Source: Parafrankia discariae
GTDB taxonomy: Bacteria > Actinomycetota > Actinomycetes > Frankiales > Frankiaceae
Reading direction: 5' to 3'
DNA length: 64,000 nt
NCBI RefSeq assembly: GCF_000373365.1
Contig: NZ_KB891252.1
Span: forward strand, 1-64,000
Translations under genes and position numbers: made by a program
In this document: one piece after another, positions 1 to 64,000 of the stretch
Layout of the letters: the number at the start of each line of letters is the position of its first letter
How positions within the stretch are numbered: position 1 is the first letter of the stretch
Notes under the pieces: generated by a model
Told to the model about the DNA's origin: nothing
What the model saw: the letters and a program-made list of their open reading frames with translations, nothing else
Database searches by the model: none

Positions 1-277
1 GGGCCTGGTACGCCCACATCACCCTGTCCATGCTCGCCTACGCCACCCTCGCCGCCGTCCGCGCCGAGCAGGTAAAAGGGGCAGCACCCACACCTGTCAG
101 GACATGATCGGACTGACAGTACCGGAGATCCGCAGACTGATCGCCACCCTCCTCCACCGGCTCCACCCACCCGCCTTCGTCTGGGCCTGGTCGACCTGGC
201 GCAGACGCCGTCAACACCAGGCCAGACGCTGCCACTACCGACGGCGAGGACACCCACAAGTGCCGTTGCAGTACTAG
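1..277 (+). pseudogene. IS701-type transposase, C-terminal remnant with frameshift
   Basis: The window opens inside a reading frame (frame 3) that gives WYAHITLSMLAYATLAAVRA and stops at 105-107. The next frame (frame 2) continues it with LTVPEIRRLIATLL, then WRRRRQHQARRCHYRRRG, and stops at 275-277. The order matches the end of IS701-like DDE transposases: a helix after the catalytic Glu, a short linker, a LTVPE-R-L motif and a basic C-terminus. I therefore read one broken gene with a frameshift near base 80-104. The 5' part lies outside the window, so the catalytic residues cannot be checked. The stop codon lies inside the first copy of a ~120-bp repeat. The family call rests on recalled motif similarity only. 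Confidence 0.6.
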
Positions 278-390
278 GTCATAAGTTGAATGTTCTACAA
301 GTTCGGCCAGATGGCCCACGTCCACACACCCACCGCGATCAGGAACCAGGACGCACGCTTCGACAGAGTCACCCCACCAGCCTCGCACCC
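269..390. repeat. ~120-bp dispersed repeat, copy 1 of 3
   Basis: This segment recurs at 1388-1509 and 2334-2453 in the same orientation. The copies differ by scattered substitutions and one- or two-base indels. All start with CAGTA, then a variable base or two, then TAGGTCATAAGT, and all end at CKTCGCACCC. On the minus strand copy 1 has a 25-codon frame (GTG at 372, TAG at 295-297) beginning LSKRASWFLIAVGVWTWAIW. This resembles the N-terminus of the SCO4848-type small membrane proteins of actinobacteria, then stops. The left edge coincides with the end of the transposase remnant. Confidence 0.85.
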
Positions 391-578
391 ACAGACGCCG
401 TGTCCTCTCCGTGGGCGCGCGATTTCAGCCACGCTAATCGGCCATAGGGTGAGATAGCAGCTTGAGTCTCGACGAGCCTGCTACTGAAGCGCTCTTGAGC
501 GGTGGGGCCATCGCCGCCCTGCCCGGGGCAAGGCGATCGACGGAGGGTGCGGCGGGTGAACCAAGTTACGATGTCGCC

Positions 579-839
579 ATGACGGAGATGCCACTCCCCC
601 CCGACGACCAACTTGCCGAGGTCGTCCGAGAGGCTGCCGCGTCTGGTCAGGTCGTCTACCTGACGGACAAGGGCCAGCGGTTGGCCGCGATCGTGCCGGC
701 GGCTCTTGCTGAACTCCTCGAACGGGGTGAGACGACCAACGGCCGGCGGGTGCTCGGGGCTCGGGGCGCAGGCCGCAGCGGCCGGCAGGACATCTCGGAA
801 CGCATGGAGGAGATCCTCGCCAACGAGGTGGCGTCATAG
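579..839 (+). CDS. Phd/YefM-type antitoxin
   Basis: The protein (86 residues from the ATG at 579) carries the pattern of Phd/YefM antitoxins: a short N-terminal helix (DQLAEVVREAAASGQVVYLT), a basic turn (DKGQRLAAIVP) and an Ala/Leu helix. Such proteins neutralise a partner toxin through the C-terminal tail and repress their own promoter. The frame could extend upstream to a TTG at 462, but the extra residues do not look like this family; no clear ribosome site precedes either start. The PIN-domain toxin frame overlaps the stop codon directly, as is usual for such pairs. It is flanked by repeat copies 1 and 2. Confidence 0.75.
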   Translation: MTEMPLPPDDQLAEVVREAAASGQVVYLTDKGQRLAAIVPAALAELLERGETTNGRRVLGARGAGRSGRQDISERMEEILANEVAS

Positions 840-1243
840 CCCTCGTAGTCGACGCCGGTCCGCTGTACGCGTATGTCGACGCCGACGACCAACATCACAA
901 GGCCTGCGCGGATCTGCTGGAAACTCACCCTGGACCGCTGATCGTCCCCACCCTCGTGATCACCGAGGTGGTCTACCTGCTCAGTACCCGGCTTGGTACA
1001 CAGGCCGAGCTGCGCTTCCTCGCGGACTTGGCCTCCGGGGCGTTCGATGTCGAGACCGTCCACCCGACCGACTGGCTGCGGATCGCTGACCTGGTCAACC
1101 AGTACCGCAGCCTGCCCTTGGGCACCGTGGACGCGTCGGTGATCGCCTGTGCGGAACGACTCGGGGTCGACGAGGTCGCCACGGTCGACCGTCGGCATTT
1201 CACCGTTGTCAAAGCCAATCGGACGCTCACTATCCTGCCCTAA
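836..1243 (+). CDS. VapC-like PIN-domain toxin (start codon uncertain)
   Basis: The frame reads LVVDAGPLYAYVD, then VITEVVYLL, then GTVDASVIACAE and VATVDRRHF. This gives the four acidic residues expected in a PIN-domain ribonuclease: Asp near the N-terminus, Glu in the middle, and two C-terminal Asp. About 134 residues is normal for VapC. No ATG, GTG or TTG lies in frame close before the first Asp. The candidate I use is the ATA at 836-838, which overlaps the antitoxin TAG stop as ATAG. The first standard in-frame start, GTG at 956, would delete the first catalytic Asp. The gene may use a rare start, depend on coupled translation, or be silenced. Family confidence is high, start confidence low. 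Confidence 0.75.
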   Translation: MALVVDAGPLYAYVDADDQHHKACADLLETHPGPLIVPTLVITEVVYLLSTRLGTQAELRFLADLASGAFDVETVHPTDWLRIADLVNQYRSLPLGTVDASVIACAERLGVDEVATVDRRHFTVVKANRTLTILP

Positions 1244-1387
1244 TCGATCATCGATCGAGGCGGCGCAGCTTCCCCGAGTGCGACATGCGGACCCATCCCC
1301 CAGCGGGACGGTCCTTCGCAGGTGACCTGCCCTTTTGGCGCCCTCGCAGCCACTGGCCAACCACCGGCGCACGGTGTGGCACAAGCC

Positions 1388-1509
1388 CAGTACCTAGGTC
1401 ATAAGTGAATGTTCTACAAATTCGGCCAGATCGCCCAGGTCCACACACCAAAAGCGACCAGGAACCAGGACGCACGCTTCGACAGAGTCACCCCTCCAGC
1501 CTCGCACCC
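1388..1509. repeat. ~120-bp dispersed repeat, copy 2 of 3
   Basis: Same orientation as copies 1 and 3. The minus-strand frame (GTG at 1491, TAG at 1414-1416) gives LSKRASWFLVAFGVWTWAIW, with conservative changes relative to copy 1 (IAV to VAF). The frame was therefore probably coding before it was truncated. It begins about 145 bp after the PIN toxin stop and lies before the DUF433/DUF5615 pair. I see no transposase or terminal inverted repeat next to it. Confidence 0.85.
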
Positions 1510-1511
1510 GT

Positions 1512-1661
1512 ATGTACGGACGGGACGATCGAGAACTGCTGCAGGCCGTGAAGCTGGACACGCACGCGACGCCAGCGCCCTGGCTGGCGCACGACCCACG
1601 AGCAACACTCTGCCGCGACCTCGCGGCCTGTCTCACGGCGACCACCTCAGGACCACCATGA
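1512..1661 (+). CDS. Short hypothetical frame, possible gene remnant
   Basis: A 49-residue frame starts at ATG 1512, three bases after repeat copy 2. It contains the sensible-looking stretch GRDDRELLQAVKLDTHATPA and WLAHDPRATLCRDLAACL. I do not recognise it. There is no convincing ribosome-binding site. It could be the tail of an older gene cut by the repeat, or chance. It is kept because it fills the gap between the repeat and the next antitoxin. Confidence 0.25.
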   Translation: MYGRDDRELLQAVKLDTHATPAPWLAHDPRATLCRDLAACLTATTSGPP

Positions 1662-1695
1662 TCACCGTATGCTGAGGTACGAGAGGAGGTGGCCA

Positions 1696-1926
1696 GTGCA
1701 CTTCACCCGCATCACGGTGAACCCGGCGCAGATGGGCGGGGTTCCCTGCATCCGTGGATTGCGCATCCCGGTAGCAACGGTCGTCGGGATGATCGCGGAC
1801 GGCATGTCCGCCACCGAGGTCATCACTGAGCTGCCGGACCTCGATGCGGACGACATCCGCGAGGCGCTCCACTTCGCAGCCGAAGCCGTCCGCGAGCAGC
1901 AGCTTCCGCTGATCATCCCAGCCTGA
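1696..1926 (+). CDS. DUF433 antitoxin
   Basis: The 76-residue protein has the signature of DUF433 proteins: FTRITVNPAQMGGVPCIRG followed by LRIPVATVVGMIADGMS and an acidic helix with LPDLDADDIREALHFA. DUF433 proteins fold as small helical DNA-binding domains and are usually paired with DUF5615 PIN-like toxins, as here. The GTG start at 1696 is chosen because GAGGAGGT ends six bases before it; an in-frame upstream start at 1669 would lie before that site. The gene ends five bases before the toxin start, so the two are probably cotranscribed and coupled. Confidence 0.88.
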   Translation: MHFTRITVNPAQMGGVPCIRGLRIPVATVVGMIADGMSATEVITELPDLDADDIREALHFAAEAVREQQLPLIIPA

Positions 1927-1931
1927 CCAAC

Positions 1932-2303
1932 GTGCGCTTCCTGCTCGACAACAACCTCTCGAACACTCTCGCGACCGGTCTGCACGAGGCTGGGCACGAC
2001 GTTCTCCATGTTCGAGACGTCGAACTCGGCGCAGCCGACGACATCACCGTCCTCGGCTTCGCGCGAGACGAGCGAAGGGTTCTGATCTCAGCCGATACCG
2101 ACTTCGGCGGCATCCTCGCCCGGAGCGGACTCGACAGCCCTTCTGTGATCCTCTTCCGTCGTGAAGGTGGTCGCCGCCCCGTCGAACAGCTTCGGCTTCT
2201 CCTCGCGAACCTTGACCAGCTGGCAGACGCGCTGAAGGACGGCAGCATGATCGTCCTCACTGACCGTCTTGTCCGGGTCCGGAAACTGCCGCTGATCCCC
2301 TGA
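1932..2303 (+). CDS. DUF5615 PIN-like toxin
   Basis: The 123-residue protein starts RFLLDNNLSNTLATGLHEAG, then HDVLHVRDVELGAADDITVL, then RVLISADTDFGGILARSG. These are the conserved blocks of DUF5615 (Mut7-C/PIN-like) proteins: Asp-Asn near the start, HV-D-L in the middle and the D-DF block. The acidic residues are thought to form the nuclease centre. It begins with GTG five bases after the DUF433 antitoxin and ends about 30 bp before repeat copy 3. It appears intact. Confidence 0.87.
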   Translation: MRFLLDNNLSNTLATGLHEAGHDVLHVRDVELGAADDITVLGFARDERRVLISADTDFGGILARSGLDSPSVILFRREGGRRPVEQLRLLLANLDQLADALKDGSMIVLTDRLVRVRKLPLIP

Positions 2304-2333
2304 TCTCTACCGACCACCCTCGGCGTAGCGGCG

Positions 2334-2453
2334 CAGTAGCTAGGTCATAAGTGAATGCTCTACAAATTCGGCCAGATCGCCCACGTCCACACCCACCGCG
2401 ATCAGGAACCACGACGCACGCTTCGACAGAGTCACCCCACCAGCTTCGCACCC
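2334..2453. repeat. ~120-bp dispersed repeat, copy 3 of 3
   Basis: Third copy, same orientation. It lacks two bases of the CACACA run seen in copies 1 and 2, so the minus-strand frame (GTG at 2435 toward TAG at 2360-2362) is shifted. This copy is therefore the most decayed as a coding fragment. It separates the DUF433/DUF5615 module from the HicA/HicB module. Confidence 0.85.
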
Positions 2454-2543
2454 GAACGGGAGGACTAGCCGATCAAGGACGGCCGCACCGCGTGAGGTCG
2501 AGCACGGCAGGCACAACCACTTCCTGGAATCGAGCGCCGGGAT

Positions 2544-3112
2544 CTACGCGCTGAGCTTCAGGCCGGGCCCGGTGAATGTCGTCATGATCTCGCCGAATGT
2601 TGCGCCCGGCAGGTAGCCGACGTCCACCGGACCAGCGCCAACTCGGCTCCCCGCACCGAATTGCAGGGTCCACAACATCGATTCTCCCGCGGGCAGCGCG
2701 ACAACAACCGGATCGGTGAAGTCATCGAGCTGCGCCGTCAGCCAGGCAGGGGGTCGGTCGGCAGCGCGCAGACATAAACGATCTCTCCCGCAGAGTTCGG
2801 CGACGCCGCGCGCAGCCGCTCCGCCTGGTCCTCGACGCCGAGCGCAGCCCCCAGCCGCTCCGCGACCAGCTGCCGTTCCCACCCGAAGGCATCCTGAGCG
2901 ATCCGAACAACGACGCCCCGCAGCTCCTGCTCAACATGGACAAGGATTTCGAAGTCGGCGTCCCCGTCGAAGTACCAGGTCAGCGCCTCAGGCAGTGCCC
3001 CGCGCAGCTCCGCTGCCGCCGGCTCCACAACCGCCAGACCAGGGCACTGCGGCGACCACGCCGACCAGGACTCCCCATCCCGCCGCACGATCACTGTGAT
3101 CGCCCTAGTCAC
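2544..3112 (-). pseudogene. hicB: HicB-like antitoxin, frameshifted at a G5 run
   Basis: From the start at 3112 the frame reads TRAITVIVRRDGESWSAWSP, then PGLAVVEPAAAELRGALPEA, typical of HicB partial RNase H folds. It stops at 2738, just after CALPTDPLPG. A second minus-strand frame continues with PPAWLTAQLDDFTDPVVVAL down to the stop at 2544. Adding one base in the GGGGG run at 2749-2753 joins the two frames smoothly (PTDPPAWLTAQL). The protein was probably about 189 residues. Either the gene carries a real one-base deletion or the run is a sequencing error. The N-terminal part alone (2738-3112, 124 residues) might still function. It overlaps the HicA-like gene by eight bases. Confidence 0.6.
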
Positions 3113-3380
3113 CGTGGATCACCTCCAGCGCCTCCACGGTCAGGCCCACCTGCTTCACCAGTATCTGACGAACCAGGCCCGGACCAACAGTCACACGATC
3201 GTGGAACGCCAGCCGCAGCCGCGGGCGTCCGTCCGCCTCCAGCCACCGGTGGGACGAGCCATCCTGCCTGGTCACCCGATACCCCAGCCGCCCGAGCACG
3301 CGCAGGAGCTGCCGCGCCTTCAACGACGGGAACTCCCCGGTCACGACGGCATAGAGATCGAGTCCGACCGACGGCAGCAC
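3105..3380 (-). CDS. hicA: HicA-like mRNA interferase toxin
   Basis: The 91-residue protein contains SLKARQLLRVLGRLGYRVTR, then QDGSSHRWLEADGRPRLRLA, and ends with VRQILVKQVGLTVEAL. This is the HicA layout: a dsRBD-like fold with the catalytic His in the G-S-S-H block and a C-terminal IL-K--GL helix. HicA cleaves mRNA and is neutralised by HicB. It precedes and overlaps the HicB-like gene, the usual hicAB order. The exact start is uncertain; a later GTG at the VVTGEF region would also fit the usual shorter length. Confidence 0.75.
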   Translation of the reverse strand: MLPSVGLDLYAVVTGEFPSLKARQLLRVLGRLGYRVTRQDGSSHRWLEADGRPRLRLAFHDRVTVGPGLVRQILVKQVGLTVEALEVIHGD

Positions 3381-3437
3381 CCGTCAACAGCAGCTCGCGA
3401 GAGCGCCTCCGCCCCGAGGTGAATCCCGGGCAGGGCC

Positions 3438-4166
3438 TCAGGTTCTGGGGCGGATTCCGGTCCGGAGGATCTCGAGGCCGACCAGACAGGTCCAGAGGGG
3501 TAGCACCAGAGCGAGCTGGTCCAGGTAGGGAACCCAGAAGAGCAGGACGAAGGCGGCCAGATAGCCGAGCACGACGACCGGTCGGGAGAGCGCGCCGCCG
3601 CGACGGCCGAGTGTCGAGGCGGCGATGATGAAGACCCCGCCGAAACGCAGACTCATGACCATCGCGAACGAATAGGCCAGCCCCTTTCCGAACAGTACGG
3701 TGGACGTGTCGACGGACGGGCCGATGTCGAGGAACTCGACCGCCGCCGCGAGGCTCCCCCAGACCGCACTCGCCGCGAGCAGGCAGGTGACGAACAACAG
3801 GCCGCTCGCGAGAAAGACGGTGGCGACGAGCCGGTTCTCCCGGCCCTCGATCCGGGCGCGGGTCGCGGCGAGGAACCACAGGAAGAAGATCGCGGCGATC
3901 GGGGCCAGGTAGAGCCCGACGATGATGGGCCGGCGATTGCCGCTGTCGGCGAACCAGGCCGCCGTCTGGGCGTCACTGAGCCGTACGGACGGGCCTCGGT
4001 GCAGCAGCAGGAACGAGACGGTCTCGAAGACGGCGAACAGTATTCCGGCGACACCGATGGCCCGGCTGGGCCGCTTCTCGCCGTCCGGAGTCGAATTCGC
4101 TTCCGGGTTTTCGGAGATTTCGAGGATTTCGGGGCCCCGCGTGCCGTCCTGCCTGGCCACGGACAT
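3438..4166 (-). CDS. Polytopic membrane protein, unknown function
   Basis: The 242-residue protein has a charged ~40-residue N-terminus, then about six hydrophobic segments, e.g. AIGVAGILFAVFETVSFLLL, PIIVGLYLAPIAAIFFLWFL and YLAAFVLLFWVPYLDQLALV. I do not recognise a named family; similar DUF-type membrane proteins are common in actinobacteria. It starts 35 bp after the P450 stop on the same strand, so it is probably the last gene of the ferredoxin-reductase-P450 operon. Whether it takes part in that chemistry cannot be told from sequence. Confidence 0.7.
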   Translation of the reverse strand: MSVARQDGTRGPEILEISENPEANSTPDGEKRPSRAIGVAGILFAVFETVSFLLLHRGPSVRLSDAQTAAWFADSGNRRPIIVGLYLAPIAAIFFLWFLAATRARIEGRENRLVATVFLASGLLFVTCLLAASAVWGSLAAAVEFLDIGPSVDTSTVLFGKGLAYSFAMVMSLRFGGVFIIAASTLGRRGGALSRPVVVLGYLAAFVLLFWVPYLDQLALVLPLWTCLVGLEILRTGIRPRT

Positions 4167-4201
4167 GATGGGTGACCTCCACGTCGGGTCGGGGCCGGCC
4201 G

Positions 4202-5503
4202 TCAGCCGCGGATTCCGGCGAAGGCGACGGGCAGGTGGCGCGGACCGCGCAGGACGGGGTTCGGCCGGTAGACCGGCGGGTCCGTCACGAGCGACGGTTC
4301 GTCGAGGCGGCGCAGAAGTGCGGTCAGCGCGATCTGCGTCTCCAGCCGGGCGAGCGGGGCACCGAAACAGCTGTGGATTCCACCGCCGAAACCGAGGTGT
4401 TCGACGTCCGGGCGTTCGGGGTCGAACGTGTCCGGGTCGGCGAACCGCTGGGGGTCACGGTTACCGGCGGCCAGCACCAGGGTGAGCGGGGCGCCCCGGG
4501 GAATCGTCGTCCCGGCTATCTCGATGTCCGTGAGCGGTGTGCGCTGCGGAAGCATGTGGACTGGCGGCTCGTAGCGCAGCAGCTCCTCGACGGCGCCGGC
4601 CATCAGGTCCGGTTCCCGGCGCAGCCGTTCGCGTAGCTCGGGGTGGCGCAGGAGGGTCAGCATGCCGTTGGTGATCAGGTTGACCGTCGTCTCGTGACCG
4701 GCGATGAACAGCAGGATGGCCGTGGTGACCAGTTCCACCTGGGACATCCGGCCCTGGGGTCCGTCATCGCTGACCAGGCCGGAGAGCATGTCGTCGCGCG
4801 GTGCGTCGCGGCGTCGCGCGGCGAGCTCGGCCATGTAGGCGGCCATCTCCAGCCTGGCCTGACGCTGCTCGGGCGACGGCCCGGCGCCCGGGCCCCGCTT
4901 CCCGGGGTCCAGCCCCGAGACGAGCGTGTCGGCCCAGGCGTGAAAACGGGGTTCGTCCTCCCGCGGTACTCCCATCAGGGCGCAGATCACCGTGACGGGG
5001 AGTGGGTAGGCGAAGTCGTCGACGAGGTCTATGCGCGTCCTGTCGGCGAAACCGTCGATCAGGCTGTCGGTGATGCGGGCGATGTCCTCGCGCATGCCGT
5101 CGACGCGGGTGGGGCAGTGCGGCGGACCGAACTGCCGCATCGCGAGGCGGCGCAGGCGGTCGTGGTCGGGTGGGTCGATCCTGATCAGGCTCGGTGGCAG
5201 GCCGGCCAGCTCGACGTCCCCGGTCTCCTCGGCGTCCCCGGTCTCCTCGGCGTCCCCGGTCTTCTCGGCGTCCGCCGTCACGGCGGTGCCGGACGTGTCC
5301 TCCTCCGTGCTGATCCGGTTCTCGGCCTCGGAGCTGATCCGCGGGTCGTGGAGCAGCCCGAGAATCTCCCGGTAGGTGCTCACGACATACGTCCCGTCGT
5401 CCTGCCGCGTGACGGGTGTCCGGCGCAGCTCGGCGTAGAGCGGATACGGGTCGGGGCGGTTGGCGTAGTCGGTGATCTGGCGCAGCAGTGTCTCGGCGGT
5501 CAT
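4202..5503 (-). CDS. Cytochrome P450
   Basis: The 433-residue protein is a soluble bacterial P450. The oxygen-activating I-helix motif AGHETT is at 268-273, the K-helix EELLR at 306-310, and the haem loop FGGGIHSCFG at 372-381 with Cys379 as thiolate ligand. Electrons would come from the ferredoxin and reductase encoded just upstream (class I system). The substrate cannot be predicted. An unusual feature is an acidic tandem repeat (GDAEETG units, residues ~81-97) encoded by three 18-bp units at 5220-5273 in the B-helix region that normally shapes the substrate pocket. The gene starts 28 bp after the reductase stop. Confidence 0.95.
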   Translation of the reverse strand: MTAETLLRQITDYANRPDPYPLYAELRRTPVTRQDDGTYVVSTYREILGLLHDPRISSEAENRISTEEDTSGTAVTADAEKTGDAEETGDAEETGDVELAGLPPSLIRIDPPDHDRLRRLAMRQFGPPHCPTRVDGMREDIARITDSLIDGFADRTRIDLVDDFAYPLPVTVICALMGVPREDEPRFHAWADTLVSGLDPGKRGPGAGPSPEQRQARLEMAAYMAELAARRRDAPRDDMLSGLVSDDGPQGRMSQVELVTTAILLFIAGHETTVNLITNGMLTLLRHPELRERLRREPDLMAGAVEELLRYEPPVHMLPQRTPLTDIEIAGTTIPRGAPLTLVLAAGNRDPQRFADPDTFDPERPDVEHLGFGGGIHSCFGAPLARLETQIALTALLRRLDEPSLVTDPPVYRPNPVLRGPRHLPVAFAGIRG

Positions 5504-5531
5504 GAGCGGATCCCCTCGCGGCCGGCGGGTG

Positions 5532-6941
5532 TCACGGGGCTGGGCTGACCAGGGTCACCCGGCGTTCGTCCGGGCTGTGGCCGGTCACGGCGACGGTGGG
5601 CCCGTGGCTGAGCACCGCCGGATCGGGGACGGCCGACGGCACCGGCCGGAAGTCCGACGGGCGGCCGACCGCGGGGAACTCGGGCGGGAACGGCGCGGCC
5701 CGCTCGATCAGGCCGCGGTAGAAGTCGAGCCACAGCGCCTGGTCGAACGTCACCGCGGCGGTGATCCGGCCGCGGTAGCCGTACGCCGCGACGAACCGGC
5801 GCTCGTCGACGGAGCCCTGGACGATGGCCACCTGATCCGAGTAGGTCGGCACGCCGACCGACTTGATGTTCACCCCGAACTGGTGTGACCAGAACGCCGG
5901 GACCTCCAGGTGCGGGCGCCGGCGTGACTCGGAGCAGCGCATGTTGTGCGCGGCGGTCTCGGCCTGCGCGATCGCGTTCCCCCAGTGCTCCAGGGCGAGC
6001 AGCTGGTAGCCGTACAGCGGATGCGGGAAACGGGCCACGTCACCGGCCACGAAGATGTCGTCGGTGACGATGCCGTTGATGTCGAAGGCGCGGCAGCCGG
6101 CGTCGCAGGCCACCCCGCGGGGGCCGGCGCCAAGGCCCGACCCGGCCAGCCACTCGACGTTGCGCAGCGCGCCGAGGGCGACGACGGCGACGTCCGCCGT
6201 GATGACCTCGCCGTCCGAGAGCCGTACCCGACGCAGCCGCCCGGCGGAGTCGCCCTCCAGGGCCTCGACGGTCACCCCGCAGCGCAGATCGACACCGGCG
6301 GCCCGTTGCATGTCGGCGGCGATCTCGCCGAGCACGCCACCGAGGGCGCCGACCAGCGGTGCCGGGCCGCGTTCCAGGACCGTCACGTCGAGGCCGCGCT
6401 GCCGGCAGGCCGAGGCGATCTCCGACCCGGTGAAACCGGCCCCCAGCACCACGACCCGTTCGGGCCCGGCGTCGAGGCGGGCCTTCAACCGGCTGGCGTC
6501 GGTGCTGGTGCGGACGCTGAACACGCCGTCGAGCGCGGCGCCGGCCGGGTCCCGCCACGGCCGGGAACGCAGCCCGGTGGCGATGAGGAGCTGGTCGAAC
6601 TCGACGTCCGCGGCGCCGTCGAGACGTACCGTCCTGGCCGCCAGGTCCAGGCCAGTCGCCCGGGTCCCGAGCAGCCAGGTGGCGTCCACCTCGCACTGGC
6701 GTGGCAACGCGGTGCGTTCGGCCGGCACATCGCCCAGCAGCACCTGCTTGGACAGCGGGGGGCGGTCGTAGGGCTCGCCGGACTCGTCACCGATCATGGT
6801 GAGCGCTCCCGTGAAGCCGTCGCGGCGCAGCGTCTCCGCCGCGCGCAGCCCGGCCAGCCCGGCCCCGACGATCACGATCCGTTCGCCGGGGGCCGGCCTG
6901 CCGCGGGCGCCGCCGCCGACCCGGCCGTTCTCAGCCGACAC
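5532..6941 (-). CDS. FAD-dependent ferredoxin reductase
   Basis: The 469-residue flavoprotein has an N-terminal FAD-binding GAGLAG (residues 26-31), PYDRPPLSK typical of ferredoxin/rubredoxin reductases, a second Rossmann motif (VVLGAGFTGSEIASACRQRG) for NAD(P)H, and the FAD-contact block DIFVAGDVARF. It would transfer electrons from NAD(P)H to the neighbouring 3Fe-4S ferredoxin. The start chosen is GTG 6941, overlapping the end of the ferredoxin gene by 11 bases; the open frame reaches 7076, but those residues are antiparallel to the ferredoxin and look unnatural. Operon order is ferredoxin, reductase, P450. Confidence 0.93.
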   Translation of the reverse strand: MSAENGRVGGGARGRPAPGERIVIVGAGLAGLRAAETLRRDGFTGALTMIGDESGEPYDRPPLSKQVLLGDVPAERTALPRQCEVDATWLLGTRATGLDLAARTVRLDGAADVEFDQLLIATGLRSRPWRDPAGAALDGVFSVRTSTDASRLKARLDAGPERVVVLGAGFTGSEIASACRQRGLDVTVLERGPAPLVGALGGVLGEIAADMQRAAGVDLRCGVTVEALEGDSAGRLRRVRLSDGEVITADVAVVALGALRNVEWLAGSGLGAGPRGVACDAGCRAFDINGIVTDDIFVAGDVARFPHPLYGYQLLALEHWGNAIAQAETAAHNMRCSESRRRPHLEVPAFWSHQFGVNIKSVGVPTYSDQVAIVQGSVDERRFVAAYGYRGRITAAVTFDQALWLDFYRGLIERAAPFPPEFPAVGRPSDFRPVPSAVPDPAVLSHGPTVAVTGHSPDERRVTLVSPAP

Positions 6942-7203
6942 GGACGGCCTCCCGCACCCCGGCCCGCCCGGCCTTTCGGGTTTTCGTCGCCTTTCCGGAC
7001 TCGCCGGACTCGCCGGACTCGCCGACGAGGATCGCCTGTACCGGGCAGGCCGCGGCCGCCCGGCGCACGGCGGCACGCTGGGAATCGTCCGTCTCGGGGG
7101 TGTACATCAACGCCTCCTCGCCCGCGAGGGTGAAGACCCGCGGGGCCAGAAATGCGCACTGCCCGTAGCCCTGGCACCGGTTCAGATCCACCAGAAGTCT
7201 CAT
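6931..7203 (-). CDS. 3Fe-4S ferredoxin for the P450
   Basis: The 90-residue protein starts MRLLVDLNRCQGYGQCAFLA and has ACPVQAI later. The C-x5-C ... C-P spacing with a missing fourth Cys (Tyr/Gly in its place) is that of the [3Fe-4S] ferredoxins that feed actinobacterial P450s. The C-terminal ~30 residues are an extra tail: GESGESGESGK, from a 9-bp tandem repeat (about 7005-7030), followed by a basic stretch (KATKTRKAGRAG). It is the first gene of the P450 operon. The ATG at 7203 is the only sensible start. Confidence 0.93.
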   Translation of the reverse strand: MRLLVDLNRCQGYGQCAFLAPRVFTLAGEEALMYTPETDDSQRAAVRRAAAACPVQAILVGESGESGESGKATKTRKAGRAGVREAVRVG

Positions 7204-7608
7204 GGAATCCGCCCCCCTCGAAGCGTCGGCGCGACCTCCGGTGGCATTTCCCGGTCGAGACGTCGCCCGTTCCAGCCGAGGTCCGCCCGACCCGGGAATA
7301 TCCTTTCCGCATTACGGGCGGCCGTCGGGAAATCCACGGTAGGCACACCCGGAACGACCGGCAACCCGAGGCCCTTCGACCGCGTTCCCGAAACAGGCCC
7401 AGGTTCCCGAAACAGGCCCAGAAAATTCAGCTCGACGTGATGGTGGCCGCCGACGTGGCGGCTGCCGACCGCCCTGTCCCGGGTGCCGCCGAGCGCCTTG
7501 TCCAGCACGCGGATCTGGTCGGCGGCGCGCTTGACCTTCGCGCGCCGGGGAGCAGACACGGGGCGGACATGCTGGCGCAGGCCGGCGGAACCGCTACCGT
7601 AACCGTCC
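7204..7608. other. Divergent intergenic region, ferredoxin / gldA
   Basis: 405 bp between the divergently transcribed ferredoxin and dehydrogenase genes. No supported gene. It contains a perfect 18-bp tandem duplication (TTCCCGAAACAGGCCCAG, about 7384-7419). Promoters for both directions must lie here, but I cannot place them with confidence. Confidence 0.5.
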
Positions 7609-8706
7609 ATGCTCGCCGTGTTCGGGTCGCCGGGTCGCTATGTCCAGGGTCGGGATGCCACCGCCGCGCTCGGGCCGGAGATGGCCCGTCTCGGCCTGAC
7701 CGGCCCGGCGGTGATCGTGACGAGCGGGGCACCGCTGCGTCTGCTCGAGGAGACCTGGCGAACGAGCCTGGACGGCGCGGGCATCGCCTACTCCGTGCAC
7801 CTGTTCGGCGGCGAGTGCAGCGACCAGGAGATCGACCGGGTCGTCTCGGCGGCGCGCGACCCGGAGGCGACGGTGATCGTCGGCGCCGGTGGCGGGAAGG
7901 TGCTCGACACCGCCCGCGCGGCCGCGGCCGCGCTCGACGTGCCGGTGGTGACCTGCCCGACGACCGCGTCCAGTGACGCGCCGTGCAGCGCGTTGTCCGT
8001 CGTGTACTCCCCGGAGGGCGCGTTCGAGCGGTACCTGTTCTACCCGCGCAATCCGGACCTGGTCCTGGTCGACACCACCGCGGTCGCCGCGGCGCCGGCC
8101 CGCCTGCTGGTCGCCGGGATCGGCGACGCGCTCGCCACCTGGTACGAGGCCCGCGCCGTCGGCGAGGCCCGGCGGGCCAACCAGCTCGACGGCGCCCAGA
8201 CGGCGACCGCCGGCGCGCTGGCCGAGCTGTGCCGGCGGATCCTGTTCGACGACGCGGCGGCGGCGATCCGGGCGGTGCGCGCCGGCGCGGTGACACCGGC
8301 GCTGGAGCGGATCGTCGAGGCGAACACACTGCTGTCCGGGCTGGGCTTCGAGTCGGGCGGGCTGGCCGTGGCGCACTCGGTGCACAACGGCCTGACCGTG
8401 GCCGCGGAGACCCATCGATACCTGCACGGCGAGAAGGTCGCGTTCGGGCTGATCGTCCAGCTCGTGGTCGAGGGCCGGCCGGAGGAGGAGCTCGCCGAGG
8501 TGCTGGCGTTCTGCGGCCGGGTGGGGCTGCCACGCACGCTCGCCCAGGTGGGGCTGGCTGATCCGCCGATCGAGCTGTTGCGCGGTATCGCCGTCCGGGC
8601 GCTCGCCGACGGGGAGACAGCCCACAACGAGCCCTTCGACCTCGACCCACCGATGATCGTCGACGCGATCCTGGCGGCCGACGCCGCCGGCCGGGCCAGC
8701 CGCTGA
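7609..8706 (+). CDS. gldA: Glycerol dehydrogenase-family NAD-dependent polyol dehydrogenase
   Basis: The 365-residue protein belongs to the iron/zinc-containing alcohol dehydrogenase superfamily. It has the NAD loop GAGGGK at 92-97, the TCPTTASSDAP block at 115-125 and the three metal ligands at the GldA positions: Asp173 (IGDALATWYEA), His256 (AHSVHNGL) and His273 (YLHGEKVAFG). GldA oxidises glycerol to dihydroxyacetone; related enzymes act on other polyols, so the substrate is inferred. The start ATG at 7609 has no strong ribosome site. It is monocistronic and converges on the metallopeptidase gene. Confidence 0.88.
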   Translation: MLAVFGSPGRYVQGRDATAALGPEMARLGLTGPAVIVTSGAPLRLLEETWRTSLDGAGIAYSVHLFGGECSDQEIDRVVSAARDPEATVIVGAGGGKVLDTARAAAAALDVPVVTCPTTASSDAPCSALSVVYSPEGAFERYLFYPRNPDLVLVDTTAVAAAPARLLVAGIGDALATWYEARAVGEARRANQLDGAQTATAGALAELCRRILFDDAAAAIRAVRAGAVTPALERIVEANTLLSGLGFESGGLAVAHSVHNGLTVAAETHRYLHGEKVAFGLIVQLVVEGRPEEELAEVLAFCGRVGLPRTLAQVGLADPPIELLRGIAVRALADGETAHNEPFDLDPPMIVDAILAADAAGRASR

Positions 8707-8743
8707 ACGGAACGTCGCCCCGCCCGGCCCGCCGGCGCGGCCG

Positions 8744-9964
8744 TCACGACGTGGCGCGGGCCGTCGTGAGGTCGTGGACGAAGCTCAGTTTGTCCAGCAC
8801 GGTGGCAGTCAGGACGAACGGGTAGAGATCATCGAAGCCCATGCTGCGGTTGACCGCGTTGAGGGCGTAGGTGAGCGGGAGCCACTGGGCCGCGATCTCG
8901 TCGAAGCCGGCCGCGCCGCGGCGGGCGGCGGGCTCCAGGGGTGTCGGCCGGGCGACGAAGCGTTCCAGGGCGACACCGAAGCGCCTCGGGTCCGGGCCGT
9001 CGGTGCGCAGACCGTACTCGGCGGCGGTCTGCAGGGTGTCCCTGATGTGCAGGTAGTGGGCGAAGGTCTCGGCCCAGTCCTCCCATGGGTGCATCGTGGC
9101 GTAGGCGCTGACGTACCGCTCGCTCCAGTCCCCCGACGCCCCCTCCTTGTAGTGACGCTCGAGGGACTCACCGTAGTCGACGCGGTCGTCACCGAAGAGC
9201 TGGCGGAACCGTCCGGTCACGGCCGGGTCGGCGTCGACGAGCCGGGGCCAGTAGTAGTGCCCCGTCTCGTGCCGGAAATGGCCGAGCAGGGTCCGGTACG
9301 GCTCGCCGAGCCGCGCGCGGACGTTCTCCCGGTGCGCGTCGTCGGACTCGGCGAGATCCAGAGTGATCACGCCGTCGTCGTGGCCCGTCACGACGGGCTC
9401 GTAGGTGCTGCTGAGCAGGTCGAACGCCAGTCCCCCGTGGGGATCGTCGGTGTGGGACACGATCGGCAGCCCGAGGTCGAGAAGCTGGAAGACCAGGCGT
9501 CGCTTGGCCGCCTCGGCCCGCACGAACAGCTCGGCGGCGGATGTGTCCGCGTCGTTGGGACGGGTGCGGGTGAGCCGGCAGGAGGCGCACAGCTGCCCGG
9601 GTGGCGGCTCGGCCGCGCCGGGTGGAAGCTCGATCAGCCAGTTACAGCCGACGAGGTCCACGTTGCCGCACCGTCGGTACCGTGGCCGCGGTGGCTCAGC
9701 TGGGACGGCCCCGCCCCCGCCAGGGGCCCCACCACCAGGGGAACCGCCTCCGGGGGCCCCGGCAGTCGCGGTGATCTCGGCGGCGAGGGCCGCCGCCTCG
9801 TCGGCCACCGCGGGCCGTTCCCGGAACAGTCCTTCGCCGGCGTCGACGAGCGTGATCAGGCGCCGCGCGGAAGGCGCCACCCCCAGTGCGGATCCGCAGC
9901 GCAGACACGTCGAGTTCTCGAAGAACACAAGCTGGCCGCAGTAGGCACAGCCGAAAGCCAGCAT
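8744..9964 (-). CDS. Zinc-ribbon plus metallopeptidase-like protein (DUF2248 / COG4307 type)
   Basis: The 406-residue protein opens with a zinc ribbon, FGCAYCGQLVF then STCLRCGSAL (two CxxC pairs). A Gly/Pro-rich linker follows, then a second Cys pair block (RRCGNVDLVGCNW, LCASCRLTR). The C-terminal domain carries HFRHETGHYYW, an HExxH zinc-protease motif, followed by FGDDRVDYGESLERHYKEG and WEDWAETFAHYLH, which probably supplies the third ligand. This is the layout of the COG4307 putative zinc metallopeptidases, whose substrates are unknown. The ATG at 9964 is chosen because MLAFGCAYCG is the expected N-terminus; the frame remains open upstream to 10057. Confidence 0.85.
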   Translation of the reverse strand: MLAFGCAYCGQLVFFENSTCLRCGSALGVAPSARRLITLVDAGEGLFRERPAVADEAAALAAEITATAGAPGGGSPGGGAPGGGGAVPAEPPRPRYRRCGNVDLVGCNWLIELPPGAAEPPPGQLCASCRLTRTRPNDADTSAAELFVRAEAAKRRLVFQLLDLGLPIVSHTDDPHGGLAFDLLSSTYEPVVTGHDDGVITLDLAESDDAHRENVRARLGEPYRTLLGHFRHETGHYYWPRLVDADPAVTGRFRQLFGDDRVDYGESLERHYKEGASGDWSERYVSAYATMHPWEDWAETFAHYLHIRDTLQTAAEYGLRTDGPDPRRFGVALERFVARPTPLEPAARRGAAGFDEIAAQWLPLTYALNAVNRSMGFDDLYPFVLTATVLDKLSFVHDLTTARATS

Positions 9965-10251
9965 GAGTGATCCGTTCCAAGAAGGTCCGCGCGGTCTGGT
10001 GATCCCGCCATCCACTACCCGACCGACGCCACGGGAACCGCTCGAGGGGCCTGGCACAGGCCCGGAGGCGGCCTGGATTCCGGGCGGATGCGGCCCGGAC
10101 GCGGGGCGAGATCACCGGTGGCACGACGGCGGGTGACGGCGGCGCGACACAGGTCACGGACGACCCCATAGCGGAACAATCGCAAGGGGCGGCTATCCTT
10201 GACAACAACATTTGGATCCTCTACGGAGGCCGACCAGAGGAGGTGGCCGCT
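9965..10251. other. Intergenic region upstream of the metallopeptidase gene
   Basis: About 290 bp without a supported gene. It must contain the promoter of the minus-strand metallopeptidase gene; on the plus strand it ends in the TTGACA promoter-like motif listed separately. Confidence 0.4.
10199..10227 (+). promoter_or_regulatory. Possible sigma-70-type promoter
   Basis: A consensus TTGACA lies at 10199-10204. At 17-bp spacing the -10 position reads TACGGA, only a partial match to TAnnnT. It sits 25 bp before a well-spaced short frame at 10252. A perfect -35 is rare in this GC-rich sequence. Confidence 0.35.
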
Positions 10252-10308
10252 GTGAGTCCTGGCGGGTGCTCCAGTAACAGCCGCTTCCTGCTGGTGGACG
10301 CCGGCTGA
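10252..10308 (+). CDS. 18-codon upstream open reading frame
   Basis: GTG at 10252 is preceded by GAGGAGG at a suitable distance and encodes an 18-residue peptide (SPGGCSSNSRFLLVDAG after the start), ending in TGA at 10306-10308. It follows a consensus TTGACA and lies about 250 bp before the DUF1003 gene on the same strand. It may be a leader peptide or a chance frame. I see no run of one amino acid and no obvious terminator after it. Confidence 0.3.
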   Translation: MSPGGCSSNSRFLLVDAG

Positions 10309-10555
10309 CGATCGGCCCGCGGCGGATGGTTCCGTCGGCGCGGCCGCCCCTCCTCGTGGCGGCCGGCACGGCCAGTCAGTCCAGCCCGCGTCCATGACGC
10401 CCGGGTTCAGGTGATCTCCGGGTTCCTTTCCGGCAGGTGCGGTCGATCAGCGACGTGTCGACCCCGGGCCGCGTTGGGATTTCTCCCGCGCAGCCTGCTC
10501 TGAAGTGCGTATCGGTCCGTTCGTTCGCGACGGCCGAGCGCGGAGGGGACCTCCT
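10309..10555 (+). other. Possible leader region of the DUF1003 gene
   Basis: About 250 bp between the short frame and the DUF1003 start. It holds the ribosome site GGAGGGG at 10542-10548; I see no other gene. Confidence 0.4.
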
Positions 10556-11446
10556 ATGAGCATCAACACCGCCACCCGTCTCGCGGCACGCCGGGGAACC
10601 GGATCGGACCGGCTCGACATCCCGGTCGCCGGCCGATCTCCGCTGATCGCGGGCCGGGTGGACCGCGAGACGATCAGCCGCGGCGCCGAGACCATCGCGC
10701 GCTTCCTCGGTACCGGCCGCTACCTGGCCATCCAGACCTGTGTGGTGATCGTCTGGATCGCACTCAACATCGCACTGCCGCTCATGCGCTGGGATCCCTA
10801 CCCGTTCATCCTGCTCAACCTGGCCTTCTCGACCCAGGCGGCCTACGCCGCCCCGCTGATCCTCCTCGCGCAGAACCGGCAGGACGACCGGGACCGCGCC
10901 TCACTCACGGAGGACCGGGCGGCGGCCATCCGGATGCGCGAGGACACCGAGTTCCTCGCCCGCGAGGTCGCGGCGCTGCGCCTCGCCCAGAGCGACGCGG
11001 CCACCCGGCAGTACGTGCGCGGTGAGCTGACGAACCAGCTCGAGTCACTGCGTGGTGACATCGAGGCGTTGCTCCGCACGGCGCTCCAGCCGACGGCACC
11101 GACGGCGCAACCCCTCTCGGCCACCCCGAACGGGTCGGCGCAGCGTCCCACACGTGGCGGCGCGGCCCGGCCGTCCGTGCCCGGTACGTCAACAGTCGCG
11201 ACACTGACAGTGGACGAGCCGGCACGCCCGAACCCGGCGGTGTCGGCGGACCCGCCATCGGATCACGCGGGTCAGGGCGCCGCGCCCGTCCCGGAGCCCG
11301 CTCTGGTCGTCGTCCCGGCGCCGAGCTCGCCCTCCCCGGACGGGGCAGCCACCCAGGGCCATCTTCTCGTCCCGGCCCGAAGTGGTTCGCGGGCCGGACG
11401 AAAGGTACCCATCCGACCGACGCGACCACGAATCCGAGACACGTGA
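10556..11446 (+). CDS. DUF1003 membrane protein
   Basis: The 296-residue protein has the DUF1003 core: two hydrophobic helices (YLAIQTCVVIVWIALNIALP, then YPFILLNLAFSTQAAYAAPL) followed by LILLAQNRQDDRDRASLTED, the family's conserved loop. A heptad-rich helical segment follows (EFLAREVAALRLAQSDAATR) and may form a coiled coil. The last ~110 residues are Pro/Ala-rich and probably disordered. DUF1003 proteins are inner-membrane proteins of unknown function. The ATG at 10556 is preferred because GGAGGGG precedes it. Confidence 0.88.
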   Translation: MSINTATRLAARRGTGSDRLDIPVAGRSPLIAGRVDRETISRGAETIARFLGTGRYLAIQTCVVIVWIALNIALPLMRWDPYPFILLNLAFSTQAAYAAPLILLAQNRQDDRDRASLTEDRAAAIRMREDTEFLAREVAALRLAQSDAATRQYVRGELTNQLESLRGDIEALLRTALQPTAPTAQPLSATPNGSAQRPTRGGAARPSVPGTSTVATLTVDEPARPNPAVSADPPSDHAGQGAAPVPEPALVVVPAPSSPSPDGAATQGHLLVPARSGSRAGRKVPIRPTRPRIRDT

Positions 11447-11491
11447 CACGACAAACTCACCGGATGAAGATCGACCGGTAACGTTCGGTAG

Positions 11492-13528
11492 GTGCATGCC
11501 GGCCGGACGCGTCGACCCCGCCCCGGCCCGCTCGAGCGCCGCACCGATGAGGACGCTCGGGAGGGTCCCACCCCGCCCGACCCGCACCACCCTGGTTCAC
11601 ACCGCCCTGGTTCACACCGCCTCGGCCTGAGCTGTCTCGAACCGCGCCGCCCTGACCCGCCCGTGCGTTTCCGTCGGGCGGTGAGCGCCGCGGTCGGCCT
11701 GGTCTCGGCTCTGGTCCTCGTTCTGGGGAGCGCGCCGCCCTCCGCCGCGATGGCCGGAGCCGAGCCGCTGCCGGCCAGGAGACCGCCCGTCCGGCCGCTC
11801 ACCGCCGGCACGCTCCCGGCCGGCGCCCTGGCCATCCAGCCGCTCACCGCACCCTCGGCAGCCGACGCGGAGCCGGCCGCCGAGGCGGAGCCGGCCAACG
11901 GAGCCGCGCCGGGCAACGACACGGCGCCCCACGGAACAGCAGGGGGCGCGTCCGCCGCTGCTCCAAGCAGAGCAGGCTCGGCGGCCACAGCGGGCGCCAT
12001 CGGCTCGGGGGACACCGCAGAGACCACACGCACCACAGCGGCTGCTGGCACCCCAGCGGCCGTGGGGGCCGCTGGTGTCGTGGGGGCAGCCGTGCCGCCG
12101 CCGGCCGGCATCACCGCCGAGGCGTGGCTCGTCGCGGACGCCGGCAGCGGCGCGATCCTCGCCGCGCACAACGCGCACCTCCCGGACCTGCCGGCGAGCA
12201 CGATGAAGATGCTGACCGCGCTGACCGTGCTGCCCGGGCTCCCGCCGGACCGGGAGGTGACGATCAGCGACCAGGCCGCCCAGGTCGACGGCACCCGGGT
12301 CGGGCTCGTCCCCGGCGTCCGCTACACCGTGCGTGACCTCGCGACGGCCATGCTGATCGCGAGTGGAAACGACGCCACGGTCGCGCTGGTCGAAGCGGCC
12401 GGCGGCCGGGAGGCCGTACTGGACCGGATGAACCGGCTCGCGGCCTCGCTCGGCGCGACGGAGACCGTCGCGGGTGATCCCACCGGCCTCGACGCCCCCG
12501 GTCAGCACACGACCGCCCACGACCTGGCGGTGATCGGACGGGCCGTCCTCGACAACCCGATCGTGCGCGGCTACCTGACCATCCCCCGGGCCTCCCTGCC
12601 GGGCCGCGGCGACGAACGCTTCGAGATCGCGAACCACAACACCCTCCTCGGCAACTACGAGGGCACCATCGGCATCAAGAACGGCTACACGGTCGCCGCC
12701 GGGGCGACGTTCGTCGGTGCCGCGACCAGGAACGGTCGGACGCTCATCGTCTCGCTGCTGCGCACCGCGCCGGTCTACGCGACGGACGCGCGGGCGTTGC
12801 TCGACTGGGGCTTCGCGCACGCGGCCGACGTCCGCCCGGTGGGCCGTCTCGCCGGACCCCTCGACGCGACTCCCGGTGGCCTGACCACCGGTGACGGGAC
12901 GGCGGCAGCACCCGGTTCCGCCGCGGGCGGCGACAGCAGCGGCACCGGCGACAGCGGCGACGGCGACGGCGACGGGCGGACCGACAGCCGTGACGCCCGC
13001 CGGGACGGCGACAACCCGCTGGGGCGGGCCGCGGCCGGCGACACCGGCGGCGGCGTCGGCGTCATCACCTGGACGGCCCTCGCGGTCACGGTCGTCGCGA
13101 CGGCCCTCACCGTGTTTGGGCGGGTCCGCCGGCGGCTCGGCGTGACCGGCCGGCCCACCGGACGCACCACCCGCCCCGGCAGCGGCGGCGCGGGCCGCCG
13201 GGACGGGGCCGCCCGACGGGACAAGGCGAGCCGACGGGACGGGGCGAGCCCCGGCGAGTTCGGCGGACAGCGCGGACGCGCCGCGGCCCCAGGGCGGATT
13301 CCGGGGGGAGGGAGCCACCGGAGAGGTACCAGCAGGACGCGGCGAGACGGCGCGGCGGCCCGGGCGCGGGCCCGCGTCTCCGCCGCGGACCGACCGCACA
13401 CCGGCGCCGACGGCCAGCGGCACCTTGTCGGACTACCGTCGCTTCACCCCGAACCACAGCGGGGCCGGACCGACTCATCCCACACCGACACCCCACCGTT
13501 CGGCACAGCCCGCTCCCCCCGCCCCTGA
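11492..13528 (+). CDS. D-alanyl-D-alanine carboxypeptidase (penicillin-binding protein)
   Basis: Low-molecular-weight PBP of the S11 family that trims the terminal D-Ala of peptidoglycan stem peptides outside the membrane. The active-site triad is visible: STMK at 236-239 (catalytic Ser236), SGN at 290-292 and KNG at 395-397 (the KTG position). An export signal lies at ~58-86 (FRRAVSAAVGLVSALVLVLG), followed by a 110-residue Ala/Pro-rich spacer. After the enzyme domain comes a Gly/Asp-rich linker, one membrane helix (ITWTALAVTVVATALTVFG) and a basic cytoplasmic tail. The first ~57 residues before the signal look unnatural; GTG at 11663 is a better start candidate. Total length (678) is long for the family. 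Confidence 0.9.
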   Translation: MHAGRTRRPRPGPLERRTDEDAREGPTPPDPHHPGSHRPGSHRLGLSCLEPRRPDPPVRFRRAVSAAVGLVSALVLVLGSAPPSAAMAGAEPLPARRPPVRPLTAGTLPAGALAIQPLTAPSAADAEPAAEAEPANGAAPGNDTAPHGTAGGASAAAPSRAGSAATAGAIGSGDTAETTRTTAAAGTPAAVGAAGVVGAAVPPPAGITAEAWLVADAGSGAILAAHNAHLPDLPASTMKMLTALTVLPGLPPDREVTISDQAAQVDGTRVGLVPGVRYTVRDLATAMLIASGNDATVALVEAAGGREAVLDRMNRLAASLGATETVAGDPTGLDAPGQHTTAHDLAVIGRAVLDNPIVRGYLTIPRASLPGRGDERFEIANHNTLLGNYEGTIGIKNGYTVAAGATFVGAATRNGRTLIVSLLRTAPVYATDARALLDWGFAHAADVRPVGRLAGPLDATPGGLTTGDGTAAAPGSAAGGDSSGTGDSGDGDGDGRTDSRDARRDGDNPLGRAAAGDTGGGVGVITWTALAVTVVATALTVFGRVRRRLGVTGRPTGRTTRPGSGGAGRRDGAARRDKASRRDGASPGEFGGQRGRAAAPGRIPGGGSHRRGTSRTRRDGAAARARARVSAADRPHTGADGQRHLVGLPSLHPEPQRGRTDSSHTDTPPFGTARSPRP

Positions 13529-13591
13529 CCCCCAGCCCCCACTCCCGCCCAACCCCACCCACCCCCATGGCGCCCCCGAGGAGGAGCCGGC

Positions 13592-13646
13592 CGAAGCGAG
13601 TTGCGAGAACCCGCCTGGGTGGGGCGGTTGAGACAACTCGCTTTCG
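13592..13646. terminator. Bidirectional hairpin between convergent genes
   Basis: CGAAGCGAGTTG (13592-13603) is followed 30 bases later by CAACTCGCTTTCG (13634-13646), its reverse complement apart from one extra T. It lies between the ends of the carboxypeptidase gene (+) and the YihY gene (-). It is probably a shared terminator; there is no T-run. Confidence 0.5.
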
Positions 13647-13660
13647 GTGGTGGGGCGGGG

Positions 13661-14854
13661 TCAGCGGGCAGCCGGTGTTCGGTCCGCCGGGGGCGGGGCG
13701 GGGCGGCGGCGAAGCCACCGCGGTCGCCGGGAGCGGCCGTTCGCACCGTCGTGGCCGCCGTGGCCGTGGCCGCCGTCGGCGTCGTGATCGCTCTGGTCAT
13801 CGTGCCCGGGGCGGGGCGAGCGGGCGGCCGGCTGGCCGGCACGCGCGGGGGGCGACCCGAGGGCGGTGTCGGGACGTGCCCCGGCACCGTCCTGACCGAC
13901 ACCACCGGAGGCACCGGGACCGTCGTCGGGGCCCGGCTCGGCCGCGGCGGTGCCGGACGGGTGGACGTCGGACGCGTACGGCGCCGTGACCGCCCAGGCG
14001 GCGACGAACAGCAGCCAGCGCATCACGATGTTGATCCAGATGAGCAGGCCGACGATGACCGCGAAGATGCCGTAGACCGGGTTGGACGTGGTCTGACCGA
14101 CCAGCCAGGTCCCGAGGAGCTTGAGCAGTTCGATGCCCACCGCGCCCAGCGCGGCCGCGCGCAGCACCCGCCGCCGGTTGGTGCGCTCCGGCAGACGCCA
14201 GAAGATGTAGACGAACACGGCGGCGTCGATGGCGAGCGCGACCAAGAGCGCGAGCACCCCGGTGGCCCAGGCGGCGGCCGTGCTCCCCTCCAGTCCGACC
14301 CAGCGCAGGAACACCCCGGTCGCGGACGTCGCCAGGCTGGTGACGACGAGCGAGGCGAGCAGGGTCAGGCCGAGACCGGTGAGGATCGCGATGTCCCGCA
14401 GGCGCTGCACGATGAAGTTGCCGGTCTCCAGGCTCTGGTGCCAGACGAGCCGGATGCTGTCGCGCAGTGCCGAGACCCAGGCCAGTCCGGCCAGGAGAAG
14501 ACCGGCGAGACCGATCAGCCCGGCACCGACCTTCGCATGGCCGATGGTCGAGACGTCGAGTCTGTCGGCCAGGCCGGGCAGATAGTCGTTGATCTGTTCG
14601 GTGAGTTTGGCCTGGGCGTCGGGATAGGCGTCCACCACGAACCCGGCGATCGAGAAGACCAGCGCCACGATCGGAAAAAAGGACAGGAAAGCGAAATAGG
14701 TCGTGGATGCGGCGAGCCGGTCACCGCCGTCCGACGTATAGCGACCGTACGCACGCACCGTGTGGTCGACGAACGGGTACCGACGCCGTACCGCATCCAC
14801 GGCGCCGCTCACCGTTCCCACGCCCGTCTTAACCGCTTCCCGTGGTCCTGTCAC
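13661..14854 (-). CDS. YihY/virulence factor BrkB family membrane protein
   Basis: The protein has the YihY/BrkB pattern: DGGDRLAASTTYFAFLSFFP, then PIVALVFSIAGFVV, followed by further membrane helices and the conserved SNPVYGIFAVIVGLLIWINI block near the end of the core. About six helices are predicted by eye. A 90-residue Gly/Arg/Pro-rich cytoplasmic tail follows. These proteins were once called RNase BN by mistake; their real role (possibly transport) is unsettled. The open frame reaches 14914; GTG 14854 is used because it starts near the usual N-terminus and gives a short overlap with the RNA ligase-like gene, with which it is probably cotranscribed. Confidence 0.85.
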   Translation of the reverse strand: MTGPREAVKTGVGTVSGAVDAVRRRYPFVDHTVRAYGRYTSDGGDRLAASTTYFAFLSFFPIVALVFSIAGFVVDAYPDAQAKLTEQINDYLPGLADRLDVSTIGHAKVGAGLIGLAGLLLAGLAWVSALRDSIRLVWHQSLETGNFIVQRLRDIAILTGLGLTLLASLVVTSLATSATGVFLRWVGLEGSTAAAWATGVLALLVALAIDAAVFVYIFWRLPERTNRRRVLRAAALGAVGIELLKLLGTWLVGQTTSNPVYGIFAVIVGLLIWINIVMRWLLFVAAWAVTAPYASDVHPSGTAAAEPGPDDGPGASGGVGQDGAGARPDTALGSPPARAGQPAARSPRPGHDDQSDHDADGGHGHGGHDGANGRSRRPRWLRRRPAPPPADRTPAAR

Positions 14855-15392
14855 CCGGCCTGCCACCCCCGCCCGCGAAGGGAAAATGACGCAACTGGCG
14901 CCAGGCGCAGTCATCGCCGCGTTCGTAGAGCCCGAAACCTGTCACCTCGAACTGCGCCCGATATTCCGCCAGCAACTCGAAGGCACGGTCCAGCGACTCT
15001 TCGTCGACATCGTGCGCGACCGTGACATGCGGGTGGTACGAGAAGCGCACGGGACGGTCCAACGGGCCGGACCGGACGGCCTTCTCCAGAAACTCGCAGC
15101 AGGAGATTCCCATGGCGAGGGTCACGAACACCACCGCCGACAGCGGCCGGAAGGTGCCCGAACCGCGCAGATGGATCACGAACGGCTCGGCGCCGCCGGC
15201 GACCTCCGCCAGGTGACGCTCGACGGCGGGAAGCTGGGTGGCGGGCACTTCGGTCGGGCCGAGCAGCGTGACATGCGGCACAATGAGCGCCGCATTCGGA
15301 TCACCGAGCCGTTCCCGCCAGTCCTGGAGCTCGGTCCGGAAAGGTTCCGGAACACCGATCGCCACACCTATGGACCGCACGGAGTCCTTCAC
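14829..15392 (-). CDS. 2'-5' RNA ligase / LigT-like phosphoesterase family protein
   Basis: The 187-residue protein contains two HxT motifs, PHVTLLG near residue 40 and YHPHVTVAHD near 120, the hallmark of the 2H phosphoesterase superfamily. It starts with VRSIGVAIGVPEPFRTELQD. Family members hydrolyse or form 2',3'-cyclic or 2'-5' phosphate bonds in RNA; the substrate here is unknown. It is the upstream gene of a probable two-gene operon with the YihY protein. Confidence 0.88.
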   Translation of the reverse strand: MKDSVRSIGVAIGVPEPFRTELQDWRERLGDPNAALIVPHVTLLGPTEVPATQLPAVERHLAEVAGGAEPFVIHLRGSGTFRPLSAVVFVTLAMGISCCEFLEKAVRSGPLDRPVRFSYHPHVTVAHDVDEESLDRAFELLAEYRAQFEVTGFGLYERGDDCAWRQLRHFPFAGGGGRPGDRTTGSG

Positions 15393-15583
15393 GTCACGCG
15401 GATCCGGCCGGGCCGCGGAGGGGCCGACCAGCGGTCGCGGGACGAGCTCTGCCGACCAACCATGGCGCCATCATGGCCCACGAGACCACGCTGTCTTCTC
15501 CGGACCAGGGTTGACATCGCTGCGCGACCGCACAGCCACGGAAGGCGAAACCGGCGGACCGGGCCACGGGGATCCGACGGCGG

Positions 15584-16417
15584 TCAGGCCGTCCCGGTCA
15601 CCGCGAGCTCGGCCAGGACGTCCGCGGAGAGAGCCGGCCAGGCCGCCCCCGCCCAGTCACCGAAATCCCGATCGGTCAGTACTACGCACGCCACGTTCAC
15701 CGCGGGGTCGACCCAGACGAAGGTTCCCGAGCGCCCGAAATGACCGAAAGTCTCGGGACTGTTGGTCGCACCCGTCCAGTGCGGGCTCTTAATTCCGCGA
15801 ATCTCGAACCCGAGGCCCCAGTCGTTCGGGTGCTGCGCGCCGAAACCCGGAAGCACCCCCGAAAGGCCCGGGAAGGCCACCGACGTCGCCGCGGTGAACG
15901 TGGCCGCGGAGACCAGGCTGGGCGCCAGCAGTTCCGCGGCGAACGCTCCGACATCCGCCAGCGTGGCCGTCACCGCATGCGCCGGCGAACCGTCGAGCAC
16001 CGCTGTCCCCATTCCCAGCGGCCGGAAAACGGCTTCCGTCAGGTAAACATCGAAGGGGATGTCCGTCACCCGCTCGAGATGACGCCCGAGCTCCTCGAAA
16101 CCGGTGTTCGAGTAGATGCGGCGGGTGCCCGGGCGGGCCAGCACCCGGTCACCCGAGAACGCGAGACCGGAGGCGTGGGCGAGCAGGTGCGCCACCGTCG
16201 ACGACTCCGGGCCGGCCGGCTCGTCCAGAGTGAGGGCGCCCTCCTCGATCGCGACGAGCACCGCGTAGGCGCTCATCAGCTTGGAGACCGACGCGAGCCG
16301 GAACCTGACCGTCGGATCGCCGGCGACACCGAGCTGAACGGCCGTGCCTGGCGACCCCAGTACGACGGCCGCGGCCGTCCGCACGGGCCACGTGTCCAGC
16401 TGCTTGAGCGCGTCCAT
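15584..16417 (-). CDS. Serine beta-lactamase-fold hydrolase
   Basis: The 277-residue protein is a class C beta-lactamase-like hydrolase. SVSK (in RLASVSKLMSAYAVLVAIEE) supplies the catalytic Ser and Lys. YSNTGFEELGRHLERV supplies the Tyr-x-Asn motif. FGHFGRSGTFVWVDP is the third motif near the C-terminus. No signal peptide is seen, so it is probably cytoplasmic, perhaps an esterase or peptidase rather than a true antibiotic-resistance enzyme. ATG 16417 is chosen; the frame stays open far upstream but only as antisense of the reductase gene. It is divergent from that gene with 63 bp between starts. Confidence 0.88.
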   Translation of the reverse strand: MDALKQLDTWPVRTAAAVVLGSPGTAVQLGVAGDPTVRFRLASVSKLMSAYAVLVAIEEGALTLDEPAGPESSTVAHLLAHASGLAFSGDRVLARPGTRRIYSNTGFEELGRHLERVTDIPFDVYLTEAVFRPLGMGTAVLDGSPAHAVTATLADVGAFAAELLAPSLVSAATFTAATSVAFPGLSGVLPGFGAQHPNDWGLGFEIRGIKSPHWTGATNSPETFGHFGRSGTFVWVDPAVNVACVVLTDRDFGDWAGAAWPALSADVLAELAVTGTA

Positions 16418-16480
16418 GCTCGGCACTCTACGAACCGCCGGCCGACCGGTGCCGGGACGCCGGCTGCCACACTGGCTGGT

Positions 16481-17710
16481 GTGCCCACCCACGCACCCAG
16501 CCCCGTCCGCGCCGCCGGCCCCGGCACCGGGAACGGGCCGCCTGTAGACCTGCTCGTGGTCGGCGCCGGCCCGGCGGGCAGCGCGGCGGCGCTGCGGGCG
16601 CTGCAACTGCGGCCCGGCGCCCGGGTCGTGATCGTCGACGCCGCCGACTTCCCCCGCGACAAGACCTGCGGGGACGGCATCGCGCCACACGGCGTGGACG
16701 TCCTGCGCGCGCTCGGCGTCACCGACGTGACCAGCGGATACCGCCCGGTGGACCGGATGCGCCTGCGCACGCCTGGCGGTGCCGAGGTCGCCACGCCGTC
16801 CGAGCGGGCGACGCATGTGATCCCGCGGGAGGTCTTCGACGCCCGGCTCGTCGCCGCCGCGCGCGCCCGCGGCGCCGAGTTCCTCCGGCGGCGGGTGCGC
16901 TCGCTGGAGGTCGCCGCCGGCGACAGGGGCGAACCGGTGGTGACGGTGGACGGCGGCGTGCTGCGCGCCCGGGTCGTCGTCGGCGCGGACGGGGCGAACT
17001 CGACCGTGCGCCGGGCGCTGGGCATCGCGCCGAACCCACCCGAGGGCCTCGCGATCGCCGTCCGCGCCTACGCGGACGCGCCCAAGGACGACCGCCCGCC
17101 CGAGCAGCTCATCGAGATGACGGACGAGGGCTGGCCGGCCTACGCCTGGTCGTTCCCGATCGGGGACGGCCGGGCCAACATCGGGTACGGCATGCTCCGC
17201 TCGCGGCTGCGCGCCGCGGGCACGACGCCGAAGGCCGTCCTGCACGGAACGCTGGCCCGGCTGCTGCCGGACACCCCCGCCTACGAGGGCACCCTGCGCG
17301 CGCATCACCTGCCGTTGTCCACGCACCGCCCCCGGCTGCCGGACGGACCCGTGCTCCTCGCCGGGGACGCCGCGTCGCTGATCAACCCGTTGACCGGCGA
17401 GGGCATCTACTACGCCCTGCTGTCGGGATCGCTGGCCGGCCAGGCGGCGATCACCGACCCGGGCCCGCCCGCCGGACGGGCCTACCGACGGGCGCTGGAC
17501 GGCGAACTCGGCCGGCACCTGCGGCACACCTCGCTGCTCGCCGGGTTCGCCGGGCGCCACCGCCCGCTGATGGACGCCGCGGTCCGCTCCGCCAGCCGCC
17601 GCACCGAGCTGTACGACAGCCTCGTCGAGATCGGACTGGGCAAGGGGACGATCCCGGCCGGGTCGCTGGCCCGGCTGGGGCTGCGGCGCGTGCTCACCTC
17701 AACGCGCTGA
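16481..17710 (+). CDS. Geranylgeranyl reductase family flavoprotein
   Basis: The 409-residue FAD enzyme has DLLVVGAGPAGSAAALRALQ at its N-terminus (Rossmann GxGxxG), then FPRDKTCGDGIAPHGVDVLR, the block that defines the geranylgeranyl reductase family, then VVGADGANSTVRRALGI and GDAASLINPLTGEGIYYAL, the FAD-pyrophosphate motif. Family members reduce isoprenoid double bonds, for example in menaquinone side chains or polyprenyl lipids. In actinobacteria one paralogue lies near respiratory genes; here the neighbours are not respiratory, so the substrate is open. GTG 16481 is chosen from the start of the conserved fold. Confidence 0.9.
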   Translation: MPTHAPSPVRAAGPGTGNGPPVDLLVVGAGPAGSAAALRALQLRPGARVVIVDAADFPRDKTCGDGIAPHGVDVLRALGVTDVTSGYRPVDRMRLRTPGGAEVATPSERATHVIPREVFDARLVAAARARGAEFLRRRVRSLEVAAGDRGEPVVTVDGGVLRARVVVGADGANSTVRRALGIAPNPPEGLAIAVRAYADAPKDDRPPEQLIEMTDEGWPAYAWSFPIGDGRANIGYGMLRSRLRAAGTTPKAVLHGTLARLLPDTPAYEGTLRAHHLPLSTHRPRLPDGPVLLAGDAASLINPLTGEGIYYALLSGSLAGQAAITDPGPPAGRAYRRALDGELGRHLRHTSLLAGFAGRHRPLMDAAVRSASRRTELYDSLVEIGLGKGTIPAGSLARLGLRRVLTSTR

Positions 17711-17815
17711 GCTCTCCGGCGCTCGACAGCGCACCGACACTCGACAGCGCGCCGACACTCGCCGGCACTCGACATCGCTCACCCGCCGGCCCGGCAGGCC
17801 ACCAGCTCGATGGTC

Positions 17816-17851
17816 CCGGAGGATCCTCGGAAATTCTCGAGGATCCTCCGG
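17816..17851. terminator. Bidirectional terminator hairpin
   Basis: A perfect 14-bp inverted repeat (CCGGAGGATCCTCG at 17816-17829 and its complement at 17838-17851) with an 8-base loop GAAATTCT. It lies between the converging reductase (+, ends 17710) and malate dehydrogenase (-, ends 17919) genes. It lacks a T-run, as is common in actinobacteria. Just upstream (17720-17770) is a degenerate repeat of CACTCGACAGCGC units. Confidence 0.7.
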
Positions 17852-17918
17852 TCCGGTGCCCCCGGGGTACGTGGGCCGGCGGGGCGAAAGCCAACGGCTG
17901 GCCGCCCCGCCGCCGCCG

Positions 17919-18851
17919 CTAGAGGCTGGCGACGTCCGCCTGCTTGGCGCGCACGGCCTCGGCGGCCGTCTTGAGCGCGGCGAGCTCGGAGCCGGTCAGG
18001 TCGATCTCGACGACCTTCTTCACACCCCCGGCGCCGATCTGCGCGGGCACACCGAGGTAGACGTCGGAGATGCCGAACTCGCCCTGCACCCAGGCGCAGA
18101 CCGGCATGACGGCGCCGGAGTCCTCGGCGACCGCCTTGACCATGCGGGCCGCCGCCGCGGACGGGGCGTAGTAGGCCGAACCGGTCTTGAGCAGCGCGAC
18201 AACCTCCGCGCCGCCGTTGCGGGTCCGGTTGACCAGCTCCTCGATCTTGTCCGCCGGGAGGAGGTCGCTCAGTGGCTTGCCGTCGACGGTGCACTGCGAG
18301 GGCACCGGGACCATCGTGTCGCCGTGCGAGCCCAGCGTGAGGGTCTTCACCGACCCGACCGGCACGTTCAGCGTCTCCGCGACGAAGTCGGTGAAGCGGG
18401 CGGTGTCGAGCATGCCCGCCTGGCCGAGCACCCGCGAGCGCGGGAAGCCCAGCACGTTCGCGGCCAGCGCGGTCATCTCGTCGAGCGGGTTGGAGACCAC
18501 GATGACGACCGCGTCCGGCGACGTCTTCGCGATGCTCTCCGACACCTGACGGACGATCTTGGCGTTGACCTCGATGAGGTCCATCCGGCTCATGCCCGGC
18601 TTGCGGGGCAGGCCGGCGGTGATGACGACCACGTCGGAACCGGCGGTGTCGGCGTAGTCGTTCGTCCCGACGATCTTGGTCTCAAAGCCCTCGATCGACC
18701 GGGACTGGTTGAGGTCGAGCGCCTGGCCCTGCGGCTTGCCCTCAACGATGTCGATGATGACGACCGTGTCGAAGATGTTGTACTCAGCCAGTCGCTGCGC
18801 GGTCGTCGAACCGTAGAAACCGGCCCCGACGACAGTGACTTTTCCGGGCAT
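17919..18851 (-). CDS. mdh: Malate dehydrogenase (LDH-like type)
   Basis: The 310-residue enzyme converts malate to oxaloacetate with NAD in the TCA cycle. Visible features: NAD loop VVGAGFYGSTTAQRLAE, Asp in VVIIDIVEG that selects NAD, the mobile loop AGLPRKPGMSRMDLIEVN with substrate Arg residues, VSNPLDEMTALA, and the catalytic His in LTLGSHGDTMVPVPS. Length and motifs match the LDH-like (type III) MDH family rather than the E. coli type. A small gene of unusual content lies 8 bp upstream on the same strand and DUF3017 further upstream. Confidence 0.96.
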   Translation of the reverse strand: MPGKVTVVGAGFYGSTTAQRLAEYNIFDTVVIIDIVEGKPQGQALDLNQSRSIEGFETKIVGTNDYADTAGSDVVVITAGLPRKPGMSRMDLIEVNAKIVRQVSESIAKTSPDAVVIVVSNPLDEMTALAANVLGFPRSRVLGQAGMLDTARFTDFVAETLNVPVGSVKTLTLGSHGDTMVPVPSQCTVDGKPLSDLLPADKIEELVNRTRNGGAEVVALLKTGSAYYAPSAAAARMVKAVAEDSGAVMPVCAWVQGEFGISDVYLGVPAQIGAGGVKKVVEIDLTGSELAALKTAAEAVRAKQADVASL

Positions 18852-18859
18852 TGGACTGA

Positions 18860-19066
18860 TCAGCTCCCCAGTATCGCGATGATCGCGTCGACGATCTCGG
18901 CGGTGCCCACGGCGGGGTCCTCAGGCGCCGGCGTAGTGGTCGCAGGTGACCGACGTGCCCTCCTGGCGATCTCTTCGGCGACGGGCTGGCCACCCCACAG
19001 GGGAGCATCGGTCAGCTCGGGCCCAATGCCGCCGCCGAGGATCAGGGCTACGTGACGGTTCGCCAT
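18860..19066 (-). CDS. Mini-protein resembling fused ends of an isocitrate/isopropylmalate dehydrogenase
   Basis: A 68-residue frame directly before mdh. It begins ANRHVALILGGGIGPELTDA, close to the start of NAD-dependent isocitrate/isopropylmalate dehydrogenases (x-LIPGDGIGPE-T-A), with the first Asp replaced by Gly. It ends DPAVGTAEIVDAIIAILGS, close to the C-terminus of the same enzymes (GGTA-T-E-TDAII--L). The roughly 270 residues of catalytic core between them are absent. It could be an in-frame deletion remnant kept by chance, or a short functional protein. ATG 19066 fits; the stop lies 8 bp before mdh, so the two are probably cotranscribed. The homology is my reading of motifs, not a database result. 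Confidence 0.5.
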   Translation of the reverse strand: MANRHVALILGGGIGPELTDAPLWGGQPVAEEIARRARRSPATTTPAPEDPAVGTAEIVDAIIAILGS

Positions 19067-19263
19067 AGGCGCGCTTCGCCCCGCTCATCTGTGCACGTTG
19101 TCCGATGACCAGCCGAGGCTATCGCGCGAGTCGGATCGAGGGCACGGGTCGGCGACGTGGGCCACGTCCGGCCGGGCCGGCCGCGCGCAGCCGCGCACGG
19201 CGTTCGCCCGCGGCATCGTGTCGCACCGTGACCCCAGCAGCCGCTTTCGGTGGACGGCGCGAG

Positions 19264-20151
19264 TCAGCCGCCGCTGTACGGGACGGTGCAGGTGAGCACG
19301 ATCACAGCCACACCCAGCACGACGAGGGTCACGGTGTCGAAGACCCGGCCGCGCACGGCGAGCATCCCCACCTGCCGGGTGGGGAGGCACAGCCGCAGTA
19401 CGGCGGCCACAAGAAGGACACCGCCAGCGGTGAGCAGCCCCCGCCGCCAGTAGTCCTGTGAGACGAAGAGCAGGCCCAGCGCGACACCGCCGAGAATGCC
19501 GCCGAAGACGATCCGGCCAAGGCGGCCGCCGGTCGCCGCCCCCGCCGACCGGCGGCGGGATGACCGGCCCACACCGGCACCTGCACCCGGCCCGGGGGCG
19601 GGCGGACCTTCGGCCCCCACGGGACCAGCGTGCTGACGTTCAGTAAGCGGATCGCCGGCACGCGAGTGGTCTCGACCATGGTCCGCCGCCCCAGGGCCAT
19701 CGGGGTGCGATGGCGGCGCCCAGGTACCCGCCGGCAGCCCCTCTCCCGGGGACGGCCAGACCGACGGAGTCTCCCGCCGCTGCCGCCGGTCCGCGCCCCG
19801 ATCCGCGCCGCCGCTCGCCGGACGTCCCCCGCCCGGCCCGCCACGGTCCGGGCGACCACGGTCCGGGCGACCGGACTCCGGGCGGCCGTGCTGCGGGGCC
19901 GTGGGCTCCGGGTGCCATGCCCGCGCCGGCCACGCGGGTGGGGGCCGCTGCCCGGCGTCCCGCTCGGAGCCGCCACCGGACACCTCCTCGGAGCCGGAGC
20001 GCCACCGCGCGGAACCCGGTTCGGACGGTCCCCCCACCTCGACCTCCGAAGGCCACTCCGAGTGCCGCTCCTCGGGCCGCCGGGCGCCGTCGGCACGCGC
20101 GCCACGCTCCCGATCAGGCCGACCCCACGCACCCGGGACCGTCTCGGTCAC
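19264..20151 (-). CDS. DUF3017 membrane protein with long disordered N-terminus
   Basis: The C-terminal ~95 residues form the DUF3017 core: GRIVFGGILGGVALGLLFVS, a short loop, GLLTAGGVLLVAAVLRLCLP, then RQVGMLAVRGRVFDTVTLVV and a last helix. That gives three membrane segments. The first ~200 residues are Pro/Gly/Arg-rich and probably disordered. DUF3017 proteins occur near mdh and folD in actinobacteria and have no known function. The start is uncertain because the low-complexity region gives no guidance. It is upstream of the mini-protein and mdh on the same strand. Confidence 0.75.
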   Translation of the reverse strand: MTETVPGAWGRPDRERGARADGARRPEERHSEWPSEVEVGGPSEPGSARWRSGSEEVSGGGSERDAGQRPPPAWPARAWHPEPTAPQHGRPESGRPDRGRPDRGGPGGGRPASGGADRGADRRQRRETPSVWPSPGEGLPAGTWAPPSHPDGPGAADHGRDHSRAGDPLTERQHAGPVGAEGPPAPGPGAGAGVGRSSRRRSAGAATGGRLGRIVFGGILGGVALGLLFVSQDYWRRGLLTAGGVLLVAAVLRLCLPTRQVGMLAVRGRVFDTVTLVVLGVAVIVLTCTVPYSGG

Positions 20152-20503
20152 CTGCTCTCCGCCTCCTCAAGGCCCGCCCCCGCGCGCGTATCCCCCGCGC
20201 GCGGGCCACTGAGGCCACACAGTAGGCGCCGCCCGCTCTCCGGCGGGCAGCCGCCCAGCCAGCCCGGTCCCCCGCCCGGCCCTCGCCGGTCAACGCGGTG
20301 GCGCGCGGCGGCGCCTGGCCCGCGGTACCGCCGCGCTCGCCTCGCGTCGATCCGGGACGACCGGGCACCGCGGCCGATGCGAGGCCACATCACCTGGTGG
20401 TGTTATCGGGCTCGCCACCGGGGATTGATCGAGTAGTTCTGGACAACTGGCCGGAGCCCGCGCAGCCGCGTGCTCCGGCATCGAAAGGAGGAGGTAACCG
20501 ACA
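20152..20503. other. Divergent intergenic region, DUF3017 / FHA gene
   Basis: About 350 bp between divergent genes. The left two thirds are very GC-rich with no supported gene. The right end holds the hairpin and ribosome site described separately. Confidence 0.4.
20451..20478 (+). promoter_or_regulatory. Hairpin next to the ribosome site of the FHA gene
   Basis: CCGGAGC-C-CGCG, loop CAGC, CGCG-T-GCTCCGG forms an 11-bp stem with one mismatch. It ends six bases before the strong ribosome site AAGGAGGAGGT (20485-20495) of the FHA gene. It could affect translation or mRNA stability. Confidence 0.45.
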
Positions 20504-21205
20504 GTGGACGGGCCGAGTCTGCGGATCGAACGGACAGGTGAGGTCGTCGAGCTGACCGAGGATGTGACCACCGTGGGGCGCGGGCCGGGCGTGCACGTCT
20601 CGCTCCCGGACACCAGCGTCTCCCGGCTGCACGCCGAGATCGTCCGCCGCGGGCCGTATGTGTACGTGGCCGATCTCGGGCTGTCGCGCAACGGCACCCG
20701 GGTGAACGGACGTCTCGTCGGCCGCAAGGTGCTCTCGGACGGTGACGTCGTCCGGTTCGGGGCGGCGGGGGTGCGGGTCCTGGACGAGCGGCCCGACCTG
20801 GCCGCCGGGGGGCCTGCCCACCTGGCGGACCAGACGCTGTCACCGAGCGGGAACGGCATCCGGGACGACGAGCCACCGGCCCTCACCAGCCTGGAGGACC
20901 TGGCCGGCACGACCGCCGGGATGCGCGTCCCCGACCCGCCCGACCTGACGCGCCGCGAATGGGATGTGCTGCGCGCCCTGTGCCGTCCCCTCACCGAGCC
21001 GGGCGTCTTCGTGATGCCTCGCTCGGCGCGGGAGATCGCCCGCGACCTCGTCGTCACCGAGGGGGCGGTCAAACAGCACCTGCTCCGCCTGTACCGCAAG
21101 TTCGGGATCGGGCCCGGGCCGAACCGCCGCGGGCGCCTCGCGAACGAGGCTGTCCGACTCGGAGTGGTGCGGCCGGTGGACGACGTGATGGCTCCACCGG
21201 GCTGA
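20504..21205 (+). CDS. FHA-domain transcription regulator with C-terminal HTH
   Basis: The 233-residue protein starts with an FHA phosphothreonine-binding domain: TVGRGPGVHVSLPDTSVSRL (about 22-41), RLHAEIV and LSRNGTRVNG, all conserved ligand residues present. After a flexible linker comes a helix-turn-helix region: LTRREWDVLRALCRPL, ARDLVVTEGAVKQHLLRLYR, RLANEAVRLG. FHA domains read Ser/Thr kinase phosphorylation; the HTH implies DNA binding, so this looks like a kinase-responsive regulator. A PknB-type kinase is encoded at 31.7-33.5 kb, a possible but unproven partner. GTG 20504 is supported by AAGGAGGAGGT eight bases before it. Confidence 0.88.
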   Translation: MDGPSLRIERTGEVVELTEDVTTVGRGPGVHVSLPDTSVSRLHAEIVRRGPYVYVADLGLSRNGTRVNGRLVGRKVLSDGDVVRFGAAGVRVLDERPDLAAGGPAHLADQTLSPSGNGIRDDEPPALTSLEDLAGTTAGMRVPDPPDLTRREWDVLRALCRPLTEPGVFVMPRSAREIARDLVVTEGAVKQHLLRLYRKFGIGPGPNRRGRLANEAVRLGVVRPVDDVMAPPG

Positions 21206-21487
21206 CCCGTTCGAGGCACCCCGCGAACGAGCCGGACACCTTGGGCACAACAGGATCACTCCGCCTCGAAAGTGGCCCGATCGGCCCCAGAATCGCGGTA
21301 TATCCCTCACCACAGGGACTTCTCTACTGAAACCCGTCGATATCGGCACAACGGACACATCCCTGAGGATCCACGTCGGAGGACTTCGACACACTCCACC
21401 ACCAACGGGACAGACCCCCCGAGTGCACACGTCGTGCGCGACTAGGGGAGACTGCCGCCGCGGTCCCCAAATGGTAGGGAGTTCGAC
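21206..21487. other. Intergenic region
   Basis: About 280 bp with lower GC than its surroundings, between the FHA gene and a small hypothetical gene on the same strand. No gene or clear terminator seen. Confidence 0.4.
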
Positions 21488-21808
21488 GTGGCAGACGATT
21501 CGCCGCACAGCAAGAAGCTTCAGGAACTGATGTTCCGGGCGTGGGAGACCTTCGGCGACGCGCGTCATCTCGACAGCGACGACCGGGTCTTCGTGCAGGC
21601 GCTCGCGCGCCAGACCGCCGACCGGATCTCCGTCCTCTACGGAGCGAGCTGGCGAGAGGCGCTCGACTGGGTCGCGCAGCGGTACGTGCCGACCGCGGAC
21701 CTGCCGGGCGGCACGACCCCGGTGTCGCCGAACGGCGCCGCCTCGAACGGCAGCCCGACCGTCAGCCGCCGCGGCACCGCCGCGGCGGAGGTCGGTTCCA
21801 CCTCCTGA
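21488..21808 (+). CDS. Small hypothetical protein
   Basis: The 106-residue protein starts ADDSPHSKKLQELMFRAWET and is mostly alpha-helical and charged up to about residue 75 (RISVLYGASWREALDWVAQR), then turns into a Ser/Gly/Thr-rich tail. No family is recognised. GTG 21488 follows GGTAGGGAG at a plausible distance. It is a single gene facing the purH end. Confidence 0.6.
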   Translation: MADDSPHSKKLQELMFRAWETFGDARHLDSDDRVFVQALARQTADRISVLYGASWREALDWVAQRYVPTADLPGGTTPVSPNGAASNGSPTVSRRGTAAAEVGSTS

Positions 21809-21981
21809 CCGGGGTGGGCAGCGCGACCTGATCACCCCGCGGGGACCGATGTAGATCCCCGCGGGGTGACGGCGGCGGTGTGCCGGGCGTCAGCGCCGAC
21901 GTTCCAGTACCACGCCCAGCGGACCGCGCCCGGGTGGCGACTCTCCGCGGCCGCCACGCTGGGCGGCGTTCAGCGGACCGC

Positions 21982-23661
21982 TCAGTGCGCGAAGTGCCGG
22001 ACGCCGGTGAAGTACAGCGCGACGCCGGACTCCCGCGCGGCCGCGATCACAAGGTCGTCACGCACCGATCCGCCCGGCTCGACGACCGCCCGCACACCCG
22101 CGTCGGCGAGGACCTGGAAGCCGTCGGGGAACGGGAAGAACGCGTCGCTCGCGGCCACCGAGCCCTTCGCCCGGTCGCCGGCGCGGGTCACGGCGAGACG
22201 CGCCGCGTCCACCCGGTTGACCTGACCCATGCCGACTCCGACGGTCGCGTTGTCCGCGGCGAGCAGGATCGCGTTCGACTTCACCGAGCGAACCGCGCGC
22301 CAGGCGAAGCCGAGGTCGGCGAGGACGCTGTCGTCGACCGGCGAGCCGGCCTCGAGCGTCCACCTCGACGGGTGGTCGCCGGGGGTGTCGAGCGCATCGC
22401 GTGACTGCAACAGCATCCCGCCACTGACCTGGCGCATCTCGACCCCGCGCGGGTGGGCCGGCGGCGCGCAGACGAGCAGCCGGATCGACGGCTTGCGGGC
22501 GAGGATCTCGACCGCCCCGGGCTCGTAGTCGGGCGCCACCACGACCTCGGTGAAGATCTCCGCGATCTGCTCGGCGAGCTCCACGCTCACCGGGCGGTTC
22601 ACCGCGATCACGCCACCGAACGCCGACACCGGGTCGCAGGCGTGGGCCTTGCGGTGCGCCTCGGCGACGGTGGCACCGACGGCGATCCCGCACGGGTTGG
22701 CGTGCTTGATCACCGCGACGGCCGGATCCGCGAAGTCGAACACCGACCGCCAGGCCGCGTCGGTGTCGGTGTAGTTGTTGTAGGACATCGGCTTGCCGTG
22801 GAGCTGGCGCGCGGACGCGAGCCCCGGACCGCCGTCCTCGCCGACGTACAGCGCGGCGCGCTGGTGCGGGTTCTCGCCGTACCGCAGGACGCTGGACCGG
22901 TGCCACTGGGCCGCGAGGACATCCGGCCAGCCGGTCTCGCGGGCGGTGTCGTCGGGGGCCAGCGCGCTGGCGAACCAGGAGGCTACCGCCGCGTCGTAGG
23001 ACGCGGTGTGTGCGAAGGCGCGGGCCGCCAGCCGGCGCCGGGTGGGAAGATCAAAGCCGGACCCGCGAACGGCCGCGGCCAGGTCGCCGTAGTCCCGCGG
23101 CGCGACCACCACGGCGACCGAGGCGTGGTTCTTCGCCGCCGCCCGCAGCATGGCCGGGCCACCGATGTCGATCTGCTCGATCGCCTCGTCCTCGGTCGCG
23201 CCCGAGGCGACCGTCTCACGGAACGGGTAGAGGTTCACGACAAGCAGGTCGAACGGCTCGATGTCGAGCTCGGCGAGGACGGCCGCGTGCTCGGCGTTGC
23301 GCAGGTCCGCCAGCAGACCGGCGTGCACCCGCGGGTGCAGCGTCTTCACCCGGCCGCCGAGCACCTCCGGGAAGCCGGTGACCGTGCTGACCGGGGTGAC
23401 CGCCACGCCGTGGCGGGCCAGTACCTCGGCCGTCGAACCGGTGGAGACCACCTCGACCCCCGCCTCGACGAACGCGGCGGCGAGCTCCTCCAGGCCGGCC
23501 TTGTCGTAGACGCTCACCAGGGCCCGGCGCAGCCTCCGGTGGCCCGTCGCCACCAGCTCCGTCGATCCCTCGGCGGGCCGGTCGCCGGGTGCCCCGCCCG
23601 CGCTGCCCGCAGCCCCGCTCGTGCCACCAGGTCCCGTGCCCGTGCCCGATTCCCCCGCCAT
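21982..23661 (-). CDS. purH: PurH, alternative internal start
   Basis: This entry records the alternative reading of the 3' part of the PurN-PurH frame. ATG 23661 is preceded by GGAGGGGTC, a good ribosome site, and would yield a 559-residue PurH with a ~40-residue Gly/Ala-rich leader before the conserved [12 protein letters not shown]. If used, PurN would still lack its own stop codon and would run on into PurH, so a pure two-gene arrangement is not possible from this sequence. PurH makes FAICAR from AICAR and closes it to IMP. Confidence 0.55.
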
Positions 23662-24477
23662 GACCCCTCCTGAACCTTCCACGATGCCTCCGTCGGCATG
23701 ATGTCTCTCGGCGTGGACCCCGCCGGCGCCGCTCCCGGCGGCACTGCTCCCGGCAGTGCCGCTCCCGCCGGCGCGACCGGCGAGTGCCGGCTCACCGCCC
23801 GCGCGGGCGGACTCCACCTGATCATGGCCGGTGCGCGGGCCGGCGGCGAGCACCGGGCCGGTTGTCGCCTCCCCCGCTCCCGTACTACCCACGCGCGCGC
23901 CCCCCAGTGGGAGCTCCCGCCGGACGACACGGCCGATGACGGCCACGAACAGCCGCCGTTCCACCGCCTGGATGCGGGCCCGCAGCGCATCCTCGTCGTC
24001 GGTGGGCTCGATCGGGACGGCCGCCTGGTCGATCACCGGGCCGGTGTCGACGCCTTCGTCGACCCAGTGCACGGTCACCCCGCTGACCCGGACGCCGGCG
24101 GCGAGCGCGTCGCGCACGGCGTGGGCGCCCGGGAAGGCCGGGAGCAGCGAGGGATGGGTGTTCACCGTGGGAAACCGGCCGATCACCTGACTACTGAGGA
24201 TCTTCATGTACCCGGCGAGGACGAGTAGGTCCGGCGCGTGCTCGGCGATCCGGGCGGCGGTCGCGTCGTTGAAGGCGGCGCGATCGGCGCACTCCTCGAG
24301 CCGCACCGTGAACACCGGTACCCCGACCGCCTCCGCGCGCCGCTGGGCGCCCGTGCCCGGCCGGTCGGTGCCGACCGCGACGACCTGCGCGCCGAAGGCC
24401 GGGTCCGCGCAGGCGTCGAGGACGGCCTGCAGGGTGGTGCCGGCCCCCGAGGCGAGGACGACTAGGCGAGCGGGCAC
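21982..24477 (-). CDS. purN-purH: PurN-PurH continuous reading frame (GAR transformylase fused to AICAR transformylase/IMP cyclohydrolase)
   Basis: One stop-free frame of 831 residues covers two enzymes. Residues 1-190 are PurN (GAR transformylase): [31 protein letters not shown], and catalytic Asn106/His108 ([17 protein letters not shown]) and Asp144. Residues ~190-310 are a Gly/Ala/Ser-rich linker. The rest is Pur[21 protein letters not shown] and [16 protein letters not shown] for the cyclohydrolase, [13 protein letters not shown] and [15 protein letters not shown] (Lys-His) for the transformylase. GTG 24477 is chosen because GGAGGG precedes it (frame open to 24510). In most bacteria these are two genes; here either a fusion is made or PurH also starts internally. 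Confidence 0.85.
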
Positions 24478-24698
24478 AGGACCCTCCGTGGGTGGTCGGC
24501 CGGCCGGCACCGGACCGGTCGAGAGATCGGCCGCGCGGGGACACGCCCCGCGGCGGCGACTGTCCGAATGTACTGACCCGGTGCCTCACGACACGCCGGA
24601 CGAGCACCGCACGCACCAGACCCGCCCACCGTCCGGTCCGGCCTGTGCCGAGCGGCGGAGGCCTTCCCCACGGCGGAAACACTCGCGTGCGACGGGCG

Positions 24699-25340
24699 TC
24701 ACGCCGCGCGGCCCGGGACGAGGGGTGCTCCGGGGGCGTCCTGATGCGTCATCGCCATGACCGGCGCGCGAACCAGGTCGACGGTCTCGCCGGCGCCCCC
24801 GTGGCAGCCGCAGTGGGGATCGGCGCACGGCGACACGGGGCCCGCGGCGCCGGCCGGCCCACGGGAGTGGCCGGTCGGCGCGGCCAGCGGCTCCCGCTCC
24901 TCACCCGCGGCGGCGAAGGAGCCCTGATCCAGATGGCGATACCGGCTCAGAGCACGGCGGGGGCCGCATTCGGACGGCGCCCGGCCGGGCAGCTCGTCCA
25001 GGTCGTCGTGATCCGTCCCGTCGAGCAGGTCGCCGGGGCGGCAGTGGTAGAGCGCCGCGAGCCGGGCCAGGGTGTGCGCCGAGGGGGCTCGGCCGCCACG
25101 GGCCGGCCAGACCTCCCAGTACGAGATCGTCTTACCGGTCTTGGCCACGCCCGGGCCGGGCCAGCGCTCGTTCCACCGCCGGGCCACCTCCTCCTGCGTC
25201 CAGCCATGGGCCAGGCGGTACGCGACGCGCGCGTTGACGCGATGGCGCAGGCGCAGCTCCAGGGCGATGCGCTGGTAGGTCCAGCCCAGGGAGCGCAGGT
25301 GGATCGCCTGGACCCGCAGCGCCTTCGACGTGCTCGGCAT
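24699..25340 (-). CDS. Helix-turn-helix protein, XRE-like
   Basis: The 213-residue protein begins PSTSKALRVQAIHLRSLGWT then YQRIALELRLRHRVNARVAY, followed by RLAHGWTQEEVARRWNERWP, an XRE-type helix-turn-helix, and HTLARLAALYHCRPGDLLDG, a typical end of a Cro/C1-type domain. The C-terminal half is Gly/Pro/His-rich with CADPHCGCHGG, a possible metal-binding cluster. It is probably a DNA-binding regulator of the kind abundant in sporulating actinomycetes. ATG 25340 follows GGGAGGGT, preferred over an upstream start at 25352. It is divergent from the gene at 25512. Confidence 0.75.
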   Translation of the reverse strand: MPSTSKALRVQAIHLRSLGWTYQRIALELRLRHRVNARVAYRLAHGWTQEEVARRWNERWPGPGVAKTGKTISYWEVWPARGGRAPSAHTLARLAALYHCRPGDLLDGTDHDDLDELPGRAPSECGPRRALSRYRHLDQGSFAAAGEEREPLAAPTGHSRGPAGAAGPVSPCADPHCGCHGGAGETVDLVRAPVMAMTHQDAPGAPLVPGRAA

Positions 25341-25511
25341 GCACCCTCCCACGGTTGATCAATCGGGAGGACCGTAACGGACGGGGCCGACATTCCGGTC
25401 CGGTCCGGATGACGCCCGCCCGACTCCTACGATGTCGTCCGAGAACATCCACGGCCGGCCGCGGAACCGAGTTCGGAGCCGGCCGGCAGCCGGCCGGGAG
25501 GCGCAGCGATC

Positions 25512-25928
25512 GTGTCCGACCACTCCGCCCAGGACTCCGACCAGGACTCCCGCCGGGAGCCGGTGCCCGGGCGCCGCACCGGGCGGATATCGCTGGCCCT
25601 CGGTGTGGTCGCGCTGGTCACCAGCATCGCGGTCGTCGGCGGCGCCGTCGGGATCGCCGCGATCGTGATTGGGATGCGGGCCCGGACCCACGCCCGCCGC
25701 GGCGGGACCGGCGGCGGCCCGGGCACGGCGGGGCTGGCGCTCGGCGCCCTCTCACTGCTGGTCGCGGTCACCGTCGCCGGTGGGACGTGGGCCTTTTACG
25801 AACGGCACGGCGACGACCTGCACCGTTATCAGGAGTGCCGGCGCGAGGCGCGGTCGGCCCAGGCGCTCGACGAGTGCAGCCGCCGCTTCAGCGAGGCGTT
25901 GCGCACCGAGCCGGCCACGAAGGGCTGA
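25512..25928 (+). CDS. DUF4190-like small membrane protein
   Basis: The 138-residue protein has a charged N-terminus, then two hydrophobic segments, ISLALGVVALVTSIAVVGGA and GLALGALSLLVAVTVAGGTW, separated by a basic loop (MRARTHARRGG). This pattern, with G-AGIAAIVIG-like spacing, matches DUF4190 proteins. The outer tail (EECRREARSAQALDECSRRF-like, two Cys) is helical. Function unknown. Its 3' end overlaps the converging PerM gene by about 100 bp, which is unusual and suggests that one of the two ends is not correctly read. Confidence 0.65.
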   Translation: MSDHSAQDSDQDSRREPVPGRRTGRISLALGVVALVTSIAVVGGAVGIAAIVIGMRARTHARRGGTGGGPGTAGLALGALSLLVAVTVAGGTWAFYERHGDDLHRYQECRREARSAQALDECSRRFSEALRTEPATKG

Positions 25929-27259
25929 CCGGCCCGCCGCGCCACCAGCTCGACCAGGCAGGACACCACGACGGCCACCGCGGCCAGCTCCCCCGCGGCG
26001 GCCAGCCCCACCGACCATCCCGTCGGCCCGAAACGGCCGGAGGCCTCGCCCAGCCGACCGGCCGACAGATGCGCGGCGAGCATCATCAGCACGCCGCCGA
26101 GACCCGCCGCGGCCAGCACCGCCGCCAGCCGACGCCGGTGACTGACCTGCCCGGCGCAGCGGCGCACCGACACCGCGAGCATGATCCCGGCGACGACGGG
26201 CACCAGAGCCAGCACGAGCCAGCCGGGCCGGGGCAGCGGGCCGGGCGGCAGGGCGGCGAAGACCGGCAGGTCAGGCAGCATCGCCGGGTGCACCGCGTCC
26301 GGCCGGACGAACCCGCCGCCGGTACCGAAACCCGGGCCCAGCGTGTACGCCAGCGCCCAGACGACCAGGTTGGGAAGTACCGCGAGCTGGACGGCGGCCA
26401 GCCCGACGCCACCGACCACGCCGGTGCCCAGGCCACGGTCGGCCGCGGCGATCTCGGGCAGAGTCGCGGCCAGGACCACGGCGACCCCGAAGGCGGAGGC
26501 GCCCAGCAGCGCGGTGAACGAGGTGAACGCGGCCGCGACGGGCACCCGGACCATGCCGGGCAGGGCGCGCCAGGCCGACCGCAGCGCGCCGTAGCCGGAG
26601 AGGGCTCCGATCGACGCTCCGGTCACGCTGAAGGACAGCGCGCCCACCACGACGGTGAGGAGATCCGGGCGGGCGGCCGGCGCCGACACGGCGAGGGCGA
26701 CCAGCAGGACGAAGACCGTCTGGGTGCCGGCGACCAGCGCGACGTCGCGGCCCAGTGCTCCCCAGGGCGGCGGTGTCCCGGCCCGCGCCGAGCGGCCCGG
26801 GCGCAGACTCGACGGACGCAGGGCGGGCGGGCGCCGGCCCCGCGCCGGCGGCAGCCGTTCGAGGTTGCCGGCGGCCCGGCGGTGCGCGGCGGTCGTCGCC
26901 GCGAGGAGGGGAAGCAGCGCCAGCCCGACCGGGAGGAAGTCGACGGTCCCGCCGGGCAGGTGGATGGTGGCGCCGTGCGCGAGCAGCCAGAGGTCCGCGC
27001 CGACCCGGGCCGCGGTGTCCGGGCCGGCGGACGAGTTGGTGTCCGTTCCCCACACGACAAGCACGACGAGTTCGATGACGACCAGCCCGATGGCGCTGGT
27101 CGTGACGGCGCTGACGACTGGACGGCCGAGGCGCCGCCAGGCTCGTGGCGGCCCGCCGGCGGCCTGCTCGGAGTCGGCGGCGCCGGCAGGGTCCACGGCG
27201 GGCTCGCGCCCGCGGACGGCCCCGGTCAACGCGCCGGAGTTTCGCACGGGAGCACCCAC
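25829..27259 (-). CDS. DUF6350 / PerM-like multispanning membrane protein
   Basis: About 476 residues with many membrane helices: VSAVTTSAIGLVVIELVVLV, an outside loop with HGATIHLPGGTVDFLPVGLA, LLPLLAATTAAHRRAAG, and pairs continuing to ELAAVAVVVSCLVELVARRA. The motif near HLPGG-VDFLP-GL is characteristic of the actinobacterial DUF6350 family, some of which are annotated as cell-division protein PerM. The start is uncertain: the frame is open to 27457; GTG 27259 or 27247 gives a sensible cytoplasmic N-terminus. The last ~33 residues overlap the converging small gene and may be read-through. Confidence 0.72.
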   Translation of the reverse strand: MGAPVRNSGALTGAVRGREPAVDPAGAADSEQAAGGPPRAWRRLGRPVVSAVTTSAIGLVVIELVVLVVWGTDTNSSAGPDTAARVGADLWLLAHGATIHLPGGTVDFLPVGLALLPLLAATTAAHRRAAGNLERLPPARGRRPPALRPSSLRPGRSARAGTPPPWGALGRDVALVAGTQTVFVLLVALAVSAPAARPDLLTVVVGALSFSVTGASIGALSGYGALRSAWRALPGMVRVPVAAAFTSFTALLGASAFGVAVVLAATLPEIAAADRGLGTGVVGGVGLAAVQLAVLPNLVVWALAYTLGPGFGTGGGFVRPDAVHPAMLPDLPVFAALPPGPLPRPGWLVLALVPVVAGIMLAVSVRRCAGQVSHRRRLAAVLAAAGLGGVLMMLAAHLSAGRLGEASGRFGPTGWSVGLAAAGELAAVAVVVSCLVELVARRAGQPFVAGSVRNASLKRRLHSSSAWADRASRRHS

Positions 27260-27411
27260 GCCCGGCAGGCTCGCACGGACGGAGGACCACTTCCGGGACA
27301 ACACGCCGAGATATCCGAGAACGACCCAGGTCGGTAACAGGACACACCGGTCACGCCGTTCCGACCGGCTACGCCGGTACGCTCCCGGCCGCCGCGACCC
27401 CCACCTGGGGG

Positions 27412-27957
27412 CTAACCCGCCGCCCGCCCCGCCATCGGCGCGCGGCGCAACGCCCACACACAGGCGACGAGCTCGACCGTCGTGCCGGCGAGCCCGACGA
27501 ACAGACCGTCCCGGGCCACGCCGGGAATCGCCGGACCGCCGCCGGCCGGCAGAACGGGGTCGGCCATGGCCGGCGCCGTCAGCCAGCCGATCAGGGTCGC
27601 CACCACGGCCGTGCCCGCGACGGCGACGGCGAGCGCGGCGGTCAGCCGGGCCGGCTCCCAGCCGCGTGCGCCGTGGTGGCGGCGCCGCGCCCAGCCGAGG
27701 AACCGGTCCTGGCCGCGTGACAACACCGGGACACGCCGGGTGATCAGAGGAAGGAGGGCGCCGCCGGTCAGCGCCAGGCCGAGAACCAGGGCGAGGCGCC
27801 CGGCCGGACCGGCGTCCCAGCCGGCCGACGACGTCCCGTAGGCGCCGTCCGCCGGGGCGAACCAGGGCCGGAATCCGGAGCAGAGAACCAGCGCGCCACC
27901 AGCCAGCAGCCCGTAGGTGACCGGGCGGCCGGCGAACCGGCCGGCGGGTGGCGCCAC
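27412..27957 (-). CDS. Four-helix membrane protein, unknown function
   Basis: The 181-residue protein has hydrophobic segments VTYGLLAGGALVLCSGFRPW, GRLALVLGLALTGGALLPLI, LTAALAVAVAGTAVVATLIG and GLFVGLAGTTVELVACVWAL, with a basic loop between the second and third. No family recognised, but it resembles the membrane half of the adjacent GYGQQP-repeat protein, so the two may be related. GTG 27957 is chosen because GGAGGGGGAG precedes it. The frame stays open upstream, only as antisense of the repeat gene. Confidence 0.6.
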   Translation of the reverse strand: MAPPAGRFAGRPVTYGLLAGGALVLCSGFRPWFAPADGAYGTSSAGWDAGPAGRLALVLGLALTGGALLPLITRRVPVLSRGQDRFLGWARRRHHGARGWEPARLTAALAVAVAGTAVVATLIGWLTAPAMADPVLPAGGGPAIPGVARDGLFVGLAGTTVELVACVWALRRAPMAGRAAG

Positions 27958-28031
27958 TGGGTCTCCCCCTCCGTCACCGGCTCCCACTCCGTCACCGGCT
28001 CCCACGTCGGCGGACGTCGTCCGGCGAGGAT

Positions 28032-28919
28032 CTAGCGATCCGACGGCGGCTGACCGTACCCGGGCTGCTGGCCGTACCCGCCCTGCGGCTGCTGGCCGTA
28101 CCCGCCCTGGGGCTGCTGGCCGTAACCACCCGTGGGCGGCTGCTGGCCGTACCCACCGGCCGGCGGCTGGTCGTAGCCGGGAGGCGGCTGCTGGCCATAG
28201 CCACCCTGGGGCTGCTGGCCGTAACCACCCGTGGGCGGCTGCTGGCCGTACCCCCCCTGGGGCTGCTGGCCGTAACCACCCGTGGGCGGCTGCTGGCCGT
28301 ACCCACCGGCCGGCGGCTGCTGCTGGCCGTACCCGGTGGGCGGCTGGCCGTAGCCGGGAGGCGGCTGCTGGCCGTAGGGCTGGCCGTACCCGGCGGGCGG
28401 CTGGCCGTACGGCGGCTGCCCCTGACCCGGCCAGCCACCGGCCTGCGGCGGCTGGCCCGCGGCACCGGAACCGGAACGGAGATTCAGGACCCCGAACACG
28501 GTCTGCGCGATGGCCGCGATCAGACCGATGAACAAACCGTACGAAGCGCCACCCTCGAAACTGCTGGGAATATTCGGGTAGGCGACCCAACGGATCAGGA
28601 TCAGCAGGATCGAGAGGCCGGACGCGCCGACCAAGATCAGCGGAAGCGGAACCGGGAGCGTCGGTAGACGCAGATTGGCGACGAACGTCAGCGCCGCGGT
28701 CAGCCCCGCGACCGCGAGGATCAGGAGGATGGCGAGCCATCCCCAGAACCAGCCACCGACGTCGGTGTTCCACACGCTCACGCTGTTGGAATAGGACGAG
28801 CCGAAGAACTCGCCCTTGACCGAGTACCACGACAGGAAACTGAAGATGAACGCTACGGCGCCGGCCGCTATCACTCCGACGTCGTTGGTCGCGACGTTAC
28901 GACCACCGATCTGTACCAC
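28032..28919 (-). CDS. Membrane protein with C-terminal Gly-Tyr-Gln-Pro repeats
   Basis: About 295 residues. The N-terminal half has four hydrophobic helices: [60 protein letters not shown] and [20 protein letters not shown]. The C-terminal ~130 residues are near-perfect [13 protein letters not shown] repeats. The plan resembles the DUF5336 proteins of actinobacteria (34-kDa-antigen type), but I cannot confirm this. Gln/Tyr/Gly tails of this kind are low-complexity and can phase-separate; that is general knowledge and untested here. Start choices are GTG 28919 or 28934; neither has a clear ribosome site. Confidence 0.7.
28035..28440. repeat. In-frame coding repeats (GYGQQP units)
   Basis: The segment is built from copies of a 27-33 bp unit around GGCTGCTGGCCGTA, all in frame in the minus-strand gene. 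The near-identity of copies at DNA level implies recent expansion or gene conversion. It is a coding minisatellite; unit lengths vary and there are no spacers of CRISPR type. Confidence 0.8.
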
Positions 28920-29083
28920 GACGGCAAACCCCACTTCGTCTGGTCGGTCGGTCGGGTGGGCCGACCATCGTCCCACAGCCCACCCTGACCACATCAGGAG
29001 TCTTACAGCAACGCCGCAAGACGGAAAGCGTTCGCGTCCGCGTCCCCGCCCCAACGACCCAAAGAACCCCTGGACCGCCCGAC

Positions 29084-29121
29084 GCGGGGGCCTTCCCCCA
29101 GCTCAGAGGAAGACCCCCCGC
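29084..29121 (-). terminator. Terminator-like hairpin after sucD
   Basis: GCGGGGGCCTTCC (29084-29096) pairs with GGAAGACCCCCCGC (29108-29121) with one mismatch or bulge. It sits eight bases beyond the sucD stop on the downstream side. Confidence 0.55.
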
Positions 29122-29129
29122 GAACAGAG

Positions 29130-30002
29130 CTACAACGACCGCATGATGTCAGCCATCAGCCGCGCGGTTTCGGTTGGGGTCTTGCCGACACGCACGCCGG
29201 CCTTCTCGAGGGCCTCCTTCTTCGCCTGCGCGGTGCCCGAGGAGCCCGAGACGATCGCGCCGGCGTGGCCCATGGTCTTGCCCTCCGGCGCGGTGAACCC
29301 GGCGACGTAACCCACGACGGGCTTCGTCACGTGCGCGTCGATGTGGGCCGCGGCGCGCTCTTCCGCGTCACCGCCGATCTCACCGATCATGACGATGGCG
29401 TCGGTGCCCGGGTCGGCCTGGAACGCGTCGAGGGCGTCGATGTGCGTGGTCCCGATGACCGGGTCACCGCCGATGCCGACACAGGTCGAGAAACCGAACT
29501 CACGCAGCTCGTACATCATCTGGTAGGTCAGCGTGCCGCTCTTGCTGACCAGGCCGATCCGCCCACCCGGCGTGATGTCGGCGGGGATGATGCCGGCGTT
29601 GGAGACGCCCGGGCTGGCGATTCCGGGGCAGTTCGGCCCGATGATCCGGGTCGTGCCCTTGGACTGCGAGTAGGCGAAGAACTCGGTCGTGTCGTGCACC
29701 GGCACGCCCTCGGTGATGACGACGGCGAGCGGGATCGCGGCGTCGATCGCCTCGAGCGCGGCGTCCTTGGTGAACCTCGGCGGAACGAAGATCACTGAGA
29801 CGTTCGCGCCGGTCTCGGCCATGGCGTCGGCCACCGAACCGAAGACCGGGACCCCCTCGACCTGCTGGCCGACCTTGCGCGCGTTCACGCCGGCGACGAC
29901 CTTGGTGCCCGCCGCCAGCATCCGCCGGGTGTGCTTGCTGCCCTCGCCACCGGTGATGCCCTGCACCACCACGCGGCTGTTCTCGTCAAGCCAGATTGCC
30001 AT
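29130..30002 (-). CDS. sucD: Succinyl-CoA synthetase alpha subunit
   Basis: The 290-residue subunit binds CoA and carries the phospho-histidine. Visible motifs: [20 protein letters not shown], the CoA-binding Rossmann start, [31 protein letters not shown], and [16 protein letters not shown] with the active His. It forms a heterotetramer with SucC and makes ATP (or GTP) and succinate from succinyl-CoA in the TCA cycle. It starts with ATG 22 bp after the sucC stop, with GGAGG in front. Confidence 0.97.
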
Positions 30003-30024
30003 CGGTTGTGTCCTCCGACCCAGG

Positions 30025-31191
30025 TCAGGCCGCGGCCGCGGCGAGCTCGGCGGCGAGCTTCGCCGCGCCGTCCATCGTGTCCACCGGCTTGACCACCGAG
30101 AGGTTGGCCTCCTTCAGGATCCGGCGGCCCTCCTCGGCGTTGTTGCCGTCGAGACGCACCACCAGCGGGGTGGTGACGTCCCCGACGATGGCGAGCGCCT
30201 GCACGATGCCGTTCGCGACGGCGTCGCAGGCCGTGATCCCGCCGAAGATGTTGACGAAGACGCTCTTCACGGCCGGGTCGCTCAGGATGATCGACAGACC
30301 GTTCGCCATCACCTCGGCCGAGGCCCCGCCGCCGATGTCGAGGAAGTTCGCCGGCCGCTGGCCACCGAACTCCTCACCGGCGTAGGTCACGACGTCCAGC
30401 GTCGACATGACGAGGCCGGCACCGTTGCCGATGATCCCGACCTGGCCCTCGAGCTTGACGTAGTTGAGGCCCTTCTCCTTGGCCTTCTGCTCCAGCGGGT
30501 CGACCGCGGCGACGTCGACGAGCTCGGCGTTCTCCGGGTGCCGGAAGTCCGCGTTCTCGTCCAGGCTCACCTTGCCGTCGAGCGCGATGACCTTGCCGTC
30601 GCCGGTCAGGATGAGCGGGTTCACCTCGACCAGCGTGGCGTCGGCCTTGACGAACACCTCCCACAGCTTCGCCAGCAGCGCGGACGCGCCCTCGAGGGCG
30701 GCCTCCGGCAGCTTGGCCGCGACGGCGATCTCGCGGGCCTTCGCCGCGTCCACGCCGGTCAGCGGGTCGATGTGGATGCGCGCGAGCGCCTCGGGGTTGG
30801 TGGCCGCCACCTCCTCGATCTCCATGCCGCCCTCACGGGAGGCCATGGCGAGGAACGTACGGTTCGCCCGGTCGAGCAGGAAGGAGGCGTAGTACTCCTC
30901 CGCGATGTTGCTGGCCTGCTCGACGAGGACGGAGTGGACCGTGTGGCCCTTGATGTCCATCCCCAGGATCGCCGACGCCTTCTCGAACGCGTCGTCGGGC
31001 CCGTCGGCGACCTTCACGCCACCAGCCTTGCCGCGGCCTCCGGCCTTGACCTGAGCCTTGACGACCACCTTGCCGCCGAGCTCGGTCGCGATCTCACGTG
31101 CCTGTTGGGGGGTTGTGGCAATCTTCCCGGTGGGTACCGGTACGCCATGTTCGGCGAAAAGCTTCTTCGCCTGGTATTCGAAGAGATCCAC
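30025..31191 (-). CDS. sucC: Succinyl-CoA synthetase beta subunit
   Basis: The 388-residue subunit has an ATP-grasp domain: [20 protein letters not shown] at the start, [20 protein letters not shown] for nucleotide binding, [20 protein letters not shown] with Mg ligands, then the C-terminal ligase/CoA domain ([40 protein letters not shown]). GTG 31191 is the start. It is the first gene of the sucCD operon. Confidence 0.97.
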
Positions 31192-31658
31192 GGTCCGTCC
31201 AGTCGGATGCGGTCGGTCAGGGGATGCACAGAACGCCTGCGAGCCTACTGACGAGGTCGTTGGGACGCTCGGCGCCGGCCGGTGACCCAGAGTTGATCCC
31301 CGTCACCTCCGCCGTGGGCACCGACCGGCCCCGCACCCCCGCCCCGCACCCGTCCGCCGGGTCGGCCGGGGCGCTTTCGTGCCAGCGCCTCTTCGCGCGG
31401 AACCCTTGCCAGGAGTGCGGGTTTCGCCTCTTTTCGTGCCGCGGACGGCCCGGGAGGCCGGCAACCGCAGGGACGCGTCGGGGCGACACTCCCCGTGGCG
31501 GACCGTTACCGGCCCCGCGCGCGGGCGCACCGGCCTCGATTTCCCACCGCGACGAGGCGCCCAGATATGTCCGATCTCACACAGCCACGGGGAACACTGA
31601 TCAGCTCACGGAGGAGGTACCGGCCACGCGGGCCGTTCCGTTTCCGCGGAGAAGCTCC
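31192..31658. other. Intergenic region upstream of sucC
   Basis: About 470 bp between the kinase gene end and the sucC start, both on the minus strand. It should carry the sucCD promoter and the kinase terminator. No gene could be supported on either strand. Confidence 0.4.
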
Positions 31659-33461
31659 TCAGAAAATGAGCCACACCAGGGCCCCGATCACCGCGGTCGT
31701 GGCAATGCCGAGCCAACCCAGGCCGATGCCCACCGTCGCGGCGAGCGAGCCCCGCTGGCCCCGGCGCCGGATCTGCAGCCGCCCCGCATAGCCCAGCCCC
31801 ACCGCCGCGACACTGCCGAGGCCGAAGATCCACAGGATGCCCAGGGCCAGCGACAGCAGCGCGCAGGTGTTCCACCGCTCGAAGGGCCCGGAACCCTGGC
31901 CGGCGCGGCGGGGGGTCGGCGAACGTCCGCCGGCGGCCGACGGCCGGCCCAGCCCGGCTCCGACCTGCCCGGTCGGCCCGATGGGTGGCGGGTACCCGGC
32001 GGGCGCCTCCGGCACGGCCGCGGGCGCCGCGGGCACGGCGGGGCCGCCCGGCCGCGCCTGGGCGTAGCCGCTCGGTACCGGGAATGGCGCCGGCCCCGCC
32101 GAGGTACGTCCCGGCTGGTAAGGCGGCGGCGCCGGATCCGCTCCGGACGCCGGCCGGCCGGGCGCCGCCGCACCCCGGGCCGGCCATGCCCGCGGGTCGG
32201 GCGGACCCGCCGGCGGCACCGGGTCGGCCGGGCGGTAGGTGGATTCGCCGTCAGCCCGCTCGCCCGGCTGGCCGGGGCCGCCCGGCCCACGCCGCGCCAG
32301 ACCGGGACCGGAGGTCGCGCGGAACGCCGAGGCCGGCGGAGGCGGACCCACCGGACCCGACGCGGTGGGCGGCGAGGGCGACGACCGCCCCGGCCCCGGG
32401 GAGACCCCCGGCAGCCAGGCGGGCCCCGGCGAGTTGGCCCAGCCGGATGGGCTGGAGCGCGCCGACCCGCCCGAACCCGACCCACCCGCCGGAACCGACG
32501 GCCCGGTGGGCGGCGGCGCTGCGGGCGGGAAGCCGGCGGGCCGGGCGGCCGGGCGCGCGGCCACGGCCGGCGGCGTCCCGAAAGCCGGCGACGGCCCCGT
32601 CCAGGTCTGTTCCAGAACGGATCCCGCGGCCGCGTCGGCGTCGGTGACGCTGTGAACCTCATGCCCGACGAGCGCGGCCAGCAGGCTGGACGCCCCCGGC
32701 CGCTCGCGCGGCGCCTTGGCCAGGGCCTGGCCGACCAGGCCGCGCAGCTGGGGCGGAACCGCGTCGAGATCGGGTTCGTCGCGCTGGACGCGCTGCGCCA
32801 GCAGGTCAGGAGCATCGGCGTGGAACGGGTGCCGGCCGGTCGCGGCGTAGGTGACGCAGCTCGCCCAGGCGAAGACGTCCGCCGCGGTACCGGCCGACTC
32901 ACCGCGCATCTGCTCCGGCGCCATCCACGCCAGGGTGCCGATGACATGACCGGTCCTGGTCAAAGTGGCGCTGTCGGTGAGCTGCGCGATGCCGAAGTCG
33001 ATGACCTTGGGGCCGTCCCAGGCGAGCAGGATGTTCGACGGCTTCAGGTCACGGTGCACGACCCCCGCCGCGTGGATGGCGACCAGCGCGTCGGCGAGGC
33101 CGACGGCCAGCCCGCGCACCAGGTGTGCCTCCAGCCGCCCCCGGCGCCGGACGGCGTCGGCCAGGCTGACGCCCTCGACGTACTCGGTCACCATCCACGG
33201 CTGGGAGGCGCTCGTGTCCGCGTCCAGCACGCTGGCCACGGCACCGCCCCGGACCCGCAGCGCGGCCCGGACCTCACGCTCGAAGCGGGACCGGAACTCG
33301 TCGTCCTCGGACAGCTCGGCGGCGGCCACCTTCACCGCGACCGGTTCGGAGCCGGGGGCGAAGCCGAGGTAGACGGTGCCCATCCCGCCGGCACCGATCC
33401 GGTTGTGGAGCCGGTACCGGCCGACCTGCCTCGGGTCGTCGTCCGTCAGCGGTGTGAGCAT
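31659..33461 (-). CDS. Serine/threonine protein kinase (PknB-like) with C-terminal membrane helices
   Basis: The 600-residue protein has a full Hanks kinase domain: IGAGGMGTVYLG (Gly loop 22-33), AVK with Lys44, HRDLKPSN at 136-143 (catalytic Asp), DFG at 155-157, and GTLAWMAPEQMRG in the activation segment. A ~250-residue Pro/Gly-rich linker follows, then two hydrophobic segments (CALLSLALGILWIFGLGSVA, VGIGLGWLGIATTAVIGALV) with DUF4190-like spacing, which anchor it in the membrane. There is no PASTA domain, so the extracellular signal, if any, differs from PknB. ATG 33461 has GAGGGGAG before it. Confidence 0.92.
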   Translation of the reverse strand: MLTPLTDDDPRQVGRYRLHNRIGAGGMGTVYLGFAPGSEPVAVKVAAAELSEDDEFRSRFEREVRAALRVRGGAVASVLDADTSASQPWMVTEYVEGVSLADAVRRRGRLEAHLVRGLAVGLADALVAIHAAGVVHRDLKPSNILLAWDGPKVIDFGIAQLTDSATLTRTGHVIGTLAWMAPEQMRGESAGTAADVFAWASCVTYAATGRHPFHADAPDLLAQRVQRDEPDLDAVPPQLRGLVGQALAKAPRERPGASSLLAALVGHEVHSVTDADAAAGSVLEQTWTGPSPAFGTPPAVAARPAARPAGFPPAAPPPTGPSVPAGGSGSGGSARSSPSGWANSPGPAWLPGVSPGPGRSSPSPPTASGPVGPPPPASAFRATSGPGLARRGPGGPGQPGERADGESTYRPADPVPPAGPPDPRAWPARGAAAPGRPASGADPAPPPYQPGRTSAGPAPFPVPSGYAQARPGGPAVPAAPAAVPEAPAGYPPPIGPTGQVGAGLGRPSAAGGRSPTPRRAGQGSGPFERWNTCALLSLALGILWIFGLGSVAAVGLGYAGRLQIRRRGQRGSLAATVGIGLGWLGIATTAVIGALVWLIF

Positions 33462-33768
33462 GACTCCCCTCGGCCGGCCGGGCGCCGTGTGACCGCTCCA
33501 CCAACAGAGCACACAAGACTATTCCGCACCTTATGACGCACGGCCGACGGGTCGACGACAGCGGGCGACAGCGGGACCGCACCCCGCCGACCTGGACCGC
33601 GCGCCACCGGTGTCCGGCACCGGTGTCCGGCACCGGACGACCCCGTGTCCCGGCGGGGACGGGCAGACCGGTCGGCCGTCGCGCGCCGACGGCCGACGGG
33701 GGCGGCCGAACGAGCGATCCCACACGTCACAGCACCGCCGGCGCCGATCGAGGCGAGGATCTGTAGCC
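33462..33768. other. Divergent intergenic region, kinase / carboxyltransferase
   Basis: About 307 bp between divergent genes, containing the duplicated CGGTGTCCGGCAC (33610-33635). Promoters are expected but not resolvable. Confidence 0.4.
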
Positions 33769-35319
33769 ATGGCTGAGCGCGATTCCACCGCGACGGACCG
33801 GGACTGGCGGGCCGCCGTCCTGGCTGATGTCGTCCGCCGGCCCGCCGGCGCCGGCACGCCCAACCGCCTCGGCTGGCCGGGTTACGACGGGCGTCCCGCG
33901 CTGTGGTGGGGCACCGGTCCGGTCGCGGGCGTGGACGCCGTCGTCGCGGTCTGGGACTTCTCGGTCAACGGGGGCAGCTTCGGGGAGGCCGACGCGGGCG
34001 CGTTCACGGATGCGGCGGCGGCGGCCGTCGCCGGGCGGCGGCCGCTGGTGTCGCTCGTGCGCAGCGGTGGGACGCGGCTGCAGGAGGGCGTGGCCGGGCT
34101 GGTGGGGCTGGCCCGGGTGTCCCTCGCGCTCGCCGAGCTCGCCGCGGCGGGCCTGCCTCACATCGCCGTCTCGGACCAGCCGACGACCGGCGGCATGTGG
34201 GTCACGGTGGGCTCCCGGGCCGATCTGCGGTGCGCCGTGCTGGGCGCGACGGTGGGGTTCGCCGGGCCCCGGGTGGTGGCCGCGGTCACCGGCGAGACTC
34301 CCCCGGCCGGCGCCAGCCACACCGCGGCGGCCGCCCAGGCCGCCGGGCTGGTGGACGCGGCCGTCGCACCGGCGGCCGTGGCCTCGTGGCTGCGGCGCGC
34401 GTTGGACGCGGTGGCTCTGCCCGCCCATGTCCTGGCCGCCGCGCGCACACCGGACCGGCCCGCGGCGACCGGCGGCGGCGACCAGACCGGCGACGACAGC
34501 CGGACCAGCGGCGCCGGCGACCAGACCGGCGACGACAGCGGTGGGAGCGGGACCGGGGCCGGGACAGCGCCGGTTCGCGGCGGTTGGGAGCAGGTCCTCG
34601 CCGCCCGCACCGGTCAGCGCAGACCCGCGGGCGACATCCTGGACGATCTGCTCCCCGACGGGGTGGACCTGTCCGGTCCGGACCGGACAGTGCGCGCCCG
34701 GGTCGGCCGGCTGGCCGGGACGCCCGGTACCGGCGGGCCCGGGCCACACGCGGTGGGGTTCGCGTTGGCGGCCCGCCGTGGCGGCGCCCCGGGGCCGGCC
34801 GGGTACCGACTGCTCGCGCGGGCCGCGGGCCTCGCCAGCCGGCTGGGCCTGCCACTCGTGACGCTGGTCGACACTCCGGGGGCGGAGTGCGGGCCGGCGG
34901 CCGAGGCGGGTGGCATCGCGGCCGAGATCGGCGCGGCGATGGCGGAGGTGCTCGGCTGCGCGTCACCGACACTCTCCGTGATCGTCGGCGAGGGCGGCTC
35001 CGGCGGAGCCCTGGCGGCGTGCTGTACCGACGTGGTCCTGATGTCGCCGGACGGCTACGTCACCGCCCTGTCCCCAGAGGGCACGGCCACCACCTTGCGG
35101 ATCGGGCTCGACCAGGCCGCGGACACCGCGGGGCTGCGCCCGTCGGACCTGGTCAGCCTGGGTTTCGCCGATGGCGTCCTCCCGGCGGACGACACCGATC
35201 TGCCTGGTCTGGCACACCGGGTGACCGCGGCGCTGACCGAGTTGACGATGCGCGACAACGCTGTCCGTCTTCGCCAACGAAAGGCAAAATGGTCGACAGG
35301 ATTGGATGGCTTTCTGTAA
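33769..35319 (+). CDS. Acyl-CoA carboxylase carboxyltransferase, beta-alpha fusion
   Basis: The 516-residue protein joins two crotonase-fold halves. The N-terminal half (VAVWDFSVNGGSFGEADAGA, LVSLVRSGGTRLQEGVAGLV) is AccD-like; the C-terminal half (PLVTLVDTPGAECGPAAEAG, IVGEGGSGGALAACCTDVVL) is AccA-like with the oxyanion Gly pair. It would transfer CO2 from carboxy-biotin to an acyl-CoA. The AccD zinc ribbon is absent. A ~50-residue Gly/Asp-rich linker with GDDS repeats joins the halves. No biotin carboxylase or BCCP gene is in the window. It overlaps the downstream lipase gene by 14 bases. Confidence 0.88.
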   Translation: MAERDSTATDRDWRAAVLADVVRRPAGAGTPNRLGWPGYDGRPALWWGTGPVAGVDAVVAVWDFSVNGGSFGEADAGAFTDAAAAAVAGRRPLVSLVRSGGTRLQEGVAGLVGLARVSLALAELAAAGLPHIAVSDQPTTGGMWVTVGSRADLRCAVLGATVGFAGPRVVAAVTGETPPAGASHTAAAAQAAGLVDAAVAPAAVASWLRRALDAVALPAHVLAAARTPDRPAATGGGDQTGDDSRTSGAGDQTGDDSGGSGTGAGTAPVRGGWEQVLAARTGQRRPAGDILDDLLPDGVDLSGPDRTVRARVGRLAGTPGTGGPGPHAVGFALAARRGGAPGPAGYRLLARAAGLASRLGLPLVTLVDTPGAECGPAAEAGGIAAEIGAAMAEVLGCASPTLSVIVGEGGSGGALAACCTDVVLMSPDGYVTALSPEGTATTLRIGLDQAADTAGLRPSDLVSLGFADGVLPADDTDLPGLAHRVTAALTELTMRDNAVRLRQRKAKWSTGLDGFL

Positions 35320-36247
35320 CGTCGTTGACCCAACCTGCCACGGGGGACAGGTCGCCGCGAAGGGGACGGTCATCGATACTCGGCTGCTCACCCGGATCGG
35401 CGGCGCCCCGCTGGACGGTGTGAAGGGCCTCGTGGTCGAGGCGGCCTGCCTGGCCACCCACGCCGCGCTCTACCCGGCGGCGGCACTGCCCCGCCGGCGC
35501 CGCGACGACGACGGACTCGCCGACCGTTACCGCCTCGCCGGCCTGACACCGCTGCAGCGCGGCCTGCTCATCGGCGACCCGCTGGCGGCCGGGACGCCGA
35601 TCCTGCTGGTGCACGGCCTCGTCGACAACAGGTCCGTGTTCACCCGACTGGAGCGCTCCCTGCGCCGCCGCGGCTTCACGACGGTGACCTCGGTGGACAT
35701 CCCGCTGTTCGCGACGAGCGTCCAGGCTGCCGCGGCGCAGCTCGCCGGGACCGTCGAGCAGGTCGCCGGCCGTCACGGCGACACCGGCGTGCACATCGTC
35801 GCCCATTCGCTCGGCGGTCTGGTGGCCCGTTACTACGTGCAGCGGCTCGGCGGCGGCGACCACGTGCGGACCCTGGTCACGCTGGCGACACCGCACAACG
35901 GCACCCGGCTGGCCTGCCTGGTGCCGAAGGCCGTCTCCTACCGGCTCGTCAGCCAGCTCCGCCCCGGGTCGCCGCTGCTGCGGGAGCTTGTCGAGCCGGC
36001 CCCCGGTATCCGGACCCGCTTCCTGGCCGTCGCCGGCGGCCTCGACACGGTGGTCCGCCCGGGCGAGGCGACGCTCACCCATCCTGACCTGGTGGCCGAG
36101 AACGTGGTCGTCGACGGGGCCGGTCACCACGGGCTGCCGTTCAGCAGCGCGGTGGCGCACATGATCGCCCGCAGGCTGGCCGGGGACCCCGCCGACGGTC
36201 ACGAACCGGCCCAGAGCACCACTAAAGTGCCCCACCTTTGTAGCTAG
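35306..36247 (+). CDS. Alpha/beta-hydrolase lipase/esterase
   Basis: The 313-residue protein has ILLVHGLVDNRSVFTRLERS (oxyanion HG at 103-104), HIVAHSLGGLVARYYVQRLG (nucleophile Ser168 in the AHSLGG elbow), ATPHNGTRLA, and a late GAGHHGLPFS giving the catalytic His. This matches PGAP1-like/triacylglycerol lipase family proteins. There is no clear signal peptide. The ATG at 35306 overlaps the end of the carboxyltransferase gene, suggesting coupled translation and a shared role in lipid metabolism; an internal GTG near residue 22 is also possible. Confidence 0.88.
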   Translation: MAFCNVVDPTCHGGQVAAKGTVIDTRLLTRIGGAPLDGVKGLVVEAACLATHAALYPAAALPRRRRDDDGLADRYRLAGLTPLQRGLLIGDPLAAGTPILLVHGLVDNRSVFTRLERSLRRRGFTTVTSVDIPLFATSVQAAAAQLAGTVEQVAGRHGDTGVHIVAHSLGGLVARYYVQRLGGGDHVRTLVTLATPHNGTRLACLVPKAVSYRLVSQLRPGSPLLRELVEPAPGIRTRFLAVAGGLDTVVRPGEATLTHPDLVAENVVVDGAGHHGLPFSSAVAHMIARRLAGDPADGHEPAQSTTKVPHLCS

Positions 36248-36357
36248 CTAGGCGTATCTGTCGGAATCGCACGGTGTAGCCTCCTCATCGGTTTAGAGGT
36301 CCCCCTCCCCGCCCGGTTCGTCCGGCGGATGCCTTGCGACCATGGGAGTGCGTGTTG

Positions 36358-37245
36358 ATGCGACCGCAGTTCCCGAGAACCGAACACGGAGCACGCCGCC
36401 GCCGGAATGCAGGATCCTCCGACGAGCAGGAATCATCCGCGTTCGGTAGATCGGGTTTCGCCGCCGTCCAGCTACGGCGCACGGGTGTCGCCACCGCGGT
36501 GGCGTCCACCATCGGGCTTGTCATGATCAACAGTACCGGGGTGGCGCACTCGGAGACCACCACGTCGCCGGAGATCCGCCCGACCGGCACCGTGCTCGGC
36601 GCATCCACCGGCCCGGGCGGTTCCGCGGCCGGAACGGTCAACGTCATCTCCGCCGGCGGGACGGACGGTCTCACCGGCGTGGCTCCGGACGACGCGGCCG
36701 CCGAGGCGCAACGCCGGCTGAGCACCTACCTGCAGGTCACCGACCAGATCGGGGCCCGCGAGGCCGCGGCGACTCTGACCCAGTACGCCGCCGCGGTCGC
36801 CTCCGAGACCGAGCGCCTGGAGGCCGCCCGGTGGGTCCGCCCGATCGAGGCACGGATCACCCAGGGCTTCGGTGGCGCCAACCACCACATCGGCGTGGAC
36901 TTCGGCGCCGCACACGGGACGCCGATCTACGCGGCGCACCGCGGCACCGTCATCTACGCCGGCTGGGAGTCGGGCTACGGGAACTTCGTGCAGATCATGC
37001 ACGAGAACAACGTGGTCACCAGCTACGGCCATCTGTCACGCATCGACGTGCGGCTCGGGCAGGAGGTCGCCACCGGCGAGCAGATCGGCAAGGAGGGCAG
37101 CACCGGCCACTCCACCGGTCCGCACCTGCACTTCGAGGTCCGCCTCAACGGCCAGTACGGAACGAAGGTCGACCCGTTGGCCTGGCTCGCCGGTCACGGC
37201 GTCCACTACGGAGACCAGGCCACGACGCAGACCAGCCACGACTGA
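36358..37245 (+). CDS. M23-family peptidoglycan endopeptidase
   Basis: The 295-residue protein has a basic N-terminus, a hydrophobic export segment (TGVATAVASTIGLVMINSTG), a helical region (QRRLSTYLQVTDQIGAREAA) and a C-terminal M23 domain. Zinc ligands are visible in NHHIGVDFGAAHG (His177, Asp181) and HLHFEVRLNG. It would cleave peptide cross-links of the cell wall outside the membrane. ATG 36358 is preferred over an upstream in-frame start at 36334 because GGGAG lies a short distance before it. It is monocistronic. Confidence 0.92.
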   Translation: MRPQFPRTEHGARRRRNAGSSDEQESSAFGRSGFAAVQLRRTGVATAVASTIGLVMINSTGVAHSETTTSPEIRPTGTVLGASTGPGGSAAGTVNVISAGGTDGLTGVAPDDAAAEAQRRLSTYLQVTDQIGAREAAATLTQYAAAVASETERLEAARWVRPIEARITQGFGGANHHIGVDFGAAHGTPIYAAHRGTVIYAGWESGYGNFVQIMHENNVVTSYGHLSRIDVRLGQEVATGEQIGKEGSTGHSTGPHLHFEVRLNGQYGTKVDPLAWLAGHGVHYGDQATTQTSHD

Positions 37246-37314
37246 GCGCCGGCCACGGCTGAGGCCGGGCGCGACCGAGGCCGGGCGGCTGAGGACCGGC
37301 CCGAGACCAGGCGA

Positions 37315-38031
37315 CTACCGGGGCTGGAGCGGTTCGCCGGGCTCTGACGGTTCGCCGGGCCCGGACGGGTCGCCGGACTCCGACGGGTCGCCCCGCACTC
37401 CGGCGAGCAGCAGTTCGGTGAGCGTGTCGATGACATCGTCGTCGGAGAAGCCGGCCTCGTTCGAGGGAAGCAGGGCGTAGGCCAGCGTCGACAGCAGCGC
37501 GCCCATCGCCGCGGCGACGAGGACCGGCTCACCGGGCAGCCGGTGACCGCGCTCGCGCAGGTACTCCAGGTGCTCGCACAGCACCGCCGTGTCCTGGACG
37601 AGCTGCTCCCACAGCGCGTCCGACCGTACCCCCCGGTTGATGGCCGACTCGTACAGCGCGACCACGACCGGCAGGTTGGCCCGCATCACGCGCCAGGCGA
37701 CGGCCAGGTGTGCGCGCAGCTGCGCGCGGTCGGTGAGGTCGTGCTCGCGGGGATGCCCCGCGTCACCCGCCGCCCCGCCGACCGTCCCCCCGCCGACCAC
37801 CGCCTCGCCCGCGATCGCCTCGCCGGCCTGGCCGTGCATGTCGGCCAGCAGGGCCTGCAGCAGGTTCTCCTTACTACTGAAGTGCTCGTAGAACGAGCCC
37901 GCCGAGCGGCCCGCGGCGGCGGTGATGTCCGTGATCTTGGTGTTGAGGTAGCCCCGTTCCACGAACAGCTGCCGGGCCGCCTCCTTCAGCGCGACCTCGG
38001 TCCGCGCCGCCCGCTCCTTGCGAACGCTCAT
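37315..38031 (-). CDS. TetR-family transcriptional regulator
   Basis: The 238-residue protein has a TetR N-terminal HTH: ALKEAARQLFVERGYLNTKI then TDITAAAGRSAGSFYEHFSS and KENLLQALLADM. The C-terminal domain is helical and variable, with a Gly-rich insertion near residue 85 and a low-complexity GDPSESG-type tail. It is divergent from an FAD monooxygenase gene, a common regulator/target arrangement. ATG 38031 is chosen because AGGAGGGGG precedes it. A palindrome in the shared intergenic region is a candidate operator. Confidence 0.9.
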   Translation of the reverse strand: MSVRKERAARTEVALKEAARQLFVERGYLNTKITDITAAAGRSAGSFYEHFSSKENLLQALLADMHGQAGEAIAGEAVVGGGTVGGAAGDAGHPREHDLTDRAQLRAHLAVAWRVMRANLPVVVALYESAINRGVRSDALWEQLVQDTAVLCEHLEYLRERGHRLPGEPVLVAAAMGALLSTLAYALLPSNEAGFSDDDVIDTLTELLLAGVRGDPSESGDPSGPGEPSEPGEPLQPR

Positions 38032-38043
38032 GTTGCCCCCTCC

Positions 38044-38072
38044 TTGACTCCGCGCGTCGGGACAACAATACT
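38044..38072 (+). promoter_or_regulatory. Possible promoter of the monooxygenase gene
   Basis: TTGACT at 38044-38049 is followed at 17-18 bp by AATACT/ATACTG. It points toward the monooxygenase gene and lies just upstream of the palindrome at 38082, so a repressor bound there could block transcription. Confidence 0.4.
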
Positions 38073-38081
38073 GAACCCTCA

Positions 38082-38105
38082 TTCGCTGAATTAAATTTCA
38101 GTGAA
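38082..38105. promoter_or_regulatory. Candidate TetR operator palindrome
   Basis: TTCGCTGAA (38082-38090) and TTCAGTGAA (38097-38105) are inverted repeats (one mismatch in nine) around TTAAAT. The site is AT-rich in a GC-rich genome and lies 51 bp from the TetR start. Size and symmetry suit a TetR dimer. Confidence 0.6.
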
Positions 38106-38110
38106 TTTAA

Positions 38111-38162
38111 GTTCGGCGAGTTCGGGTTCGGCGAGTTCGGGTTCGGCGAGTTCGGGTTCGGC
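38111..38162. repeat. 15-bp tandem repeat in the monooxygenase leader
   Basis: Three perfect copies of GTTCGGCGAGTTCGG (38111-38155) plus a seven-base partial copy. They lie between the candidate operator and the start codon of the monooxygenase gene. They are not coding on a supported frame. Confidence 0.9.
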
Positions 38163-38197
38163 AGACAGTCGAACCCCCTTGATCCGAGGAGTGCGAC

Positions 38198-39361
38198 ATG
38201 GCTGACGCGACTGCCACAGCTCCGCTACGTGTGGTGGTGGTCGGCGGCGGTGTGGCGGGGGCGGCCAGCGCGATCGCGCTGGCGCGGGCCGGCGCGACGG
38301 TCACCGTCCACGAGGCGTACGCGGAGCCGGCCGGCCCCGTCGGCTCGTTCGTGAGCCTGGCCGCCAACGGGCTGCGCGCACTGGACGCGCTGGGCTGCCT
38401 GCCGCCGGTCCAGGCCGCGGGCCGCGCCGTCGAGCGGCAGCGAATGTGGTCCGGCGGTGGCCGCCTGCTCGGCGACGTGCCCCGCGGCCGCCGCTCGAGC
38501 GATCCCCTGCACAGCGTCACCCTGATGCGCGCCGACCTCGTCTCCGTGCTGCGCGCCGAGGCGACGCGGCTGGGCGCCCGGATCAGCACCGACGATCCAC
38601 TCGACATCTCCGCGCTCGAACGGCTCCGCGCCGGCGCCGACCTGATCGTCGGCGCGGACGGGATCTGGTCCGCCACCCGGCGGCTGCTGCATCCCACCGC
38701 CGCGGATCCCGGGTACGCCGGGCTCTACTCGGTGTCGGGTGAGTCGCACACCCTCGACGTCGAACCCGACGCGTTCAACATGATCTTCGGGCGGCGAGGT
38801 GCCTTCCTCTACGTGCCGGCACCGGACGGCGGTGTCTGGTGGTCGGCTCAGGTCTCGTCACGCACCCCGCCCGACCCGCGCGCGGTGGGGGTCGCCGAGC
38901 TGACCGGGATCTTCGCCGCCGAGCGGCGGGCCGCCGCCGTCCTGCGCGCGACCACCCGGGTACACGGTGGCACGCTCCTGCACACCCTGCCGCTCGTACC
39001 TCGCCACCACGACGACCGGGTCGTCCTGATCGGCGACGCCGCTCATCCCGTGGGCGCCGGGCAGGGCGGGTCGATGGCGTTGGAGGACGCCGTTGTTCTC
39101 GGGCGTGAGCTCGGCCGGCGGACCACGACGAGCGACGCGCTGGCGACCTACGACCGGCTGCGCCGCGACCGGCTCGGGAAGATGACGCGGGCCGCCAGCG
39201 CGAACCGCGACGCCAAGACGGCGGGCCCGGTGGCCGCCCGGCTCCGTGATCTGATCATGCCGATCGTCTTCCCACGGATGTACGAACGGGCGACCGGCTG
39301 GCTCTACGACTACGACCTCGGCACCCTGCCGCACGCGGCGACCGCGCCGACCGCGGGCTAG
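38198..39361 (+). CDS. FAD-dependent aromatic-type monooxygenase
   Basis: The 387-residue protein is a group A flavin monooxygenase. It has VVVVGGGVAGAASAIALARA (FAD-binding GxGxxG), DLIVGADGIWSATRRLL (the DG motif) and VVLIGDAAHPVGAGQGGSMA (GD motif binding the FAD ribose). Such enzymes hydroxylate aromatic or related small molecules with NAD(P)H; the substrate cannot be read from sequence. GAGGAG precedes ATG 38198. It is divergent from the TetR gene that may repress it. Its stop codon overlaps the stop of the converging helicase gene within CTAG. Confidence 0.9.
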   Translation: MADATATAPLRVVVVGGGVAGAASAIALARAGATVTVHEAYAEPAGPVGSFVSLAANGLRALDALGCLPPVQAAGRAVERQRMWSGGGRLLGDVPRGRRSSDPLHSVTLMRADLVSVLRAEATRLGARISTDDPLDISALERLRAGADLIVGADGIWSATRRLLHPTAADPGYAGLYSVSGESHTLDVEPDAFNMIFGRRGAFLYVPAPDGGVWWSAQVSSRTPPDPRAVGVAELTGIFAAERRAAAVLRATTRVHGGTLLHTLPLVPRHHDDRVVLIGDAAHPVGAGQGGSMALEDAVVLGRELGRRTTTSDALATYDRLRRDRLGKMTRAASANRDAKTAGPVAARLRDLIMPIVFPRMYERATGWLYDYDLGTLPHAATAPTAG

Positions 39362-41955
39362 AGCTTCTCGACCGGGGCGTAGCGCAGGAGGAGGTCCTTC
39401 GTGCCGGTCTCCGCGCCGAAGTCGACCTTGGCCTGGCGGGAGTCCCCGATCCCACTCGTCGCGACGACCACACCGAGACCGAACGTGTCATGGGTGACAC
39501 GGTCGCCGGGGGTGAGCTCGACGATCGGACGCGCCGCCGGGCGGCCGGGCTTCGCCCCGAACGGGGAGTTCGGCAGCTTCCCGCCGGACCCACCGGAACC
39601 GTTGCCCGTACCCGTCGACCCGCCGCCGGAGAACCGCCCACCGCCCGCGGCCGGAGCCGGCTCGGGCAGCCGCCGCCACTCGACGAGCGAATCCGGCACC
39701 TCCCCCAGAAAGCGGGACGGCGGGTTGTAGGCCGGCTGCCCCCAGGCGCTGCGCACCTGGGACCTGGTGAGATAGAGCCTGGCCCGGGCCCGGGTGACAC
39801 CCACGTAGGCGAGCCGACGCTCCTCCTCCAGCCCGGTCGGATCCCCGAGCGTGCGCAGGTGCGGGAAGACGCCGTCCTCGAGACCGGTCAGGAACACGAC
39901 GGGGAACTCGAGGCCCTTCGCACTGTGCAGGGTCATCAGCGTGACCACGCCGTCCGAGCCGTCGTCGTCGGGGATCTGGTCGGCGTCGGCGACGAGCGCC
40001 ACCTGCTCCAGGAACTCGGCGAGCGTGCCGTCCGGGCGCCGCTCGGTGAACTCCTGGACGACCCCGACGAGCTCACGCAGGTTCTCCACCCGGCCCTGTG
40101 CCTCGATGGTGTCCTCCGTGACCAGCTCCGAGAGGTAGCCCGTCCGCTCCAGCGCCGCCTCGATCACGGCCAGCGGGCCGGCGGGCAACTGCTCGCGCAG
40201 GCCGTCGAGAAGGGCCACGAAATCGCGGATCGAGCGGGCCGACCTGGTGGCCAGGCCGGGTATCTCGTCCACCCGGGTGAGCGCGTCGGAGAAGGCGATC
40301 CGCTCCCGCTCGGCGAAGGCCGAGACCATCGCCTCCGCGCGGTCGCCGATGCCACGGCGCGGGACGTTCAGGATGCGCCGCAGGTTCACCGTGTCCGTCG
40401 GGTTCACCAGCACCCGCAGGTAGGCAAGAAGATCACGGATCTCGCGACGCTCGTAGAACCGGACGCCGCCGACGACCCGGTACGGCAGGCCGACCCGGAT
40501 GAAGATCTCCTCGAACACGCGGCTCTGCGCGTTCGTCCGGTAGAAGACCGCGACGTCCGCCGGCCGGGCCAGGTTCTCGTCGCCGAGGCGGTCGATCTCC
40601 TCCGCGACGAACGCGGCCTCGTCGTGCTCGTTGTCGGCGACGAAGCCGACGATCCGCTCGCCGTCACCGGCGTCCGACCACAGGCGCTTGGGCTTGCGCT
40701 GGGCGTTGCGGGCGATGACCGCGTTCGCCGCGGAGAGGATCGTCTGGGTGGAGCGGTAGTTCTGCTCCAGCAGGATGACCGCCGCGTTCGGGAAATCCTG
40801 CTCGAACTCGACGATGTTGCGGATGTTCGCGCCACGGAAGGCGTAGATCGACTGGTCCGCGTCACCGACGACGCACAGCTCCGCGGGCGGTACGGCACCC
40901 GACGGCGGCACCGCCGCCGCGGGCCACTCCGCCCCGTCGTGCTCCGTGAAATCGTCATGCTCCGCGGAACCACCGTGCTCCGCGGAACCACCGGGGGGCG
41001 GGGCGGCGGCGGGATCCGCCGCCGGGTCGGTGCCCGCGGGCACCGGGCGGCCCACGAGCTCACGGATGAGCACGTACTGGGCGTGGTTGGTGTCCTGGTA
41101 CTCGTCCACCAGGACGTGGCGGAACCGGCGCCGGTAGTGCTCGGCGACGTCCGGGAACGCCTGGAGCAGGTTGACCGTGGTCATGATCAGGTCGTCGAAG
41201 TCCAGCGCGTTCGCCTGGGTCAGCCGCTGCTGGTAGGCCGCGTACACCTCGGCGACGGTGCGCTCGATGTGGTTCGTGGCCCTGTCCCGGGCCGTCTCCC
41301 AGTCGACCAGCTCGTTCTTCAGCGCGCTGATCGCCGCGGCGAGCCCACGGGCCGTGTGCCGCTTCGGATCGAGGTCGAGATCCCTGGTGACCAGCGTGAT
41401 GAGGCGCTGGGCGTCCGCCGCGTCGTAGATCGAGAAGGAGGAGGCGAAGCCGAGCCGGCCCGCTTCCGAACGCAGGATGCGCACGCAGGCGGAGTGGAAG
41501 GTACTCACCCACATCGCCCGGGTGCGGCCCCCCACGATCGCCTCGACGCGCTCCTTCATCTCACCGGCGGCCTTGTTCGTGAAGGTGATCGCCAGGATCT
41601 CGCCGGGCCGCGCGCCGCGCGCCGCGAGCAGGTACGCGATCCGGTGCGTGAGCACGCGGGTCTTGCCGGACCCGGCACCGGCGACGACCAGCAGGGGAGA
41701 GCCGGCGTGCACCACGGCGGCGCGCTGCTGCGGGTTGAGCCCCTCGAGCAGTTCGTCCGGGTCGAGCCGGGGTGCCCGGGCGCGGGCGACGCCGCCGGAC
41801 TCGAGCACCGCCGGGCCGAAGGCCTCGCGGGACGCCCGCCCGCCGCCGGGACGATCACCGTGCGGCTCGTGGCCGCCCACGGTGCCCGAGCCGGCCGGGG
41901 CACCGCCGTCGACCAGGGCCCCGGGGCCGAAGGTGTCGTCGAAAAGAGTGCTCAT
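39358..41955 (-). CDS. pcrA: UvrD/PcrA-type DNA helicase
   Basis: The 865-residue superfamily 1A helicase has LNPQQRAAVVHAGSPLLVVA, Walker A GAGSGKT at 93-99, FTNKAAGEMKERV, VDEYQDTNHAQYVL (Walker B), CVVGDADQSIYAFRGA, LEQNYRST, VTLMTLHSAKGLEFPVVFLT and EEERRLAYVGVTRARARLYL. It unwinds DNA 3' to 5' in repair and replication restart. Odd points are a ~55-residue Pro/Ala/Gly/His-rich insertion with repeated EHGG/EHDD units between motif II and motif III, an N-terminal extension of ~70 residues and a Gly-rich stretch before the C-terminal TUDOR-like end (TPGDRVTHDTFGLGVVVATS). Confidence 0.95.
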   Translation of the reverse strand: MSTLFDDTFGPGALVDGGAPAGSGTVGGHEPHGDRPGGGRASREAFGPAVLESGGVARARAPRLDPDELLEGLNPQQRAAVVHAGSPLLVVAGAGSGKTRVLTHRIAYLLAARGARPGEILAITFTNKAAGEMKERVEAIVGGRTRAMWVSTFHSACVRILRSEAGRLGFASSFSIYDAADAQRLITLVTRDLDLDPKRHTARGLAAAISALKNELVDWETARDRATNHIERTVAEVYAAYQQRLTQANALDFDDLIMTTVNLLQAFPDVAEHYRRRFRHVLVDEYQDTNHAQYVLIRELVGRPVPAGTDPAADPAAAPPPGGSAEHGGSAEHDDFTEHDGAEWPAAAVPPSGAVPPAELCVVGDADQSIYAFRGANIRNIVEFEQDFPNAAVILLEQNYRSTQTILSAANAVIARNAQRKPKRLWSDAGDGERIVGFVADNEHDEAAFVAEEIDRLGDENLARPADVAVFYRTNAQSRVFEEIFIRVGLPYRVVGGVRFYERREIRDLLAYLRVLVNPTDTVNLRRILNVPRRGIGDRAEAMVSAFAERERIAFSDALTRVDEIPGLATRSARSIRDFVALLDGLREQLPAGPLAVIEAALERTGYLSELVTEDTIEAQGRVENLRELVGVVQEFTERRPDGTLAEFLEQVALVADADQIPDDDGSDGVVTLMTLHSAKGLEFPVVFLTGLEDGVFPHLRTLGDPTGLEEERRLAYVGVTRARARLYLTRSQVRSAWGQPAYNPPSRFLGEVPDSLVEWRRLPEPAPAAGGGRFSGGGSTGTGNGSGGSGGKLPNSPFGAKPGRPAARPIVELTPGDRVTHDTFGLGVVVATSGIGDSRQAKVDFGAETGTKDLLLRYAPVEKL

Positions 41956-42134
41956 CAGACCCCGATCGTACGTTCGACGGGCGAACCGCCCGGCGCCGCG
42001 GCCGCCCCGGCCACCACGTCATGCTGCCGGGCGGGTCCGACACTTCCATGCCCCGGTCGGGCCCTCGCGGCCGGGTCGGACGACCGCCGGGGCGAGTCGG
42101 CCGAGCAGTCCCCGCGCCGCTCGCGCGACGGCTG

Positions 42135-43613
42135 TCAGGCGACCGTCCGACGGCCCGCGGCGACGCCGGTCGGGTCAGCGCCGGTCGGGTCAGCGCCGGC
42201 GGCGAGCGCGGCGACCCTGGTGTCGACGGCTGGGTCGAGGTTGCCACCGGAGATCACCACCGCGGTGGGCCCGACCGCGAGCAGGGGGGCCCGCAGCAAC
42301 GCGGCGACCCCCGCCGCGCCCGCGGGCTCCACCCGCTGGCCCGACCGGCGCAGCAGCACCATCGCCTCCCAGAACGCGTCCTCGTCGACCGTGACGACGT
42401 CGTCCACGAGGTGGGTGGCGAGCTCGAGGGTGAGCCGTCCGGGGGCGGCCACGGCCATCCCGTCGGCGATCGTCCCGGCCGCGGTTCCCGGCTGGTCGAC
42501 GGATCCCGCCGGGCCGCCGCTGCCCGGGGGCACCGTGACACGGTGCCCGGTACGGAAGGAGGTGGCGAAGGCCGGCGCGGCGGCGGACTGGACGCCGATG
42601 ACGCGGACGTCCGGGCGCAGGCCCTTGATCGCTACAGCAAGGCCACACAGAAGACCACCACCGCCGACCCCGACGATGACGGTGGCGAGGTTCGGGACCT
42701 GCTCGAGCAGTTCCAGCCCGATCGTCCCCTGCCCGGCGACGACGGCGGCGTCGTCGAAGGGATGCACCAGCAGCCGGCCGCCCGCGCTCGCGAACGCGGC
42801 CGCCGCCGCCAGTGCCGCGTCGACCCCGCCCGGGACGTACTCGACCCGGGCACCCCAGCGCCGGGTGCCGGCGACCTTCGACGGGTTGGCGCTCTCCGGC
42901 ACGAAGATCGTCGCCTCGACGCCGAACCGGGCCGCGGCGAAGGCGACGCCCTGCGCGTGGTTGCCCGCGCTCGCCGCCACGACTCCCCGCTCGCGGGCGC
43001 GCGGGCCCGCGGCCGCGATCCGGTGATAGGCGCCGCGCAGCTTGAACGACCCGGTGTGCTGCTCGTGCTCACACTTGAGCCAGACTGGCGAGCCGGTGCG
43101 TCGGGTCAGGTCGGCGTCGGCCACGACCCGGGTGCGCCGGGCGACCCCCCGCAGCCCGTCGGCGGCGGCCACCACGTCGGCGACGTCGACCGCCGGCGCC
43201 CCCGTCACCCGGGCCTCGGCCGGCAGCCCGACCCCAACCGGTGCCGCGGTCCCGGCCGGCAGCGCGGCGTCCGCCGGCAACGCGGTTCCGGCCGGCAGCG
43301 TGGCACCGGACGACACCGCGACACCGGACGGCAGCGTGGCACCGTTACCCGGGCGGCACCCCGCCTCCCGGCCGGACGCGGCCGCCCGGGGCCCGAGCGT
43401 GCGTCGACTGGACGCCCTGCGCGGGCCGCCCGGCCGCAACAGCCCCGGCCGCGCTCCGACCCGGGCGGCGACCGGGGTGACCCCGGTTACGGCCGGGGCC
43501 ACCGGAGCTGCCGCGGCCGGGCGATCTCCCGCGTCGTCGGCGTCAGCCGGGTCGCCCACCCGGGACGGCGAGGCGCCGGTCGCCGAGGGCCCGCTCACGG
43601 ATGGTGATGTCAT
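42135..43613 (-). CDS. ilvA: Threonine ammonia-lyase (dehydratase), without ACT domain
   Basis: The 492-residue PLP enzyme has the PLP lysine in HTGSFKLRGAYHRI (Lys191), SAGNHAQGVAFAAARFGVEA, the phosphate loop VIVGVGGGGLLCGLAVAIKG and a C-terminal AVVISGGN. It deaminates threonine to 2-oxobutyrate, the first step to isoleucine, or acts catabolically. After the catalytic domain only a ~25-residue tail remains, so the isoleucine-sensing ACT domain is missing. The first ~135 residues are Ala/Pro/Gly-rich with PAGTALPADAALPAGT-like repeats. ATG 43613 follows AGGAG. The gene is preceded by a leader peptide, hairpin and terminator, suggesting attenuation. A serine racemase/dehydratase role is an alternative. 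Confidence 0.85.
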   Translation of the reverse strand: MTSPSVSGPSATGASPSRVGDPADADDAGDRPAAAAPVAPAVTGVTPVAARVGARPGLLRPGGPRRASSRRTLGPRAAASGREAGCRPGNGATLPSGVAVSSGATLPAGTALPADAALPAGTAAPVGVGLPAEARVTGAPAVDVADVVAAADGLRGVARRTRVVADADLTRRTGSPVWLKCEHEQHTGSFKLRGAYHRIAAAGPRARERGVVAASAGNHAQGVAFAAARFGVEATIFVPESANPSKVAGTRRWGARVEYVPGGVDAALAAAAAFASAGGRLLVHPFDDAAVVAGQGTIGLELLEQVPNLATVIVGVGGGGLLCGLAVAIKGLRPDVRVIGVQSAAAPAFATSFRTGHRVTVPPGSGGPAGSVDQPGTAAGTIADGMAVAAPGRLTLELATHLVDDVVTVDEDAFWEAMVLLRRSGQRVEPAGAAGVAALLRAPLLAVGPTAVVISGGNLDPAVDTRVAALAAGADPTGADPTGVAAGRRTVA

Positions 43614-43664
43614 CGAAGATCTCCTGGGTGGCTCGGCGGCCACCTCGCTGGGGCCGCGGCAAAC

Positions 43665-43696
43665 AAAAAAGCCCCCCGCCGTAGGGCGGAAGGGCT
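43665..43696 (-). terminator. Rho-independent terminator (attenuator) before ilvA
   Basis: On the minus strand AGCCCUUCCGCC, loop CUAC, GGCGGGGGGCU is followed at once by five U, a G and three U. The stem has two G-U pairs and one bulge. It is one of very few U-tailed terminators in this window. It sits 50 bp upstream of the ilvA start with no supported gene ending before it, so it is best read as a leader terminator. Confidence 0.8.
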
Positions 43697-43697
43697 G

Positions 43698-43730
43698 GGC
43701 GCGCGACCCGTTCGAGGACGGTCACGCGCC
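43698..43730 (-). promoter_or_regulatory. Leader hairpin starting at the leader peptide stop codon
   Basis: GGCGCGUGACC (minus strand, 43730-43720) pairs with GGUCGCGCGCC (43708-43698): 11 bp with one G-U, loop of 11. The first stem base is the last base of the leader peptide TAG, the spacing expected if a translating ribosome disrupts it. It ends one base before the terminator stem begins. Confidence 0.65.
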
Positions 43731-43759
43731 TACGTAATCACCATGAGGTGCTGCGGCAC
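43730..43759 (-). CDS. Nine-codon leader peptide of ilvA
   Basis: GTG-CCG-CAG-CAC-CTC-ATG-GTG-ATT-ACG-TAG encodes VPQHLMVIT. Leu, Val and Ile are the products of the branched-chain pathways and Thr is the substrate of the downstream enzyme; the Ile codon is the rare ATT. A TTGACT (minus strand, 43794-43789) with a 17-bp spacer to CACGCT would place the transcript start at or next to this GTG, making it leaderless, which is common in actinobacteria. GGAGGG overlaps just upstream and could instead serve a start at the internal ATG 43744. The in-frame region upstream is open to GTG 43819. Confidence 0.5.
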   Translation of the reverse strand: MPQHLMVIT

Positions 43760-43765
43760 CCCTCC

Positions 43766-43794
43766 AGCGTGCTCCGCGGCCCGGGCGTAGTCAA
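43766..43794 (-). promoter_or_regulatory. Possible ilvA promoter
   Basis: Minus-strand TTGACT (43794-43789), 17-bp spacer, CACGCT (43771-43766). The -10 is weak, but the predicted start falls on the leader peptide GTG. Confidence 0.35.
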
Positions 43795-44561
43795 ACCAGC
43801 GCCCGCACCGACGAACCACCGCCACGGCGGGCGTACGGGCCGCCGGGCGCCGGGCTTCCTCGATCCGCGGCGCCGAGCGGATCACGGACGGGTCCGGAGC
43901 CGACAGCCGTCAACCACATACGAGAACACCCTAAATGCCCCGATTCGGGAGGCGTTCGTCGTCTTTTTGCTCCACAAACAAGACTTACGGCCCACAACCC
44001 GCCAACAAGAATGTCCGCGAAAGATCTCGACGGTACGGAAGTCGCCCGGGAAGTCTCCGACACCGGGCCGCCGGGAACGACCGCGAATGGCCACGGGGCG
44101 AGATGCGGGACCGCCAAGTACGACCAAGACGTCGGGCGACATGTCGCCCGGAACGGGCGGCGCATCTCGATGCCGCCGGACCGGTGCACGGGAAGGGCGG
44201 CGGCGCGCACGGACAACCGCCGGCGGGCGCAATACGGCCCGCCCGGCGGCGGAAGCGGCGGCTTTCCGCCGGGCGGCTGACGCGATTTCCCGGCGGCGAA
44301 TCAACATCCGACACCATTTCACGGCAATTCCCGGACACGAACCACGCAACACCGCCCCGCCGGGCGGTGGGGCGGCGTACCGGCGGGCCCACCGACGGAC
44401 GCCCTGGCCGGCGGCGGAACCACCCGGCGGAAGGCCGGACACCGCCGGCCATCCGGCCTACCCGGCCGCCAGCCGCCCGGCCCGCGGCGGACGGCCCGCG
44501 GCGCGGACGAACCGTCGTCCCACCGCCGGCGCGGACGAACCGTGGCCTCACCCGTGGGCCG
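43795..44561. other. Intergenic region between guaA and the ilvA leader
   Basis: About 770 bp with no supported gene. Bases ~43900-44040 are clearly richer in A and T than the surroundings. A perfect 18-bp palindrome, CGGGCGACATGTCGCCCG, lies at 44133-44150. Several open frames exist on both strands, but their compositions (Arg/Pro/Gly runs) look like chance. Confidence 0.4.
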
Positions 44562-46166
44562 CTACTCCCACTCGATCGTGCCCGGCGGCTTCGAGGTGAT
44601 GTCGTAGACGACCCGGTTGACCTGTGGAACCTCGTTGACGACCCGGTTGCTGATGCGTTCCAGCAGGTCGTAGGGCAAGCGGGCCCAGTCGGCGGTCATC
44701 GCGTCCTCGCTGGTCACCGCGCGCAGCACCACCGGGAAGCCGTAGGTCCGCTCGTCGCCCTGGACCCCGACCGACCGCACGTCCGCGAGCAGCACGGCGA
44801 AGACCTGCCAGATCTCCCGGTCGAGCCCCGCGCGACGGATCTCGTCCCGGACGACCGCGTCGGCGGCCCGGACGATCTCGAGCCGTTCGGGGGTGACCTC
44901 ACCGATGATGCGGACAGCCAGCCCCGGACCCGGGAACGGCTGGCGCCAGACGATGTCCTCGGGCAGCCCGAGCTCCTCACCGAGCCGGCGGACCTCGTCC
45001 TTGAACAGGGTGCGCAGCGGTTCGACCAGGTCGAACTGCAGGTCGTCCGGCAGGCCGCCGACATTGTGGTGAGACTTGATCTTGGCGGCGGTGGGTGAGC
45101 CCGACTCGATGACGTCCGGGTAGAGAGTGCCCTGGACGAGGAAACCGATGTGCGTTCCCTCCGCCTCCGCCCGGGCGTCGAGCTCACGCGCGGACTCCTC
45201 GAAGACGCGAATGAACTCCCGCCCGATGATCTTCCGCTTCCGCTCCGGATCCGTCACGCCGGCCAGCGCCGAGGCGAAGCGGTCCGCCGCCTTCACATGG
45301 ACGAGGTCGACGCCGGTGGAGGCGACGAAGTCGCGCTCGACCTGCTCCGCCTCACCCGCCCGCAACAGCCCGTGGTCGACGAACACGCAGGTCAGCGTGT
45401 CGCCAACGGCGCGCTGCACCAGCGCGGCGGCCACCGCGGAATCGACGCCGCCGGACAGGCCGCAGATGAGGCGGCCGCCGCCGACCTGGGCCCGCACCGC
45501 GGTGACGGCCTCCTCGACAATGTTGATCATCGTCCAGGACGGCCGGCAGCCCGCGCCGACCAGCAGGAAGTGCCGCAGGACGTCCATCCCGCGCTCGCTG
45601 TGCACGACCTCGGGGTGGAACTGCACGCCGTAGAGCCGGCGGGTGGGGTCCTCGAACGCCGCGACCGGGGTGGACGGCGTCGACGCGGTCACCCGGAACC
45701 CCGGGGGCGCGGCGGTCACCGAGTCGCCGTGCGACATCCAGACCTGCTGGCTGGTGGGGAGGCCGTCGAAGAGCACTCCGGGGTCGGCCACCCGCAGCCG
45801 GGTGGCCCCGTACTCGGCGGTGCCGGTGCGGGCGACCGTGCCGTCCAGCGCCTGCGCCATCACCTGGTGGCCGTAGCAGATACCCAGGACGGGCACCCCG
45901 GCCGCGAACAGCGCGGGGTCGACCCGGGGGGCACCCGAGGAGTAGACGGACTTCGGTCCGCCGGAGAGGATGAGCGCGGCCGGCCGCCGGGCCAGGATCT
46001 CGGCTACCGGCATATCCCACGGGACGATCTCCGAGTACACATGGCACTCGCGAACGCGCCGAGCGATCAACTGGGCGTACTGGGCGCCGAAGTCGATCAC
46101 GAGAACCGGATCGTAACCGGGATGTGCGCCGGTGGAGCCATAGCTGGCGCGAGGTGACTCGTTCAC
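44562..46166 (-). CDS. guaA: GMP synthase (glutamine-hydrolysing)
   Basis: The 534-residue enzyme converts XMP to GMP with glutamine and ATP. N-terminal class I glutaminase: [35 protein letters not shown] (catalytic Cys) and [14 protein letters not shown] (His and Glu). The ATP-pyrophosphatase domain has [20 protein letters not shown] (PP-loop). The dimerisation domain has [16 protein letters not shown] and ends PPGTIEWE, the standard GuaA C-terminus. The start is GTG 46166. It is monocistronic here, about 14 kb from guaB and guaB3. Confidence 0.97.
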
Positions 46167-46444
46167 CCATCAAGCCTACGGAGGGCGGTGGACCCCCGTG
46201 CGGCAGGCGGCGGGGCCGTGCACTCGCCCCCCATTGGGGCCGCCTTCGACTGTGGCGGCGAACCACTGACGAACCCGCCGGCGAACCCGCTGACGAAGGG
46301 CCGCCGAACCGACGAACCGATCGATCGATCGACCGAACGGGCCACCGAACGCGATGAACCCCCAGATGCCATCGCTAAGACCCCTTGAACGTCACTGACG
46401 ACGATGGACAGACCGACCGACAGTGCTCACCGAGGAGGTCATCG
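46167..46444. other. Divergent intergenic region, guaA / conservon
   Basis: About 280 bp. It holds a GATCGATCGATCGA run (46319-46333) in a series of GAACC/CCGAAC repeats. No gene supported. Confidence 0.4.
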
Positions 46445-46537
46445 GTGACTAACTCGGCGCAAACCGCCCACAACTGGCCTCAGCCCGACAACGGGCGTAC
46501 GGTAGGCGCCTTTCGGGTGCTCAGTACGTACCGCTAA
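46445..46537 (+). CDS. 30-codon open reading frame upstream of the conservon
   Basis: GTG 46445 is preceded by GAGGAGGT at good spacing, one of the strongest ribosome sites in the region. It encodes a 30-residue peptide beginning TNSAQTAHNWPQPDNGRTVG and ending in LSTYR. Its TAA (46535-46537) is one base before GTG 46539, an in-frame start of the sensor kinase gene, so coupled translation is possible. Not recognised. Confidence 0.45.
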   Translation: MTNSAQTAHNWPQPDNGRTVGAFRVLSTYR

Positions 46538-46640
46538 GGTGCGTTGTGAGGGACATCCGGGCCCGATACCGAGCCATCCTGGTACGACCTGTTCCGGGAG
46601 GCTGGCGGAGAGGTTGCGAAGGTACGTGCGCAGACAACCG

Positions 46641-49600
46641 ATGGCCAGCAGCACGGGCATGGCCGCAGACCAGCCACCGATGACGGTGACTGGTTCGTCC
46701 GTGGAAGACGAGGGCCACCACGACGACCGGCCCCCGGCACCGCCCCGGCCCGGGCGGTCCGGCGGCCGGAGTCTTCGTCATGCGGTGACCGACCCCACCA
46801 ACTGGCGGGTTCGCACCAAGCTGATCGCCATTCTCGCCGTGCCGATCGTGGCCATCCTGGTCAACTCCTCGATCCAGGCGGCATCGGTGCTGACCAGTAC
46901 CCGTGACGTGAACCGGGTGCGGGATCTGATCGAGATCAGCAGGTCGGCGTCCACGCTGGTCTACTCGCTGCAGCAGGAGCGGACCTTCACCACCGGCCTC
47001 GTCGCCCGCCCCGGCTCGCTGCCCGCGGTCGAGGCCCGCCGCACGGCGGTGAACGAGGCCTACACCAGCTACCAGAACGTCACCAAGGGGCGCATCGGAT
47101 CGTTCGGCCCGGAGGTCCAGGATGCGCTGAAGGCGGTCGACGACCGGCTGGGCCGCCTGGACTCACTGCGCCAGGCCTCCGTGCGGATGGTGGACCCGAG
47201 CTCGGTGCGCGCGGTCTACAAACCCCTCATCGACTCCCTGATCGATCTCGTCGTTCGGATCCCTCAGGGCAACGACGACCAGCAGCTGCTCACGAGCGTC
47301 ACCGCCACGGACCACCTCGTCCGGGCGAACGAGGAACTCGCCATCGAGCAGGCACTGGTGCACGGAGTGGCGATCAGTGGCCGCCCATTCACCACCGAGG
47401 ACTACCGAGAGTTCCTGAGCACCTACTCACAGCGCGTGGAACTGCTCCGGGCGTTCGAGGAAGACGCGACTCCCGCCGAGCTCGCCATTTACCGCGACAA
47501 GCTGGACTCCAACCAGAACAACGACATCGAGAACACCGGTCTGTATACGGAGCAGGTCCTCAACGCGCCGATCGGGCAGCCCCTGCAGAATACGGTGATC
47601 GACTCCGAGAAGTGGCTGCGGGCCACCAAGGAGACGATCGACCTCGGCACCGAGGTCACCGGCAGCCTGCTGGGCATCACCGACGACCGGGTCAGTGAGC
47701 TGCGCGGCGGGATCCAGCGCGGCGCGCTGCTGTCCGGTCTGCTGATCGTCGTCATCCTCGCCAGCGCCCTGCTCGCCGCGGTGGTCGTCGCCCGCTCGCT
47801 CGTCCGGCCGCTGCTCGCGCTGCGGACCGCGGCCCTCGACGTCGCCAGCCGGCGACTGCCCGAGGCCGTCCGCCGGTTGCGAGACTCCAGCGACCAGGAC
47901 ATCTCCGACGACGTCGAACTGATCGGTATCGACTCCGACGAGGAGATCGGTGAAGTCGCGCGGGCCTTCGACGCGGTCCACCGCGAGGCGGTCCGGCTCG
48001 CGTCCGAGCAGGCCGTGCTGCGGAACAACGTCAACGCGATGTTCGTGAACCTCTCCCGGCGAAGCCAGGGCCTCGTCGAACGGCAGCTCCGCCTGATCGA
48101 CGACCTGGAGAACCGCGAGCAGGACCCGGACCAGCTGGCCAACCTGTTCAAGCTCGACCACCTCGCCACCCGTATGCGACGGAACAACGAGTCCCTGCTG
48201 GTCCTCGCCGGCACGGACACCGCCCGCCGCTGGACGCACCCCGTCCCGGTCAACGAGGTCGTCCTGGCCGCGATCTCCGAGGTCGAGCAGTACACCCGGG
48301 TCAAGCAGACCGGGGCGGCGTCGGTGTCCATCGCCGGCAGCGGTGTCAGCGACGTCGTGCACCTGATCGCCGAGCTGCTCGAGAACGCCACCTCGTACTC
48401 GCCGCCGGTCACCGACGTCATGGTGTCCAGCCACTCGCTGGGCCCCGGCGCCGGGGCGATGATCGAGATCGAGGACCAGGGCATCGGCATGCCGGCCAAG
48501 GAGCTCGAGCGGGTCAACGAGCGACTGGCGAACCCGCCGATCGTCGACGTCTCCGTCTCCCGGACCATGGGTCTGTTCGCCGTCGGTCGGCTGGCCGGCC
48601 GGCACGGCATCCGCGTCCAGCTCCGCGAGTCGTCGTCCGGCGGTATCACCGCGGTCGTCCGGCTGCCCGCGAAGCTGGTCACCGGCGACGGCGGCGCGAT
48701 CCCCAGCGCCCCCCGCCCGGCCGCGGCGATCGGGCCGGGCGGGGGCGGGCCGGGCGGCTCCGCGCCGGGCGGCCCGCCCGGTGGCCGGGAGGCCCTCGCC
48801 CGCGGCGGCTCCAGCGGGCTGGCCCTGCCCCGCGGCAGCGACCGCAACGGCGCCGGGAACAGCCTGCCGACCACCAACTTCAGTCCCACCGTCGACCCGA
48901 ACGCGGCCGCCGCCGCCGGCGGATCGTCGCTGGCGCCGAGCGGCAACGGCTTCGGGCCGGGACAGGGCTTCGGGCAAGGTCCCGGGCAGGGGCAGGGCTT
49001 CGGGCAAGGTCCGGGGCAGGGCTTCGGGCAAGGTCCCGGGCAGGGGCAGGGCTTCGGGCCCGGTCAGGGCCCCGGGCAGGGATCGGGCTTCCCCAACACC
49101 GGCCCGGTGTCCCTGTTCGGCTCGAGCGGGGGCGGTCGCCCGGACGGGCCCGCCCGCAACGGGCACCACCCCGGTGACAGCCCCGACGAGCGCATGCTCA
49201 ACGGGGCGGGTCAGCCCCGGCGCGAGGAGAGCGGCCCGTTCCCGGCCCAGGGCCAGACCGGTCCCGAGGACTCCGCCGAGTTCGCGCTCGAGGCGTTCGA
49301 CTCGGGCCCGCTGCCCCAGCGTCTGGACGGCCAGAACCTCGACGACCGGAACGACCTCGACCCGCACACCGGGGAACACCCGTACACCTACCCGATGGCG
49401 ATCGGCCGCGGCGGCGAGGGCGACGAGCCCCAGCCGGAGCGCGCCGACACCGGCGGGTACCTGCTGCCCGACGTCCAGGCGGAGCAGGACGACTACCAGG
49501 ACGAGTACTCGGCACAGGCCGGCCCGCCGACCGGGCCGACCTCGATGTACGCCGAACCGGAGACCGACGCGCTCTCCCGGCCGGCCGGGGTGTTCAACCG

Positions 49601-50528
49601 GGCGCCCACCCGACCCAGCCCGGACCAGACCGGACCCTTCCCGCGGACCGGCCCGAACCTGGCCGCCGCGTTCCGCACGCCCAGGGAGACGGGCCCCCTC
49701 GAGCGGCCCGTCCAGCCCCGGGCCGAGGACACCGGCGAGCTGGCGACCGGCGGCGAGGGCGAGGACGCGGACACCACGCCGATCTTCGACTCCGTCTCGG
49801 CGTGGTTCCAGCGCCGGTCGCCGGCACCCTCGAACGGCGCGGCCAACGGGTCGGCGAACGGGGTCGCGAACGGGCAGGGTGAGCGGCGTGGGCAGCGGCC
49901 CGCCCGCGGCCCGGTCCGGACCCAGGGCGCCGGGCAGCAGCCGCCGGCGACCCGGCAGGCTCCGCCCGCGCAGCAGCCCAGCCACCAGGTCACCCCGCTG
50001 CCCCAGCGGCCCCAGCCGTCGGCGCCCGCGCACCGCGCCACGCCGCCTCCCGCGGCACCGCGCACGCCGGCCCGGGGAGAACCGATCGTCGAGTCCCCCG
50101 CGCGGGGGATCCGCCGTCCCGGCCTCGGTGCCGCGTTCCCCGGGGCCTCGGTTTCGGCCGGTGCCGCGCAGGCAGCGCGGCAGGCCCCGCAAACAGGACC
50201 GCAGCCTGTGGTCTCCGGTGGGCAGCCGCCGGAGGGCTCCTGGTCGTCCGCCGGCGATGCCGGTTGGAAGGCCGCGGAGCAGCTCCGCCAGCCCAGCGCC
50301 GGCGGGACCACCCGGTCCGGACTACCGGTTCGAGTTCCCATGACCCATCTCGTGCCCGGCAGCGCCGAACCAGCGGCTAGCCGGCGTCCCCCAGCAGAGC
50401 CGACGACACGCTCCCCAGAGGTTGTCGGTGGTCGGCTCGCCAGCTTCTACCAGGGCGTGCGGCAGGGACGTGATGTCGGAACCGACACCACGAGGAATCC
50501 CCGACGTGACGCGCAGGAGGAACGGTGA
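46641..50528 (+). CDS. cvnA: Conservon sensor kinase (CvnA-like) with nitrate-sensing-type domain
   Basis: A ~1295-residue protein. A first membrane helix (TKLIAILAVPIVAILVNSSI) is followed by a ~290-residue extracytoplasmic NIT-like sensor (LVYSLQQERTFTTGLVARPG), a second helix (GLLIVVILASALLAAVVVAR), HAMP, a dimerisation region (VNLSRRSQGLVERQLRLIDD) and a HATPase domain with ELLENATSYSPP and IEIEDQGIGMP. The last ~580 residues are Pro/Gly-rich, with GQGFGQGPGQ repeats (DNA ~48955-49085). This is the first gene of a cvn-type operon (kinase, roadblock, DUF742, GTPase), which acts as a membrane-associated signalling complex. Start 46641 (ATG) is one choice; GTG 46539 would couple to the 30-codon frame. 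Confidence 0.92.
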   Translation: MASSTGMAADQPPMTVTGSSVEDEGHHDDRPPAPPRPGRSGGRSLRHAVTDPTNWRVRTKLIAILAVPIVAILVNSSIQAASVLTSTRDVNRVRDLIEISRSASTLVYSLQQERTFTTGLVARPGSLPAVEARRTAVNEAYTSYQNVTKGRIGSFGPEVQDALKAVDDRLGRLDSLRQASVRMVDPSSVRAVYKPLIDSLIDLVVRIPQGNDDQQLLTSVTATDHLVRANEELAIEQALVHGVAISGRPFTTEDYREFLSTYSQRVELLRAFEEDATPAELAIYRDKLDSNQNNDIENTGLYTEQVLNAPIGQPLQNTVIDSEKWLRATKETIDLGTEVTGSLLGITDDRVSELRGGIQRGALLSGLLIVVILASALLAAVVVARSLVRPLLALRTAALDVASRRLPEAVRRLRDSSDQDISDDVELIGIDSDEEIGEVARAFDAVHREAVRLASEQAVLRNNVNAMFVNLSRRSQGLVERQLRLIDDLENREQDPDQLANLFKLDHLATRMRRNNESLLVLAGTDTARRWTHPVPVNEVVLAAISEVEQYTRVKQTGAASVSIAGSGVSDVVHLIAELLENATSYSPPVTDVMVSSHSLGPGAGAMIEIEDQGIGMPAKELERVNERLANPPIVDVSVSRTMGLFAVGRLAGRHGIRVQLRESSSGGITAVVRLPAKLVTGDGGAIPSAPRPAAAIGPGGGGPGGSAPGGPPGGREALARGGSSGLALPRGSDRNGAGNSLPTTNFSPTVDPNAAAAAGGSSLAPSGNGFGPGQGFGQGPGQGQGFGQGPGQGFGQGPGQGQGFGPGQGPGQGSGFPNTGPVSLFGSSGGGRPDGPARNGHHPGDSPDERMLNGAGQPRREESGPFPAQGQTGPEDSAEFALEAFDSGPLPQRLDGQNLDDRNDLDPHTGEHPYTYPMAIGRGGEGDEPQPERADTGGYLLPDVQAEQDDYQDEYSAQAGPPTGPTSMYAEPETDALSRPAGVFNRAPTRPSPDQTGPFPRTGPNLAAAFRTPRETGPLERPVQPRAEDTGELATGGEGEDADTTPIFDSVSAWFQRRSPAPSNGAANGSANGVANGQGERRGQRPARGPVRTQGAGQQPPATRQAPPAQQPSHQVTPLPQRPQPSAPAHRATPPPAAPRTPARGEPIVESPARGIRRPGLGAAFPGASVSAGAAQAARQAPQTGPQPVVSGGQPPEGSWSSAGDAGWKAAEQLRQPSAGGTTRSGLPVRVPMTHLVPGSAEPAASRRPPAEPTTRSPEVVGGRLASFYQGVRQGRDVGTDTTRNPRRDAQEER

Positions 50529-50947
50529 CACCCGTGAGTTCCGAAGCCCAGAACCTAAACTGGTTGATCAATAATTTTGTCGACCGGGTTCCGGGCGTCG
50601 CCCACACCGTGGTGGTCTCCGCCGACGGACTGCTGCTGGCGGTGTCGGACGGATTTCCACGCGACCGCGCGGACCAGCTCGCCGCGGTGGCCTCCGGGCT
50701 GGTGAGCCTCACCGGCGGGGCCGCCCGGGTGTTCGAGGCCGGCGCCGTCACCCAGACCGTCGTGGAGATGGAGCTCGGATTCCTTTTCATCATGGCCATC
50801 AGCGATGGGGCCAGCATGGCGGTACTCGCCGCACCGTCCTGTGACATCGGACTGGTCGGCTACGAGATGGCGTTGCTCGTCACCCGTGCCAAGGACGTTC
50901 TCACTCCGGCTCTGCGAGCCGAGCTGCAGGGAACGCTTCCGCGGTGA
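50525..50947 (+). CDS. cvnB: Roadblock/LC7 protein (CvnB-like)
   Basis: The 140-residue protein has the roadblock/LC7 fold signature: LNWLINNFVDRVPGVAHTVV, VSADGLLLAVSDGFPRDRAD, QLAAVASGLVSLTGGAARVF and GFLFIMAISDGASMAVLAAP. In conservons this protein acts as a GTPase-activating or scaffold partner of the small GTPase. GTG 50525 overlaps the kinase stop as GTGA, with AGGAGG in front, so the two are translationally coupled. Confidence 0.95.
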   Translation: MTPVSSEAQNLNWLINNFVDRVPGVAHTVVVSADGLLLAVSDGFPRDRADQLAAVASGLVSLTGGAARVFEAGAVTQTVVEMELGFLFIMAISDGASMAVLAAPSCDIGLVGYEMALLVTRAKDVLTPALRAELQGTLPR

Positions 50948-50972
50948 ACATGGGTAGGTCCAGGGAGTCAGG

Positions 50973-51332
50973 GTGAGCATCGATCCCGAGAACGCGCCCG
51001 GACCGGTCGTCCGCCCCTATGCGATGACCGGTGGGCGGACTCGGTCACGTTACGAGCTCGCCATCGAGGCACTCGTTTTCACGACCCCGCTCGGCGAGGA
51101 GCGGGTGCTAAGCCTCAACCTGGAGCAGCAGACCATCGCCGCCATGTGCCGGCAGGTGCGATCCATCGCCGAGATCGCCGCCGGTCTGAGGGTGCCTCTC
51201 GGAGTCGCCCGCGTCCTGGTAGGCGACATGGCGGACGAAGGCTTCGTCCGTGTCCACCAGCAGCCGGACCGCGATGAGGCACCGGATCTCGCGTTGCTCG
51301 AAAGGGTTCTCAGTGGCCTTCGAAAGCTCTGA
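50973..51332 (+). CDS. cvnC: DUF742 protein (CvnC-like)
   Basis: The 119-residue protein shows the DUF742 pattern: VVRPYAMTGGRTRSRYELAI at the start, LSLNLEQQTIAAMCRQVRSI then AEIAAGLRVPLGVARVLVGD, a winged-helix-like segment, and GFVRVHQQ. It is the third protein of the conservon and may bind the other components. GTG 50973 is the start; the 3' end overlaps the GTPase gene by 20 bases. Confidence 0.95.
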   Translation: MSIDPENAPGPVVRPYAMTGGRTRSRYELAIEALVFTTPLGEERVLSLNLEQQTIAAMCRQVRSIAEIAAGLRVPLGVARVLVGDMADEGFVRVHQQPDRDEAPDLALLERVLSGLRKL

Positions 51333-51909
51333 CCACAGACGGGTCAACTCCGCCGTCGCCACGACCTCGGTGAAGATCGTGGTGGCGGGCGGATTCGGCG
51401 CCGGCAAGACGACGTTCGTGGGCTCCGTGTCCGAGATCGTCCCGCTGCGCACCGAGGCCGTCATGACCGAGGCCGGCGCGCACGTCGACGACCTCACCCA
51501 CCTCGTGGACAAGACCACCACGACGGTCGCCATGGACTTCGGCCGCGTCTCGCTGGACGAGGACCTGATCCTGTACCTGTTCGGCACGCCCGGGCAGTAC
51601 CGGTTCTGGTTCATGTGGGACGACATCGTGCGCGGTGCCATCGGCGCGATCGTGCTGGCCGACACCAGGCGGCTCGCGGACTGCTTCGCCGCGGTCGACT
51701 ACTTCGAGCAGCGTCAGCTGCCGTTCGTCGTCGGCGTGAACTGCTTCGACGGGATTCTGCGGCACTCGATCGAGGATGTTCGCGAGGCCCTGCAGATCAA
51801 TCAGGCCGTCCCGATCATCACCTGCGACGCCCGCAACCGCGACTCCACGAAGAGCGCGCTGATCGCCGTCGTCGAGCACACGATGACCCGCGCGGCGGCG
51901 CGGACCTGA
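51313..51909 (+). CDS. cvnD: Conservon GTPase (CvnD-like)
   Basis: The 198-residue protein is a small Ras-like GTPase: P-loop KIVVAGGFGAGKTTFVGSVS, a switch region with TTTTVAMDFGRV, and YLFGTPGQYRFWFMWDDIVR (the DxxG position is FGTPGQ). The base-specificity NKxD motif reads VNCFDG, as often in this family. GTG 51313 is chosen because it gives the normal N-terminus and a typical overlap. It is the last gene of the conservon and is followed by a strong terminator. Confidence 0.95.
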   Translation: MAFESSDHRRVNSAVATTSVKIVVAGGFGAGKTTFVGSVSEIVPLRTEAVMTEAGAHVDDLTHLVDKTTTTVAMDFGRVSLDEDLILYLFGTPGQYRFWFMWDDIVRGAIGAIVLADTRRLADCFAAVDYFEQRQLPFVVGVNCFDGILRHSIEDVREALQINQAVPIITCDARNRDSTKSALIAVVEHTMTRAAART

Positions 51910-51938
51910 GCTATCACCGTTCCGGGATCTCCCGGGCG

Positions 51939-51986
51939 CGAAGGCGTGGGGGGTGCTCCGATTTCGGAGCACCCCCCACGCCTTCG
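51939..51986. terminator. Very strong terminator after the conservon
   Basis: A perfect 23-bp stem (51939-51961 and 51964-51986) closed by a TT loop and followed by GCTTTTCC. It lies 30 bp after the GTPase stop and can also serve the converging gene that ends at 52143. Confidence 0.92.
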
Positions 51987-52142
51987 GCTTTTCCGGTTCC
52001 GTCACCGCTTCCGCGGCCGTGATCGGGGCCGGGAGAGCCCCGGCTCCGATCACGCTTCGTGCCGCCGGCCCGCGCTTGGTGCTCGCGGCCCGGTGCTCGC
52101 GGCCTGGGGGCCGTGGCCGGGCGCCGTGGCCGGGGCTTCGGG

Positions 52143-53663
52143 TCAGGAGCTCTGCAGCGTCTGCCAGTCCTCGAACGGCCCGTCCGGCGCGATGTTGCTG
52201 CCGTTGTTGGCGACGATGCGAAGGGCGAAGCTGTTGTCCTGCCTACGCCACTGGCCGCCCACCAGCGGAACGCTCCCGACGTTCTTGGGGACGTTCTGGT
52301 CCCCGCCGAAGGCGACGGTGCCCACGATCGTGCCCGCCTTCACCCGCGAGATGGCGTCGGCGATGCCGCGCGCGTTGTCGATGGAGTCGACGTTCACCAG
52401 GGCCTGCGCCAGTACCTCGAACAGCGCGTGGGTGAAGCCCAGGGCCTGTTCCCAGGACCGTCCCGTCTGGTCGAAGTACTCGTTGGCCAGCTCCTCCGCG
52501 GTGCGGTTCGTGAGGTAGCTGCGGAACTGGTGCTTCGGCGACCAGGAGACCTCGGTGCTGAAACCGTCGGCGCTCGTGCCGAGGTCGTTCACGTCACGCA
52601 CGAAGGACAGTGCCTTCGACATGGTGATCGCCCGAGGCGCGTAGCTCCGGTCGTTCAGCTGCCGCCAGAACGCGGCGAAGTCGTCGGGGTTGGGCACACC
52701 CGCGATGATTGTCGCCTCGTTATCGACGATCTTCTGGATCTGGGCGCTGAAGTCACGTTCACCGACCGCGTAGGACGGGACGTCCTGGACTATCTGGAAG
52801 CCGGCCTGTGCCAGCTGGGGCAGGCCGAACACACCGTTACCGAAGGTGTTGCCGTCCTGGTCGTTGGGAAGCAGCAGCGCGACCCGGCGGGGTATGTCCA
52901 GCTGCCCCCACATGGTCTGGTAGACGCCCCGCAGGTCCGCCATGCCCCAGTAGAAGTGGTAGGTCCAGGAGAACGGCGCCTGGACGTTGCCGCCCCGCCC
53001 GTAGAACCAGGACTCCCACGGGGCCTCGGTGGAGATGCACGGGACGCCGTTGGCCTCGCACACGTCCGACACCGGGTTGGCGTTGTCCGAGGTGCCACCG
53101 ACCAGGACGACGTCCACGTGGTCGGTGAAGATGAGGTCGGTCGCCGCGGCCGCGGCCCGGTTGCGGTCGGACTGCCCGTCCCGGACGAAGATCTCCACTG
53201 GCAGGGTGTTCCGACCGACCCGGATGCCGTCCCGGAAGATCGTGCGCATCGTCTCGACGATGTGCGCGTCGACCTCGGAGTAGTACCGCAGCGAGCCCGT
53301 GCGCGGGCTGACGAGGCCGATGCGCACCGACCGTTCGCCGGAACCACCGGAGCCACCGCCCCCACAGGCCGCCAGCAGGCTCGCGGCGGGGGTCGCGACG
53401 GCGGCCATCCCCGCGGCCTTCAGCAGGCCGCGGCGGTCCACCAGCCGCCATCCCTCCGGCCGCAGCTCCACCCGCGGGCCCGACGGGCCCCCCGCCACCG
53501 GGGAGCTCGTCGCGACCACGGGGTCCGCTGTCTCCGGGGAGCTCTGCGCCGCCGTTACCGGGTCCGGCCGAACCGGATGAAGGAGGCCGCGGCCTCCGTG
53601 GTTCGAGACCTCGTGGGCGGCCTGCCGCCGCCTGGTACCCGTAACACGGTCAGACCAGAACAT
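52143..53663 (-). CDS. Tat-exported substrate-binding lipoprotein (type 1 periplasmic-binding fold)
   Basis: A 506-residue frame. A twin-arginine signal (LVDRRGLLKAAGMAAVATPA) leads to the lipobox LLAAC with Cys100, so the mature protein is a lipoprotein on the outer face of the membrane. The body resembles Leu/Ile/Val- or urea/amide-binding proteins: RIGLVSPRTGSLRYYSEVDA, DLIFTDHVDVVLVGGTSDNA, ISTEAPWESWFYG. No permease or ATPase gene is nearby. The first ~64 residues before the signal look non-native; GTG 53471 would give a normal 36-residue Tat signal. It converges on the conservon. Confidence 0.88.
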   Translation of the reverse strand: MFWSDRVTGTRRRQAAHEVSNHGGRGLLHPVRPDPVTAAQSSPETADPVVATSSPVAGGPSGPRVELRPEGWRLVDRRGLLKAAGMAAVATPAASLLAACGGGGSGGSGERSVRIGLVSPRTGSLRYYSEVDAHIVETMRTIFRDGIRVGRNTLPVEIFVRDGQSDRNRAAAAATDLIFTDHVDVVLVGGTSDNANPVSDVCEANGVPCISTEAPWESWFYGRGGNVQAPFSWTYHFYWGMADLRGVYQTMWGQLDIPRRVALLLPNDQDGNTFGNGVFGLPQLAQAGFQIVQDVPSYAVGERDFSAQIQKIVDNEATIIAGVPNPDDFAAFWRQLNDRSYAPRAITMSKALSFVRDVNDLGTSADGFSTEVSWSPKHQFRSYLTNRTAEELANEYFDQTGRSWEQALGFTHALFEVLAQALVNVDSIDNARGIADAISRVKAGTIVGTVAFGGDQNVPKNVGSVPLVGGQWRRQDNSFALRIVANNGSNIAPDGPFEDWQTLQSS

Positions 53664-53871
53664 GACACCCGATCCTGCCGCATGGCGTTTAAAACCATCT
53701 CACCGGGTCCGCCGACACCGCACCCCGCGGAAGTGAGCCGGATCTTCTCCGACACCATTTGCCGGAATTCTAGCGATACATGCTCACGGAGCGCAATGAA
53801 CCATATCCGTCGCGCTGACAGCACTCATGCGCAACCGCCGCTGCTCCCTCGATGGGATTACCCGAGGTGGT

Positions 53872-56800
53872 TCAGTTCACGAAGCAACCCCGAGTGGGCA
53901 CGTTCGGCATGGCGTCGAGCAGCAGCGTGCCAGTCGCGAAACCGCTGTTTTCCTTGGTGGTGATAAGGCTCTTGCCGGTGACTCCTTGCAGCGGACCGCT
54001 GGTGAACTGGATCTCGGAGATCAGCGACGCCCCGGCTTCACTCTGCTTCGGCGTGACGGTGTAGGCGCCCTGGCCATCGTTCCAGCGATACGTCAGGCCC
54101 GTCGGATCGACGACGAGCTTGTCGGGAAGGAGGTCACCGGTGGTCCCCCCGTCAACCATCACGCGGCAGTGCCAGGTCCCGTTGACCAGGGCCTTACCAG
54201 CGAGGGCCTCCGGGTTCGTCGGCACCGGCGGCTCGGACTGCGTGGCCGTGGGCTCGGTCGGCGTCTGGTCTCCGCCGTCTCCCCCGGCCAGCAGGGTGTA
54301 GGCGCCGACCACGAACAGGGAGACCACCAACGCGATGGCCAGCGGGCCGATCCAGCCCTCCTTGAGCCAGGCCAGCCGGTCCGGCGTGGACGGCTGGTCG
54401 TCCGCCTCGTCCTCCACCTCGGCCGGCTCGAGCACCCCGACCGCGCGGGTCGACGGGCGGTCATCTCCGGCGCCGCGGCCACGGCCGCCGCGGCCACCGG
54501 CCCCGTCACGGCCGGCACTGTCACGGCCGGCCCCGTCACGGCCGGCACCACCGCCGCCGGCACCACCGCCGCGGGCGCCGCCCGCTCCGCCCAGGCCCGC
54601 GCCGCGCGCCGCCGACCGGCGGTTTTCCACGTGCAGGTCATCGACGTCCGGGCCGCCCCGGCCCGGCCGGTCCGCCCGGGTTGAACGCGACCGGCCGGTC
54701 GTCGAGCCGGTGTCCTCGGGGGCGTCGGCGGGCCGGGGTGTGGTGCGCCGCGCCGGCGGCGCGGAGACGGCCTGGAGGCTGTTCGTGTCCGTGGTCGGAT
54801 TCGGGGTGCGCCTGCGGTCCGCGGGCACCCCGCGGGCCCCCGTCCGGCGAGTCCCCCGGGACGGCTGCCAGCCGGAGTCGTCGCCCCGGTCGGCCGCGCC
54901 CGCGGCACCCGCGCGGCCCCGACGGGTGACCAGGGAGGTCATCTCCGCCGGGCTCTCGGGACGCCTGGCCCGCCCCGGCGCGGCACCCGCCGCGGCCGGT
55001 CCGGGCAGCGCGCGCGGGCCGGTCGCGCCGCGCGGGCCGGTCGCGGCCCGCGGGCCCGTCCCCGCGCCGGGCGCCGGCGGCGGCGGCGTGCCCGGAGGCA
55101 TCTGGTCCGCGCCGGTCGTTCCCGGGGCTCCCGGGGCCGCCGAGCGGCCCGGAGGCAGCGCCGGCAGCGCACCCGACCCGCGGAACGGCGAGCGCGTGGT
55201 GGTCATGGTGTCCTCGACGGCCGCGCGGGGCGGCGGAGAACGCCAGGGCCCGGACGGTCCCGTGCCCGTGCCCTGGCCCGGGGCGAGCGGCTCCGCGTGC
55301 GTGGTCCCCGCCGGACCGCCCCGGCCGCCCGGCTCCGGTCGACCCGGCTCAGCCCGACCCGGCTCCGGGCGACCGCCTGGGCGACCGAGCTCGGGACGTC
55401 CCGGCGGCGGGGTCGCGACCGGCAGCGGACCGGACAGCGGGTCGTTCACCAGTGGCGGGAGTTCGGCGCCGCGGGGGCGGCCGTTCGAGAAGGCCGCGGG
55501 ATCATCCCGGTGCGGCGATCGCCACGGTCCGGACGCGTCCCCGCCCGGGGGCCCGGACCAGGAGCCGGGCGGCAGCGCGGCCCGCGCCCCCGGCCCGACG
55601 CCGACAGGCCGCCCCGGCGCGGCCGCGTCCATGGACGGGCCACCGCCGGGTACCACGGTTCCACCAGGAGAAGCGGCACCACCGGGAGAATCGGCACCAG
55701 GAGAACCGGTGCCGCCGAGCGGGGCGGCGCCGCCACCGACGCGGTAGCCGCCGGTGGTCGGGCCACGCGCCCCGTAGCCGTCCGGGGCGCGAGCCGGGCC
55801 GCGCTCACCACGGGACTGGTCCGGACGGACCTCGTAACCGCCGCGGGCCTGACTGTCGTACCCGTCACGCCGGTCGTCCGGGCCACGGTCGGCGGGCGGT
55901 GTACCTCCCCGGGGGGGCAGTGACAGGTCCGGGCGAGGCCCGGAGCCCGTGCTGTGGCCGTTCCACGGGTCGACCGGACGCGGAGCCGGCCGCTCCAGCT
56001 CGCCGGGCCGGTTCGGGTAGGCGGCACCGGGCCGCGCGAAACCACCGGTCTGGTCCGGGCGGGGAAAGCCGCCGGTCTGGTCCGGGCGCGGGAGACCCGG
56101 GCCGCCCGGATGGCCGACTCCCGGCGGCGGCGAGGACGGCGGTGGGGGGGTGCTCTGCGGGCGCGCCGCGTCATAGCCCTGGTAGGCGCTGGGCCCGGGC
56201 GTTCCGGGTCGCGCGGCGGGCGGCTCCGACCGGGCCGGCGGTAGCGGGAAGCTCCCCGTCCCCGGATTGATGCCGGGCGGGCCCGCGCCCGGGCCGACGG
56301 GGCCCCAGCCGGGTGCCGGGCCGGTGTCCGGACCGCCGATGCGCACCGAACCGGTGTCCGGGCCCCCGACCCGGCCCGGCGGGGCGGAACCACGCTCGGT
56401 CGGGAACCGTGGCGGCGGTGTCGGCTCCACATAGGAGCGCGCAGGCGCGGGCGGGCCCGACTCGTACCTGCTGGGAACCCGGAAGCTGCCCGTCACCGAC
56501 GGACCCACCGGCGGCAGGCCCGCCTGCGGCGCCGCGGCCGGTGGGACGGGCGTGTGCGGCCCTTGGGGGTGCGACGCCGGGGACCCCGGTCCTGGGGAAC
56601 GCGGTCCGGGCTGGATCTCGGGTGCGGCCCGGCCCAGGTCGGCCGACGGCCCCCCGATGACCGGGGCGGGCCCGTTCCAGGTCGAGCTGACGTCGAACGG
56701 GTCGTCTCCGGCCGAGGCTCCGCCACCGACGGTGGGACCACTGACGGTGGGGCCGCCCACGACGGGTCCGCCCAGCACCGGACCGTCCACCAGCGGACCG

Positions 56801-57099
56801 CCCATGACGCCACGGGCCGGATCGCTGCCAGCGCTCACGTCCAGGCCGGAGGACGGCCAGGGAGTGACATCCCAGCCCCCGTCAGTGGCGGGAGCCGGGC
56901 GGGAGACCGCGGTGTCGTCGGGTTCGCCGACCCGTTCGACCGCGAAGAAGTCGTCGTCACGACGACCGCCGGTGGGTCGGCCGGTGCCGTCCACGGTCAC
57001 GGAGCGATCACCCACCTGCCGCCGAGGTAGCCGGATGCCCACGTCCCGGCGCCGGACCCGCGTCGCGCTGTCGGGACGTCGACCATGCTCATCGACCAC
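53872..57099 (-). CDS. Long Pro/Gly-rich single-pass membrane protein
   Basis: About 1075 residues. The first ~880 are Pro/Gly/Arg/Ser-rich and low in complexity, with runs such as GGPLVDGPVLGGPVVGGPTV and NRRSAARGAGLGGAGGARGG. Then comes one membrane helix (GPLAIALVVSLFVVGAYTLL) and an outer domain of ~130 residues with two Cys (GTWHCRVMVDGG and TRGCFVN at the very end), rich in beta-forming residues. The outer domain could be a small disulphide-bonded sensor. No family recognised. GTG 57099 is the maximal start; GTG 57000 is an alternative. Many frames are open here, but codon bias and the helix support this one. Confidence 0.65.
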   Translation of the reverse strand: MVDEHGRRPDSATRVRRRDVGIRLPRRQVGDRSVTVDGTGRPTGGRRDDDFFAVERVGEPDDTAVSRPAPATDGGWDVTPWPSSGLDVSAGSDPARGVMGGPLVDGPVLGGPVVGGPTVSGPTVGGGASAGDDPFDVSSTWNGPAPVIGGPSADLGRAAPEIQPGPRSPGPGSPASHPQGPHTPVPPAAAPQAGLPPVGPSVTGSFRVPSRYESGPPAPARSYVEPTPPPRFPTERGSAPPGRVGGPDTGSVRIGGPDTGPAPGWGPVGPGAGPPGINPGTGSFPLPPARSEPPAARPGTPGPSAYQGYDAARPQSTPPPPSSPPPGVGHPGGPGLPRPDQTGGFPRPDQTGGFARPGAAYPNRPGELERPAPRPVDPWNGHSTGSGPRPDLSLPPRGGTPPADRGPDDRRDGYDSQARGGYEVRPDQSRGERGPARAPDGYGARGPTTGGYRVGGGAAPLGGTGSPGADSPGGAASPGGTVVPGGGPSMDAAAPGRPVGVGPGARAALPPGSWSGPPGGDASGPWRSPHRDDPAAFSNGRPRGAELPPLVNDPLSGPLPVATPPPGRPELGRPGGRPEPGRAEPGRPEPGGRGGPAGTTHAEPLAPGQGTGTGPSGPWRSPPPRAAVEDTMTTTRSPFRGSGALPALPPGRSAAPGAPGTTGADQMPPGTPPPPAPGAGTGPRAATGPRGATGPRALPGPAAAGAAPGRARRPESPAEMTSLVTRRGRAGAAGAADRGDDSGWQPSRGTRRTGARGVPADRRRTPNPTTDTNSLQAVSAPPARRTTPRPADAPEDTGSTTGRSRSTRADRPGRGGPDVDDLHVENRRSAARGAGLGGAGGARGGGAGGGGAGRDGAGRDSAGRDGAGGRGGRGRGAGDDRPSTRAVGVLEPAEVEDEADDQPSTPDRLAWLKEGWIGPLAIALVVSLFVVGAYTLLAGGDGGDQTPTEPTATQSEPPVPTNPEALAGKALVNGTWHCRVMVDGGTTGDLLPDKLVVDPTGLTYRWNDGQGAYTVTPKQSEAGASLISEIQFTSGPLQGVTGKSLITTKENSGFATGTLLLDAMPNVPTRGCFVN

Positions 57100-57487
57100 A
57101 CTCGCCGGTGAGCATCGCCCGCCTCTCTGATCAGCGTCCCAAGGCGGTCAGCCGTCTGAATGTACAGGCCGTGAACGTACTGGCCGAATTCACGCTGGCC
57201 GCTTCCTGTCGCGCCGTTAAAAGCCGACGCCACCCGAGCACGAGACCGCTCACCAGGACCGGACCCGCTCTTCCGGGCACACCACGTGCGGGCCGGCGGG
57301 TGACCGACCGATCCGGGCACCCCGCACCAAACCCGTGCGCGACGCACACGCTCCGGACGAGTCCGATCTGGATGCGCCCGTCTCCCCGTCCGCGACGGCG
57401 GCCTCGGCGTTGTGGTTGCCCAGGCACTTGCGGGTGGAAAGCACGAATCAGTCGCAAACGGGATCATCCCACTGTACACGGGCGCTC
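57100..57487. other. Intergenic region between two low-complexity membrane protein genes
   Basis: About 390 bp. It has lower GC near 57160-57230 and 57430-57480. It should include the promoter of the gene starting at 57099 and the terminator of the one ending at 57488. No gene supported. Confidence 0.4.
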
Positions 57488-58912
57488 TCACCGGAGATTG
57501 CGGCAGGCCGCGTAAATCTCGCGCACGATGCGCTGGGAGTTGTCGGACTCGACGTCGCTGTTGAAGGCCTGATACTGCTCCTGGGTGTAGTCGGCCTCCA
57601 GTTTCTCCAGCGTGCAGGTGCAGTAGCGCTCGTTGCCGTCACTCACGCCGAGACAGGCGTCGATGTACTCCTGCCGGACGGACGCGTCGTACCGGCCCGC
57701 CCCGGCGGACGACGCGGAGACACTCGAATCGCCGTCGTCGCCCCCGCCGAGAACGAGGAACCCGGCCACACCGAGCGCGACCACCAGGGCGAACGCGGTG
57801 GCCACCGCGAGCACGGTCGGCCGGCGCAGCATCGCGGCGATCCCGCGTGCGGGGCCCTCGACCGCCGGGTGGCCGCCGCGCCCGTCGGCGGTGGCCGCCC
57901 CGCCCCGGCCCATCGCGCCCAGGCGCGCCCGGGGATCCAGCGCGGATGCCCGCAGCCCGTCGACGAGCCGCCGCGCTCCCCCGTGCCCGGGGCCGCCGCC
58001 GGAACCGCCGCCCGGCCCGCCGCCACGGCGCCCCGGGCTGGCCTCGCCCCCGGCCCGGCGATCCCGGTTGGCGTCCGGCCGGTGCGAGCCGTCGAGGTCG
58101 GCCTCATCGAGGTCGGCGTCGTCCGGATCGGCGTCGTCCAGATCAGGGTCGTCGAGATCAGGGTCGTCGAGATCAGGGCCGGCCTGGTCGAGCTGCCCGG
58201 CTGGCCGGGGCCCCCGCTGCTGCGCCATCCGGCGCCGGATGCCGGTCGTGTTCTCCGCGGGATCGCCCGAGGCCACGGCGGCATCCGCCCGGACCCCGGG
58301 CCCGCCCGCGGCGGCGATGCCGGCCGGCATCGGCCCCGTCGGTATCGGCCCGGTGCCCATCGGCCCCGTCGGCATCGGCCCCGTCGGCATCGGCCCGGTC
58401 GGCAGCTGCCCGGCGGGGAACGGGCCGGTCGCCATGGGCCGGCCTGTCTCCGGCGCGGCCGGCGCATGGCCCGCCCACGCCGGATCCGACCCGGTCGGCT
58501 CCTGGTGGCCGGAGCCGGAACCGGAGCGGCCGCCGTACGACGAGCTCGGGTCGGACGCCCCCGTGTAGGCCTGCCCGGTGTAGATCGGCCCGGTCGCCCC
58601 GGTGCCGGCGGAGCCGCGGGAGCCCGGGACCAGCGGACCCGTGTGCGGCGGCGTCCAACCCGTCTGACCGGCGCCGGTCTGGCCGGCGGGCGCCTGGCCG
58701 GAACCCCCGTGCCCGGCGCCCGCCTGGCCGGAAGCCGCATGCCCGGCGCCCGCGTGCCCGGAACCCGACTGGCCCGAGGCCAGCCGGGCCGAGCCGGTCG
58801 CGGGCATGCCGGACGGCGGCGTGGCACCAACCAGCCGCCAGGTCTGGGCCGCATCATCCCAGACATAGGCGCCGTCGTCGCTGACCCAGCGGCCGTTCTC
58901 GTCGAGGCGCAT
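57488..58912 (-). CDS. Low-complexity single-pass membrane protein with Cys-rich outer domain
   Basis: The 474-residue protein begins RLDENGRWVSDDGAYVWDDA, a WW-like short motif seen at the start of several actinobacterial membrane proteins. It then has a long Gly/Ser/Pro region with SGQAGAGH and PTGPMPTGPM repeats, an acidic five-residue periodic tract (DLDDP units), a Gly/Arg linker, one membrane helix (VLAVATAFALVVALGVAGFL) and an ~80-residue outer domain with four Cys (IDACLGVSDGNERYCTCTLE, YAACRNLR). The plan is the same as in the gene before it, so they may be functional partners. ATG 58912. No family recognised. Confidence 0.7.
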   Translation of the reverse strand: MRLDENGRWVSDDGAYVWDDAAQTWRLVGATPPSGMPATGSARLASGQSGSGHAGAGHAASGQAGAGHGGSGQAPAGQTGAGQTGWTPPHTGPLVPGSRGSAGTGATGPIYTGQAYTGASDPSSSYGGRSGSGSGHQEPTGSDPAWAGHAPAAPETGRPMATGPFPAGQLPTGPMPTGPMPTGPMGTGPIPTGPMPAGIAAAGGPGVRADAAVASGDPAENTTGIRRRMAQQRGPRPAGQLDQAGPDLDDPDLDDPDLDDADPDDADLDEADLDGSHRPDANRDRRAGGEASPGRRGGGPGGGSGGGPGHGGARRLVDGLRASALDPRARLGAMGRGGAATADGRGGHPAVEGPARGIAAMLRRPTVLAVATAFALVVALGVAGFLVLGGGDDGDSSVSASSAGAGRYDASVRQEYIDACLGVSDGNERYCTCTLEKLEADYTQEQYQAFNSDVESDNSQRIVREIYAACRNLR

Positions 58913-59030
58913 CGGTCATCCTTCGATCCGGAGACGGACGGCTCCCAGGGTGCCATGGCGCACTTTCCCCCAAGGCGTCCGGGTCGGCGGCACGACCCAC
59001 GCCCACCGCCGGCCCTCCGGACCTGTTCCG

Positions 59031-60161
59031 CTAGCGCCCAGCGGCGATCATGATCTCCGCCTTCTGGAACTCCTTCAACGTCGCGTAGCCCGTTGTGGCC
59101 ATCGCCGCCCGCAGGGCCCCGGCGATGTTCGCCACACCGTCCTCGGTCGGGACCTCGCCACCGGTGAGGATCTCGGCGACGGTGTGTGACGTCTCGACCG
59201 GCGCCCACCGCCCGCGCGGCAGGTCCGACTGCAGGATCTCCATCGACCAGACCGAGCCCCGCCCGGGGGCGTCCACCGCCTGCGCCAGTGGCGAATCCAC
59301 CATCACGGCGTCGGCACCGCAGGCCACGGCCTTCGCCGCGTCCCCGCCGGTGCGCAGGTCGCCGTGCGCGATGACGTGGACGTACCGGCCGCCGGACTCG
59401 TCGAGGTACCGCATCCGGGCGCCGGCGGCGTCGGCGATCGCGGTCGCCAGCGGAACACCGATTCCGAGGGTCCGCGCCGTCTCGTCACCGAGACCGGCGC
59501 CGACTCCGACGATCACACCGGCCGCGCCCGTCCGCATGAGATGCAGTGCCGTGGAGAAGGACGCGCAGCCGCCGACGATCACCGGGATGTCGAGCTGTCC
59601 TATGAAGCTCTTGAGATTCAGCGGCTCGGTGCGCCGGGACTGGTGCTCGGCCGACACCGCCGTGCCATGGATGACGAGCAGGTCCACACCCGCGGCCAGC
59701 ACGTGCGGGCACAGCGCCCGGACCTTCTGCGGGCGCAGCGCGGCGGCGGTGACCACACCGGCCTCCCGCATCCGCACCAGGCGCGCGCCGATGAGCTCGG
59801 GCTGCACCGGCGCCGCGTAGAGCTCACGCAGGCGCCTGGTCGCCGCCACGGCGCCGGAGCGCGCGCCCAGCTCCGCGACCTCGTCGAGCAGTGGCTCGGG
59901 GTCCTCGTGCCTGGTCCACAACCCCTCGAGGTGCAGCACGCCGAGCCCGCCCTGGCGCCCGACCGTGATCGCGGTCTCCGGCGAGGTCACCGCGTCGACC
60001 GGCGCCGCGACGATCGGCAGGTCGAAGTGGTAGGCGTCGATCTCCCAGGCGAGTGACACGTCGGCTGGGTCCCGGGTACGCCGCGAGGGAACGATGCCCA
60101 CGGCGTCAAGGCCGTAGGCCACCCGCGCGTTCTTCCCGATTCCGATCTCGACGTCTGCCAC
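59031..60161 (-). CDS. guaB3: GuaB3-family IMP dehydrogenase-like protein
   Basis: The 376-residue TIM-barrel protein starts ADVEIGIGKNARVAYGLDAV and has IVAAPVDAVTSPETAITVGR, VIVGGCASFSTALHLMRTGA and TLGIGVPLATAIADAAGARM, all GuaB3 features. CBS domains are absent. The catalytic-Cys loop of true IMPDH (GSICTTR) is replaced by GAGLGDETARTLG, and ARMRYLDESGGRYVHVIAHG follows. GuaB3 proteins accompany guaB in actinobacteria; their reaction is not settled for all members. GTG 60161. It is downstream of guaB on the same strand with ~170 bp between. Confidence 0.92.
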   Translation of the reverse strand: MADVEIGIGKNARVAYGLDAVGIVPSRRTRDPADVSLAWEIDAYHFDLPIVAAPVDAVTSPETAITVGRQGGLGVLHLEGLWTRHEDPEPLLDEVAELGARSGAVAATRRLRELYAAPVQPELIGARLVRMREAGVVTAAALRPQKVRALCPHVLAAGVDLLVIHGTAVSAEHQSRRTEPLNLKSFIGQLDIPVIVGGCASFSTALHLMRTGAAGVIVGVGAGLGDETARTLGIGVPLATAIADAAGARMRYLDESGGRYVHVIAHGDLRTGGDAAKAVACGADAVMVDSPLAQAVDAPGRGSVWSMEILQSDLPRGRWAPVETSHTVAEILTGGEVPTEDGVANIAGALRAAMATTGYATLKEFQKAEIMIAAGR

Positions 60162-60334
60162 CGCGTCCGGCCTCCTGGTCAGCCCGTTTGGTCCCGCCGA
60201 CCATCCTGCCTGTACGTCGGCGTCCGGCGGCGGGGATACGGAACGACGAAGCCGCGCGGCCGCGGGAACGGCCGGCGGCCGGTGGCGGAAGGGGACCTCC
60301 CGGCCACCGGCCGCGGATCACCGGGTGTGGCGGC

Positions 60335-62514
<2,180 letters not shown>

Positions 62515-62922
62515 GTGAGCAACGAGCCCCTCGACCCCTTCGCGGGCGACCCCGAGGACCCGGCGGCCGAGCTCGCGCAGCTCGACTCCGCCGAGGATCT
62601 GGAACTACTCGAACCGCTGTCCCTACGCGAGCGGGAAGAGATCCTCGCCGAGCTGGGTGACCTCGACGTCTTCCGGACCCTGCTCGAACCACGTGGCTAC
62701 CGGGGTCTCGTCGTCGACTGCGAGGGGTGCGCCGAGCCGCACTACTTCGACTGGGACCTGCTGGCCGGCAACCTACGGCACCTCCTCGACGAGGGCCGCA
62801 CACGGGTGCACGAGCCAGCCTTCGCCCCGGATCCAGCGTGCTACGTGAGCTGGGAGTACGCCCGCGGCTTCGCCGACGGCGTGTACGAGGCCTCAGCCGC
62901 CTCCGAGGCCGACACCCGCTGA
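62515..62922 (+). CDS. DUF5319 protein
   Basis: The 135-residue acidic protein starts SNEPLDPFAGDPEDPAAELA, then LSLREREEILAELGDLDVFR, VVDCEGCAEPHYFDWDLLAG and DPACYVSWEYARGFADGVYE. The CxxC (Cys69, Cys72) plus Cys109 could bind a metal or sense redox state. This is the DUF5319 family, found near whiB-like and sigma-factor genes in actinobacteria, as here. Function unknown. GTG 62515 is chosen from the family N-terminus. It runs toward whiB. Confidence 0.88.
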   Translation: MSNEPLDPFAGDPEDPAAELAQLDSAEDLELLEPLSLREREEILAELGDLDVFRTLLEPRGYRGLVVDCEGCAEPHYFDWDLLAGNLRHLLDEGRTRVHEPAFAPDPACYVSWEYARGFADGVYEASAASEADTR

Positions 62923-63458
62923 CCGACACCCGCTGACCGACCGGCTTCCCCGGCCGGCGCGATCCCGGCCCGGCCGACCCGGGCCGGCCTCCTCTGCCCG
63001 CCCGCGGCTCCGGCGACCGACGTCGGGGCCCGCACGGGGCGTGGCGGTCCCCCCGCCGTACGTACACCCGTGGCGACCGTGCGGGGAAACTCGATGTCGG
63101 TTCGTGTGACCCGCACCGGCGGCGGGTAGGCGAGGGACTGTCGGCGGGGCGCGCACCACCCGTGACCGGCGGTGATCCGCACGCGTCGACACCGGCGGTC
63201 GGACGTCCACGGTTCCATCTGGTCGCGCCGTCCCGCCCGCTGTCTGCGCGAGTCTGCGCCGGTAGCGCGGTCCGTCAGCGGTGGGTGATCCACGGCGTCC
63301 CAGCCTCTCGGTGAACCTACCGGGCGGCAGGGACCTCGCCGCGGAGGCGGCGCCGGTCGACCGGGTGAAATTTCAAGATCTCCAGTCGATGGCGAGCGGC
63401 TACGGTGACCGGGTAGTCGCGGCGCCAGCCGCTCAGGTCGAAAGGGGGGGTCAGACCG
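62923..63458. other. Intergenic region before the whiB-like gene
   Basis: About 535 bp with no supported gene. The first 20 bases repeat the end of the DUF5319 gene (GACACCCGCTGACCGACACCCGCTGACC), a small duplication. The whiB promoter should be in the right half; AAAGGGGGGG at about 63440-63450 is the ribosome-site region. Confidence 0.45.
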
Positions 63459-63791
63459 ATGACCGACGTCCGACGACTTCCAGGCCCCGGCGCGGAGAAG
63501 TGGGAGTGGCAGCTCCACGGCGCCTGTCGAGGTGAGAGTACCGAGCTGTTCTTCCATCCCGAGGGCGAACGCGGCCCAGCCAGAGCCGCGCGGGAAGCGG
63601 CGGCGAAGGCGATCTGCGCACGCTGCCCGGTAATCCGGGCGTGCGGGGAACATGCCCTCGCCGCCCGGGAACCGTACGGCGTGTGGGGCGGAATGAGCGA
63701 GTCCGAGCGGGAGGCGGTCCTCACCGGGCGCACCCGCAGGGGCGCCGCCCGCCACGCACCCGCCCGGCCGGGGCTCGCTCCGGCCTGCTGA
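63459..63791 (+). CDS. WhiB-family Fe-S transcription factor
   Basis: The 110-residue protein has the four invariant Cys of WhiB proteins (Cys23 in HGACRGEST; Cys53, Cys56 and Cys62 in CARCPVIRAC), which hold a [4Fe-4S] cluster, followed by the GVWGG turn (YGVWGGMSESER) and a basic C-terminal tail (RTRRGAARH) that binds DNA. WhiB proteins work with sigma factors in development, antibiotic resistance or redox response; which paralogue this is cannot be decided. ATG 63459. Confidence 0.95.
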   Translation: MTDVRRLPGPGAEKWEWQLHGACRGESTELFFHPEGERGPARAAREAAAKAICARCPVIRACGEHALAAREPYGVWGGMSESEREAVLTGRTRRGAARHAPARPGLAPAC

Positions 63792-63809
63792 AGCCGGCCA
63801 CCGGATACG

Positions 63810-63864
63810 AAGATCCCCGGCCCCGTACTCCCTCTCTCGGGACGTACGGGCCCGGGGATCTTTT
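63810..63864 (+). terminator. Rho-independent terminator after the whiB-like gene
   Basis: AAGATCCCCGG (63810-63820) pairs perfectly with CCGGGGATCTT (63852-63862), extended by CCCGTAC (63822-63828) with GTACGGG (63844-63850), and ends in TTTT. It lies 19 bp after the stop. Confidence 0.92.
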
Positions 63865-64000
63865 CGTCTGCCCGGCTCGTCGTCTGCCCGGCTCGCCTGC
63901 ATGACGAGGACGTCGGCGACCGCGGCCCGGCTGGCCACGATCATGTGCCCGCGGCCACCCCGCGGCCACCCCGAGGCGGCGCCGGTGCGCTCACGGGTTC
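63865..64000 (-). other. Window edge, possible C-terminal end of a minus-strand gene
   Basis: A minus-strand frame is open from the window edge to a TGA at 63943-63941 (Pro/Gly/Arg-rich residues). It could be the end of a gene entering from the right, but 20 codons are too few to judge. CGCGGCCACCC occurs twice (63950-63973). Confidence 0.2.

Follow-up and report, generated by a model that had tools for sequence, protein, structure and literature searches.

A two-hairpin isoleucine leader, probably a transcription attenuator, precedes ilvA in Frankiaceae and cimA in other actinobacteria

A leaderless short reading frame, two adjacent hairpins and a T run lie directly in front of the ilvA-like gene of Parafrankia discariae, and together they probably form an attenuator of transcription in which a translating ribosome responds to the level of charged isoleucine tRNA. 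The element, found in a 64,000-nucleotide stretch of contig NZ_KB891252.1 (hereinafter designated the window), is conserved far beyond chance, and comparison of related sequences establishes its frame, its Ile codon, both hairpins, their spacing and the link to enzymes at the entry to isoleucine synthesis. No family in Rfam 15 matches it, and a search of the open-access literature yielded no account of an isoleucine leader upstream of cimA or ilvA in actinobacteria; the element is new in this sense, as neither Rfam 15 nor any of the papers searched contains it.

Organization of the element in the window

The gene order on the minus strand is guaA, a gap of ~770 bp, the element, the ilvA-like gene and pcrA. 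The genome encodes no second strong member of the ilvA-like protein's family (294 bits versus ≤90 bits for the next matches), and the protein, as stated in the preliminary description, lacks an ACT domain. The gap between guaA and the element (about 43800-44560) contains neither a convincing gene nor an Rfam match. A T-box or riboswitch was considered and rejected, as no such Rfam family occurs in the window stretch (sub-threshold noise only) or in 14 related loci.

Minus-strand reading and folding place the TTGACT/CACGCT pair, the GTG start, the nine codons, hairpins A and T and the U run where the preliminary description had put them (Table 1). CACGCT is spaced 6 nt from the GTG at 43759; a CA...T pattern recurs 6-8 nt 5′ of the start codon in Frankiaceae and in most cimA elements, and transcription probably starts at the GTG itself. 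The ATT used for isoleucine is indeed rare, with 4 ATT versus 101 ATC codons in four neighbourhood genes. The T run is separated from the ilvA ATG by 51 nt.

Within this interval, hairpins B and S lie between the terminator and the ribosome-binding site, and their conservation and mutual exclusivity could suggest that ilvA is controlled mainly at the level of translation. We consider this very improbable, because the AGGAG sequence is covered by neither hairpin, both are described here only in Frankiaceae, and translational control would leave the promoter, the Ile codon and the terminator unexplained.

Table 1 Features of the element and its downstream gene in the window
Feature	Position	Strand	Evidence or conservation
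-35 box TTGACT	43789..43794	-	TTGAC invariant in 33 copies; TTTGAC in nearly all Frankiaceae copies
-10-like box CACGCT (family pattern CAnnnT)	43766..43771	-	17 nt from -35 box
Leaderless leader frame GTG CCG CAG CAC CTC ATG GTG ATT ACG TAG (VPQHLMVIT, stop)	43730..43759	-	in frame in 33/33
Invariant Ile codon ATT, presumed sensor codon	43736..43738	-	ATT in 33/33 copies
Hairpin A, 11 bp; lower stem GGCGCG(C)/(G)CGCGCC invariant, upper stem variable	43698..43730	-	folding; compensatory changes in cimA family
Terminator hairpin T, 10 bp with one bulge	43671..43695	-	folding; covariation
Terminator U run (T6)	43665..43670	-	T run in every copy
Hairpin B, GCGGCCCC/GTGGCCGC, 3′ of terminator, Frankiaceae; one mismatch in window	43636..43657	-	helix scan; 8/8 pairs in 29/33 copies
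Hairpin S, GGTGGC/GCCACC, beside ribosome-binding site; excludes B	43627..43644	-	6/6 pairs in 28/33 copies
Shine-Dalgarno AGGAG of ilvA	43621..43625	-	GGAG/GGGAG kept in nearly all copies
ilvA-like threonine dehydratase, PALP domain only, without ACT domain	42135..43613	-	ATG at 43613; domain and homology searches

Conservation in Frankiaceae

The element was detected in 33 of 35 Frankiaceae genomes with a covariance model and in 32 of 35 by BLAST, the closest named match being that of Parafrankia soli (96% over 251 nt). When the region is compared with five further genomes of this genus, conservation sets in exactly at the -35 box in four of them (query position 101, corresponding to 43800) and continues from there. 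A search of the same genome returned no second copy, and short BLAST matches elsewhere (e.g. L015) were dropped on account of the unrelated sequence around them.

The Frankiaceae comparison set consists of 33 distinct copies, extracted and aligned, which keep the promoter, the frame, the Ile codon and both hairpins; loss of the frame or the stems in close relatives, which the preliminary description had named as evidence against an attenuator, is seen in none of them. An in-frame GTG follows the -35 box by 35-37 nt in all 33 copies (the second GTG in the case of GTGTG), and the longer leaders of four Pseudofrankia copies preserve the frame through insertions of 15, 45 and 75 nt. Leaders end in M-x-I-T-stop in 28/33 copies and in M-I-I-N or M-I-I-S in 5/33, the latter having gained a second Ile beside the invariant one. 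The invariant Ile stands two residues ahead of the stop, is the single Ile codon in most leaders and lies 5 nt ahead of the core of hairpin A, while Leu and Val vary. In three copies that have lost TAG, the frame runs a few codons into hairpin A and the distance from the Ile codon to A is unchanged. Hairpins A and T both fold in 33/33 copies; the upper stem of A and T are variable, and within the family the lower stem does not vary at all and hence carries no information on pairing there. One copy (L102, G030:C1) differs from the others just past hairpin S, where the usual ribosome-binding site is gone, as if the sequence had been rearranged.

A class-wide family upstream of cimA

A first covariance model, built from 21 Frankiaceae-family copies, matched 64 other genomes of the class. 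The 44 loci that were fetched carry downstream cimA (32), ilvB (7), a short ORF (2), leuA (1), leuS (1) and a Frankiaceae-family ilvA (1). Citramalate synthase, encoded by cimA, is the other enzyme that supplies 2-oxobutyrate to isoleucine synthesis. Model R2, built from 27 sequences of the wider family and zero Frankiaceae members, matches 213/297 genomes and 94/114 genera of the class and recovers the Frankiaceae ilvA leaders with E values of 5e-4 to 4e-13 per genome. Among 39 further loci of the R2 set, 37 precede cimA, one of which (L266) was judged by eye as its motif reads DGGQ; in covariance-found loci cimA was assigned by sequence motif, consistent with TIGR00977 in the protein-based search. 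Outside Frankiaceae, 69 of 71 Ile elements precede cimA and the other two a small ORF.

As a check independent of the models, 30 cimA loci were picked by protein alone, and 24 of them carry the element. Four of the six loci without it belong to Frankiaceae, and the cimA upstream regions of six Frankiaceae-family genomes contain no such leader. Full-length, ACT-type ilvA genes carry the element in 0/30 cases. Together with the cimA scans, this count places the element at cimA across the class and at the ACT-less ilvA in Frankiaceae.

Some variation in architecture was also observed. In L243-L246 (f18 genus g24), the loop of hairpin A is enlarged, the element measures about 118-122 nt and the leaders extend past the start of A (MIIGSRRAGPQ, followed by a stop).

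The leader codons point to isoleucine

Leaders upstream of cimA include MYFQMIII, VSTQVIIT, VTRSLIIT and MSAVVVIIS, each followed by a stop, and endings before the stop include IIT, III and IIG; an ilvB leader of the same family reads VQSNSLILVLGRRAAH, likewise followed by a stop. All 71 leaders outside Frankiaceae contain Ile and 65 of them tandem Ile, and ATT makes up 95/162 Ile codons in the leaders versus 67/917 in the cimA genes; these counts come from model-found elements and related genomes that are not independent, and are biased upward because the models include ATCATT positions. The protein-picked cimA set agrees with them in direction.

The preliminary description had spoken of a branched-chain leader, a term that suits the invariant Ile codon and is otherwise too broad given the variation of Leu and Val. 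The comparative checks that it proposed, an alignment of related ilvA upstream regions among them, come out in favour of an attenuator: the frame and Ile are conserved and the stems covary in the wider family. Leu and Val are not conserved, and Thr is lost in one lineage. Since Leu and Val are unconserved and a second Ile appears where Thr is lost, isoleucine is likely the amino acid that is sensed.

Leucine versions of the leader were found as well, with MTNLLLT before leuA and MNRALLA and MRSALLLT before leuS, each followed by a stop (leucine-codon loci L188, G067:C27:86400-89500; L190, G229:C1:1007900-1011000; L258, G094:C1:2636100-2638000). Judged from their codons, these leaders show a change of specificity within one leader design, the meaning of the codons tracking the downstream gene (Ile at cimA, Leu at leuA and leuS).

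These data also bear on the possibility that the unit from promoter to terminator is an independent gene for a small RNA or small protein, positioned upstream of ilvA by coincidence. Its own promoter and terminator and a predicted RNA of ~95 nt would suit such a gene. This explanation is nevertheless extremely improbable, because the association with ilvA or cimA holds across the class, the codons follow the pathway (Ile, Leu), and conservation in Frankiaceae reaches the ilvA ribosome-binding site, with no space for a second promoter.

Two helices are under selection and no antiterminator is found

Covariation among 27 diverse copies comprises eight pairs changed on both sides across the two stems, with 38 both-side-changed cells versus 11.4 ± 3.0 in shuffles and 0-6 in slid controls. 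In arm-by-arm duplex calculations for 67 elements, just two pairings, A5:A3 and T5:T3, have energies far better than those of shuffled sequences, and A3:T5 is worse than shuffled. With frame and stems conserved in relatives and both stems covarying in the wider family, the earlier proposal of an amino-acid attenuator before ilvA is strengthened.

We searched for an antiterminator that would be mutually exclusive with the terminator, as in the classical form. None was found by a helix scan of 24 aligned Frankiaceae copies or by partition-function folding with ribosome footprints, in which T folds in every state for nearly all copies, and duplex energies between all arms of the 67 elements revealed no conserved third pairing relative to shuffles. 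Placing the ribosome at the Ile or stop codon leaves the terminator able to fold in the Frankiaceae copies and likewise in three Mycobacterium-type ilvB leaders (ilvB partition-function values were used only for copies with the correct T run picked). Two candidate pairings were dropped, as each is present in some copies and missing in others: in the first, the loop of A pairs with the 3′ arm of the terminator (GCUCC:GGGGGC), and in the second, A3 pairs with a GCCGCGG located past the terminator. We regard the missing antiterminator as a genuine trait of the family, and the absence of a third helix across 67 elements leaves a textbook three-helix switch unsupported. The preliminary description, which had also seen no convincing antiterminator between the hairpins, was right in this respect; its likening of the layout to that of ilv attenuators is contradicted, as regards the enteric ones, by the lack of the third helix.

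A classical trp-type attenuator could still be imagined if its antiterminator, as a weak or non-nested pairing, had been overlooked: the control codons and the stop sit relative to hairpin A like segment 1 of trp, and a few of the Frankiaceae copies have an alternative fold that brings the terminator down to 0.77-0.91 for certain ribosome states. Given that neither the helix scan nor the arm-by-arm duplex test yields a third pairing, and that A3:T5 is if anything depleted, we regard it as quite unlikely.

In 52 of the 71 elements outside Frankiaceae, the last Ile codon lies 5-6 nt ahead of the core of hairpin A. With such constant spacing, a ribosome stalled at this codon would cover the conserved lower stem.

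Proposed mechanism

The element combines a short coding-type frame, containing codons for the end product of the pathway, with an intrinsic terminator between leader and gene, both hallmarks of a ribosome-mediated attenuator. In the mechanism that we propose, RNA polymerase would start at the GTG and a ribosome would load on the leaderless start. When Ile-tRNA is ample, the ribosome would finish and leave, A would fold with T beside it, and transcription would stop after ~95 nt. When Ile-tRNA is scarce, the ribosome would wait at the rare ATT, five bases before A, masking the invariant lower stem; with A masked, the polymerase would continue into ilvA and more 2-oxobutyrate would become available for isoleucine. 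Stalling and read-through upon starvation are what we infer from the arrangement of the sequence. That hairpin A assists termination at T, and that its loss weakens termination, is a component to which we give slightly less than even credence. Because a ribosome that has reached the stop codon would cover A too, the two states must differ in dwell time. The folding of T in every ribosome state for nearly all copies and the single Ile codon of most Frankiaceae leaders likewise speak against this scheme.

Relation to known leaders

Actinobacterial ilvB leaders, as described in two reports (Seliverstov 2005, PMC1262725; M. tuberculosis ilvB1, PMC13236596), likewise comprise a short branched-chain leader, an adjacent GC-rich hairpin and a U-run terminator. 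Mycobacterium-type ilvB copies also start leaderless and are matched by the Frankiaceae covariance model, and the present element shares with the ilvB-type two-hairpin design the leaderless start, control codons just 5′ of a GCGCG-based hairpin and the adjacent terminator. The ilvB leaders differ in that they precede ilvB and mix Leu, Ile and Val codons, whereas the Frankiaceae/cimA element uses Ile alone before ilvA or cimA. According to PMC13236596, induction of mycobacterial ilvB1 was abolished when the branched-chain codons in its leader were mutated; as an M. tuberculosis leader of that kind needs these codons, the lack of an obvious antiterminator is no argument against function, and by homology to this tested leader the present element would be controlled by isoleucine. 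Counting against the model, leader codon changes at S. coelicolor ilvB had no effect on regulation (reported in PMC1262725). The same paper describes no conserved structures for amino-acid pathways beyond Trp, Cys, Leu and the ileS T-box.

Alternatively, hairpin A could itself be the antiterminator: a ribosome at Ile would leave A partly free, so that A folds and blocks T, and a ribosome at the stop would cover A and let T form. Such a scheme, as we understand the report, was proposed for M. tuberculosis ilvB1 with support from codon mutations (PMC13236596), and in many copies of our element a ribosome positioned at Ile does not prevent the upper half of A from folding. It appears unlikely here, because A and T are non-overlapping in the folded copies and fold together, and because the stalled ribosome would cover the lower stem, the most constrained part of A.

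Other known leaders are comparable as well. Streptomyces leuL leaders before leuS and leuA (PMC8079986) are leaderless short peptides with repeated control codons, followed at leuS by a hairpin and U stretch, but they concern leucine and other genes, and the leuA one has no typical terminator. The Corynebacterium ilvB-II motif (PMC10272879), for which attenuation was proposed, has a uORF rich in branched-chain residues; it belongs to another gene and genus, and the likeness is one of description. E. coli trp and ilv attenuators also sense charged tRNA through a coding leader and end in an intrinsic terminator, but operate by alternative pairing of four segments, whereas the actinobacterial element lacks the third helix.

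An attenuator of this kind would give the majority of the actinobacteria sampled, Streptomyces-like and Mycobacterium-like genomes among them, a specific RNA switch on the first isoleucine step, which is important for nitrogen-fixing Frankia and for the supply of precursors to many antibiotics. A long-standing puzzle becomes testable as well, namely that actinobacterial leaders resemble attenuators yet lack the textbook antiterminator: in dozens of diverged copies, only two helices are under selection. A broader reading, possible but rather doubtful, is that of a class-wide isoleucine attenuator of Actinomycetia with two hairpins and without a base-paired antiterminator, in which the stalled ribosome destroys the helper hairpin beside the terminator, and which in Frankiaceae moved from cimA to the ACT-less ilvA, RNA control replacing feedback inhibition. 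The preliminary description suggested that control at the RNA level could make up for the missing ACT domain, and the distribution of the element agrees with this (0/30 at full-length ilvA versus its presence at the ACT-less Frankiaceae gene), as a correlation within one family and not as proof. The swap between cimA and the ACT-less ilvA offers a natural test of this replacement.

At two loci (L170, G203:C37:281000-284200; L172, G130:C6:194200-197400), the Ile element precedes an ORF of 103-107 aa without a Pfam match, which by eye resembles a free-standing ACT domain and could possibly be a separate isoleucine-sensing subunit.
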